Source: Bacteroidales bacterium
Lineage (GTDB): Bacteria; Bacteroidota; Bacteroidia; Bacteroidales; Muribaculaceae
Length of the DNA stretch: 39,229 nt
Direction: 5' to 3'
Assembly: GCA_014800735.1 (NCBI GenBank)
Contig: JAAVFP010000056.1
Span: 1-39,229 of the forward strand
This document shows, in pieces, positions 1 through 39,229 of this stretch. The position numbers and the translations under genes were made by a program. How positions within the stretch are numbered: position 1 is the first letter of the stretch; every line of letters starts with the position of its first letter. Below the pieces are notes generated by a model. It was given only the letters and a program-made list of their open reading frames with translations, was not told where the DNA came from and ran no database searches.

Positions 1-73
1 GGATGGCGAACGGTCGAACATCAAAATCACGCATCCCGGCGACCTCGATGTTGCCCTCCTGCACATGAAATAG
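1..73 (+). CDS. ispD: IspD C-terminus (partial; 5' end outside window)
   Basis: Only the last 23 codons are present. The reading frame starts at base 2 and ends with TAG at 71-73. The residues include the stretch ERSNIKITHPGDLDVA. This matches the conserved C-terminal signature of 2-C-methyl-D-erythritol 4-phosphate cytidylyltransferase (usually S-N-I-K-I-T-x-P-x-D-L), the CTP-dependent enzyme of the MEP isoprenoid pathway in the cytosol. recG starts 8 bp after the stop, so the two are probably co-transcribed; an ispD-recG pairing is familiar from Bacteroidetes genomes. The identification rests on a short tail and could only be confirmed by the upstream sequence. Confidence 0.8.
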   Translation, partial: DGERSNIKITHPGDLDVALLHMK

Positions 74-81
74 CAGCCCGC

Positions 82-2187
82 ATGCTGTCGCTGCGCAACT
101 ACGACATAAAATATATCAAAGGCATAGGCCCGGGCCGTGCTGAGCTCCTTGCATCCGAGCTCGGCATCCGTTCGGCCTACGACTTGTTGCGCCACTACCC
201 CACGGCCTATGTTGACCGGTCCAAAACCTACACCCTGCGCTCGCTTGCCGATGTGGCCGGCGACAATGCTCCGCAGTTGCAGGTCAAGGGGCGCTTCGTG
301 TCGTTCAACGTGCTTGGCGAGGGCGTGCGCATGCGCCTTGTCGGCCTGTTCACTGACGGCACCGCCACCATGGAGGTAGTGTGGTTCAAGAACATAAAGG
401 GCATACGCAAATCCGTGACCGTGGGCCAGACTTATGTGCTCTTCGGCAAGCCCACACGCTTCATGAGCACTATCCAGATGGCTCACCCTGAGGTGGATGT
501 GCCCGAGGCCGCGACCGCTTCGGCCGGTCTTCACGGCGTGTATCCGCTCACGGAAAAACTTCGTCAGCGCGGCATCAACGCCCGCGTGCTCTACGGCGCC
601 GTGGTTGCCCTGCTTGACAGCCGGCGCACACCACTTGCCGAGACTCTGCCTCCTTCGGTTGTTCAAAACCTGGGACTGATGAGCCTTGACGAGGCAATCC
701 GCACCATCCATCTGCCTGACGACCCGCGCAAACTGGACCGCGCCCGCCAACGCCTAAAATTCGAGGAGCTGTTCTACATCCAGGTGGACATCCTGCGGCG
801 CTCACGCTTGCGCAAGAACGAAATCCAGGGTTACTACATGCCTCGCGTGGGCCGCTGGTTCAACGATTTTTACAGCCGCTGCCTGCCCTTTGAGCTAACC
901 GGGGCACAGAAGCGCGTGATTAAGGAAGTGCGCGCCGATATTACCGGCGGCCGCCAGATGAACCGCCTGGTGCAGGGCGACGTAGGCAGTGGTAAGACTC
1001 TCGTTGCACTCCTGTCCATGCTCCTTGCTGTGGACAACGGCTACCAGGCCTGCCTGATGGCTCCCACGGAAATCCTTGCCACCCAGCACTATGAAACAAT
1101 ATCGGGCATGACCGCGGCTATAGGGCTCAACGTGAAACTGCTGACCGGCTCCACCCGCACCGCCGCAAGGCGCCAGATAGCGTCGGAACTTGAGGACGGC
1201 TCGCTGCACATCCTGATCGGCACTCATGCCGTGATTGAGGACAACGTGCAGTTTGCGCAGCTTGGCTTCGTGGTGATTGACGAGCAGCACCGCTTCGGTG
1301 TGGCTCAGCGCGCGCGCCTGTGGGGCAAAAGCGCCGTGCCGCCGCATGTGCTCGTGATGACCGCCACCCCCATTCCGCGCACGCTGGCCATGACAGTCTA
1401 CGGCGACCTTGATGTATCCGTAATCGACGAACTACCGCCCGGACGCAAGCCCGTGGCCACCGTGATGCGCTACGAAAACCAGCGCGAGAGCGTGAACCGC
1501 GGCATCCGCGCCCAGATTGCCGCCGGCCACCAGGTGTACATCGTGCACCCGCTTATCGAAGAGAACGAGAAGCTTGACCTGCGCAGCCTCGAGGAAGGCT
1601 ACGAGGCCACTTGCCAGGCTTTTCCGGGTGTGCCCGTGGCTTTTGTCCACGGCAAGATGAAGGCGGCCGAAAAGGATGCCCAGATGCAACGTTTTGCTTC
1701 GGGCGAGGCAAAAATTCTGGTGGCTACCACCGTGATTGAGGTGGGCGTGAACGTGCCCAATGCCACGACTATGATTATAGAGAACGCCGAGCGCTTCGGC
1801 CTAAGCCAACTGCACCAGTTGCGCGGACGTGTGGGCCGAGGAGCCGACAAATCGCACTGCGTGCTTATGACCAAGCACAACATCGGCGGCGACACCCGCA
1901 AGCGCCTGGAGATAATGACCTCCACAACGGATGGTTTTGTGATTGCCGAGGCCGATATGCAGCTGCGCGGCCCAGGCGATATTGAGGGCACCATGCAGAG
2001 CGGCCTGCCATTCGAACTCAAGATTGCCAATCTGGCCCGCGACGGTCAGATTATAGGTCATGCCCGGCGCGCCGCCGAACAGCTCCTGGATGCCGACCCG
2101 GTTCTTGCGCTGCCTGAGAACGCGGCCTTTGCCCGTTCACTCGCGCTCACTGTGAACCGAAGCACCGACTGGAGCAAGATTTCATGA
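82..2187 (+). CDS. recG: ATP-dependent DNA helicase RecG
   Basis: This 701-residue superfamily 2 helicase matches the usual RecG length. RecG reverses stalled replication forks and processes branched recombination intermediates. The N-terminal part (about residues 1-230) holds the wedge/OB-fold region and opens with the helix-hairpin-helix-like YIKGIGPGRAELL. The motor motifs are in order: Walker A GDVGSGKT (299-306), DEQH box (400-403), TATPIPRT (427-434) and motif VI QLRGRVGR (579-586), followed by the RecG-specific C-terminal segment (AEADMQLRGPGDIEGTMQSG). The start at 82 is the first ATG, 8 bp after the ispD stop. All diagnostic motifs are intact. Confidence 0.97.
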   Translation: MLSLRNYDIKYIKGIGPGRAELLASELGIRSAYDLLRHYPTAYVDRSKTYTLRSLADVAGDNAPQLQVKGRFVSFNVLGEGVRMRLVGLFTDGTATMEVVWFKNIKGIRKSVTVGQTYVLFGKPTRFMSTIQMAHPEVDVPEAATASAGLHGVYPLTEKLRQRGINARVLYGAVVALLDSRRTPLAETLPPSVVQNLGLMSLDEAIRTIHLPDDPRKLDRARQRLKFEELFYIQVDILRRSRLRKNEIQGYYMPRVGRWFNDFYSRCLPFELTGAQKRVIKEVRADITGGRQMNRLVQGDVGSGKTLVALLSMLLAVDNGYQACLMAPTEILATQHYETISGMTAAIGLNVKLLTGSTRTAARRQIASELEDGSLHILIGTHAVIEDNVQFAQLGFVVIDEQHRFGVAQRARLWGKSAVPPHVLVMTATPIPRTLAMTVYGDLDVSVIDELPPGRKPVATVMRYENQRESVNRGIRAQIAAGHQVYIVHPLIEENEKLDLRSLEEGYEATCQAFPGVPVAFVHGKMKAAEKDAQMQRFASGEAKILVATTVIEVGVNVPNATTMIIENAERFGLSQLHQLRGRVGRGADKSHCVLMTKHNIGGDTRKRLEIMTSTTDGFVIAEADMQLRGPGDIEGTMQSGLPFELKIANLARDGQIIGHARRAAEQLLDADPVLALPENAAFARSLALTVNRSTDWSKIS

Positions 2188-2247
2188 CACTGCGCCAACC
2201 AAAGCCGCGTTTTATTTGTTGAAATCATAAAAACTACTCCTATTGAT

Positions 2248-3684
2248 ATGGCAACAAATTCATCACGCACTGCACGGCACCTCGCGCGTTGGGACGACGA
2301 GGAGAAATCCGTGTTTCAGAAAGGTATTTTTTTCGCAGCCCGTCAGGCCCTGAAGCGCCACGCTTCGGGTGGTAATATTCTGATTGCCGCCACGGTGCTC
2401 GCACTGATTATCGCCAACATTCCCGGCATCAATGATGATTATTTCCGCTTCTGGAACCAGGAAGTGCGCCTGCAGATAGGTGCGTTCAACCTTTTCAGCC
2501 ACAGCGGTCACCCAATGACGCTGATGGCGTTTATCAACGATGCGCTGATGGCGATTTTCTTCTTTTCCATCGGCCTTGAAATCAAGCGCGAGGTGCTTGT
2601 GGGCGAGCTTTCGAGCTTCAAGCAGGCACTTCTGCCCATTGTTGCCGCGGTGGGCGGTATGGTCATGCCAGTCCTCATCTATTTCCTGATGAGCCACGGC
2701 ACCGACTATGCCGGAGGTGCTGCCATCCCGATGGCCACGGACATCGCCTTCTCCCTGGGCGTGCTCGCCATGCTTGGCAAGCGAGTGCCCATGTCGCTCA
2801 AAATCTTCCTGACCACCCTTGCCGTGGTTGACGATATCGGCGGCATCATTGTGATTGCGGCTTTCTACTCCACTCACATCGAAGTCATGCTGCTGGTCTA
2901 TGCCGCCGTTCTGTTCGGCGTGCTCCTGCTTGGCTCCAAGCTCCACATCAAGAGCAAGATTTTCTACCTTGTCATCGGCGGTATCATCTGGTTCCTGTTC
3001 CTTAACTCCGGCATCCACCCCACCATCGCCGGTGTGCTTGTGGCCTTCTGCGTGCCTGCAACCCCGGTGTTCGCACCCAAGAAATACATCGGAATTATCC
3101 GCAAGAGCATCTCCAACTTCAAAGCCGGGGAAGAACCCGAAGAGCTGGAGAAACGCACCATCCTGGGCAAGGAGCAGATGAACTGGCTCAAGCAGGTTGA
3201 AAGCGCCTCGGATAAAGTTATTTCACCTCTCCAGGACCTTGAGGACTCGCTCCACCCCGTGGTCAACTACTTCATCGTGCCCCTGTTCGCCTTTGCCAAC
3301 GCCGGCATCTGCCTGCTGGGCATGGACCCCGCCTCGGTGTTCTCCGGTATATCGCTGGCAATCATCCTGGGCCTGGTACTGGGCAAGTTCATAGGCATCT
3401 TCACTTTCTCGTGGCTCACCGTGAAATTCAAGCTTGCCCCCATGCCCGCGCATGCCGACTGGCACCAGATGGGAGCCATGGCAGCTCTGGGTGGCATCGG
3501 TTTCACCGTTTCGCTCTTTATTGCAACGCTCACCTTCGATGGCGGCGACAGCACGCAACTGGAACTGCTTGACCACGCCAAACTGGGTATCGTCGTCGGC
3601 TCGCTCATCTCTGGTATAATTGCCTTTGTCTGGTTGCATCTCACCTTGCCCAAGGGTGTTGCTCCGGATGCTGTTGAAGAATGA
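2248..3684 (+). CDS. nhaA: Na+/H+ antiporter NhaA
   Basis: This 478-residue inner-membrane antiporter exchanges internal Na+ for external H+ in pH and salt homeostasis. The family's essential aspartates can be seen: the ATDIAFSLG motif puts one Asp at 165 (E. coli Asp133 equivalent), and AVVDDIGGII gives the Asp194-Asp195 pair (E. coli Asp163/164). About 11-12 hydrophobic segments alternate along the sequence. It is longer than E. coli NhaA (388 residues), with a hydrophilic N-terminal tail of about 35 residues and a charged insertion around 290-325, a form common in Bacteroidetes. Its TGA overlaps the next ATG (ATGA at 3681-3684), which implies translational coupling. No consensus promoter was seen in the 60-bp gap after recG. 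Confidence 0.95.
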   Translation: MATNSSRTARHLARWDDEEKSVFQKGIFFAARQALKRHASGGNILIAATVLALIIANIPGINDDYFRFWNQEVRLQIGAFNLFSHSGHPMTLMAFINDALMAIFFFSIGLEIKREVLVGELSSFKQALLPIVAAVGGMVMPVLIYFLMSHGTDYAGGAAIPMATDIAFSLGVLAMLGKRVPMSLKIFLTTLAVVDDIGGIIVIAAFYSTHIEVMLLVYAAVLFGVLLLGSKLHIKSKIFYLVIGGIIWFLFLNSGIHPTIAGVLVAFCVPATPVFAPKKYIGIIRKSISNFKAGEEPEELEKRTILGKEQMNWLKQVESASDKVISPLQDLEDSLHPVVNYFIVPLFAFANAGICLLGMDPASVFSGISLAIILGLVLGKFIGIFTFSWLTVKFKLAPMPAHADWHQMGAMAALGGIGFTVSLFIATLTFDGGDSTQLELLDHAKLGIVVGSLISGIIAFVWLHLTLPKGVAPDAVEE

Positions 3685-5198
3685 AAATACCTCGCATTTC
3701 CTTCGCCCTATTCTGGGTAATCCTTTCGGCACTCTACGGCGTGCTGTGCGTCGGTGCCGAATTTGCAGGCTCTCCGCTCTCCGGGGCGAAGGGCCTTGCA
3801 ACTTTACTGGTGCAGTGGGCGGTTGTGGCAGGAGCAGCCTCGGCGGTCATCGGCCTTATTTCGCTGAGCCGCAAAGTTTTCGCCGCGCTGTTCCCGCTGC
3901 TTGCACTGTGCTCGGCCACGGCCGTGTACTACCGGCTCACTCTGGGCACGGCGCTCACAGCCAATGTGATTGAACTGGCCGTGGTGAACGATGCCACCAC
4001 ATGGTTCTCGCTTGTGTCATGGCAGCTCGTTGTGCTTATCGTTGCTACACTTATAGGCTCGGTAGCTATGGCTGTCTACCGCTATCACCGCGTCAACCCG
4101 CCGAAGCATGCGCCTGTGTGGGCAGCGACATTCATCCTGGCTGCCGTCACACCCACTTGTATTATCGGCCGCTTCCACGACCCTGTTGTGGCGCGCATGC
4201 CCTACGTGTTCTGGTATGCCACGGCCGATTATCTTGCCAACCGGTCGAGCGTGGCCGAGGAGCGGTCGACTTTCGGTAACACTCCGGTAACTTCCGGTTC
4301 CGATTCGGTCACCGTGGTGGTAGTGATTGGCGAATCGCTGCGCGCCGACCACCTGGGCCTGAACGGCTACGCACGCAACACCACACCTCGCCTCGGAGCG
4401 GACAGCACCGTCGTGTCGCTGCCGAATATCTACACCGAGCATTTCTACACCCACACCAGTGTGCCGCACATCCTGACGCGGGCCGACTCGGTGCATCCGC
4501 TACGCGCCTTCGAGGAGCAATCCTTCATCACGCTGCTGAAGCGTGCCGGATTCCACACCGCGTGGCTGTCCAACCAGGACCAGGTGCGCACCTATGCCTA
4601 CTTCATGCACGAGGCCGACACTCTCATCCGCTGCAACGCTCACCGCAACCTCTATAGCTACGACAAGTGGTTGGACTCCGACATGCTGCCTGACTTTATC
4701 CGACTTCTGAGCGCCGACGCGGCGCGCCGCCTCATCGTGGTGCACGCCATCGGCTCGCACTGGTGGTACCGCTCGCACTACCCGGACAGCCTGGCACGGT
4801 TCACCCCCGAAATCAACAGCCGCGTAGTGAGCGAACTATCGCGCGAGCAGATGGTCAATTCCTACGACAACACGGTGCTTGCCACCGATGCTTTTCTGAG
4901 CTCACTGACCGACGGATTGCGCGAGCGCAACGCCATACTCATCTATATTTCGGACCACGGCGAAGCGCTGGGCGAAAACGGCAACTACCTCCACGCCGAG
5001 GATTTCCCCGAGCTGCACAATCCAGCCTGCCTTGTGTGGTACTCCCCTGCCTATGCCCGCCTGTTCCCGGAAAAAATATCGGCACTCAACCGCAATGCGC
5101 ACAAGCGGATGAGTACCGACATTATATTTCACTCCGTGCTCGATGCCGCCGCGGTGGAAACACCGGTTACGGACGGCTCGCTGAGTATTTTCAGATAG
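3681..5198 (+). CDS. phosphoethanolamine transferase-like sulfatase-fold membrane protein
   Basis: This 505-residue protein has four or five N-terminal membrane helices (residues 1-165) followed by a periplasmic alkaline-phosphatase/sulfatase-fold domain, the architecture of EptA-type phosphoethanolamine transferases that modify lipid A or other glycans. Visible metal and catalytic elements are GESLRADH (Glu218), the nucleophile region THTSVP (Thr257 or Thr259), SDHGE (424-428) and a downstream His near 438. The start is fixed by the ATGA overlap with nhaA. Its 3' end overlaps the convergent yitT by 8 bp. The acceptor substrate cannot be read from sequence; lipid A is the likeliest by family. 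Coupling to an antiporter suggests envelope or pH stress. Confidence 0.85.
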   Translation: MKIPRISFALFWVILSALYGVLCVGAEFAGSPLSGAKGLATLLVQWAVVAGAASAVIGLISLSRKVFAALFPLLALCSATAVYYRLTLGTALTANVIELAVVNDATTWFSLVSWQLVVLIVATLIGSVAMAVYRYHRVNPPKHAPVWAATFILAAVTPTCIIGRFHDPVVARMPYVFWYATADYLANRSSVAEERSTFGNTPVTSGSDSVTVVVVIGESLRADHLGLNGYARNTTPRLGADSTVVSLPNIYTEHFYTHTSVPHILTRADSVHPLRAFEEQSFITLLKRAGFHTAWLSNQDQVRTYAYFMHEADTLIRCNAHRNLYSYDKWLDSDMLPDFIRLLSADAARRLIVVHAIGSHWWYRSHYPDSLARFTPEINSRVVSELSREQMVNSYDNTVLATDAFLSSLTDGLRERNAILIYISDHGEALGENGNYLHAEDFPELHNPACLVWYSPAYARLFPEKISALNRNAHKRMSTDIIFHSVLDAAAVETPVTDGSLSIFR

Positions 5199-6141
5199 TT
5201 TTTTCCTTTAGCTCATGGTCCGCCTGGGTGTGCTCATGAGCTTCTTTTTCCTCCCCGTGGTGCGGGAGTTTCATCTTCACTTTCAGCTCGTCGAATCCCT
5301 GACCGTACACACCGTTGACGTTGGCCTGAGTGGTGAAAGCATCAGGGTCGATGCTCTTGATGATACGCGAAATATTCACGCTCTCGATCTTGCGGCACAT
5401 CACAATCAGCATCTTGACTTCCTTCTTGGAGTACCATCCCATGCCCGTCAGCACCGTGCATCCGCGCTTGGCGTCGTTGTTGATAGCAGTGGCAATCTCC
5501 TGCCATTTTTTAGAAAAGATTGTGAATTGCACTGCCTGGCGGTTGGTGTTGATAATCATGTCCACAACATAGGATGTAACGAACAATATCACAAAACCGT
5601 ACACCACCGTGTCAACCTTATGGGTGATAAAGAACGATGAAGAAATAATGAAGCAATCCACATAGAGCATCGTACGCCCGACGCTGACGTTGGAATACTT
5701 CGACACCATTGCGGCCACAATGTCGGTGCCACCGGTGGAACCGTTGTGAGTGAAGGTAATGCCCACACCAAAACCGGCCATCACGCCACCGATAACCACA
5801 TTCATCACGGGGTCATTCATGAATCCGCCCTCGAGCAAGGGCTGGAAAAGTCCCACGAAAAAGGCCATTGATGTGCAACCGAATATTGTGCCGAGCACAA
5901 AACGCTTGCCTACAACTTTATAGGCTATGGCAAGCAGGATAAGATTAAGCGCGTACTGAGTGACAGCAACAGGTATTCCCCACAAAAGATACACGATTGT
6001 TCCGATACCTGAAACACCACCAATCACAACCTTTTCGGGCAGAATAAAGCCGCAGAAACCAAAGGCATACAAGGCCGTGGCGAAGGTGATGAAAAAATAA
6101 TCACGCGAGTGGCGGATAATCTTGGAATAGTTGAATGACAT
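5191..6141 (-). CDS. YitT family membrane protein (DUF161/DUF2179)
   Basis: This 316-residue protein has five or six hydrophobic segments in the first ~200 residues (DUF161), including the conserved NGSTGGTDIVA stretch. A soluble C-terminal DUF2179 domain follows (about 205-290, GCTVLTGMGWYSKKEVKMLIVM), then a charged His/Glu-rich tail. The YitT family is widespread in Firmicutes and Bacteroidetes and its function is not established. ATG at 6141 is preferred over an upstream in-frame TTG at 6147. A TAACTTTG element at 6165-6158 lies 17 bp upstream and fits the -7 box of the Bacteroides promoter, although no good TTTG -33 box is visible. The gene is divergent from the TIGR02757 gene. Confidence 0.9.
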   Translation of the reverse strand: MSFNYSKIIRHSRDYFFITFATALYAFGFCGFILPEKVVIGGVSGIGTIVYLLWGIPVAVTQYALNLILLAIAYKVVGKRFVLGTIFGCTSMAFFVGLFQPLLEGGFMNDPVMNVVIGGVMAGFGVGITFTHNGSTGGTDIVAAMVSKYSNVSVGRTMLYVDCFIISSSFFITHKVDTVVYGFVILFVTSYVVDMIINTNRQAVQFTIFSKKWQEIATAINNDAKRGCTVLTGMGWYSKKEVKMLIVMCRKIESVNISRIIKSIDPDAFTTQANVNGVYGQGFDELKVKMKLPHHGEEKEAHEHTQADHELKEKTI

Positions 6142-6157
6142 CTGCAAAAATTTTTCG

Positions 6158-6165
6158 CAAAGTTA
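6158..6165 (-). promoter_or_regulatory. -7 box of probable yitT promoter
   Basis: On the minus strand this reads TAACTTTG, matching the Bacteroides TAnnTTTG element, 17 bp before the yitT ATG. The -33 region is A/T-rich but lacks TTTG. Confidence 0.5.
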
Positions 6166-6197
6166 CATATTTATTTTTTTATTCCATCCGCGCTGAG

Positions 6198-6205
6198 TAA
6201 TTTTG
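6198..6205 (+). promoter_or_regulatory. -7 box of probable TIGR02757-gene promoter
   Basis: TAATTTTG fits TAnnTTTG. With the usual ~7 nt to the transcription start, transcription would begin close to base 6211, practically at the start codon. The -33 region is T-rich without a clear TTTG. Confidence 0.45.
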
Positions 6206-6207
6206 TA

Positions 6208-6990
6208 ATGATGAAAAAAGAAATTTACGCCCTGAAACCGCAGCTCGACGGCCTGGTGGAACGCTACAACGTGCCCGCCTTCGCAGCTTCCGACCCCGTG
6301 CAGTTTCCGCGCCGCTACACCGACAAGCGCGACGTGGAGATTTCCTCCCTCCTGACTTCGACCATAGCCTGGGGACGGCGTCCGATGATTCTGAACAACG
6401 CCGAAAAAATCCACACCCTGCTCGGCGGCGAGCCCTACCGTTTCGTGACTGATGGCGATATCGACGCTATAGGCGACGAGAACGTGCATCGCACATTTTT
6501 CGGGCGTCACTTGCGGTACTACCTCCGCGGCTTGCGTGAGCTTTACGCGCGCTACGGTTCGCTCGAGGATTTCGCTGTAGCTGTCGGTGCTCCCGAACTC
6601 GAAGCGCCGGCATGGAAAATTGCGGCCGAGCTCAACGGCCTGCTGGCCGATGCCAACGCCGGCCACCCGCTCGGCGGTCCCAACCGATGCCTGCCTTCCA
6701 AGCCGGATACCTCGGCGCTCAAGCGCTTCAACATGGCTCTGCGCTGGCTGGTGCGCAAGGACGGAATTGTGGACCTCGGCGTGTGGGATGCCGTGAAACC
6801 CTCGCAGCTCTACATTCCGCTTGATGTCCACTCGGGCAACGTGGCCCGCAGCCTCGGTCTGCTGGAACGCACACAGAACGACCGCCGCGCCGTGGAAGAG
6901 CTCACCGCCAACCTGCGCGCCCTGGACCCCGCGGACCCCACGCGCTACGACTTCGCTCTGTTCGGTGCCGGCGTGAACGGCGAAGCTTAG
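6208..6990 (+). CDS. TIGR02757 family (DUF2400) protein
   Basis: This 260-residue soluble protein matches the Bacteroidetes/epsilonproteobacterial TIGR02757 (DUF2400) family. Conserved stretches include DPVQFPRRYTDKRDVE near residues 30-45, LLTSTIAWGRRPMI near 50, and LRWLVRKDGIVDLG followed by IPLDVHSGNVAR near 175-210. The function of the family is not established. The first two codons are both ATG (6208 and 6211), and either could start. The gene is single, diverges from yitT, and is closed by the hairpin at 7016-7050. Confidence 0.9.
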   Translation: MMKKEIYALKPQLDGLVERYNVPAFAASDPVQFPRRYTDKRDVEISSLLTSTIAWGRRPMILNNAEKIHTLLGGEPYRFVTDGDIDAIGDENVHRTFFGRHLRYYLRGLRELYARYGSLEDFAVAVGAPELEAPAWKIAAELNGLLADANAGHPLGGPNRCLPSKPDTSALKRFNMALRWLVRKDGIVDLGVWDAVKPSQLYIPLDVHSGNVARSLGLLERTQNDRRAVEELTANLRALDPADPTRYDFALFGAGVNGEA

Positions 6991-7015
6991 ATTTACTTAA
7001 ACTATCTTAAACTGC

Positions 7016-7050
7016 CAAAATGTCACGCCCTCCGGTGTGGCATTTTTTTT
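7016..7050 (+). terminator. intrinsic terminator after TIGR02757 gene
   Basis: The stem AAAATGTCAC / GTGGCATTTT (one G-U pair) has a 10-nt loop and is followed by further T residues. It lies 26 bp after the stop codon. Confidence 0.8.
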
Positions 7051-7097
7051 GTATAGAGTGTTATAGATATTAGATAAACTAAAACACATTAATATAT

Positions 7098-9146
7098 ATG
7101 CAAAAAGGTACTATCGGAGTAACTACCGAGAACATCTTCCCGGTAATCAAAAAATTCCTTTACAGCGACCACGAAATTTTCCTTCGTGAGCTGGTGTCCA
7201 ATGCCGTTGATGCCACTCAGAAAATCCGCACTCTTTCATCGTTCGGCGAGTTCAAGGGCGACCTTGGCACGCTCGACGTGCGCGTGACCGTTGACAAGGA
7301 GGCCGGCACACTCACCATTTCCGACCATGGCATCGGCATGACTGCCGACGATGTCAATAAATACATCAATCAGATAGCATTCTCGGGCGCCGAGGAGTTC
7401 CTGGAGAAGTTCAAGGACAACGCCGCCAACATCATCGGCCACTTCGGCCTCGGTTTCTACTCGGCTTTCATGGTGGCCGACAAGGTGACCATCGAGTCGC
7501 TCAGCTACCAGGAGGGCGCCGAACCCGTGCGCTGGGAGTGCGACGGCTCGCCTGAGTACAGCATGGAGAAGGGCTCGCGCACTGAGCGTGGCACGGATAT
7601 TATCCTGCACATCGACAAGGACAGCACCGAGTTCCTGGAGCAGAACCGCATTGACCTGCTGCTGCGCAAGTACTGCCGCTTCCTGCCCGTGCCTGTGATT
7701 TCGGGCAAAGAGCGCGAGTACAAGGATGGCCAGTGGGTGGACACCGAGCGCGACCTGGTGATCAACTCCACCGAGCCGCAGTGGACCAAGAAACCCGCCG
7801 ACCTGACCGACAAGGACTACCTTGACTTCTACCACGAGCTCTACCCGGGCCAGGAGGACCCTCTGTTCTGGATTCACCTCAACGTGGACTACCCTTTCAA
7901 CCTGACCGGTATCCTCTACTTCCCGAAAATCAAGAACAATTTCGACATCAACCGCAACCGAATTTCGCTCTACTGCAACCAGGTTTTCGTCACCGACTCG
8001 GTTGAAGGTGTAGTGCCCGAGTTCATGATGCTCATGCAGGGTGTGATTGATTCGCCCGATATTCCGCTGAACGTGTCGCGTTCCTACCTCCAGGCAGATA
8101 CTGCCGTAAAGAAGATTTCGGGTTACATCACCAAGAAGGTTGCATCGCGCCTGGACGAGCTGTTCCGCGCCGACCGCGCCGATTTCGAAAAGAAATGGAA
8201 CGACATCCGTATATTTATTGTGTACGGCATGCTCACCGACGAGAAATTCTGTGATGCCGCGCTCAAATTCCTCCTTCTGCGCGACACCGAGGGCAAATAC
8301 TTCACACCCGAGGAGTACAAGACCCTTGTGGAAGCAAACCAGACCAATGCCGAGGGCAAGATTGTGTACCTCTACGCCACCGACTCCACGGCTCAGTACC
8401 CCTTCATCAAAGCCGCCAACGACAAGGGCTACAACGTGCTGCTGCTCGACGGCCAACTGGACAATCACTTCGTCGGGCTGCTTGAGCGCAAGCTTGAAGG
8501 TGTTGAACTGGTGCGCGTGGACTCGGATGTGGTTGACAACCTCATCCGCAAATCGGACCGTAAGGTAGCCGACCTCACCCCGCTGGAGCGCAACATCCTT
8601 TCGGAGCTGTTCGCACTGAGTACCAAGAAGGTTGAGAAAGCCAACATCACAGTGCAGTTCGAGGCTCTGGGTGCCACGGGCCGTCCGGCAGTGCTCACTC
8701 AGAACGAGTACATGCGCCGAATGAAGGAAATGGCCGCCATGCAGCCCGGCATGAGCTTCTACGGCGAACTGCCCGACAGCTACAACCTGGTTGTGAACAC
8801 CGAGCATCCCGTGGTTGAAAAAATCCGCAAGGATGCCGACGCGGCTCTTGAAGCTACCGTCAAGCCCTATGCCGATACCATCGAGGCCGACAATGCCCAG
8901 ATTAACAGCATCCGCGATGCCGCCGGCGACAAGGCTCTTGATGCCGAGCAGGACCAGAAGGTGAAGGACCTCGAAAAGTCCGTAGCCGCTGCCCGCGAGG
9001 CCCAGAGTGCAGCCATCGCCGCCTATGCTCCCTCGGCTCCGGCCGTTGGTCAGCTAACCGACCTGGCTCTGCTTGAAGCAGGCCTGCTCAAGGGCGCCTC
9101 GCTTGCCGAGTTCATCGCCCGCTCCGTTGAGCTTCTTGAAAAATAA
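7098..9146 (+). CDS. htpG: molecular chaperone HtpG (Hsp90)
   Basis: This 682-residue cytosolic Hsp90 is an ATP-dependent homodimeric chaperone. The N-terminal GHKL ATPase domain shows FLRELVSNAVDA (about 28-39), the ATP-lid segment SDHGIGMT and the glycine-rich GHFGLGFYSAFMVA (about 114-127). The middle domain carries the client/ATP-sensing region (YFPKIKNNFDINRNRISLYCNQVFV, then IPLNVSRSYLQ with the conserved Arg), and the C-terminal dimerisation domain follows. It is somewhat longer than E. coli HtpG (624). It is a monocistronic unit bounded by terminators on both sides. No clear sigma-ABfr or heat-shock operator was recognised in the AT-rich 50 bp upstream. Confidence 0.97.
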   Translation: MQKGTIGVTTENIFPVIKKFLYSDHEIFLRELVSNAVDATQKIRTLSSFGEFKGDLGTLDVRVTVDKEAGTLTISDHGIGMTADDVNKYINQIAFSGAEEFLEKFKDNAANIIGHFGLGFYSAFMVADKVTIESLSYQEGAEPVRWECDGSPEYSMEKGSRTERGTDIILHIDKDSTEFLEQNRIDLLLRKYCRFLPVPVISGKEREYKDGQWVDTERDLVINSTEPQWTKKPADLTDKDYLDFYHELYPGQEDPLFWIHLNVDYPFNLTGILYFPKIKNNFDINRNRISLYCNQVFVTDSVEGVVPEFMMLMQGVIDSPDIPLNVSRSYLQADTAVKKISGYITKKVASRLDELFRADRADFEKKWNDIRIFIVYGMLTDEKFCDAALKFLLLRDTEGKYFTPEEYKTLVEANQTNAEGKIVYLYATDSTAQYPFIKAANDKGYNVLLLDGQLDNHFVGLLERKLEGVELVRVDSDVVDNLIRKSDRKVADLTPLERNILSELFALSTKKVEKANITVQFEALGATGRPAVLTQNEYMRRMKEMAAMQPGMSFYGELPDSYNLVVNTEHPVVEKIRKDADAALEATVKPYADTIEADNAQINSIRDAAGDKALDAEQDQKVKDLEKSVAAAREAQSAAIAAYAPSAPAVGQLTDLALLEAGLLKGASLAEFIARSVELLEK

Positions 9147-9165
9147 TAATGTACTGATAGCGTGT

Positions 9166-9200
9166 AAAAGCGCCTCCGGTTGTTCCGGAGGCGCTTTTTT
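9166..9200 (+). terminator. intrinsic terminator after htpG
   Basis: A 14-bp perfect stem (AAAAGCGCCTCCGG with its complement, 9166-9179 and 9185-9198) has a 5-nt loop and is followed by a T run. It lies 19 bp after the htpG stop. Confidence 0.93.
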
Positions 9201-9243
9201 ATTCATCGCTGCCTAATTTTCAAAAATTTAACCGGTGAAAATT

Positions 9244-9273
9244 TTTGTAGTTCACATTTATTTGTTAATTTTG
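9244..9273 (+). promoter_or_regulatory. probable rprXY promoter
   Basis: TTTG at 9244-9247 and TAATTTTG at 9266-9273 are separated by 18 bp, one short of the usual 19-21. This is the only promoter-like pair in the 182 bp between the htpG terminator and rprX. It would give a 5' leader of about 100 nt containing the inverted repeat at 9327-9346. Confidence 0.5.
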
Positions 9274-9326
9274 ACGCGAAATGTTAAAAGCGACCGTGGG
9301 CAAATTCAAGCTCTCTCCGACAACTT

Positions 9327-9346
9327 TTAACAATATTAATTGTTAA
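9327..9346. repeat. 8-bp inverted repeat in rprX leader
   Basis: TTAACAAT and ATTGTTAA are separated by 4 bp in the AT-rich leader before rprX. It could be a regulator binding site or a small hairpin. There is no T run after it, so it is not a terminator. Confidence 0.4.
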
Positions 9347-9382
9347 CAAAATATAGGTTAAGATTAACTTTCCACCCCACTG

Positions 9383-10912
9383 ATGAAGAAACAAACTATC
9401 TGGATTCTCACCGTACTGATGGCCATAGCCTTTCTTGGCTTGCTGTGCATTCAGATTTTCTACATGAAGAATATCGCACAGATTCGCTACGAGCAGTTTG
9501 CGCAAGGCGTCCGCCAGAGCCTTGTGGCTGTCACCATGCACCTTGAGCAGGACGAAACGCGCCACTTCCTGGAGGACGACGTGCGACAGGTGCAGACCTC
9601 GGCCGTCGCATCGCAGTTTCTGGGCGAACGCCAGCCAAGCACCGGCGGCATCAAATACTCCTTTACCACCAGCACCGGCCTGGAGGCCGACCTCACCATC
9701 AAGGGCAACCTCAACGAAATCACCAACCTGCAGAAAAGCAACAACCTGAGCGCACACTACCGCTCGCTGCAGGACACCTACCGCGACCGTTACCTCTACC
9801 AGAAGGGCGTGCTAGACGATGTTATCCTCAACATCATATCCAAAGCCTCGGACCGCCCCATCAGTGAGCGTGCCGACTCGGCTCGCGTGGCCACATATCT
9901 GCGCCAGGAGCTCGACACACTGGGCCTGAAGGTGCCCTTTGAGTTCGCCGTGGCCAACCACAACGGCACCGTGCTGTACAAAACCAGCGATTTCGGCGCC
10001 AATATCTCCGACCGCGACAACATGTTCGTGCAGACACTGTTTCCCAACGATGTCACCCGCCAGCATAGCTACCTGAAAGTGTATTTCCCCACCAAGAGCG
10101 ATTATATTTTCTCCTCCGTTTCGTTCATGGTGCCGGCCTTCGCCTTCACGCTTATCCTGCTTGTGATTTTCGTCTACACCATCATCGTGGCCTTCAGGCA
10201 GAAGAAGCTCACCGAGATGAAGAACGACTTCATCAACAACATGACCCACGAGTTCAAGACGCCAATATCGTCCATTTCGCTGGCCTCGCAGATGCTCAAC
10301 GACCCCGCCGTGCGCAAGTCGCCCACCATGCTCCAGCAGATTTCCACCGTGATTACGGACGAAACCAAGCGCCTGCGCTTCCAAGTGGAAAAGGTGCTTC
10401 AGATGTCGATGTTCGACCGCCAGAAAGCCACCCTGAAGCTCGACGAAGTAGATGCCAATGCGGCTATCTTCAACATTGTCAACACATTCAAACTGAAAGT
10501 TGAAAAATACGGCGGCTCCATCGAGGCCGACCTGGACGCCATGGATGCCATCGTGACCGTGGACGAGATGCACTTCACCAACGTGATTTTCAATCTGCTT
10601 GACAACGCCGTGAAGTACCGCTCCGAGGAGCGTCCGCTGCAACTGGTGGTAACCTCGCGCAACCCCGACGAGGAAACGCTCGAGATTACCGTGGCCGACA
10701 ACGGCATCGGCATCCGCCGCGACGACCTCAAGAAAATTTTCGATAAATTCTACCGTGTGTCCACCGGCAACCGCCACGATGTGAAGGGTTTCGGACTGGG
10801 CCTGGCCTACGTGCGCAAGATGATAACCGAGCTCGGCGGCGACATCAAGGTGGAAAGCGAATTTAACTCAGGAACAAAATTTATAATTATATTACCCCTC
10901 TCTAAAAACTGA
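9383..10912 (+). CDS. rprX: sensor histidine kinase RprX-like
   Basis: This 509-residue inner-membrane kinase has a first helix at about 7-27, a periplasmic sensor region at about 30-245 with no recognised fold, and a second helix at about 248-270. HisKA follows with the phosphoacceptor His289 in NNMTHEFKTPISS. The HATPase domain shows the N box NLLDNAVKY, the G1 box VADNGIGI and the G2 box KGFGLGLAYVRKM. It matches RprX of Bacteroides fragilis in size and in pairing with a highly RprY-like regulator 5 bp downstream. The signal sensed is unknown. The start ATG at 9383 is immediately followed by the membrane segment. Confidence 0.88.
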   Translation: MKKQTIWILTVLMAIAFLGLLCIQIFYMKNIAQIRYEQFAQGVRQSLVAVTMHLEQDETRHFLEDDVRQVQTSAVASQFLGERQPSTGGIKYSFTTSTGLEADLTIKGNLNEITNLQKSNNLSAHYRSLQDTYRDRYLYQKGVLDDVILNIISKASDRPISERADSARVATYLRQELDTLGLKVPFEFAVANHNGTVLYKTSDFGANISDRDNMFVQTLFPNDVTRQHSYLKVYFPTKSDYIFSSVSFMVPAFAFTLILLVIFVYTIIVAFRQKKLTEMKNDFINNMTHEFKTPISSISLASQMLNDPAVRKSPTMLQQISTVITDETKRLRFQVEKVLQMSMFDRQKATLKLDEVDANAAIFNIVNTFKLKVEKYGGSIEADLDAMDAIVTVDEMHFTNVIFNLLDNAVKYRSEERPLQLVVTSRNPDEETLEITVADNGIGIRRDDLKKIFDKFYRVSTGNRHDVKGFGLGLAYVRKMITELGGDIKVESEFNSGTKFIIILPLSKN

Positions 10913-10917
10913 AAGAT

Positions 10918-11622
10918 ATGGAAGACCGAATGAGAATTCTGCTCTGCGAGGACGACGAGAACCTCGGCATGCTCCTGCGCGAATACCTCCAGGCCAAGGG
11001 CTACAACGCCGACCTTTATGTGGACGGCGATGCCGGCTACAAGGCATTCCTGAAAGGAAAATACGACATCTGCGTGCTCGACGTGATGATGCCCAAAAAG
11101 GACGGTTTCGCCCTGGCACAGGAAATCCGCACCGTCAACACTCAGGTGCCAATCATTTTCCTCACTGCCAAATCACTGAAGGATGATATCCTTGAAGGCT
11201 TCAAAATCGGTGCCGACGACTACATCACCAAACCGTTCTCGATGGAAGAACTCGTGTTCCGCATCGAGGCCATCCTGCGCCGCGTCAAGGGCAAGAAGGG
11301 CAAGGAAATCACAATGTACAAAATCGGCAACTTCACCTTCGACACCCAGAAGCAGGTGCTGATGATCGGCGACAAAATCACCAAGCTCACCACCAAGGAA
11401 AGCGAACTGCTGAGCCTGCTGTGCGCACATGTCAACGAAATTCTGGAGCGCAACTACGCCCTGAAAACCATCTGGATTGATGATAACTACTTCAACGCCC
11501 GCTCCATGGACGTGTACATCACCAAGCTGCGCAAGCACCTGAAGGATGATCCCTCCATCGAAATCATCAACATCCACGGCAAGGGATACAAGCTCATCGC
11601 GCCCGAAGCCACAGCACAGTAA
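10918..11622 (+). CDS. rprY: OmpR-family response regulator RprY
   Basis: This 234-residue response regulator has a receiver domain at 1-120, with the acidic pocket near Glu11-Asp13, phosphoacceptor Asp55 in VLDVMMPKKDGF and the conserved Lys in DDYITKPFS. A winged-helix OmpR/PhoB DNA-binding domain follows at about 135-230 (LTTKESELL, MDVYITKLRKHLKDD, IINIHGKGYKL). From memory the protein is close to B. fragilis RprY along its whole length. The gap to rprX is 5 bp, so the pair is one operon. It ends at strong hairpins. Its regulon cannot be deduced from this window. Confidence 0.92.
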   Translation: MEDRMRILLCEDDENLGMLLREYLQAKGYNADLYVDGDAGYKAFLKGKYDICVLDVMMPKKDGFALAQEIRTVNTQVPIIFLTAKSLKDDILEGFKIGADDYITKPFSMEELVFRIEAILRRVKGKKGKEITMYKIGNFTFDTQKQVLMIGDKITKLTTKESELLSLLCAHVNEILERNYALKTIWIDDNYFNARSMDVYITKLRKHLKDDPSIEIINIHGKGYKLIAPEATAQ

Positions 11623-11647
11623 TTACGGACAACCAACAGAATATACC

Positions 11648-11677
11648 CCGGGCGCCTGCGCCAGTTTCGGCGCCCGG
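11648..11677. terminator. 9-bp GC-rich hairpin after rprY
   Basis: CCGGGCGCC (11648-11656) and GGCGCCCGG (11669-11677) form a perfect 9-bp stem with a 12-nt loop. It is followed by A-rich rather than T-rich sequence. It may back up the stronger terminator just downstream. Confidence 0.45.
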
Positions 11678-11692
11678 AATAGAAAAGTAAAA

Positions 11693-11752
11693 CCGAAGGC
11701 CGCCGGAAAGGATACTCAGTGTTATCCTTTCCGGCGGCCTTCGGGCTTTTTG
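11693..11752. terminator. strong bidirectional terminator between rprY and the ECF operon
   Basis: A 22-bp perfect stem (11693-11714 with 11723-11744) encloses an 8-nt loop. It is followed by GCTTTTTG on the plus strand and by GGTTTTACTTTTC on the minus strand, so it can end transcription of both convergent operons. Confidence 0.93.
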
Positions 11753-11759
11753 ATGAAGT

Positions 11760-12149
11760 TTAGCGGCGTTGGCGAGCCATGGCGAGGTCGAAGGCGTTGA
11801 GCGCCGACACCATCGAGGTGACGGCAATGATGGCCCAGGCCACCAGCTGCCAGTTGAGGTGCATGGTCCTGACAGAAATGAAGCCGGGAAGCTCGAAGCT
11901 GACATTGGCAATCATGCTGCCGAACAGGGGCAGGAGCAGAGCCAGGATGCCGCCGACAAGGATGCCGGTGAGAGCGGCAATCACCACGGCGCGACGGAAA
12001 TAGCGCTCACGGCTGGCGCTGTGGGCCTTCACAAGCTCCACCTGCTCCATGTTCTTCATCAGCTGTGCCATGAAAGCATTGTCGCCTTCGGGCAATTTGG
12101 GATTATACCCGGCAAAAATATCTTTAAGTTTGTCGTCTTCCATAATCAT
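11760..12149 (-). CDS. membrane protein of ECF operon, probable anti-sigma factor
   Basis: The protein is 129 residues. About 55 N-terminal residues are soluble and charged (LKDIFAGYNPKLPEGDNAF, then MKNMEQVELVKAH), followed by two membrane helices (about 54-80 and 98-118). It follows the ECF sigma gene with an ATGA overlap (12146-12149), the typical position of an anti-sigma factor. The N-terminal F-x-x-Y-x-P-x-L and M-E-x-V-E-x-x-K pattern resembles small membrane proteins that follow ECF sigma genes in Bacteroidales. No zinc-binding anti-sigma motif is present. The function is inferred from position and topology only. Confidence 0.6.
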   Translation of the reverse strand: MIMEDDKLKDIFAGYNPKLPEGDNAFMAQLMKNMEQVELVKAHSASRERYFRRAVVIAALTGILVGGILALLLPLFGSMIANVSFELPGFISVRTMHLNWQLVAWAIIAVTSMVSALNAFDLAMARQRR

Positions 12150-12628
12150 TGATAAGTGCTTAGAATATTGCGCAGATGGTTGCGGCCGCGGCTCAGGTGC
12201 TGACGCACTGCGGCTTCGCTCGTATCGGTTATTTCGGCTATCTCCTTTGTTGAATAGGAATCCATGTAGAACAGAAGCACCGCCGTGCGCTCCTTGGGCG
12301 GAAGGCCATCGAGGGCGGCGTGGAGTTCCTGATATTCGAAGGAGCTGTCGGCCCCTTCGGGGGCCATCGCGGTGTGCGCCTGGTCGAGCTCCTCGGTGGG
12401 ACGCGCCGAACGCTTATGAGTGACGAAGGTGTTGTAGGCGATGCGGTAGATCCAGGTGGTGAACCGGGCATCCTCGCGAAACCCCTCGCACGACAGATAG
12501 GCTTTGATGAGGCTTTCCTGCGCAATATCCTCAGCGAGCTGCGAATCGCCGCAGCAAAGAGCGGTCAGGAAGCGCCTGAGCGCTCTCTGACAGCCCTCCA
12601 CATGGTTTATGAACTGCTCGCGGGTCAT
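12146..12628 (-). CDS. ECF-type RNA polymerase sigma factor
   Basis: This 160-residue sigma-70 family factor has region 2 at about 10-80 (DIAQESLIKAYLS, FTTWIYRIAYNTFVTHKR), a linker (about 80-100), and region 4 at about 103-156 with the recognition helix TKEIAEITDTSEAAVRQHLSRGRNHLR. It would direct RNA polymerase to an alternative promoter class. It is the middle gene of a three-gene unit, 6 bp after the DUF6249 gene and overlapping the membrane-protein gene. The promoter-like pair upstream of the unit (13102-13132) suggests autoregulation. Confidence 0.93.
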   Translation of the reverse strand: MTREQFINHVEGCQRALRRFLTALCCGDSQLAEDIAQESLIKAYLSCEGFREDARFTTWIYRIAYNTFVTHKRSARPTEELDQAHTAMAPEGADSSFEYQELHAALDGLPPKERTAVLLFYMDSYSTKEIAEITDTSEAAVRQHLSRGRNHLRNILSTYQ

Positions 12629-12634
12629 TGCAAC

Positions 12635-13054
12635 TTATTCCTCGGCCGATTTGTTTTCTTCGCTCAGGATGTGGGGCTTGGACACGAAGTAGACAACGAG
12701 ATTACCGATGCCGATGGCATAGGAACCGGCAGCCACAAGGGCAAGCACGTTCTGCGCGTTGGATTCAAAATCGGTCAGATAAACCATAATGGCAAGGATT
12801 GTGCAAAGCACGGCCAGAACGCTGAACAGGACACCGCGTTTCAGGCGCGAGAAGAGCACGTCGCGTTCGGTTTTGGCCGGTCGGGCCAGGGCTTCGGCAA
12901 GCTTGTCGGCGTCGATGTCCTTGTTGGTTTCAATTGCCTTGATGAGCACTTCGCTGCGGAGCTTGTCGTTGTTCATTTTCATGCGGGTTGTGAGCCACAC
13001 TACGGTTACGGGCAGAACCACACACACTGCGATGGGTACTAATGTATTGGGCAT
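12635..13054 (-). CDS. DUF6249-like small membrane protein
   Basis: The protein has 139 residues from the ATG at 13054. The frame stays open further upstream, but that extension runs through the promoter region and is not hydrophobic at its start. The N-terminal helix (residues 1-21: TLVPIAVCVVLPVTVVW) is followed by a soluble segment (about 25-70), then two more helices (about 72-92 and 103-123). This resembles DUF6249 proteins, which often precede ECF sigma genes in Bacteroidetes. No enzymatic motif is visible. As first gene of the sigma operon it may be a sensor or regulator of the sigma factor, by inference. Confidence 0.7.
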   Translation of the reverse strand: MPNTLVPIAVCVVLPVTVVWLTTRMKMNNDKLRSEVLIKAIETNKDIDADKLAEALARPAKTERDVLFSRLKRGVLFSVLAVLCTILAIMVYLTDFESNAQNVLALVAAGSYAIGIGNLVVYFVSKPHILSEENKSAEE

Positions 13055-13101
13055 ATTTTGAGTTTTATTGTTACTAAAGATGTTTCTGAGGGCTCTCGTA
13101 T

Positions 13102-13132
13102 GTAAGACTACTCGGAACGGCGAAATGTGACA
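13102..13132 (-). promoter_or_regulatory. probable ECF-sigma-dependent promoter of the sigma operon
   Basis: On the minus strand, TGTCACATTT (13132-13123) is followed, 18 bp after TGTCAC, by GTCTTAC (13108-13102), 47 bp before the DUF6249 start. Pairs of TGTaAC/TGTCAC and GTCTTA are seen upstream of ECF sigma operons in Bacteroidetes (from memory). No TAnnTTTG box is present, which fits a promoter read by the sigma factor itself. Confidence 0.6.
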
Positions 13133-13140
13133 CGCGGAGT

Positions 13141-13184
13141 GAAAAAAATTTGCCCGCGCAGGTCGGTCAACCTGCGCGAGCAAA
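13141..13184 (-). terminator. intrinsic terminator after FadL-type gene
   Basis: Arms at 13170-13184 and 13149-13163 pair over 14 of 15 positions, and the minus-strand transcript then runs into seven T residues. It ends the FadL-type transcript just upstream of the ECF promoter. Confidence 0.9.
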
Positions 13185-13204
13185 TGGTGAGAGTCAGATA
13201 AGCA

Positions 13205-14524
13205 TCAGAAATTCAGGCGGAAACCGATGGCGGGGTTCCATGCGTGAACACTGTAATCAGCCGTGAAAGTGCGCTGGGTGTTGGTGAGCAGGTCGGCATA
13301 GGTGCAGCTCTTGTCCTTGCCCCCTACTCCACCCACATACTGCAGGGCGGCGTCGATGGCGAAATTCTTTACGGGCGAGAACGAGAAGCCCACCGAGGGT
13401 TCAATCTTGGTCATGCCGGGAGTCTCGGGATTGTAGTGCTCGGAATTCACGGGGGTGGTATCAATCATCAGGCCGGCACGCACATCGAAGCGGCGTGTGA
13501 GCGAGTACTGCGCGCCCAGGTGGTAGGTCATCGAGTTCTTGTAGTTCTTGGTCAGATACTGGTTGTAGGGCTTGAGGGTTTCACTCAGGAATTCGATGTC
13601 GAGGGTCTTGTAAGCGCTCCAGCCATTCCACTGCACATCGGCTGCAATCACCAGGCCGGCAACCGGACGGAAAGCGGCACCAACATTGAGCACTGCCACC
13701 GCAGGCATGGTAGCCTTGAAATTAGCCTGGTCCAGAATGCCGAGCGACTGCTGCAGGAGCTGACCGGCCATTTCGTTGGCGTAGCTCACGGAGGCATCGC
13801 CGCACTTCACAGTCAGGTTCATCTTGCTGCGGAAGGAAGCGCCCACACTCCAGCGCGGGGTGATGTCCCACAGCACGCCCACGTTCACACCCACGGTGGT
13901 GGCGGCACGGCCGGTGAGATTAATGGACGCGGGGGTGTCCGTGAAAGTGTAGGGAACACCCTGCGATGCAAGCAGCATGTTCATGGACTCCACCGGCACC
14001 AGACCCTTGTCGAGGTCCACCGAGCCGAAGGAAATCATAGCGCCCACACCGATGGAGAAGTTGGAAACCGGACGCCAGGCCAGGGTGGGCTGCACGGTGA
14101 AGGCCTTGAGGCTTACTTTCTGGTTGAGCACGGCACCGGGCCAGTTTTCACCCCAGTTGATGGTGCTTCCGTAGGGGGTGTAGAAGCTGATACCGGCAGC
14201 GAAATTGTCGTAGACCTTCATGCCCAGATTGAATGCCATCGGAGTGGATGTAGGGTTGGAGGTTTTCCAGTCGGTGCCGTTGACCTTGGCGGTGGCATGA
14301 GCGAAAATGCCCGTCACCGAGCCCTGGAAATCAATAGCCTTATCCAGGAAACCGAGACCGGCAGGATTGAAAATCATGCTTTCGGAACCCAGATGAAGCG
14401 CTGTGCCTGTGTGGCCCATGCCGTTCTGGCGGGCGCTCAGGGAGTTTACCTGGTAGCCCTCGGCCATAGCGCCAAACGCCGCACATGCTGCAAGCACTGC
14501 GGCGGCGAATTTTCTTTTTACCAT
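13205..14524 (-). CDS. OmpP1/FadL/TodX family outer membrane protein
   Basis: This 439-residue protein has a signal peptide (MVKRKFAAAVLAACAAFGAMA), and the mature part begins with the FadL-like segment YQVNSLSARQNGMGHTGTA. NPAGLGF follows, matching the conserved N-P-A-x-L signature of the family. The remainder alternates short hydrophobic beta strands and loops and ends in aromatic GFRLNF, as expected of a 14-strand barrel. FadL proteins import long-chain fatty acids and other hydrophobic compounds across the outer membrane; the substrate here is unknown. It starts 30 bp after the D-2-hydroxyacid dehydrogenase gene with no promoter visible between, so the two may share a transcript. Confidence 0.88.
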   Translation of the reverse strand: MVKRKFAAAVLAACAAFGAMAEGYQVNSLSARQNGMGHTGTALHLGSESMIFNPAGLGFLDKAIDFQGSVTGIFAHATAKVNGTDWKTSNPTSTPMAFNLGMKVYDNFAAGISFYTPYGSTINWGENWPGAVLNQKVSLKAFTVQPTLAWRPVSNFSIGVGAMISFGSVDLDKGLVPVESMNMLLASQGVPYTFTDTPASINLTGRAATTVGVNVGVLWDITPRWSVGASFRSKMNLTVKCGDASVSYANEMAGQLLQQSLGILDQANFKATMPAVAVLNVGAAFRPVAGLVIAADVQWNGWSAYKTLDIEFLSETLKPYNQYLTKNYKNSMTYHLGAQYSLTRRFDVRAGLMIDTTPVNSEHYNPETPGMTKIEPSVGFSFSPVKNFAIDAALQYVGGVGGKDKSCTYADLLTNTQRTFTADYSVHAWNPAIGFRLNF

Positions 14525-14554
14525 AGAAATTGTATCAATTGAAATTATAATTGG

Positions 14555-15523
14555 TTAGTTGACAACGTTTTGAGGACAGCCTTCCGTGAAAGCCCGGACA
14601 TTGGCCACGGCAATTTCCATCAGGCGGCTGCGGGCCTCGGCCGATGCCCAGGCAAGGTGCGGCGTGATGAAACAGTTGCGGGCACCCAGCAGCGGACAGT
14701 CCGCCTTGGGAGGCTCCTGCGCCAGCACATCGAGGCCGGCGGCATAGATGCGGCCCGAATTGAGTGCATCGGCCAAAGCCTGTTCATCCACCACAGGGCC
14801 GCGGCTGGTGTTGATGATTATAGCGGAGGGCTTCATCAGCGCGAGGCGGCGGGCATCAACAAGATTGCGGGTTTCGGGAGTGAGCGGACAGTGGAAACTG
14901 AGCACATCGGCAGCCGCGAAAAGCTCGTCGAGTTCCATCTTTACAAATCCCTCGGGAAGCTCCGAAGCTGCCTTCGAAGTATAGACAGCCACACGCATAC
15001 CCATGGCCGATGCTATCGCAGCCACGGCACGACCGATGCTCCCCAGGCCGACAATGCCGAAAGTTTTGCCGGCAAGCTCGCTCCACTCAAGGTCGCGATA
15101 TGAAAAATCGGGCGAGTTGGCCCAGCGGCCGGCGGCGTTCTCGGCAGCGTAGTGCTCCACACGGTTGGTGATTGCCAGCAGGAGTGCGAACACAGTCTGA
15201 GCCACCGAGGCGGTGCTGTAGGACGGAATGTTGGTCACCACAATTCCGGCGGCGCGTGCTGCGGCAGTGTCAACCACATTGTAGCCCGTGGCCAGCACAC
15301 CGATGTAGCGCAGGCGTGGAAGGGCCGCAATGGTGTCGGCGTCAATCACCACCTTGTTGGAGAGGATGGCCTCGGCATCGCCTATGCGCTCAATTAGTTC
15401 GGTGGGCGCCGTGCGGGCGTAGACCTCGAAGTCGGCAATCGCGGCAAAAGGTGCCCAGCGGCTGTCGTCGGCAGGATAGAGTGTGGCGCCGTCAAGACAC
15501 ACTATTCGGTTGATGGATTTCAT
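14555..15523 (-). CDS. D-2-hydroxyacid dehydrogenase (glycerate/hydroxypyruvate reductase-like)
   Basis: This 322-residue NAD(P)-dependent enzyme interconverts 2-keto acids and D-2-hydroxyacids. The Rossmann motif GLGSIG is at 159-164. The catalytic triad is visible as Arg241 (NTSRGPVVDE), Glu270 (LAQEPP) and His289 (PHLAWAS). The sequence is closest in pattern to glycerate dehydrogenase (HprA); D-lactate or other substrates cannot be excluded. It lacks the C-terminal ACT domain of many SerA proteins. The start codon lies only 9 bp beyond the T run of the prs terminator, and no TAnnTTTG box was seen in the 75-bp gap, so its own promoter is unclear. Confidence 0.9.
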   Translation of the reverse strand: MKSINRIVCLDGATLYPADDSRWAPFAAIADFEVYARTAPTELIERIGDAEAILSNKVVIDADTIAALPRLRYIGVLATGYNVVDTAAARAAGIVVTNIPSYSTASVAQTVFALLLAITNRVEHYAAENAAGRWANSPDFSYRDLEWSELAGKTFGIVGLGSIGRAVAAIASAMGMRVAVYTSKAASELPEGFVKMELDELFAAADVLSFHCPLTPETRNLVDARRLALMKPSAIIINTSRGPVVDEQALADALNSGRIYAAGLDVLAQEPPKADCPLLGARNCFITPHLAWASAEARSRLMEIAVANVRAFTEGCPQNVVN

Positions 15524-15531
15524 TTTATCAT

Positions 15532-15576
15532 AAAAAAAGCAATGCGGCAGCGCAAGCAGTGCGCTCCCACATTGCT
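15532..15576 (-). terminator. intrinsic terminator after prs
   Basis: On the minus strand the arms AGCAATGTGGGAGCGCA and TGCGCTGCCGCATTGCT pair with two interruptions, followed by seven T residues. The T run ends 9 bp before the start codon of the next gene. Confidence 0.88.
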
Positions 15577-15598
15577 CCTATTTGCTTAAACGTAAGAA

Positions 15599-16543
15599 TT
15601 ACTTAATGAGGTACTGCGACGAGATGGATTCGTTGCAGTGAACACGACGGATGGTGTCGGCGAACAGGCGGGCAACCGAAAGGATGGTGCACTTCTTGCT
15701 GTCCTTGGTGTAGGGGATGGAGTTGGTGAAAATCATCTCGGTGAGGGCGCAATCGTTGACACGCTCCGTGGCGGGGTCGCTCATAATAGCGTGCGAGGCA
15801 AGCGCGCGGACACTCTTGGCACCGTTTTCCATCATCAGGTTGGCAGCCTTGGTGATTGTGCCGGCGGTATCGACCATGTCATCCACAAGGATAACGTTCT
15901 TGTCCTTGACGTCGCCGATAACTGTCATCTTGGCAACCACATTGGCCTTGGCGCGCTGTTTGTGGCACAGAACCAGAGGAAGGTCCAGGTACTTGGCGTA
16001 GCTGTTGGCGCGCTTTGCACCGCCAACGTCCGGAGTGGCGATAACCATATCCTCCAGCTTGAGGCTCTGGATGTAGGGGATGAACACCGACGAGGCGTAG
16101 AGGTGGTCAACGGGAACGTCGAAGAAGCCCTGAATCTGGTCGGCATGGAGGTCCATTGTAATCACGCGGTCAACACCGGCAGCGGTGAGCATGTTGGACA
16201 CCAGCTTGGCTGCAATGGAAACACGCGGTTTGTCCTTGCGGTCCTGACGGGCCCATCCGAAATAGGGCATCACCGCAATTACGCTCTTGGCCGATGCGCG
16301 CTTGGCGGCATCAATCATCAGGAGGAGCTCCATGAGGTTGTCGCTGTTGGGGAAGGTGGACTGCACGAGGTAGACCTCGCAGCCGCGAACCGATTCCTCG
16401 AACGATACTTCGAATTCGCCGTCGGCAAAACGTTCGATTTTCATTTTACCGAGTTCTACGCCGAGTTCTTTGCAAATTTCCTCAGCCATATAGCGCGACT
16501 TGTCGCCGGCGAAAATTTTGAAGGGTGGAAGTGCTGTATCCAT
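15599..16543 (-). CDS. prs: ribose-phosphate pyrophosphokinase (PRPP synthetase)
   Basis: This 314-residue cytosolic enzyme makes 5-phosphoribosyl-1-pyrophosphate from ribose 5-phosphate and ATP, the entry point to purine, pyrimidine, histidine, tryptophan and NAD synthesis. Diagnostic motifs are FADGE (39-43), the flexible-loop and metal segment around DLHADQIQGFF (131-141), and the PRPP-binding VDDMVDTAGT (220-229). The length is the normal bacterial value. It follows the GH13 gene by 17 bp, with no promoter in between, and ends at the terminator 15532-15576. Confidence 0.96.
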   Translation of the reverse strand: MDTALPPFKIFAGDKSRYMAEEICKELGVELGKMKIERFADGEFEVSFEESVRGCEVYLVQSTFPNSDNLMELLLMIDAAKRASAKSVIAVMPYFGWARQDRKDKPRVSIAAKLVSNMLTAAGVDRVITMDLHADQIQGFFDVPVDHLYASSVFIPYIQSLKLEDMVIATPDVGGAKRANSYAKYLDLPLVLCHKQRAKANVVAKMTVIGDVKDKNVILVDDMVDTAGTITKAANLMMENGAKSVRALASHAIMSDPATERVNDCALTEMIFTNSIPYTKDSKKCTILSVARLFADTIRRVHCNESISSQYLIK

Positions 16544-16560
16544 TTTGGAAATATGATATA

Positions 16561-18345
16561 TTATTTGGATTTCTTTGATTGTTTCTTTGCGGGAGTCTTT
16601 TTGGAGTCGGCCTTGCGGCTACCCTGCTCCATTTTCATGGAAAAATCCTTGATGCGGGCCGACGAAAGTTGCCAGATGGCAGCTCCGTGGGCACCCACCT
16701 GAACCTCGAAGGGCATGCGGCTGCTGAGCATTCTGGCTGCCGTGGCGCCGGTGAGCAGTTCACGGGCCGAGGGGTCGGTGCCTTCGGGCAGTTCAAGGCA
16801 GTCGAAGGCATGCACGGGGATGTTCACGCGCACGCAGTCGTCGCTATCGCCGAAGTTCACAACGATAAGCAGGGTCTCGTCGCCCTCGTGGCGCAGGAAT
16901 GCGAAATGACGGTGAGGGTTCAGACCGGGATTGTCGAGGTTGACGTACATCAGGTCGAAGAACGAACCGCTCACAATCGCGGGGTCCTTGTGAGCAAGGT
17001 TGAGCACGCGGGCGTAGAGGGCTCGGAGCTCCTTCTCGGCCTTGGTCAGGTGTCCCTTGCAGTCGCCGCCGTTGAGCCAGCGGCGAACCGTTGCCACGGA
17101 CCAGTAGTCGAAAATAGTCGTACGGCCGTCGTGGCCGCTGTAGCCTTCGGCATCGGTTCCGGGCTCGCCCAGTTCCTGGCCGAAGTAAATCATCATGGGT
17201 CCGGTGGACATCATGGAACTCATCACCAGCGAAGGGAGCACACGGCGAGGGTCGCCTGCGTAGAAGGGCGATGCGAAACGCTGCTCGTCATGATTCTCCA
17301 GGAAGTTGAGCATATTTGGAGCGATACCCTCCACAGTCTGCCAGCAGCTGGTGAGGCGGGCTGCCGAGTGGTTCTGCGTTTCGATGGCGCGCAGGGTATC
17401 GTAGAGGTTCACCTTGTCGTAGAGGTAATCGAAGCCGCCGTAGTCAATGAACGGACGGTAGAGCCCCACGTCGTAGATTTCGGCAATAAACACAATGCCG
17501 GGATAGGATGCCTTGACCTGAGGGATGGCCCAATGCCAGAACTCCAGGGGAACCATGTGCACCATGTCGCAGCGGAAACCGTCCACGCCCTTGGAGGCCC
17601 AGTAGCGCAGGATGTGGAGCATCTTGAACCACGTGTCAGGCACGGGGTCGAAGTGGGTGCTTCCGTCACCGTAGTCCACGCCGTAGTTCAGTTTCACTGT
17701 GTCGTACCAGTTGTTGGCGTTCGGGAAAGCGTTGAAGCAATCATCGCCGCTGGCCTTGGCCGGGAACTCAACGTAGGCATCATCGCCGCTGCCGAGGTCC
17801 ACCCCCGGCGAGAACTGCTGGCGGGTGATGTAGTAGAAATTATTGTTCGGAGCGAAGAACATCTCGCGGTTGTCGCCCTGACCGAGGTCCTCGATTCCCA
17901 CGGTCTTGGCATCCGAATGGTACTCGCGTCCCACATGGTTGGGCACGAAGTCGATAATCACTTTCAGGCCGGCCTGATGGGTGCGCTTCACCAATGCTTC
18001 GAATTCGGCTATGCGCTTGGGTACGTCTACCGCGAGGTCCGGGTCGATGTCGTAATAGTCCGTGATGGCATAGGGGCTGCCGGCTTTGCCTTTCACCACG
18101 TGGGGATTATGGCGGGGGATACCGTAGGCGGTATAGTCGGCGTCGTGGGCGTGCTCAATCACACCGGTGTACCAGATGTGGGAGGCACCGAGGTCCTTGA
18201 TGGACTTCAATATAGCGAAATTAATATCATTAAGTTTTCCGGAACCGTTCTGTTCGATAGTACCGCCAACCACAGGGGTTTCGCAATAGTTCGTGAACAG
18301 GCGGGTGAGAACCTGATATATAATCGGCTTTTCTTTCTGCGACAT
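16561..18345 (-). CDS. cytoplasmic GH13 alpha-amylase-family enzyme
   Basis: This 594-residue glycoside hydrolase family 13 protein has no signal peptide. The barrel motifs are complete: region I DFVPNH (132-137), GFRCD with nucleophile Asp260, FIAE with general acid Glu289, and ENHDE with Asp353. A C-terminal beta domain follows, and the protein ends in a Lys/Ser/Thr-rich tail of about 25 residues (KADSKKTPAKKQ). It probably acts on intracellular alpha-glucans such as glycogen or maltodextrin, as hydrolase or transferase; the specificity cannot be assigned. It sits 2 bp after the patatin gene and 17 bp before prs. Confidence 0.9.
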   Translation of the reverse strand: MSQKEKPIIYQVLTRLFTNYCETPVVGGTIEQNGSGKLNDINFAILKSIKDLGASHIWYTGVIEHAHDADYTAYGIPRHNPHVVKGKAGSPYAITDYYDIDPDLAVDVPKRIAEFEALVKRTHQAGLKVIIDFVPNHVGREYHSDAKTVGIEDLGQGDNREMFFAPNNNFYYITRQQFSPGVDLGSGDDAYVEFPAKASGDDCFNAFPNANNWYDTVKLNYGVDYGDGSTHFDPVPDTWFKMLHILRYWASKGVDGFRCDMVHMVPLEFWHWAIPQVKASYPGIVFIAEIYDVGLYRPFIDYGGFDYLYDKVNLYDTLRAIETQNHSAARLTSCWQTVEGIAPNMLNFLENHDEQRFASPFYAGDPRRVLPSLVMSSMMSTGPMMIYFGQELGEPGTDAEGYSGHDGRTTIFDYWSVATVRRWLNGGDCKGHLTKAEKELRALYARVLNLAHKDPAIVSGSFFDLMYVNLDNPGLNPHRHFAFLRHEGDETLLIVVNFGDSDDCVRVNIPVHAFDCLELPEGTDPSARELLTGATAARMLSSRMPFEVQVGAHGAAIWQLSSARIKDFSMKMEQGSRKADSKKTPAKKQSKKSK

Positions 18346-18347
18346 AA

Positions 18348-19199
18348 TTATTTATTAAATTCCGAAAGGGGAACGTGTTCGGTGCGTGGATTCCACAGGC
18401 CGGCATCGCGGAGAGCCTTGCGGGTGTGGATATAGCCGCTGAGGAACACCTGCTTGATGTTCTTGAGGTCGAACACGGCATAGTTGGCAATCTCGGGAGT
18501 CTGCACGGAAATATCGCACAGGTCCATGTCCACCTTCTGATTGGCCTTGGCCATCAGATTGTAGGTGCGCATCGCCACATTAATAATTGAATCATATTTG
18601 CCCACACGGCGCATGGGGCTCACGTTGATACCGATGAGCTTCTCGCACTTATCGCGGATAATCCACGCCGGATGGTTGCGGAGCACGCCACCATCCACAT
18701 AGTGCTGACCGTTGATTTCAACAGGGCGGAAAATGATGGGGATGGAACACGAGGCCAACATGCGCGGCCCGATTTCTCCCTCATGGAAAGCTTCAGGTTC
18801 GCCGGTGTCAAGATTAGTGGCACCGATATATATAGGCATTCCCAGTTCCTCGAGCTTGCGGGCACCACCCAGCTCGGCAAGGATGAAATTCTTGAAGCGG
18901 TCAATACGCATCAGGCCGCCGCTGCCGAAGCTCAGCTCCGCAAAATCGCGGAAGCCGCGACGCGAAAAAATCTCGGCCATCTTGATAGGGCGGACACCGG
19001 CGGCATAGAGCACCGCGATGACCGACCCGGCGCTCACACCGGCCACGACATCAGGCTTAAGCCCGGCTTCCTCAATAGCCAGCAGGGCGCCGGCGTGGGC
19101 AAAGCCACGGGCTCCGCCTCCACTCAGGGCCACGCCTAATTTGTAAGGCTTTGAAGATGAGGGACTTTTATCTTTGTCTTTGTGCATCGTCGTTCGCAT
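18348..19199 (-). CDS. patatin-like phospholipase/esterase (RssA-type)
   Basis: The protein has 283 residues from the ATG at 19199; the ATG at 19187 is also possible. Longer in-frame starts are excluded because a promoter -7 box lies inside that stretch. The patatin catalytic features are all present: oxyanion loop GGGARG (27-32), nucleophile Ser56 in GVSAG and the dyad Asp in YVDGGVLRNHP. Members hydrolyse acyl esters of lipids, and the small RssA-like group is cytoplasmic with mostly unknown substrates. No signal peptide or membrane helix is visible. It is the first gene of the patatin-GH13-prs transcript, with 2 bp to the next gene. Confidence 0.88.
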   Translation of the reverse strand: MRTTMHKDKDKSPSSSKPYKLGVALSGGGARGFAHAGALLAIEEAGLKPDVVAGVSAGSVIAVLYAAGVRPIKMAEIFSRRGFRDFAELSFGSGGLMRIDRFKNFILAELGGARKLEELGMPIYIGATNLDTGEPEAFHEGEIGPRMLASCSIPIIFRPVEINGQHYVDGGVLRNHPAWIIRDKCEKLIGINVSPMRRVGKYDSIINVAMRTYNLMAKANQKVDMDLCDISVQTPEIANYAVFDLKNIKQVFLSGYIHTRKALRDAGLWNPRTEHVPLSEFNK

Positions 19200-19216
19200 G
19201 GGCGTTTTATCCGCTG

Positions 19217-19224
19217 CAAAAGTA
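19217..19224 (-). promoter_or_regulatory. -7 box of promoter for patatin-GH13-prs operon
   Basis: The minus strand reads TACTTTTG, a match to TAnnTTTG. ATTG about 20 bp upstream can serve as the -33 box. Transcription would start near 19210, giving an 11- or 23-nt leader, depending on which ATG is used. Confidence 0.65.
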
Positions 19225-19307
19225 GTCAGAAAAAATGGTTCTTTCAATTTTTTAACTCATTTTTTGCGTTTTTTATGCCGTGAACGGTTTTTATCGCGCG
19301 ATTGTTG

Positions 19308-19315
19308 TATCTTTG
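19308..19315 (+). promoter_or_regulatory. -7 box of promoter for YihY/BrkB gene
   Basis: TATCTTTG matches the preferred Bacteroides -7 element, 16 bp before the ATG at 19332. The -33 region has only GTTT at a 17-bp spacing. The element overlaps an in-frame TTG at 19302, which argues against that TTG as start. Confidence 0.6.
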
Positions 19316-19331
19316 CGAAACCGTTTCAATT

Positions 19332-20711
19332 ATGGAAAAACTAACAGACGACAATATTACCCCCAAAGCTCCCGGACGCATAGGCAGGCTTGTGGACAAA
19401 GCCATCGGCCTGTGGGACTATGTGACCACCGGAATATGGAGCGATACACGCCGTAAATGGTGGATAAATGTGCTGCGCACGGTCAACCTATCGGTCAACT
19501 CATTTCTGAACCGCGACATCCAGACGCAGGCCTGCGCCATGACCTACCGCACCATGCTGGCCGTAGTGCCGGCGCTGGCATTGCTGCTGGCCATAGGCCG
19601 CGGCTTCGGCATTTCGCAGGTGCTCCAGGACGAGCTCTACCAACTGTTCCCGGCCCAGCGCGTGGCAATAAAATACTCCATCAATTTTGTGGACTCCTAC
19701 CTCAATCAGACCTCCGAGGGCATTTTCCTGGGCGTTGGCCTGGTGTTCCTGCTGTGGACCATGATTTCGCTTCTGGGCAATGTGGAGGACACATTTAATT
19801 ATATATGGGGACAGAAAAATGGGCGCAGCATCTGGCGCAAAATCACCGACTACACGGCCATGATGCTCATCCTGCCTATCCTCATGATTTGTGCCAGCGG
19901 TATCTCGCTGATGCTCTCCTCCACTCTCAACGCTATCTTCCACTTCAGTTTCATGACCCCGCTGATTTCAGCGTTTCTCGAGGGGGCCTCGGTGCTTGTC
20001 ACCTGGCTGTTCTTCACCGCCGTCTACATCCTGATTCCCAATGCCCGCGTGAAATTCAAGAACGCTTTTATCTCCGGAGCCCTTGCAGGCACGGGCTTCC
20101 TGGTGCTTCAGTGGCTGTTCGTCACCGGTACGCTCTATGTCACCCGCTACAATGCCATCTACGGTTCCTTCGCCTTCCTGCCGCTGCTGCTGCTCTGGTT
20201 GCAGCTGGTGTGGGTGATATGCCTGGCCGGCGCGGTGGTATGCTACTCGTCGCAGAACGTATTCGCTTTCAGCCTTGAGCGCGAGGTGGCCAACATCTCG
20301 CCGCAGTACGAGGCCAAGGTGGTCCTGGCGATAGCCACAGTCATCACTCACCGCTTCATTCAAGGCCAGCCCGCACCCACCGCACGCGACCTGATGAACT
20401 ACTACGACCTGCCCGCACGCCTGGTGACCGACATCACGGATCGCCTGTGTGCCGCCGGAATTGTGTCGCGCGTGATGATTGCAGGCGAAAAAGACGTGTG
20501 GGGCTTCCAGCCGGCGCTCGAGCCCTCTCGGCTCACCGTCGGTTTCCTCACCCGCAAGCTCTACACCGAAGGCAAGAAAGACTTCATTCCCAATTTCCGC
20601 AAAAATTTCCAGGGCGTTTCCGCGGTTTTCAGCAAAATTGAAACTAACTTTGCAGAACTGACGGATTCCACCCTGCTATCCGACATCCCTATCCAGGAAA
20701 AGAACATTTAA
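19332..20711 (+). CDS. YihY/virulence factor BrkB family membrane protein
   Basis: The protein is 459 residues. A soluble N-terminal region with FLNRDIQTQACAMTYRTMLAVVPALALL is followed by about six membrane helices (roughly residues 70-320) with the family's conserved YNAIYGSFAFLPLLLLWLQ near the fifth helix. The C-terminal ~130 residues look like a winged-helix domain (ARDLMNYYDLPARLVTDITDRL), usual for Bacteroidetes members. The family was once misnamed RNase BN, and its actual role is unresolved. The ATG at 19332 is preferred because the promoter -7 box covers the upstream TTG. ridA starts 23 bp downstream and is probably co-transcribed. Confidence 0.88.
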   Translation: MEKLTDDNITPKAPGRIGRLVDKAIGLWDYVTTGIWSDTRRKWWINVLRTVNLSVNSFLNRDIQTQACAMTYRTMLAVVPALALLLAIGRGFGISQVLQDELYQLFPAQRVAIKYSINFVDSYLNQTSEGIFLGVGLVFLLWTMISLLGNVEDTFNYIWGQKNGRSIWRKITDYTAMMLILPILMICASGISLMLSSTLNAIFHFSFMTPLISAFLEGASVLVTWLFFTAVYILIPNARVKFKNAFISGALAGTGFLVLQWLFVTGTLYVTRYNAIYGSFAFLPLLLLWLQLVWVICLAGAVVCYSSQNVFAFSLEREVANISPQYEAKVVLAIATVITHRFIQGQPAPTARDLMNYYDLPARLVTDITDRLCAAGIVSRVMIAGEKDVWGFQPALEPSRLTVGFLTRKLYTEGKKDFIPNFRKNFQGVSAVFSKIETNFAELTDSTLLSDIPIQEKNI

Positions 20712-20734
20712 GTTAACCTCAACAAAGAAAAACG

Positions 20735-21109
20735 ATGAAAAAAGTAATTGCCACCACTGCCGCTCCCGGCGCTATCGGTCCCTACAGCCAGGCTATTGAC
20801 GCCGGCGCTTTCGTTTACGCTTCCGGTCAGATTCCCCTGAACCCCGAAACGGGCGAAATCCCCGAAGGCATCACCGCACAGACCGAGCAGTCGCTCCGCA
20901 ACGTGTGCGCCATCCTTGAAGCCGCCGGCCTGTCGGTGGACAACGTTGTGAAAACCACCGTGTTCCTGGCCGACATGAACGACTTTGCCGCAATGAACGA
21001 AGTATATGGCCGTGTGTTCACCGAGCCCTACCCTGCCCGCTCAGCTGTGGCTGTCCGTACCCTGCCCAAGAACGTGCTCGTAGAAATCGAAGTCATCGCC
21101 ACCCGCTGA
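20735..21109 (+). CDS. ridA: RidA family reactive intermediate/imine deaminase
   Basis: This 124-residue protein belongs to the YjgF/YER057c/UK114 family, which hydrolyses reactive 2-aminoacrylate and related enamines/imines released by PLP enzymes. Family marks include AIGPYSQA near the N-terminus, [15 protein letters not shown], the substrate-contact Arg in [12 protein letters not shown] and the terminal VEIEVIA. The length is typical of a trimeric cytosolic RidA. It is the last gene of its transcript and is closed by the 15-bp hairpin at 21128-21165. Confidence 0.95.
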
Positions 21110-21127
21110 TTTATCCGGACTTAGAAT

Positions 21128-21165
21128 AAAAAAGGTGTATCGGTTAATGTCGATACACCTTTTTT
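21128..21165. terminator. bidirectional terminator between ridA and the B12-riboswitch operon
   Basis: A 15-bp perfect stem (21128-21142 with 21151-21165) has an 8-nt loop, with an A run on one side and a T run on the other. It ends the convergent ridA and DUF2149 transcripts. Confidence 0.93.
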
Positions 21166-21170
21166 ATTTA

Positions 21171-21503
21171 TTATTCGGGAATGTAGATAATCTCGCCGGA
21201 TTCAAGCTCGTAGGCCGCGCCCACACGCCTTCCCCGGGCTCCGGAGCCATTGTCGCTGTCGGAGGGGGTGTAGCGTTTCACCTCCGTGCCGGTGCGGGTG
21301 ATAATTTCCATATCGTCCTCGCCCGGATTTTTCACCATCGTGAAATCCTGACCCGAAAAAATCTCGCTGAAATTGAAGCTCACCACTATTGCCACCATCA
21401 GTGCTACGGCAAACACCATAGCAACATCGAAAAGGTTGGTGAGCATTTCCAGGGGATTGTCATCGCCCTCATCATCGCGGAAAATACGGTTTCGCGTTCT
21501 CAT
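21171..21503 (-). CDS. DUF2149 protein, HmuV-like (ExbD-like partner)
   Basis: The protein is 110 residues. A charged N-terminal cytoplasmic segment is followed by one membrane helix (about 25-44, LFDVAMVFAVALMVAIVVSF) and a soluble, probably periplasmic, C-terminal region containing YELESGEIIYIP. This matches DUF2149, which follows MotA/TolQ/ExbB-type genes and corresponds to HmuV of the hmuYRSTUV heme loci of Bacteroidetes. Topology and position suggest an ExbD-like partner of the channel protein, by inference. Its ATG overlaps the stop of the preceding gene (21500-21503). It is the last gene of the operon. Confidence 0.8.
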   Translation of the reverse strand: MRTRNRIFRDDEGDDNPLEMLTNLFDVAMVFAVALMVAIVVSFNFSEIFSGQDFTMVKNPGEDDMEIITRTGTEVKRYTPSDSDNGSGARGRRVGAAYELESGEIIYIPE

Positions 21504-22102
21504 TGTTCTGCGGACGTTTCGGCGAGTTTCCTGCGCACAAATTCAAGATTGTTGATGTTTTTCGCCAGGAAGTACTTGTCGCTCTGCAAGCGTGCCACAC
21601 CCACAGCGGCCACAAACATTCCCACCACGGTTGTGGCGAAGGCCACCTGCATATTGTAGGCCATCGAAGCGATGTTGCCCGACGCCAATCCCACCAGTGC
21701 GGGACCCATAGGGATGAGCGTGCCCATCAGTCCGAGTACTGGACCAAACTTCACCAGACTACGGCTGCGGAAAAGGATTTTCTGCGCATCCACCTCGTAG
21801 TTTGCCACTATGCGCTCGTTGAGAGCATCGTTGGCAGGATGCTCAAGCATTTCGGCCATGCAGACGGCAATTTCAGATTTAGCAATGCCCTCCAGCGCCA
21901 GGCTGAGTTCGTCCGTATTTCGCCCGGTGAAAACGTTGAGTGCGGGGCCCAGGGTATCAAGAACAGTACGGTTAGACCGATAGCTGTGATAATATGTTGC
22001 GACAGCCACGATACTGCGGACAAGAAAATACAGAAGGAGAATCAGAACGGGTATCATCAACCCGTTGGAAATCACGAATAAAACGCTTGTAATATATTCC
22101 AT
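21500..22102 (-). CDS. MotA/TolQ/ExbB family proton channel protein, HmuU-like
   Basis: This 200-residue inner-membrane protein has one N-terminal helix (about 5-30), a cytoplasmic region (about 35-115) and two C-terminal helices (about 117-175) in the family pattern FGPVLGLMGTLIPMGPALVGLASG, followed by MQVAFATTVVGMFVAAVGV. ExbB/TolQ/MotA proteins use the proton gradient to energise envelope processes. Its position between the small polytopic protein and the DUF2149 gene corresponds to HmuU of hmuSTUV. The gaps are 1 bp upstream and a 4-bp overlap downstream, so expression is tightly coupled. Confidence 0.87.
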   Translation of the reverse strand: MEYITSVLFVISNGLMIPVLILLLYFLVRSIVAVATYYHSYRSNRTVLDTLGPALNVFTGRNTDELSLALEGIAKSEIAVCMAEMLEHPANDALNERIVANYEVDAQKILFRSRSLVKFGPVLGLMGTLIPMGPALVGLASGNIASMAYNMQVAFATTVVGMFVAAVGVARLQSDKYFLAKNINNLEFVRRKLAETSAEQ

Positions 22103-22103
22103 G

Positions 22104-22601
22104 TTATTTGCCTGGGTAAACGACTAATAGAAATAGGAGAATTATGCAAAGGAAATAGAGCACCTGGGCTTGGCTCCCTGACGCCACTGCTCGCCACGCG
22201 ACCGAAAGGGTAAAGAACGCGAGAGCCACACCTATGCCCATGCAGAGTGCGAGGGTGGCAAAGGATGTGCCCGGAAAGTGAGCAATCACATCGGCCGCAA
22301 GCATGCTCAGCAGATAGAACAAACCTACACCCGGATATTTGCGAAGCACCGACGTGGTGCCGGCAAAACATCCTGCAATGAATATGCAACACTCGCCGAA
22401 CAATACAACGGGCATAAAGTCGGTGGAAAGAATTCCGCCGAATCGCAAGCCCGGAGTTCGGCTCAGGGCCCACACCGCCACGGCCCCGACCACTCCCCAT
22501 GCCACACTCAGGAGCAGATTGCGGAGTTTGCCCGGCGATGCTGCCCGCAAAGTGTAGACCAGGCCCGAGAGCATCAGAATTGCGCATGTCAGACCACTCA
22601 T
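22104..22601 (-). CDS. small polytopic membrane protein, HmuT-like position
   Basis: The protein has 165 residues, almost all hydrophobic, with five or six predicted helices (about 2-20, 28-46, 58-80, 90-108, 112-134 and 143-162) and no catalytic motif. The ATG overlaps the stop of the CobN-like gene (22598-22601). In hmuYRSTUV loci a polytopic protein of unknown role lies in the same place (HmuT), so the assignment rests on gene order and topology, not on recognised sequence similarity. Confidence 0.65.
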   Translation of the reverse strand: MSGLTCAILMLSGLVYTLRAASPGKLRNLLLSVAWGVVGAVAVWALSRTPGLRFGGILSTDFMPVVLFGECCIFIAGCFAGTTSVLRKYPGVGLFYLLSMLAADVIAHFPGTSFATLALCMGIGVALAFFTLSVAWRAVASGSQAQVLYFLCIILLFLLVVYPGK

Positions 22602-25600
22602 TTTTTACGCGTTTTTTTGATTGCCAAAATAAGTGCAACAAGGAGAATAACGGCAAGACCGATTATCGCTATCGGGGTTGCAGCGGGAAGGTTGTGCTCA
22701 GCGCTTGCCGGATAACCCATCCTCTCCTCCTTCAGCACCTGGTTCGAGCCTGCGCTTGCCACAGCCGCCTGCATCTTTTCCGTGTACACACGGCCACTTT
22801 CGGCATCAAGCGCAGCGGCAGTGAACTGCTGAAGTTTGCGGTTGCCGCACACGAACTCGGTGCAGGGGGCACCGTTGCGCTCAGTCATCCGGGCATGCGC
22901 CTCGGCCACACTTTTCAATTGCACGTCAGTGGGTTGCCAGTAGCCTTTTCGGGCACTTTCAAGCATCACGGCGGTCATCTCCTGATATGCAGCAGGGTTC
23001 ACACGGTCAAAATACTCATTGATACCCAGCCCGTGGATATCAGCCACATAAGTATCGTAAAGGCTATCGAAGATATTGTCATTGAGCACCGACGGACGCA
23101 TCACTGTCCAGCCGAAGATGTTGCGGAAAATTTCGCCAAACATCTGCGCTGTGCCTGCATCGCCCTGCATCCGCTGACGGATAAACTCGGGGTTGAGCAC
23201 CGTGGCGCGTGTTTCAACCGCAACAGCCTGGTTGGCATCCTGAAGGCGCGGCAGATAGGTGTTGCGGTAATCGGCCATCACTGCATCAGGTTCCTTGCCG
23301 CCGACGGTTCCGGCCACAAGCGACAGCGCTCCGGTGAACTCGTACACATGATCAAGCGAAATCGGCCCCCAGGTATTGCTCTGGCGCGGCTGCACAATGA
23401 CATCTGTACCGCGAACGGCCGCTTTGAGCAAATTGGCATCCGGACGCCCCCAGTTGTCATCGTCGCCATACATGGCACACATGTTGTTGAGATAACCCTC
23501 CACCAGCTCGCCGCGGTCGTCCCAGCTGCCTGAATTTTCGGTGTAAGGCAACATGCCGGTGCTGTAACCGGAATTAACCGGCCCGAACACGCGCATTACC
23601 GAAAGTTTCCGGGCTTCATCCGGAGCCATACCGTCGGCAACCATCTGGCGCTCCTGCGCCACTGTGCTTTCGGCAACGTAGTTGGGATATACATCGTTGG
23701 CTGCGGCGCCGGATGCCATTGCAACTGCGTCAGTAATCAGTTTCAGGCGCGAGCCGGCAATGTCGCGCAGCTGACCGGACACCTGAACCATGACGTTCAC
23801 TCGCGGACGACCGAGCTCCGCCGATGGTGTCAGGCGCAGGTCCATTACACGGCCCTGGGCATCGCGCACAGGCTCCACTCCAAGCATGCGCAGTGCCTGG
23901 GCCACGGTGGCGCCCTGCGAGCTGATGAATTCGCCGGCCCAGAATGTGTAGCTCACCTGGTGCGGATAGTCGCCGTGCTTGTCGTAATAGTTCTTCAAGG
24001 TTTGATCGGCAAGGGCAGCTCCATCGGTCCACGCTTTCACGCCCGGAGTAGCCTCAGCGTTGATACTGAACATATTGTTTCCCGTCGGGAGCACGTTCGG
24101 ATTGGCAACCGGGTCGCCGCCTGGACCGGGATGCACAGGCACACCGGCCAGCGCACCGATTATAGTTGAAAATTCGCGCGCAGGCGATTGCAACAACAAC
24201 TCGCGGTAGCGGACCGCATCGGCCAGTTCGGGTTCCAGGCCTATTGTGTCAGGCTTGGCTTGCCTGAGCAGTGCCGATATGTCGGCCCGTGCAGCATCCA
24301 GATAGTGATGTGCAATGTAGGTGTAATCTCCGAGCTGTTCGGCGCTTATTTTCCCTGCATCGCGGTCGCGGCGACCGCGGGCGTAAGCAAGTTTATCGGC
24401 ACATATAGCCATGACGGTGGTGGTGAGGTCCTTTTCGCTGTAAGGACGGTTCATCACATAGTATGCGCCCGTAATCTTCTCGTTCATGAGTTCCTCGATG
24501 AACGAATCGAGTTGTTTCAGTTCCCCGGCGGAATAAGTTCCTGAGGCAGTGGAATCAAGGCCGAGATCGGAGTGAAGCCCTTCGGCAATGATACGTTTTT
24601 TCAGTGCGGGTGTGTTGGCCGCGGGCGAAGCGATTGCACGGTGAATATCGTCGGTGAGCGAGGAATAACGACGGCGCATGCCGCTCTCCACAAAGGGCGG
24701 AGTGAGGTGCGATATAATCACGGCATGGCTCCTGCGTTTGGCAATAATGGCCTCGCCCACATTGCCGGTGGTATAGACATAGAAATGCGGGCGGTTGCCG
24801 ATGAGCACTTCGGCCCAGTCGGCCTGCGAAAGACCTGCGTTCTTGCCCGGAGTGAATTCGAGGTTGCCATGCGTGCCGAAGTGCAGGAGCGCATCGGCCT
24901 TGAATTCTTTCTGCATATACAGGTAGGGAGCCAGGTAGCTGTGCGGAGGCACCACCTCGGCGCCATGTACCATCTTGAATTCATCGTCGCCGATTGCGGG
25001 GCGTGGCTGAGGAAAAAGGAACACGTTGCCGAAGCGCAGACCGGCAATCGCCAGGCTGTCGCCGCGGGCAAGCTGATTGCCAGGAGCCGGACCATAGCGC
25101 TCCTCGACCTTGGCATACTGTTCCTGCTCAAGCACCTCGGCCGCCCACTGCCTGTAGGTGTCCTTGTCAATCCAGATGTGGGCCGAGCTGTCCATGAATT
25201 CCTGCTGTGCTGCCGGAGCATAGGCTCCCATCACGGCACCCTGCTCCATCACTGTTTTGCGGAAAGCGTCCTCGCTGTCGGGCAGACCGTCCAGGTCATA
25301 TCCCTCGGCCTCGAGTTGACGCAGCAGGTTGTAAAGCGATGGCACCACCTCCATCCCGAAGGCCAGCAGAGCATCCTTGCCGGGCGATTTGAAATATGCA
25401 ATAGCTATACGTTTGTTGCGGTTGGGTGTGGTGCGCAGAGCCATGAAACGGTCAAACTGCTCCAGGAATGCATCCACACGCTCAGGCACAGGGTTATATC
25501 TCGGCAGTCCGCGCTCGTCGGTATCCTGGGTTGAAATGCACAGCGGCGCCATGGCACCGTCGATTTCCGGCACCACAATGCGGGCATTGAGCGTGCCGCC

Positions 25601-26497
25601 GTCGAGCGGCTTGTTCACATCCAGCCATTCGTTTCGGGGCTGAATGAGCGGAAAGGGCATGAACAGCGGTGTATTGCGGGCGTAGAGCCAGTCAACCAGG
25701 CTGTCGTTACCCAAGCGACCCATCGGAAGGTAGACCACAGCCGCGGGGTCGAGGCTCCTGAGCATTTCCGCCCGCCTGGTGCCCGCAGCCGACAATGGAT
25801 ACACGTTGTAGCCCAGCGCTGTGATCCGTGAAATCAGGGTATCCACGTGTGCGCGGTTGCCTTCAACCGGAAAATTAACGCCTGAAATAAGAGCGACGCT
25901 ACGACCACCCTCGTTATAGATGTCCTCGCGCTTCAGATAATCGGTCAGTTCGCTTGCCGTGCCGAAATACTCCCCGCCCCGACGGTGATAGAACATGTCG
26001 GACGGTAGTTCGACAGGCTCTTCAAAGCTTTTGTCACCCACCAGACCGGGAGTTGCAAAGCTGCGCACGTAGCGCACCATGTTGCGGTAGTTGGCACCGC
26101 AGGCGTTTCGGAAATAAGTGTTGAGGGTGCGCACCTGAATGGAATCAACGTTGCGGTTCACCACCACGCTGAAATTGCGGAGGGTATTCGTGAAAATCGG
26201 CACACCGTGCCCGGCTGCGCGCTCAAGTGCAGCTGTTTGCGCTGAGTCCAGGTACAGTCCGCGGCCGTACATCAGCACTGCATCGTATTTTTCGAAATCA
26301 CCGGCCTGGTCCATGGCCCTGCAGTCAATTGAAATACGGGGATTGTCGTTGTTCAGCAGCAATTCTGCGGCTTGGGCAGGCAATGCGTTGACAACGAGTA
26401 TGCGGGTTGGCCGGAAGAAAGCCCTGTAGCAGCAGAATGCTGCGGCCAGAACGGCCGCAGCAATTAGCACGATTAGAATGGTACGCTGACGCGACAT
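22598..26497 (-). CDS. CobN/HmuS-like chelatase large subunit, membrane-anchored
   Basis: This 1299-residue member of the CobN/BchH/ChlH family is the large subunit type that binds a tetrapyrrole for metal insertion. In HmuS of Bacteroidetes the homologue is reported to remove iron from heme. The family hallmark HFGTHGNLEFTPGK is at 539-552, followed by VGEAIIAKRRSHAVIISHLTPPF near 580-602. Unlike soluble cobaltochelatase CobN, it has an N-terminal hydrophobic segment (about 6-24) and a C-terminal helix (about 1273-1293) ending in KKTRKK. These place the bulk in the periplasm, anchored at both ends. No CobS/CobT or ChlI/ChlD ATPase gene is present in the window. It starts 23 bp after the CbiK gene. 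Confidence 0.88.
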   Translation of the reverse strand: MSRQRTILIVLIAAAVLAAAFCCYRAFFRPTRILVVNALPAQAAELLLNNDNPRISIDCRAMDQAGDFEKYDAVLMYGRGLYLDSAQTAALERAAGHGVPIFTNTLRNFSVVVNRNVDSIQVRTLNTYFRNACGANYRNMVRYVRSFATPGLVGDKSFEEPVELPSDMFYHRRGGEYFGTASELTDYLKREDIYNEGGRSVALISGVNFPVEGNRAHVDTLISRITALGYNVYPLSAAGTRRAEMLRSLDPAAVVYLPMGRLGNDSLVDWLYARNTPLFMPFPLIQPRNEWLDVNKPLDGGTLNARIVVPEIDGAMAPLCISTQDTDERGLPRYNPVPERVDAFLEQFDRFMALRTTPNRNKRIAIAYFKSPGKDALLAFGMEVVPSLYNLLRQLEAEGYDLDGLPDSEDAFRKTVMEQGAVMGAYAPAAQQEFMDSSAHIWIDKDTYRQWAAEVLEQEQYAKVEERYGPAPGNQLARGDSLAIAGLRFGNVFLFPQPRPAIGDDEFKMVHGAEVVPPHSYLAPYLYMQKEFKADALLHFGTHGNLEFTPGKNAGLSQADWAEVLIGNRPHFYVYTTGNVGEAIIAKRRSHAVIISHLTPPFVESGMRRRYSSLTDDIHRAIASPAANTPALKKRIIAEGLHSDLGLDSTASGTYSAGELKQLDSFIEELMNEKITGAYYVMNRPYSEKDLTTTVMAICADKLAYARGRRDRDAGKISAEQLGDYTYIAHHYLDAARADISALLRQAKPDTIGLEPELADAVRYRELLLQSPAREFSTIIGALAGVPVHPGPGGDPVANPNVLPTGNNMFSINAEATPGVKAWTDGAALADQTLKNYYDKHGDYPHQVSYTFWAGEFISSQGATVAQALRMLGVEPVRDAQGRVMDLRLTPSAELGRPRVNVMVQVSGQLRDIAGSRLKLITDAVAMASGAAANDVYPNYVAESTVAQERQMVADGMAPDEARKLSVMRVFGPVNSGYSTGMLPYTENSGSWDDRGELVEGYLNNMCAMYGDDDNWGRPDANLLKAAVRGTDVIVQPRQSNTWGPISLDHVYEFTGALSLVAGTVGGKEPDAVMADYRNTYLPRLQDANQAVAVETRATVLNPEFIRQRMQGDAGTAQMFGEIFRNIFGWTVMRPSVLNDNIFDSLYDTYVADIHGLGINEYFDRVNPAAYQEMTAVMLESARKGYWQPTDVQLKSVAEAHARMTERNGAPCTEFVCGNRKLQQFTAAALDAESGRVYTEKMQAAVASAGSNQVLKEERMGYPASAEHNLPAATPIAIIGLAVILLVALILAIKKTRKK

Positions 26498-26520
26498 TTC
26501 TTTACTGTTTAAGCAGTTTC

Positions 26521-27396
26521 TTACAAATTATTTTTCAGAAATTCGGCTTTGCGCTCGCTGGGAGCCAGGGGCTTTTCGGTCAGGCCGCGGCGGATGTGGT
26601 CAAGGTAGAGCTCGCGGATTTCAGGAATCTGCCCGAGACCTTCGATTACGGTGCTCACCCGGTAGCCCATACCCTCGAGCTCGGAGCGCCAGTCGCCGTC
26701 AATATCGTTGCGGGCATGGTCGCCGGCAACGAACATGAAGGGTACCAGTCGTACCGACTTGGCTTTGGCGGCCTTCAGGCGCTCCACGGTGGTTTGGAGT
26801 GTGGGATAGCCCTCTACGGTGGCCACATGGAACTGCGGATGGCCTTCGGCGGTGAACATATAGTCAATCTGCGAGTAGATGGCATTGGCGGGGATGGCCG
26901 TGCCATGGCCCACAAGCACTACGGACTGGCGGGCGTCAAGGTCGCTGCCATAGCGCCCGGCAAGGATTTCGACCACGCGATGGCAGTCGTCGAGCGTGTA
27001 AAGCAGCGGCTCGCCAACACGGATATCATCAAAGAAAGGCACCATTGCTTCGGCTTCCTTGCGGAGTGCATCCATCTCGACACCGTCAATCACGTTGGAG
27101 CTCTGGATAAACACATCGGTATACCCCTCGGCAGCCAGACTCAGCAGTGCCTGGCGAGGCGTGGGCTTCTCGATGCCACGCGCAGCCAGACGCTTGATTA
27201 CCAGGCGCGAAGTGTAGGCCTCCACTACTTTCATTTCCGGGAAGGCAGCCACGGCAGCGGAATTGAGAGCGTCGATAGTAGTGGCACGGGTATCGTCGTA
27301 GGTTGTGCCGAAGTGCACCATCAGTAGTGCCTGCTTTTTGGCCGAGACTGTTACGGCCATAAATATGAGAGCGAGAATGAAGACTATCTGTTTCAT
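26521..27396 (-). CDS. cbiK: exported CbiK-type sirohydrochlorin cobaltochelatase
   Basis: The protein is 291 residues from the ATG at 27396. This start is chosen because it opens directly into a signal peptide (MKQIVFILALIFMAVTVSA), while the longer frame would bury it. The mature part matches CbiK: LLMVHFGTTYDDTR near the start, His164 in LVGHGTAIP, His227 in VAGDHARND, and acidic candidates Glu107 and Glu196. These correspond to the metal-binding His/Glu residues of Salmonella CbiK. CbiK inserts Co2+ (or Fe2+) into sirohydrochlorin or its oxidised form; a periplasmic form is known from Desulfovibrio. Here it lies between a lipoprotein gene and the CobN-like gene under a B12 riboswitch. Confidence 0.88.
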   Translation of the reverse strand: MKQIVFILALIFMAVTVSAKKQALLMVHFGTTYDDTRATTIDALNSAAVAAFPEMKVVEAYTSRLVIKRLAARGIEKPTPRQALLSLAAEGYTDVFIQSSNVIDGVEMDALRKEAEAMVPFFDDIRVGEPLLYTLDDCHRVVEILAGRYGSDLDARQSVVLVGHGTAIPANAIYSQIDYMFTAEGHPQFHVATVEGYPTLQTTVERLKAAKAKSVRLVPFMFVAGDHARNDIDGDWRSELEGMGYRVSTVIEGLGQIPEIRELYLDHIRRGLTEKPLAPSERKAEFLKNNL

Positions 27397-27472
27397 AATT
27401 TTGAAAAAAATCTCCCGGGCGACACACGCCGGCCGGGAGACAGGGCAGAAAATATAATTTATATGGTAATAC

Positions 27473-28792
27473 TTATTCCAGGTTCTTGACCACTCGGATT
27501 TGCTCGAAGTAGTAACCGGGAGCCATTTCGGCACCCTTGGTGGTGGTGGCGGTTTCGGAATCGTATATGTAGATTACGGGATTCGCGTTTTCAGCATCCA
27601 CGCCGATATAAGCCTTGCCGTCCACGAAGGCCATGCGCGAGGAGAAGCGGCCACTGCTGTAGGCCAGGTTCTTGCCGTCGAATTTGACGGGAGCGTAGGT
27701 GCGGTCGGCCACGTTGATGGTGATGTAGTAGTGGCTGAAATCGTCAATACCTGTTCCCAGCTCGTCGTTGCGCACATAGGCAATGGCCTCGTCGCCACCC
27801 ATGTAGAGAACCGAAATCAGCTTGCCACCGGCAGTGTAGCCGTCGTAGTCAGCGTCGAACTCGGTGGAATTGGCAGGGATTTTGAGCAGGTGGCTGTGCT
27901 CGCCGTCCTCTTCGTCGGTCACGCACGCCAGGTAGAGATTGTTGTTGCCGTCGATGAAGGTGATGGTCTGCAGAAGCTCGCCGTAGGCCGTGCCAACCAT
28001 TTCGCAGTCAAGGAAGCAGGCGTTGTTGCTCTCTACGGCCATGGTTTCGGGGTTGATGACGGCGGTCATCATCGGTGTCACACGCTTGCCGCGGCTGCCA
28101 CCGGTCTTCTGATAGTAGAAGTAGAACAGCTTGTTGTCCGAGGCGCGGTAGGTGAGGATGCCGGAAGTTGTGAAAATTTCAGCACCTTCCACCAGGGGAA
28201 TGTCGAGTGTACCCTCGGAGATAATGCTCATATCGTCGGAGTTGAGCTTGGTCCACACCACGTTCTCGCCGCCATTACCGGAAGCCATGATAACGAGAGT
28301 ATTGTCGTCGGTCCAGGCGTGGGTGTACTTGCGGGTTGCGTAGGTGTTGGTTTTGAACACGCGCTCGGCCACGGGCGTCACCTTGTTGTCCTGGATAATG
28401 TACTTGCTGAAGCGGTCGCCGGACACAGGCACCTGATAGTAGTAGGCACCCTTCAGGATGGTTTCAAGCGAGAGGATGGAGTTCACCTCGGTACCCTCGC
28501 CCTGGAAGGTGATTTCGGGCTGGTCGGCGTCCAGCGACTCAAGGCTGCGCACCAGGGTCTGCACGTCGCGGCCCATGCCGCCGTGGCGGTCCAGTGCCAC
28601 CCACAGGTCGAAGTGGTAGTCGGGTTTTACTTCGGGGGTAGGCTCCTCGGGGTCATCGGGAGTGTCGGGTGCGGGCTGCTCCGGCTTCTCGGGGTCGGGA
28701 GTCGGCTTGGGATCATCGTCGGAGCAGGCGGCAAGACCCACTGCCACAGTGAGCGCCATGAGGGCGCGGATGGCGAATCTGAACTTTTTCAT
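27473..28792 (-). CDS. DUF4374 lipoprotein, probable surface partner of the receptor
   Basis: This 439-residue lipoprotein has a signal peptide with lipobox LAAC at about 20-23. The residues after Cys23 are acidic (SDDD), resembling the Bacteroidetes export signal for surface lipoproteins. A Pro/Glu/Asp linker (about 27-56) leads to a repeated beta-rich domain of about 380 residues typical of DUF4374, possibly a propeller. DUF4374 proteins are encoded beside TonB-dependent receptors. Here the gene lies 13 bp after such a receptor, a layout like BtuB-BtuG, in which a propeller lipoprotein captures B12 for the receptor. The ligand here is unknown; a corrinoid, heme or other tetrapyrrole is inferred from the operon. 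Confidence 0.8.
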   Translation of the reverse strand: MKKFRFAIRALMALTVAVGLAACSDDDPKPTPDPEKPEQPAPDTPDDPEEPTPEVKPDYHFDLWVALDRHGGMGRDVQTLVRSLESLDADQPEITFQGEGTEVNSILSLETILKGAYYYQVPVSGDRFSKYIIQDNKVTPVAERVFKTNTYATRKYTHAWTDDNTLVIMASGNGGENVVWTKLNSDDMSIISEGTLDIPLVEGAEIFTTSGILTYRASDNKLFYFYYQKTGGSRGKRVTPMMTAVINPETMAVESNNACFLDCEMVGTAYGELLQTITFIDGNNNLYLACVTDEEDGEHSHLLKIPANSTEFDADYDGYTAGGKLISVLYMGGDEAIAYVRNDELGTGIDDFSHYYITINVADRTYAPVKFDGKNLAYSSGRFSSRMAFVDGKAYIGVDAENANPVIYIYDSETATTTKGAEMAPGYYFEQIRVVKNLE

Positions 28793-28805
28793 TTTAAGTC
28801 AATTC

Positions 28806-31157
28806 TTATCGTATAAAAATTCTGAATTTAGCATAGAAAGCTCGGCCGGGCTTCTGAAGCTTATAATTATCGTAAGCAAGACGGTTGAACGCATTGTTGC
28901 ATTCCAGCGACAGATTATAGCGCTCGTCGCACAGCGAGTAAGATACTGCGAAGTTGGTGATGCACTGCGTCGGGATTTTAGCTTTGCTCTCCAGCGAACC
29001 ATAGGCTTCCCAGTTCAGGAAATACCAGTGAATCCACTCGAATGAAGCCTCCAGGCGCAGGCGGTCGTCCAGGCGGGAAAGACGGCGGAAAGTGTAGGAT
29101 GCCTCGGCATTGCCGAACAGCCACGGGCGGTTGGGCACACGGTTCTTGTAGGTTGCCGAGGGGTTGCCGTCGGTCTTGAATTCCTTCAGGTCGCGGGCAT
29201 CGTTCCAGCTGCCGTTCACGCGCAGGTTGAGGGCGTCGCGCCAGGTGTAGGATAGATCGAAGTCCATGCCTTTGACCTCGATGGCAGGTTCGTTGACATA
29301 CTGCATCATGCCGTCGCGCTCGGATACGGTCACACGGATGTAGTTCTGCACGTGGCGGATGAAGCCGTTGAGCTCGTAGGCGAACAGATGCTCGGGCGAA
29401 GAGTAGACGGTGCCGAAGAAGCCAAGGTTCCAGTTGTTGCTCTGCTCGGGAGCCAGGGCCAGGTTGGGATAGACGGTGGTTCCGTTGCCCAGTAGTTCGC
29501 GCGACAGCGGCAGGCGCACGCTGTGCTCGTAGCTGGCCTTGACGGCCAAGGCGCTGCGTAGGGTGAAGCGGGTGCCCACGCCGGCGCCCCAGTAGCTCTG
29601 GGTGTTGTTCGGCTCAATATCGTTGGCACCACTTATGGTGGCGTCGTCGGTCTGTTCGATGCGGGTGGAGTTGATGTAGTCCTTTACGAAGAACATATTC
29701 TGCCAACGGTCGTCGAAGAACACGTTGGTATAGGTGAGCGACAGGATGTGCTTGGTCACAACGTCGTTGGAGGGTTCGAAGCTCGTGTCCACCTCGTCGG
29801 ACCGACGGTTGCCGCGGCGGTTGAGCATGTAGTTCACGCTCAGTGTGTGGCGGGGCAGAAATTCGTAGTCGGCACCGGCACTAAGCACTGTGAGGGGACG
29901 CTTGTAGTTGCGGATGGTGCGGGCGCGGTTGTTCATTTCGTTGCCGGTGGCCGGACGCCAGCTGCCGTCCCAGGAATATTTGCGGAAAGCGGTGTCGACG
30001 GTCTGGCTGAAATCATCGGTGTGCGACAGGTTGAACCGTGTGCCCACAGGGCCCCACTGCTTGGTGTAGCGCGCGGCGATATTCCAGGCGTGGGCTTTGC
30101 GCTCGGCCATGCCGTAGACTTTGTTCTGCATCGCACCGGTCTGGATGTCCTTGCGGATGTCGGTGTAGGAACCGCTCACAAAGAAGGCATCGGCCCAGCG
30201 AACGTCGTTCACTCCGGCTTCCAGCTGCACCAGGGCCGAGGTGTAGTCGTCGTGGAAACGCTTGAGGTCGGTAAGAACGAATTTATCCTCTTCGTCGCTC
30301 CATATTTCTACGTCGCGCATGGTATAGTCGTTCTTGGACGTAGTGTAACCGGCCGACAGACGCACGGCAACGGGCGTTCGCGGCACCATCAGCTGGCTGT
30401 TGAGGTCGGCGCTGTGGGTGTGGAAAGAGCCGAAGCCGTAGGAGGCATCCACAAAGTTCTCGCGTTTGCGCTTGGTGATGATATTCACTGCCCCACCCAG
30501 AGCGTCGCTGCTCAGGGAGCTGGGCACTACGCCTTTGTAGAGCTCCACGCGCTCCACCATGTTCACGGGGATATTGTCGAGGTTCACCTGGCTGCCCTTG
30601 GAGTCAAGGGGGACACCGTCAATAAAATAGCGGATTGAGTTGCCGCTCAGGCCGTTGATACTGAGGTCGAGGTCGGAGCCTGCCCCACCCTCGCGGCGCA
30701 CTTTCACGCCGGCGGTCCGGTCCACGATGTCGTTGAGGCTCGTCAGGCGGTTCACATCGGCGCGTATTTCCACGGCGTTGAGCGACAGCGCTCCTTCGGC
30801 CACACGGCGTGCCTGCGACTTACCCAGCACGCTCACATCAGCGAGAGCCACGGCATCCTCGGCAAGGCCGAAATCGCACACGGTGTCCGAAGTCAGCACC
30901 AGGCGGCGCGAGGCCGTCGTGTAGCCCGAGGCGGATGCTTCAAGAGTCACGTCGCCTGATAATTTGAGTGAATAGCGGCCGTCGGCATCCACCTGCACTG
31001 CCGCGCCGGAGGGCGTTGTGCGTACTATTGCCCACGTCAGAGGGTCGCCCGAACGGTCGGTGACGCGGCCCGAGACCGTAAATGCAGCAATGGCCTGCGG
31101 GATGGCCGCAAGCATCACAATGGTTGTCAGAACGGTGAGCAGTTTCCTCTGTTTCAT
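28806..31157 (-). CDS. TonB-dependent outer membrane receptor (B12-riboswitch controlled)
   Basis: The protein is 783 residues from the ATG at 31157; an upstream in-frame TTG was rejected. A signal peptide (about 1-24) is followed by a carboxypeptidase-regulatory-like beta domain (about 25-105), a plug domain (about 115-225, with FIDGVPLDSKG, VERVELYKGVVPSSLSSDALGGAVNI) and a 22-strand-type barrel ending in AKFRIFIR. The protein imports a ligand across the outer membrane using TonB energy. The riboswitch upstream and the chelatase genes downstream point to a corrinoid or other tetrapyrrole, possibly heme as for HmuR. No substrate-specific residue can be named. The leader between riboswitch and start is about 160 nt. 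Confidence 0.9.
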   Translation of the reverse strand: MKQRKLLTVLTTIVMLAAIPQAIAAFTVSGRVTDRSGDPLTWAIVRTTPSGAAVQVDADGRYSLKLSGDVTLEASASGYTTASRRLVLTSDTVCDFGLAEDAVALADVSVLGKSQARRVAEGALSLNAVEIRADVNRLTSLNDIVDRTAGVKVRREGGAGSDLDLSINGLSGNSIRYFIDGVPLDSKGSQVNLDNIPVNMVERVELYKGVVPSSLSSDALGGAVNIITKRKRENFVDASYGFGSFHTHSADLNSQLMVPRTPVAVRLSAGYTTSKNDYTMRDVEIWSDEEDKFVLTDLKRFHDDYTSALVQLEAGVNDVRWADAFFVSGSYTDIRKDIQTGAMQNKVYGMAERKAHAWNIAARYTKQWGPVGTRFNLSHTDDFSQTVDTAFRKYSWDGSWRPATGNEMNNRARTIRNYKRPLTVLSAGADYEFLPRHTLSVNYMLNRRGNRRSDEVDTSFEPSNDVVTKHILSLTYTNVFFDDRWQNMFFVKDYINSTRIEQTDDATISGANDIEPNNTQSYWGAGVGTRFTLRSALAVKASYEHSVRLPLSRELLGNGTTVYPNLALAPEQSNNWNLGFFGTVYSSPEHLFAYELNGFIRHVQNYIRVTVSERDGMMQYVNEPAIEVKGMDFDLSYTWRDALNLRVNGSWNDARDLKEFKTDGNPSATYKNRVPNRPWLFGNAEASYTFRRLSRLDDRLRLEASFEWIHWYFLNWEAYGSLESKAKIPTQCITNFAVSYSLCDERYNLSLECNNAFNRLAYDNYKLQKPGRAFYAKFRIFIR

Positions 31158-31315
31158 TTCGTGGGTTGGCACTGCCGGGAGTTTCAATCACTCATGCGCA
31201 CAACCATCTTAAAAGAATGTGTCCGACCGCAGGCACGGTCCCTGACATTCCACCACAGAGGGAGGGTGTTGGGCGTTTTGCAATTTTATGTCCCGAAAAT
31301 TTCAAAACAATATGT

Positions 31316-31480
31316 TCAGTCTGGCAGGTCTTCTGACTCATCCTCTTGTCCGGCGGCCTTCCCATCGCACCTGTGGGCGACAGTGGCGTGATTGCCGAGG
31401 CAAGTTGGGCAGGATTTACAGCAGCGGGTCTGTTCAGGACTTTCACCTGATTCCCTTTTCACCGCGAATGCTCGCGGCAC
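31316..31480 (-). ncRNA. cobalamin riboswitch
   Basis: Read on the minus strand, the conserved blocks are in order. They are GGGAATCAGGTGAAAGTCC (31455-31437), then CTGCTGTAAATCC, then CCACTG, GGGAAGGC (31363-31356), and the B12 box AGTCAGAAGACCTGCC (31338-31323). It sits 160 nt before the TonB receptor. In this class, adenosylcobalamin binding lowers expression of the downstream genes. Boundaries are approximate. No hairpin with a T run was found between the aptamer and the start codon, so control is more likely translational than by termination. Confidence 0.95.
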
Positions 31481-31490
31481 CAAACTGCGG

Positions 31491-31521
31491 CAAAGTTACG
31501 AACTTTATGACAACTGACAAA
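31491..31521 (-). promoter_or_regulatory. promoter of the B12-riboswitch operon
   Basis: Minus strand: TTTG (31521-31518), 19 bp, TAACTTTG (31498-31491), an exact fit to the Bacteroides consensus. Transcription would start near 31484, immediately before the riboswitch. Confidence 0.88.
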
Positions 31522-31553
31522 TTTTCCAGGTGATTTTTTTGCATTTTTTTGCG

Positions 31554-31561
31554 TAACTTTG
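31554..31561 (+). promoter_or_regulatory. -7 box of probable mmcQ/yjbR-gene promoter
   Basis: TAACTTTG lies 27 bp before the ATG at 31589. The upstream region is T-rich without TTTG at the correct distance. It is divergent from the riboswitch promoter. Confidence 0.55.
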
Positions 31562-31588
31562 CCGAACGAACGCCCAAGATTGAAGCTT

Positions 31589-31954
31589 ATGGACCTTTCC
31601 GATATCCGCAACTACTGCCTGTCGCTCCCCCACGCCACGGAGGATACTCCCTTTGGCGAGGACATCCTGATTTACCGCGTGTGCAACAAGATTTTTGCGT
31701 GCATCGACATCAACAATCCTGATATGTTCGTGGCGAAGTGTGACCCCGATTATGCAATCGAGCTGCGCGACGCACACCCCGAAATCGAAGGTGCATATCA
31801 CTGGAATAAAAAATACTGGAACCAGGTGGGCAATCTGGCCAATCAGCGCAGTGAATTCGTAAAGTCGCTCATAAGGCACAGTTACGCGCAGGTTGTCAAG
31901 AAATTGACCAAGGCTCAAAAGAACGAATTTCCCGAAATTCTTGAAATTTGCTGA
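31589..31954 (+). CDS. MmcQ/YjbR family protein
   Basis: This 121-residue protein has the CyaY-like fold family signature: a short N-terminal helix (DLSDIRNYCLSLPHATEDTPFGEDILIYRV), KIFACIDI, and a C-terminal DNA-contact-like helix (LIRHSYAQVVKKLTKAQK). MmcQ/YjbR proteins are annotated as DNA-binding, but their cellular role is not known. The in-frame TTG at 31559 overlaps the promoter -7 box, so the ATG at 31589 is chosen. The gene stands alone, and no terminator hairpin was seen before the metX promoter 8 bp later. Confidence 0.85.
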   Translation: MDLSDIRNYCLSLPHATEDTPFGEDILIYRVCNKIFACIDINNPDMFVAKCDPDYAIELRDAHPEIEGAYHWNKKYWNQVGNLANQRSEFVKSLIRHSYAQVVKKLTKAQKNEFPEILEIC

Positions 31955-31961
31955 CACAACA

Positions 31962-31993
31962 TTTGCATATTTCAAATTATAATCATACTTTTG
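31962..31993 (+). promoter_or_regulatory. promoter of the metX-hom leader
   Basis: TTTG (31962-31965), 20 bp, TACTTTTG (31986-31993) is an exact consensus match. The predicted transcription start near 32000 leaves a 155-nt leader before metX. Confidence 0.85.
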
Positions 31994-32020
31994 CACCCAT
32001 AATTCAGAAAAACGACAATA

Positions 32021-32086
32021 ATGACTAACTGTTTCACCTCCGCTATGATGGCCATGATGATGCGCGGCACCGACTGCCGGGTGTGA
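32021..32086 (+). CDS. methionine-rich leader peptide of metX operon (21 codons)
   Basis: This short open frame begins with ATG at 32021, about 21 nt after the predicted transcription start and in an A-rich context (AGAAAAACGACAATA) typical of Bacteroidetes starts. It ends with TGA at 32084-32086. Met codons occur at codons 9, 10, 12, 13 and 14 (32045-32062, Met-Met-Ala-Met-Met-Met), with Cys at codons 4 and 19. Five internal Met in 20 codons is far above expectation. The run lies just before the first arm of a set of alternative RNA hairpins. By analogy with trp, his and leu leaders, it should sense charged tRNA-Met. The peptide itself probably has no other function. Confidence 0.8.
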   Translation: MTNCFTSAMMAMMMRGTDCRV

Positions 32087-32151
32087 TTGGGGCGTGAAAT
32101 AGTTTATGCACTTACATCCGGCTGACAGCTTTGCTGAGGCCGGATTTTTTT
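32065..32151 (+). promoter_or_regulatory. transcription attenuator of metX-hom: alternative hairpins and terminator
   Basis: Four segments can pair in the classical way. Segment 1 CGGCA (32065-32069) pairs with TGCCG (32075-32079). Segment 2 GCCGGGTG (32076-32083) pairs over 8 bp, with one G-U, to segment 3 CATCCGGC (32115-32122). Segment 3 ATCCGGC also pairs with segment 4 GCCGGAT (32139-32145), extended by CAGC/GCTG inside, followed by seven T residues (32145-32151). A ribosome stalled on the Met codons would cover segment 1, free segment 2 and block the terminator. Free translation would allow termination. The T run ends 3 nt before the metX ATG. Confidence 0.8.
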
Positions 32152-32154
32152 ATT

Positions 32155-33171
32155 ATGATACAATACTACCGACATAACGAACCATTCGAGCTCGAACTGG
32201 GCGGCACACTGCCCGAGCTCGTGATAGCATATCACACCTACGGCACGCTCAATGCCGCCCGCGACAATGCCGTGTGGGTGTGTCACGCACTCACCGCCAA
32301 CAGCGACGTGGCCGACTGGTGGCCGCACACGGTTGAAGCGGATGCGTTCCTTGACCCCGACCGCTACTTCACGGTGTGCGCCAACATCCTGGGCTCGCAC
32401 TACGGAACGACCGGTCCGCTGAGCACCAATCCCGCCTCGGGCGAGCCCTACTACGGCGATTTCCCCGCCATCACCATCCGCGACATGGCCCGCGCCCACG
32501 CCCTGCTGGCCGACCATCTGGGCCTGGACCGCATCAAGGTGCTGGTGGGCAGCTCCGTGGGTGGTTTCCAGGCTGTGGAGTGGGCCGTGGAGCAACCTGA
32601 ACGTTTCGAGAAACTGATTCTTATTGCCACCGACGCCAAGGCCTCGCCCTGGAGCATCGCTGTGGACGAAACCCAGCGTATGGCCATCCGCGCCGACGCC
32701 ACATTCGGCCAGCGCCGCCCGGACGCCGGAATGGCCGGAATGGCTGCCGCACGAGCCATAGGCCTGCTCACCTACCGCGGACCGCTGGGCTACAACTCCA
32801 CTCAGCAGGACCCCGACGGACTGCCGGCCGACGCCCTGCGCCGCCCAGTCACCTACCAGCGCCACCAGGGCGACAAGCTGTGCAAGCGCTATAACGCCTA
32901 TTCCTACGTGACCATCCTGGATGCTTTCGACACCCACGATGCCGGGCGCGGCCGCGGAGGCCTCGATGCCGCCCTTGCACGCCTGGCAATGCCTGCACTG
33001 GTGATTGCCATCACCACCGACATTATTTTCACCCCGGCCGAAATGCGCGCACTGGCCGCACGCCTGCCCCGCGCACACTACGAGGAAATCGCCTCCGACC
33101 TGGGCCACGACGGGTTCCTGACCGAGCACCGCCGCCTGAATCAACTGCTAATTCCTTTCATCCAACAATGA
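32155..33171 (+). CDS. metX: homoserine O-acetyltransferase MetX
   Basis: This 338-residue alpha/beta-hydrolase-fold enzyme acylates homoserine from acetyl-CoA, the committed step to methionine. Visible marks are CHALTANSDVADWW near 43-56, ILGSHYGTTGP (78-88), the nucleophile elbow GSSVG with Ser134 (132-136), a late TDIIFTPAEM segment carrying the triad Asp, and SDLGHDGFL with the triad His. The usual acyl donor is acetyl-CoA, though family members using succinyl-CoA cannot be excluded by sequence. The ATG at 32155 comes directly after the attenuator's T run; an in-frame TTG at 32131 lies within the terminator and is rejected. It overlaps hom by 4 bp (ATGA). Confidence 0.93.
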   Translation: MIQYYRHNEPFELELGGTLPELVIAYHTYGTLNAARDNAVWVCHALTANSDVADWWPHTVEADAFLDPDRYFTVCANILGSHYGTTGPLSTNPASGEPYYGDFPAITIRDMARAHALLADHLGLDRIKVLVGSSVGGFQAVEWAVEQPERFEKLILIATDAKASPWSIAVDETQRMAIRADATFGQRRPDAGMAGMAAARAIGLLTYRGPLGYNSTQQDPDGLPADALRRPVTYQRHQGDKLCKRYNAYSYVTILDAFDTHDAGRGRGGLDAALARLAMPALVIAITTDIIFTPAEMRALAARLPRAHYEEIASDLGHDGFLTEHRRLNQLLIPFIQQ

Positions 33172-34382
33172 ACGACAAGACAATTCGTATAGGCCTGTTC
33201 GGACTCGGCACCGTGGGCCAGGGCATTTTTTCGGTGATACGCCGCGCCCGCAACGCCCATGCCGAAATCCGCCGTATCTGCGTGCGCAATCTTGATAAGC
33301 CCCGCGGCATCGAGGTGGACCCGGCACTCCTCACCACCCGCCCCGAGGATATCCTTGCCGACCCTGAAATAGACCTCATCGTGGAGCTGATAGACGATGC
33401 CGAGGCCTCCTACGCCATCGTCACTGAGGCTTTGCGCCGCGGCATCCCGGTGGTGAGCGGCAACAAGGCCATGATAGCCCGCCACCTGCCCGAGCTGATT
33501 GAACTCCAACGCAAGCACGGCACCGCCCTGCTCTACGACGCTTCGTCGTGCGGCTCGATTCCGGTAATCCGAAATCTGGAGGAGTACTACGACAACGACC
33601 TGTTGCTGGAGGTGAAAGGCATTCTCAACGGCTCGACCAACTACATCCTTAGCCGTGTGTTTGACCACGGCGAGAACTACGACGACGCGCTGGCACGGGC
33701 ACAGCAGCTGGGCTTTGCCGAGAGCGACCCTTCGCGCGACATCGAGGGCCTCGACTCGCTCTTCAAGCTCATCATCATCACCGTCCACGCTCTGGGCGTC
33801 TACGTGAAGCCGGAGGATATTTTCACCTACGGCATTGCCAATATCCACGACAGTGACATCCGCTACGCACGCGAGAAGCGCGTGAAAATCAAACTCGTGG
33901 CTCAGGTGGTGAAGGTTTCGGAGGAGCAATTCACCATGTTTGTGATGCCGGAATTCGTGGAGAAAAACCGATATATCTACAGCGTGGACGACGAATACAA
34001 CGGCGTGGTCATCCGCGGCGAGTGCTACGACCGCCAGTTCATGTTCGGCAAGGGCGCCGGGTCGCTCCCCACGGCATCGTCAATCCTAAGCGACGTTATG
34101 GCGCGCCGCTACGGCTACCGCTACGAATACCGCAAGATGAGCTACGCCGGACTGCCCCACTACACCACCGATATCACTCTGCGCGTCTACATCCGCTACT
34201 CTACCACCGAGGTCACCCGCCTGCTGCCGCTGCGGGCCATCTACGAAGTGTACACCTCCACGGAGAGCAGCTACGTGATTGCCGACATCTGCCTGGCCGA
34301 CCTGATGAAGTACCGCGACCTGCTCACGGCCCCGGACATCTTCATGTGCAACATCCCCATGTTCTTCAAGGACGACGACTGA
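33168..34382 (+). CDS. hom: homoserine dehydrogenase
   Basis: This 404-residue monofunctional enzyme reduces aspartate semialdehyde to homoserine, the substrate of MetX. The N-terminal Rossmann motif GLFGLGTVGQG is at 9-19. ELIDDAEASYAIV and VVSGNKAMIA follow (about 73-100, Lys of the NAD site), then the catalytic-domain block GILNGSTNYILSRV with AESDPSRDIEGLDSLFKL (about 151-200). The C-terminal ~60 residues are not an obvious ACT domain, so threonine feedback is uncertain. The start overlaps the metX stop, indicating coupled translation and shared attenuation control. A combined Hom-MetX unit, separate from threonine genes, fits methionine-specific supply. Confidence 0.93.
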   Translation: MNDKTIRIGLFGLGTVGQGIFSVIRRARNAHAEIRRICVRNLDKPRGIEVDPALLTTRPEDILADPEIDLIVELIDDAEASYAIVTEALRRGIPVVSGNKAMIARHLPELIELQRKHGTALLYDASSCGSIPVIRNLEEYYDNDLLLEVKGILNGSTNYILSRVFDHGENYDDALARAQQLGFAESDPSRDIEGLDSLFKLIIITVHALGVYVKPEDIFTYGIANIHDSDIRYAREKRVKIKLVAQVVKVSEEQFTMFVMPEFVEKNRYIYSVDDEYNGVVIRGECYDRQFMFGKGAGSLPTASSILSDVMARRYGYRYEYRKMSYAGLPHYTTDITLRVYIRYSTTEVTRLLPLRAIYEVYTSTESSYVIADICLADLMKYRDLLTAPDIFMCNIPMFFKDDD

Positions 34383-34548
34383 GCGTCAGCCCCATACGCC
34401 CCATCGCAGCCCATATGACGCTGATTATCAATCATATTCAATTAAATACAATGCATTATATGCACAAATTTTCAGGTATATTATGAAAATAGTATTCCGT
34501 TACGTAAGATTTGTGGTTTCAGATAGTCAGTATGAGCATTTGGAATGA

Positions 34549-34806
34549 ACGAAATTTTTAATTAACTTTACACTCCGAAAAAGTGTCACAAATGACAATT
34601 ACTCGGAATATCAGACTCAAGCCGTAATTCCATTGAATTTCAGGGAATTTATGTCGGTAACTGATAAAAGCATTGAACTGGCTTTTGAAGAGTTTATGAC
34701 TTATGGCGGATTACCCCAGGTACGCTTGAATTGTAACGAAAATTTCTGGTCGGAGATTTCTCCCTGCAAGGGTGGATCTGTTTGGCTTAGCGACAACGAA
34801 TACTAA
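34549..34806 (+). pseudogene. remnant of an AAA/DUF4143-type ATPase
   Basis: An open stretch of 85 codons without a credible start runs from after the TGA at 34546-34548 to the TAA at 34804-34806. The middle (AVIPLNFREFMSV at 34621-34659, then AFEEFMTYGGLPQVRL at 34680-34727) matches the P-L-S-F-x-E-F and Y-G-G-L-P blocks of ATP-binding DUF4143 proteins, which normally exceed 350 residues. The ATPase domain and C-terminus are missing, and the last ~24 codons do not fit the family. The surrounding 490 bp is AT-richer than the flanking genes. It reads as the decayed trace of an accessory gene. Confidence 0.55.
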
Positions 34807-34851
34807 CTGTACCCCAAAAAGTTATTTGTCCAACTTTTTGGGGTACAGTTA
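34804..34851. repeat. 20-bp perfect inverted repeat, IS-end-like palindrome
   Basis: TAACTGTACCCCAAAAAGTT (34804-34823) and its exact complement (34832-34851) flank an 8-nt loop between the converging hom and ABC-F genes. The TGTACCCC...GGGGTACA ends resemble terminal inverted repeats of insertion sequences, as if an element had lost its interior. It could also act as a terminator, since the plus strand continues with TTTCTTTTTC. Confidence 0.6.
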
Positions 34852-34872
34852 ATTTCTTTTTCACGTCAGGTG

Positions 34873-36492
34873 TCACGCCTGCTGTTCGGCTTTTTTCTTT
34901 TCGAGGAATTCGTTGATGCCGCACAGGTGCTCGCGCACTTTGCCACCGCCGAATTCGTAGACTTTCGTCACCAGGCCATCAAGGAAATCGCGGTCGTGAC
35001 TCACAATGATGAGCGTGCCGTCGAAATCGCGCAGCGCCTGCTTCAGGATATCCTTGGTCTTGAGGTCCAGGTGGTTGGTGGGTTCGTCAAGGATGAGCAG
35101 ATTGATTGGTTCAAGCAGCAGTTTGATCATGCAAAGGCGCACACGCTCGCCGCCCGACAGCACCTTGACTTTCTTCTGGTTCTCCTCGCCGCCGAACATA
35201 AAGGCACCCAGCAGGTCGCGGATTTTCAGGCGCACGTCGCCCACGGCAATATCGTCGATGGTCTGGAACACGGTCAGATCCTCGTCAAGCAGCGAGGCAC
35301 TGTTCTGCGCAAAGTAGCCTATCTTCACATTGTGGCCCAGCGTCAGAGTGCCGTCGTGGGTAATTTCCTTCATAATCGCCTTGACCATAGTGGACTTACC
35401 CTCGCCGTTACGGCCGGCGAAAGCTACCTTGTCGCCGCGCTCGATGGTGAACGAAGCATTGGCGAACACCGGCACACCGTCGTAGCTCTTTCCCACACCC
35501 TCGGCAATCACCGGATAGCTGCCGCTGCGCGGGCAGGGCGGGAACTTCAGGCGCAGGGCCGACGTATCCTCCTCGTCCACCTCAACAATCTCCAGCTTTT
35601 CAAGCCATTTCACCTTGCTCTGCACCTGGAAGGTCTTGGAATACGTGCCCTTGAAACGCTCGATAAACTCGCGCGCCTCGGCAATCTGTTTCTGCTGGTC
35701 GTCGTACTGCTTCTGCTGTTGCTGGCGGCGCTCCTTGCGCAGCTCCAGGTAGTGGCTGTAGCGCGCCTTGTAGTCGTAGATGCGGCCAAGGGTCACCTCG
35801 ATGGTACGCGTGGTGATATTGTCGATGAAGCGGCGGTCGTGGCTGATCACCACCACTGCCATCGGGCTGTTGATGATGAAATCCTCGAGCCAGCCTATCG
35901 ATTCGATATCAAGGTGGTTCGTGGGCTCGTCCAGCAGCAGTACATCGGGGTTCTGCAGCAGAAGCTTGGCAAGCTCAATGCGCATGCGCCAGCCACCCGA
36001 GAATTCCGACGTAGGACGCCCGAAATCCGAACGCTCGAAGCCTAGGCCCAGAAGCGCCTTCTCCACATCCTCCTCGAAGTGGGTCAGGTCGATGGCATAG
36101 AACTTCTCGCTCACGGCCGACACTTTCTCAATCAGCTGCATATACGAGTCGCTGTCGTAGTCCGTGCGCGTGGCAAGCTCATTGTTCATCGCCTCGATTT
36201 CAGCCTCCATCTCCTTCAAATGGGCAAATGCCTGCGAAGCCTCCTCGAACACCGTGCGTCCATCCTCAGTCATCATGTGCTGAGGCAGATAGCACACCGT
36301 GCAATCCTTGGGCACCGACACCGACCCGCGTGTGGGCTGACGCACACCCGCCAGAATTTTCAGCAGCGTGCTTTTGCCTGCACCGTTCTTGCCCATCAGG
36401 GCAATGCGGTCCTTGGGATTGATAACAAATGAAACATCCTTGAAGAGGGTCGTCCCCCCGAACTCCACGGTAAGTCCGTCAACAGAAACCAT
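34873..36492 (-). CDS. ABC-F family ATP-binding protein
   Basis: The protein is 539 residues with two ABC ATPase domains and no membrane helix, as in ABC-F ribosome-associated factors. The first domain has Walker A GKNGAGKST (34-42), signature SGGWRMRIELA and Walker B LLLDEPTNHLD. The charged inter-domain linker (about 240-320, ELRKERRQQQQKQYDDQQKQ) is the P-site tRNA-contacting arm type. The second domain has GRNGEGKST, LSGGERVRLCM and LILDEPTNHLD. The overall layout resembles housekeeping YbiT/YkpA-type members more than antibiotic-resistance ABC-Fs. It acts in the cytosol in translation. It stands alone behind a consensus promoter. Confidence 0.92.
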   Translation of the reverse strand: MVSVDGLTVEFGGTTLFKDVSFVINPKDRIALMGKNGAGKSTLLKILAGVRQPTRGSVSVPKDCTVCYLPQHMMTEDGRTVFEEASQAFAHLKEMEAEIEAMNNELATRTDYDSDSYMQLIEKVSAVSEKFYAIDLTHFEEDVEKALLGLGFERSDFGRPTSEFSGGWRMRIELAKLLLQNPDVLLLDEPTNHLDIESIGWLEDFIINSPMAVVVISHDRRFIDNITTRTIEVTLGRIYDYKARYSHYLELRKERRQQQQKQYDDQQKQIAEAREFIERFKGTYSKTFQVQSKVKWLEKLEIVEVDEEDTSALRLKFPPCPRSGSYPVIAEGVGKSYDGVPVFANASFTIERGDKVAFAGRNGEGKSTMVKAIMKEITHDGTLTLGHNVKIGYFAQNSASLLDEDLTVFQTIDDIAVGDVRLKIRDLLGAFMFGGEENQKKVKVLSGGERVRLCMIKLLLEPINLLILDEPTNHLDLKTKDILKQALRDFDGTLIIVSHDRDFLDGLVTKVYEFGGGKVREHLCGINEFLEKKKAEQQA

Positions 36493-36522
36493 AATACTAA
36501 ACCTAAATTCAAAAAACAGCTA

Positions 36523-36554
36523 CAAAGCTACGAAATCCCCGCCGAATACGCAAA
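36523..36554 (-). promoter_or_regulatory. promoter of the ABC-F gene
   Basis: Minus strand TTTG (36554-36551), 20 bp, TAGCTTTG (36530-36523) is an exact consensus match, about 30 bp before the ATG. Confidence 0.85.
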
Positions 36555-36597
36555 TCCCCCGCCTCACCACGAAAGAGCTCCCGACGGCCTGAAGTGA

Positions 36598-36874
36598 CTC
36601 TTTGAAAGAGATATTACAGTATTGGCAAAGATACAGAAATCTTTTGATTTACACAAATTTATTACAATCCTTTTAAATTACTCAAGCGGTGGAAGATGAT
36701 ATTTGTTGAAACTTTGCAGATATCTGCACCATTGTGAGTACGCGCTGTAGGGACGTGCCTTTGGCACGTGTTTTCTGATTATCAAACATTTTACGCCTAC
36801 GTGCCGAAGGCACGTCCCTACGATGCTCAAAAACAACCTCCGAACGTCGGAGTCGTAGTATCTCTTTCAAAGAG
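36598..36874. mobile_element. 277-bp MITE-like element with nested inverted repeats
   Basis: CTCTTTGAAAGAGATA (36598-36613) is repeated as its exact complement at 36859-36874, bounding a non-coding, AT-rich stretch. Each arm is itself nearly palindromic. The REP-like palindrome at 36747-36821 lies inside. No transposase is encoded and no clear target-site duplication was seen, so mobility is inferred. The rest of the 440-bp gap before the 730-codon gene holds the ABC-F promoter and nothing else recognised. Confidence 0.5.
36747..36821. repeat. REP-like long palindrome
   Basis: GTAGGGACGTGCC, TTT, GGCACGT (36747-36769) pairs with 36799-36821 over 23 bp with one mismatch and a 29-nt spacer. 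Each arm also folds on itself through ACGTGCC/GGCACGT. The GTAGGGACGTGCC head resembles repetitive extragenic palindromes seen in other Bacteroidetes genomes (from memory). Confidence 0.65.
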
Positions 36875-36934
36875 ATTGCTCTATAAACCAACATTGACCG
36901 AACTGCTAATCACTTATCAATTACAACATAATCA

Positions 36935-39127
36935 ATGGCCAGTAAATATAATACAGTTCCCTCCAGATGGGAAAAAATCAAGGCATCTTTTAGTTCTACA
37001 GGTATCGTAGGGACTAAACTCATTGAGCATTATACATGTGCTCCGGAGACACGTTCTTTCCACTTAGATTTATATAAAAACATTGAAATCGTCTGCGATG
37101 AAGCATTATTGGATGCTACAGACAAGAACGCACCTGTTGTCTTCACTGACAAACTAAAAGCAGTTGGCCGAAGGGCTTTCGGGCCGAAACTTCCAAGAGC
37201 GGAGTTCTACGGTCCTGTACCGGAATTTGACCCTGAAGCATTTGCTGCCATATCTACAAACTTCACAGTTTTCGCGTCGGATGCCCACTTCGAGGAATTC
37301 GTGGACGCACTGCGCCACCTTGCACCTACGGCGAAAGTTCGCTGTCTGGAAAGGGAGGAACAGGCACGAAAGGCAGAGATCGAAATGGAACGGATTAGAG
37401 AGGCCCTGGAAAAAGCATCCGAAGAGCGCAGAAGAATCGCAAGAATCGAACGCAAATTAAAAGTTACCCTTACAAGCAACGGTGGCCTTGTATGTTGGAT
37501 TGAGAGCCCGATTTGGAAATTACCTTTCGTGATTTCCGAGGCAGGGGTCAAAGCAACCTTTACTTTTACCCCGGTCGAAGAAGGCAAGGAATCGCATGCC
37601 TTTTCCGTAGATGTTCCGGTAAAAAGATTGCTTTTGCCAGTCAACAACCGTCGCCGTCTGATGGACGAGGACGGACATGCTAAGTTATACGACCATCCCG
37701 ACTGGACTCTTGATAGCGGCGGACAGAAATTCCAGCGCGATGCCGCCGACATCTTCATTGATCCCGACTACTACGACAACGAGCAATACTCGTTCCTGAA
37801 GAATCTGATTTACAGACGCAATACCGGCACTCCCCACGAAGATTACCATTACACTTTCCCTGCACGAATGTTCAGCCTGCGCAAAGGCGAGAAACTGGAA
37901 CTGACTTATGGTTCCGTGGTTTTTGACGGCGAGGAATTTTTTGAAGTCAACCAGATAGAAATCCCGGCAATCGACAATGAGCGTCTGACCGAAGAAGATT
38001 TCTACCTTCAGGCAATCAATAACGACAGCATCAGCAAACGTGGTTCCTCGAGCGACTATCCGATATACGACATGATTGCTATCGGCGGAAAGTTCCTGTT
38101 CCTGGAAAGTGTGGAAATATCTTCTCCCACACAGACCAAAACGCTGATTCAGGACTACAAATGTGCCACCAACTTAGCCTACGAGCATCCGCGGACAGAG
38201 AAAATAAAAATTCCTGTCGATGAATGGAACCGAGAGGATGCCGAGAGATTCGTGGAGGAATTTGTCGCCAAGCGTAAACAGGAGGATGACGAAGAAAAGC
38301 AGCGAATCAACAAAAGTCATGATACGTTGGAGGAGCTGTACGGTGATATTCTCAAGGAATATGCCCGCAAGGGTCTCAGCCCTATCAAAGCTTCCCAAAA
38401 ACTGGTGGAGGACTTGATGTCAGGCCGGGTACGACCGAGAGAATCCTCGGCTAAGACCGTCTCGAAAAAGACACAGACACCCCCGACTGTCAGCGCCCAA
38501 AAAAGCGAGTCCGGCGCGAAAACGCAGGAGGATTACGCTGCTTTCAACGGTGAATACGCTGAAATCTCTGCGGACCTTAATAAATTTGATATTGCGGTTG
38601 CTCAAGTGCTGAAGCTGCCGCTGGATGAACCCACGTTCCATTCAAATCGCGCATATCTTGAAAGTAAAGGCGCGTGGATTGCCCGCGTTCATAATCCCGC
38701 CGCTCCCGAACTTGATTTTATCCACAGCCTGAGCTCAAGCACCTACAGCTCCGCTTTGCGCCGTTTGTCGCTCAGGGCGTTCAGCAAATGGAACGGCACC
38801 CCCACCAGCATTTTTATCAGCCGTGACCACAAATTCATAAAAGGTCCGGTAGGTATGACATTGCGGTCCCGAAATCTCATCGGGCGGGCATTGGAGGATT
38901 TGCTCGGCCGCCCTGACAAGACTGAAGGTCACGTCCCGTCAAAACCCACTCTGCTCCGCCTCTTCATTCACGATGCCGGAAACTGCCGGACCATGGACCT
39001 TCTTATCGATGGCGACCAGACCGTCAAGCATATCAATCCTCAGTATATCGACAAGATTTTGGACAAGGAGCCCCGTCATGTCCAGGATGAAGTTAAGGCA
39101 ATGCAATCAATGATAAGTAACCCTTAA
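36935..39127 (+). CDS. uncharacterised 730-residue protein
   Basis: I do not recognise this protein. It has no signal peptide or membrane helix. In order there is an N-terminal globular region (1-135) and a charged coiled coil (about 138-176, rich in Glu, Arg and Lys). A large beta-rich region follows (about 177-410). A second charged helical segment (about 425-480, EEFVAKRKQEDDEEKQR), a Ser/Lys/Thr/Gln-rich linker (about 505-535) and a C-terminal globular domain (about 540-725) complete it. No catalytic motif stands out. Its codons are AT-richer than those of the upstream genes, and a MITE-like element lies directly before it, suggesting acquired DNA. No consensus promoter is visible. The ATG at 36935 is the first in frame. 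Confidence 0.8.
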   Translation: MASKYNTVPSRWEKIKASFSSTGIVGTKLIEHYTCAPETRSFHLDLYKNIEIVCDEALLDATDKNAPVVFTDKLKAVGRRAFGPKLPRAEFYGPVPEFDPEAFAAISTNFTVFASDAHFEEFVDALRHLAPTAKVRCLEREEQARKAEIEMERIREALEKASEERRRIARIERKLKVTLTSNGGLVCWIESPIWKLPFVISEAGVKATFTFTPVEEGKESHAFSVDVPVKRLLLPVNNRRRLMDEDGHAKLYDHPDWTLDSGGQKFQRDAADIFIDPDYYDNEQYSFLKNLIYRRNTGTPHEDYHYTFPARMFSLRKGEKLELTYGSVVFDGEEFFEVNQIEIPAIDNERLTEEDFYLQAINNDSISKRGSSSDYPIYDMIAIGGKFLFLESVEISSPTQTKTLIQDYKCATNLAYEHPRTEKIKIPVDEWNREDAERFVEEFVAKRKQEDDEEKQRINKSHDTLEELYGDILKEYARKGLSPIKASQKLVEDLMSGRVRPRESSAKTVSKKTQTPPTVSAQKSESGAKTQEDYAAFNGEYAEISADLNKFDIAVAQVLKLPLDEPTFHSNRAYLESKGAWIARVHNPAAPELDFIHSLSSSTYSSALRRLSLRAFSKWNGTPTSIFISRDHKFIKGPVGMTLRSRNLIGRALEDLLGRPDKTEGHVPSKPTLLRLFIHDAGNCRTMDLLIDGDQTVKHINPQYIDKILDKEPRHVQDEVKAMQSMISNP

Positions 39128-39140
39128 AAATTAGACAATA

Positions 39141-39165
39141 TATATTTGCGAAGGATTTGCGAGGG
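39141..39165 (+). promoter_or_regulatory. TATATTTG element and short direct repeat at window end
   Basis: TATATTTG (39141-39148) fits the -7 box. It overlaps a tandem pair TTTGCGAAGGA / TTTGCGAGGGA (39145-39165). No TTTG -33 box is present. It may precede a gene beyond the window. Confidence 0.25.
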
Positions 39166-39166
39166 A

Positions 39167-39224
39167 TTTTATTTATTGAACGAAGGAGCTTAGCGAGCTA
39201 AGCGATTGAGTGAAAGAAATAAAA
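39167..39224. repeat. imperfect palindrome at window end
   Basis: The TTTTATTT and AAATAAAA ends flank an inner GCTTAG/CTAAGC hairpin with a 4-nt loop. The ends and the inner stem pair, but the segments between them do not pair well. It may be a terminator of the 730-codon gene or a repeat; the window ends 5 bp later. Confidence 0.35.
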
Positions 39225-39229
39225 GCACC

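Follow-up and report, generated by a model that had tools for sequence, protein, structure and literature searches.

Genes and a Met-rich leader at the metX-hom locus

The window, by which we mean the whole 39,229-nucleotide stretch of Muribaculaceae DNA analyzed here, carries on its forward strand a metX gene (32155..33171) for a homoserine O-acetyltransferase-like protein of 338 aa, followed by hom (33168..34382), encoding homoserine dehydrogenase, whose start overlaps the metX stop by 4 nt. The best NCBIfam match of metX was TIGR01392 (MetX_acetyl) at 328 bits, under the curated cut-off of 500, and hom matched NF004976 at 313 bits, exceeding the cut-off of 205, as well as PF00742. Ahead of metX-hom, sequence reading revealed a leader ORF of 21 codons (32021..32086, forward strand; start ATG at 32021, stop TGA at 32084-32086) that has counterparts in relatives and encodes the peptide MTNCFTSAMMAMMMRGTDCRV. 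Met occupies codons 9, 10, 12, 13 and 14 (32045..32062), the final one (32060-62) lying 8 codons ahead of the stop, and Cys occupies codons 4 and 19, both outside the Met run. Upon dinucleotide shuffling of the 255-nt region (n = 5,000), 5 shuffles gave an ORF with 4 or more Met among 8 codons, and none gave one with 5 or more, the window leader having 5. Further upstream on the same strand lies yjbR (31589-31954).

Between yjbR and the leader ORF, we found a TTTG element of the -33 type (31962..31965, forward strand) and a -7 box TACTTTTG (31986..31993, forward strand) that is an exact TAnnTTTG, so that the predicted promoter is of the Bacteroidota type, as described in the accessible part of PMC7366714, and transcription probably starts near 32000. 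The TAnnTTTG box by itself is common, with 21 occurrences in the window against 12.7 expected. Among the leaders with enough upstream sequence (the doubtful leader L052 included), an exact box stood within the 90 nt ahead of the start codon in 36/39, where single-base shuffles predicted 1.7.

Mutually exclusive pairings and a terminator before metX

Four segments of the leader RNA, all on the forward strand and delimited by folding and covariation, can form three alternative pairings. Segment 1 (CGGCA, 32065..32069) pairs with TGCCG at 32075-79, within segment 2 (32075..32083); segment 2 can instead pair, through GCCGGGTG at 32076-83, with CATCCGGC at 32115-22 in segment 3 (32115..32123), with one G-U pair; and segment 3, as the 5' arm of a terminator hairpin, can pair through ATCCGGC (32116-22) with GCCGGAT (32139-45) in segment 4 (32138..32145), the 3' arm. 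The hairpin runs into seven T (32145..32151), the U tract of an intrinsic terminator, which ends 3 nt ahead of the metX ATG (32155). An earlier, sequence-only reading of this locus had described the consensus promoter, the 21-codon leader with its five Met codons, the three mutually exclusive pairings and the T run, and it was confirmed in each detail checked.

The window leader RNA folded at -53.3 kcal/mol (z -3.7), and the individual pairings had energies of -11.7 kcal/mol for 1:2 with its flanks, -23.4 for 2:3 and -18.5 to -19.1 for the 3:4 terminator; across leaders, the means were -6.6, -15.2 and -16.7 kcal/mol, respectively. A pattern-based terminator scan of the window found none and so did not report this hairpin, probably because the scan pattern permits no internal loop. 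With a ribosome, whose footprint is about 15 nt, placed at the stop codon, the terminator was the sole remaining fold. In the window with a ribosome at a Met codon and the full-length stretch present, the minimum-energy fold was likewise the terminator (-26.8 kcal/mol), and hence antitermination would need 2:3 to form first and to hold, that is, it would depend on the order of folding. When the ribosome was placed at the last Met codon and segment 4 was not yet made, 2:3 (at least 5 bp) formed in 47/48 leaders.

Distribution of the leader

Searches for metX returned 70 named loci and 89/247 genomes of the same family, Muribaculaceae. A Met-run ORF lay upstream in 38 of 139 distinct metX loci, one of which (L052) is doubtful and was excluded from the counts, as neither a clear terminator nor a segment 2 was found in it; at the other 101 loci, no leader was found. 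The ORFs at L067 and L106 and a second ORF at L053 were dropped as distant chance ORFs. Among metX at 65% identity or more, 36/75 loci had the leader (25 with and 24 without among the 49 that had at least 1,700 nt of upstream sequence), while among the 64 loci below 65% only L053 and the doubtful L052 did. Most of the leaders precede a metY-metX pair, and those of L019, L022, L036, L053 and the window stand directly before metX. The named records carrying it were Alistipes, Muribaculaceae or more vaguely labeled Bacteroidales, Porphyromonadaceae and Bacteroides metagenome-assembled genomes. Our first leader scan demanded a strict terminator and missed leaders with broken or weak U tracts; later scans dropped this demand.

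The combination of at least 4 Met in 8 codons with a terminator is specific to these sites. In the 715,037 bases around the 139 metX loci, read on both strands, it occurred 30 times, each time as a leader before metX or metY-metX, whereas clusters of other residues were scattered elsewhere (e.g., Leu 11, Ser 11, Arg 7).

For a census of the type, we built a covariance model (R1) from 35 leaders; it is mostly a sequence model, and since its training leaders come from the same families, its matches do not amount to an independent discovery. At E <= 1e-4, it matched 26/247 Muribaculaceae genomes and 23/200 genomes of Rikenellaceae, the family of Alistipes montrealensis, making 49/447 genomes with one match each. 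Of these matches, 47 are a Met leader directly before metY or metX, 46 assigned by script (43 metY, 3 metX) and one, L225, by eye as it is truncated at its contig end; the remaining two (L213, L214) are plain terminators. For the model, at least three further leaders from Muribaculaceae and 13 distinct ones from Rikenellaceae were new. With the covariance-model hits included, we count 52 distinct leaders, plus the doubtful one, before metX or metY-metX, chiefly in Muribaculaceae and Rikenellaceae. Conservation of a short ORF with an ATG cluster, which the sequence-only reading had proposed to look for, is thus seen in relatives, and no relative was found that keeps the hairpins and lacks the Met ORF: the Met run is present in 47/47 model matches before metY or metX at E <= 1e-4.

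In an order-level sample, the model matched 81/295 genomes at E <= 0.01, with only the window's own genome and G022 above 32 bits, and 28 other fetched loci of this sample showed no Met ORF with a terminator. The 29 best-scoring metY loci of Bacteroidales families other than Muribaculaceae likewise had no Met leader with a terminator, two of them showing Met-rich ORFs without one. Among 296 genomes searched at the phylum level, the one match at E <= 1e-5 besides the own genome was L272, which we rejected: it is the Met-rich end of a protein that we take to be Ffh-like, followed by a terminator. In the own genome, the model additionally hit C18 weakly (27.6 bits); this is a terminator without a Met leader and was rejected as well.

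Shared anatomy of the leaders

The 52 leader peptides are 16 to 58 residues long, contain between 4 and 10 internal Met and are 20.8% Met overall. ATG occurs 313 times in frame within the last 20 codons, against 2 and 6 times in the other frames, and the three stop codons are used about equally (TAA 19, TGA 17, TAG 16), which suggests that translation is what is kept. The geometry is nearly fixed: the last Met codon stands exactly 8 codons before the stop in 49/52 leaders, segment 1 begins at codon -7, immediately after it, and the median distance from the first base of the last Met codon to the start of segment 2 is 14 nt (51 leaders). In L208, the stop is lost at its usual place.

In most leaders, a T run follows directly 3' of the hairpin, the exceptions being L200 and L201, where the U tract is absent, L236, where it is not clear, and L210, where it is interrupted; L201 is also the one of the 52 leaders without a terminator call. 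This pattern bears on the idea that the hairpin acts, in addition or chiefly, on translation by masking the start of the first gene. The window's U tract ends close to the metX ATG, about 8-25 nt separate the onset of the T run from the first gene in the window and in several relatives, and L200 and L201 retain the pairing without a U tract, all of which would fit such control. However, translational control does not need the T run that directly follows the hairpin in most leaders, and across the leaders the first gene starts 58 to 204 nt beyond the leader stop, so that we consider this explanation unlikely.

Covariation in the three stems

The MAFFT alignment was poor in the variable linker, and RNAalifold gave only 5 terminator pairs; we therefore used anchored counts instead. 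For the terminator, the native 3:4 duplexes averaged -19.2 kcal/mol versus -13.1 for swapped ones, with 0/20,000 permutations as good. For 2:3, we exchanged segment 3 between 37 loci and obtained -18.2 kcal/mol for native versus -15.5 (sd 0.38) for swapped duplexes, again with 0/20,000 permutations as good, the native duplex being weaker than the swapped mean in 9/37 loci; among 17 loci with distinct last codons, the values were -19.0 versus -14.9 kcal/mol (0/20,000). Upon anchoring 2:3 on the CCGG core of segment 2, the base preceding the core was paired in 41/41 distinct leaders, compared to 36.4 by shuffling (G-C 36, A-T 3, T-A 1, G-T 1), the next two bases outward showed a weak excess (P 0.02 and 0.055), and beyond these first three bases there was no significant covariation. 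Anchoring on CCGG failed for nine of 51 leaders, and in several of these the core is altered on both sides (e.g., TGCGCCG/CGGCGCA in L053, GTGTCGG/CCGACAC in L211 and GTCGGA/TCCGAC in L209).

In hairpin 1:2, one arm spans codons -7 to -5 and the other codons -2 and -1 together with the stop. Leaving out three of the 52 leaders in which Met is not at -8, we tested nine positions, of which three were significant and one, in the interior, is never paired. Pairing occurred between base 1 of codon -6 and base 2 of codon -1 in 40/45 leaders versus 31.0 upon shuffling (0/5,000), between base 3 of codon -6 and base 3 of codon -2 in 41/45 versus 37.5 (P 0.013), and between base 1 of codon -7 and base 2 of the stop in 34/45 versus 30.3 (P 0.014), the last being 31 versus 22.5 when only Watson-Crick pairs are counted (P 0.004); shuffles, here as elsewhere in this analysis, do not preserve relatedness. 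Leaders with a codon -7 starting in C end in TGA in 9 cases and in TAA or TAG in 8, and those with a codon -7 starting in T in 3 and 22 cases, respectively (Fisher P 0.006). In 11 disjoint pairs of the metY tree that differ at codon -7, the stop changed concordantly in 5, discordantly in 0 and not at all in 6. Such a link between a stop codon and the sense codon seven upstream is an unusually clear mark of RNA structure on stop-codon choice. Folding of the last 9 codons as a whole was just modestly better than that of shuffles (mean z -0.9). The Met run did not pair better with segment 2 or the linker after the stop than swapped sequences did (1,924 and 2,839 of 5,000 permutations as good), and the entire 5' part of the leader showed a modest excess of pairing with segment 2 or the linker (2 and 16 of 5,000). 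The compensatory stem changes in relatives that the sequence-only reading had called for were hence found in 2:3, 3:4 and 1:2.

The pairing of codon -7 also speaks to a mixed sulfur sensor, in which Cys codons would count beside the Met codons, as the sequence-only reading had suggested from the two Cys codons of the window leader. Cys makes up 4.9% of leader residues, with TGC at -9 in 20/52 leaders and at -7 in 24/52. Ten of the 52 leaders have no Cys at all, however, the window's own Cys codons stand apart from the Met run, and codon -7 is CGC (Arg) in 18/52, its first base tracking the stop codon as pairing predicts. The TGC/CGC alternation at -7 is thus explained by hairpin 1:2, the suggested Cys input did not hold up, and a mixed sensor appears quite improbable.

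Similarly, conserved residues could point to an arrest peptide, in which the nascent Met-rich chain would bind Met, SAM or another small molecule in the exit tunnel and stall the ribosome, in the way that TnaC does with Trp. Some C-terminal residues are indeed conserved (R at -2 in 46/52 leaders, R at -5 in 35/52), yet the conserved C-terminal codons are those that form segments 1 and 2, and their variation partly tracks the pairing (Cys or Arg at -7; Val, Met or Gly at -1). Since, furthermore, the N-terminal part is variable, the number of Met ranges from 4 to 10, and stalling at high Met would presumably have the wrong sign for a biosynthetic operon, we regard an arrest peptide as highly improbable. 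That the hairpin is an ordinary terminator for the transcript of yjbR, which lies just upstream on the same strand, with a Met-rich ORF in front of it by chance, is barely credible: while the hairpin alone would look the same and the plain terminators L213 and L214 weakly match the covariance model, the Met ORF recurs in 52 leaders along with the promoter box, the fixed geometry and covariation in 1:2 and 2:3, that of 2:3 in particular speaking against a plain terminator, and no Met ORF with a terminator occurred away from the leaders in 715 kb.

A very probable methionine attenuator

The features of an amino acid attenuator are found together in these leaders: a Met-codon ORF before Met-pathway genes, mutually exclusive 2:3 and 3:4 pairings, a 1:2 protector beside the Met codons, and a terminator with a U tract. 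We therefore conclude that the leader is very probably a ribosome-mediated transcription attenuator whose signal is the supply of elongator Met-tRNA. The computation shows an ORF with a Met run behind a promoter box, three alternative pairings with covariation, a fixed geometry and an association with metX and metY. From these features we infer that the leader is translated, that transcripts terminate at the hairpin in the cell, that the segments fold in a set order and that methionine governs the outcome.

When Met-tRNA is ample, the leading ribosome would pass the Met codons, proceed to the stop and cover segment 2, or alternatively it would depart and allow 1:2 to form. With segment 2 occupied in either way, segment 3 would pair with segment 4, and RNA polymerase would halt before metX. 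When Met-tRNA is scarce, the ribosome would stall at the Met codons, covering segment 1 and leaving segment 2 free, so that 2:3 could pair before segment 4 is synthesized and polymerase would enter metX-hom, or metY-metX in most relatives. The proposal of the sequence-only reading that slow decoding at Met codons masks segment 1 and permits read-through is hence supported, with folding and covariation as its grounds. Such a mechanism would entail coupling of transcription to translation in Bacteroidota, at least across these leaders.

A severe shortage of Met should also block initiation on the leader itself, which is at once an objection and a prediction.

Relation to known attenuators and to the SAM riboswitch

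Attenuation by a leader peptide is the textbook case of translation-transcription coupling. In the classical amino acid attenuators of Proteobacteria (trp, his, leu, thr, ilv, phe), a short ORF rich in codons for the product precedes mutually exclusive 1:2, 2:3 and 3:4 pairings and an intrinsic terminator. The Met leader shares this general design and differs in that it would sense Met, occurs in Bacteroidota and had no match to an Rfam leader family in the window: at the gathering threshold, the scan of the window found no T-box and none of the Trp, His, Leu and Thr leader families. The leader of the Pasteurellales thrA attenuator (Vitreschak et al. 2004) is reportedly responsive to methionine as well; it contains Met codons as here, but Met would be one signal among several amino acids, and the gene controlled is thrA.

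The sequence-only reading had called a Met-codon leader unusual. No report of a Met attenuator in Bacteroidota was found in the open-access literature (subscription papers lie largely outside that scope), yet such a leader has some precedent, as a metL leader has been predicted before metNIQ in Streptomyces lividans (PMC8079986, in part). According to the accessible part of that paper, metL resembles the present leader in being a Met-codon leader peptide before a methionine gene cluster, but it has 2 internal Met in 29 residues, no typical intrinsic terminator and a transporter as target; its termination is called unclear, and that part shows no conservation of metL. The Cys leader peptides of Mycobacterium cys operons similarly carry a run of a sulfur amino acid, although the residue is cysteine and there is no conserved terminator hairpin, and no conserved RNA structure was seen before methionine operons in Actinobacteria (both from an excerpt of PMC1262725). 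Elsewhere, the part of PMC3766115 at hand lists His, Leu, Thr and Trp leaders in Rfam, plus Ile/Val and Phe, with Met not in its list; the part of PMC2965389 at hand does not mention a Met leader; the terms "attenuat" and "leader peptide" do not occur in PMC4239095, on Proteobacteria; and an excerpt of PMC7366714 describes short ORFs of B. thetaiotaomicron reminiscent of leader peptides, with no methionine case among them. The data thus support Met attenuation as a known type of control that has hardly been reported for methionine and that is conserved in part of two gut families. Met may be absent from the lists because it is needed to start the leader, and a conserved and complete Met attenuator makes the question of the missing Met attenuators directly testable.

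The closest functional counterpart is the SAM-I riboswitch (RF00162), which has a homologous target, metY, and the same place and task, but binds SAM directly and has no ORF. Of the 29 best-scoring metY loci of other Bacteroidales families, we gave 20 to Rfam, and in 7/20 SAM-I lay upstream of the metY homologue on the same strand. By contrast, SAM-I was found neither in the window, where Rfam reported just a cobalamin riboswitch elsewhere, nor in any of 99 Muribaculaceae genomes, the own genome included. It occurred in 5/101 Rikenellaceae genomes and in none of the 23 leader genomes of that family, numbers too few to prove mutual exclusion. Fifteen of 24 close metX relatives without the leader, scanned with Rfam, had no SAM-I or T-box, the hits being one cobalamin riboswitch and some tRNAs.

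These distributions allow for a broader proposal, which we put forward tentatively and at somewhat below an even chance, that a dedicated class of Met attenuators has replaced SAM-I at metY-metX in gut Bacteroidales. Some Bacteroidales would then control one pathway step through a SAM riboswitch and others through an RNA sensor that gauges Met-tRNA, not SAM. Because Met starts every protein, the leader peptide included, a band-pass response would be expected, on at moderate shortage and off once initiator Met-tRNA is exhausted, and the 4-10 Met codons would, if this is true, tilt the sensitivity toward the elongator tRNA. In the own genome (estimated completeness 85.7%), the single clear PF01053 gene lies on another contig, beside metF- and metH-like genes, as judged from the appearance of their translations, and it has no Met leader; an attenuator at metX-hom would hence control just the step by which homoserine enters the branch.

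Met-rich leaders before two metY types

In Rikenellaceae, the same kind of Met leader was found to precede two types of metY, with identities to P0002 of about 70-76% and about 47-51%, a contrast that sets the loci L216, L221, L226, L230, L233, L236, and L237 against the remaining Rikenellaceae loci. As two metY types follow one kind of leader, it looks as if either the leader or the gene had been exchanged. The leader itself also varies naturally: at L208, the stop codon at the usual position is lost and reading continues 4 codons further, while L200 and L201 have the hairpin and lack the U tract.

Loci without the leader and a false match

We found no Met leader at 24 metX loci with at least 65% identity and at least 1,700 nt upstream (including L010, L038, L040, L044, and L064), and the 15 of these that were scanned showed no known regulatory RNA before metX. 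In other Bacteroidales families, a SAM-I riboswitch lies 5' of metY (L242, L243, L244, L246, L251, L253, and L254). In the window's own genome, a PF01053 gene on another contig (G000:C31, L268) lacks a Met leader and is followed by metF- and metH-like genes, labels that we assigned from the look of their translations.

One locus resembling the covariance model, L272 (1437-1563, + strand), was rejected as a Met leader, being the Met-rich C-terminal end of an Ffh-like protein followed by a terminator. Such protein ends are a source of false positives for scans of this kind.

Other features of the window

A 730-aa ORF (36935-39127, +) had no Pfam match at E ≤ 0.001. Upstream of the Met leader, on the same strand, lies a YjbR/MmcQ-family gene (31589-31954, +). 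A cobalamin riboswitch (RF00174, 110 bits; 31306-31499, -) neighbours metX-hom and precedes the gene for a TonB-dependent receptor (28806-31187, -). A TAACTTTG box (31491-31498) and the beginning of the cobalamin aptamer match overlap.
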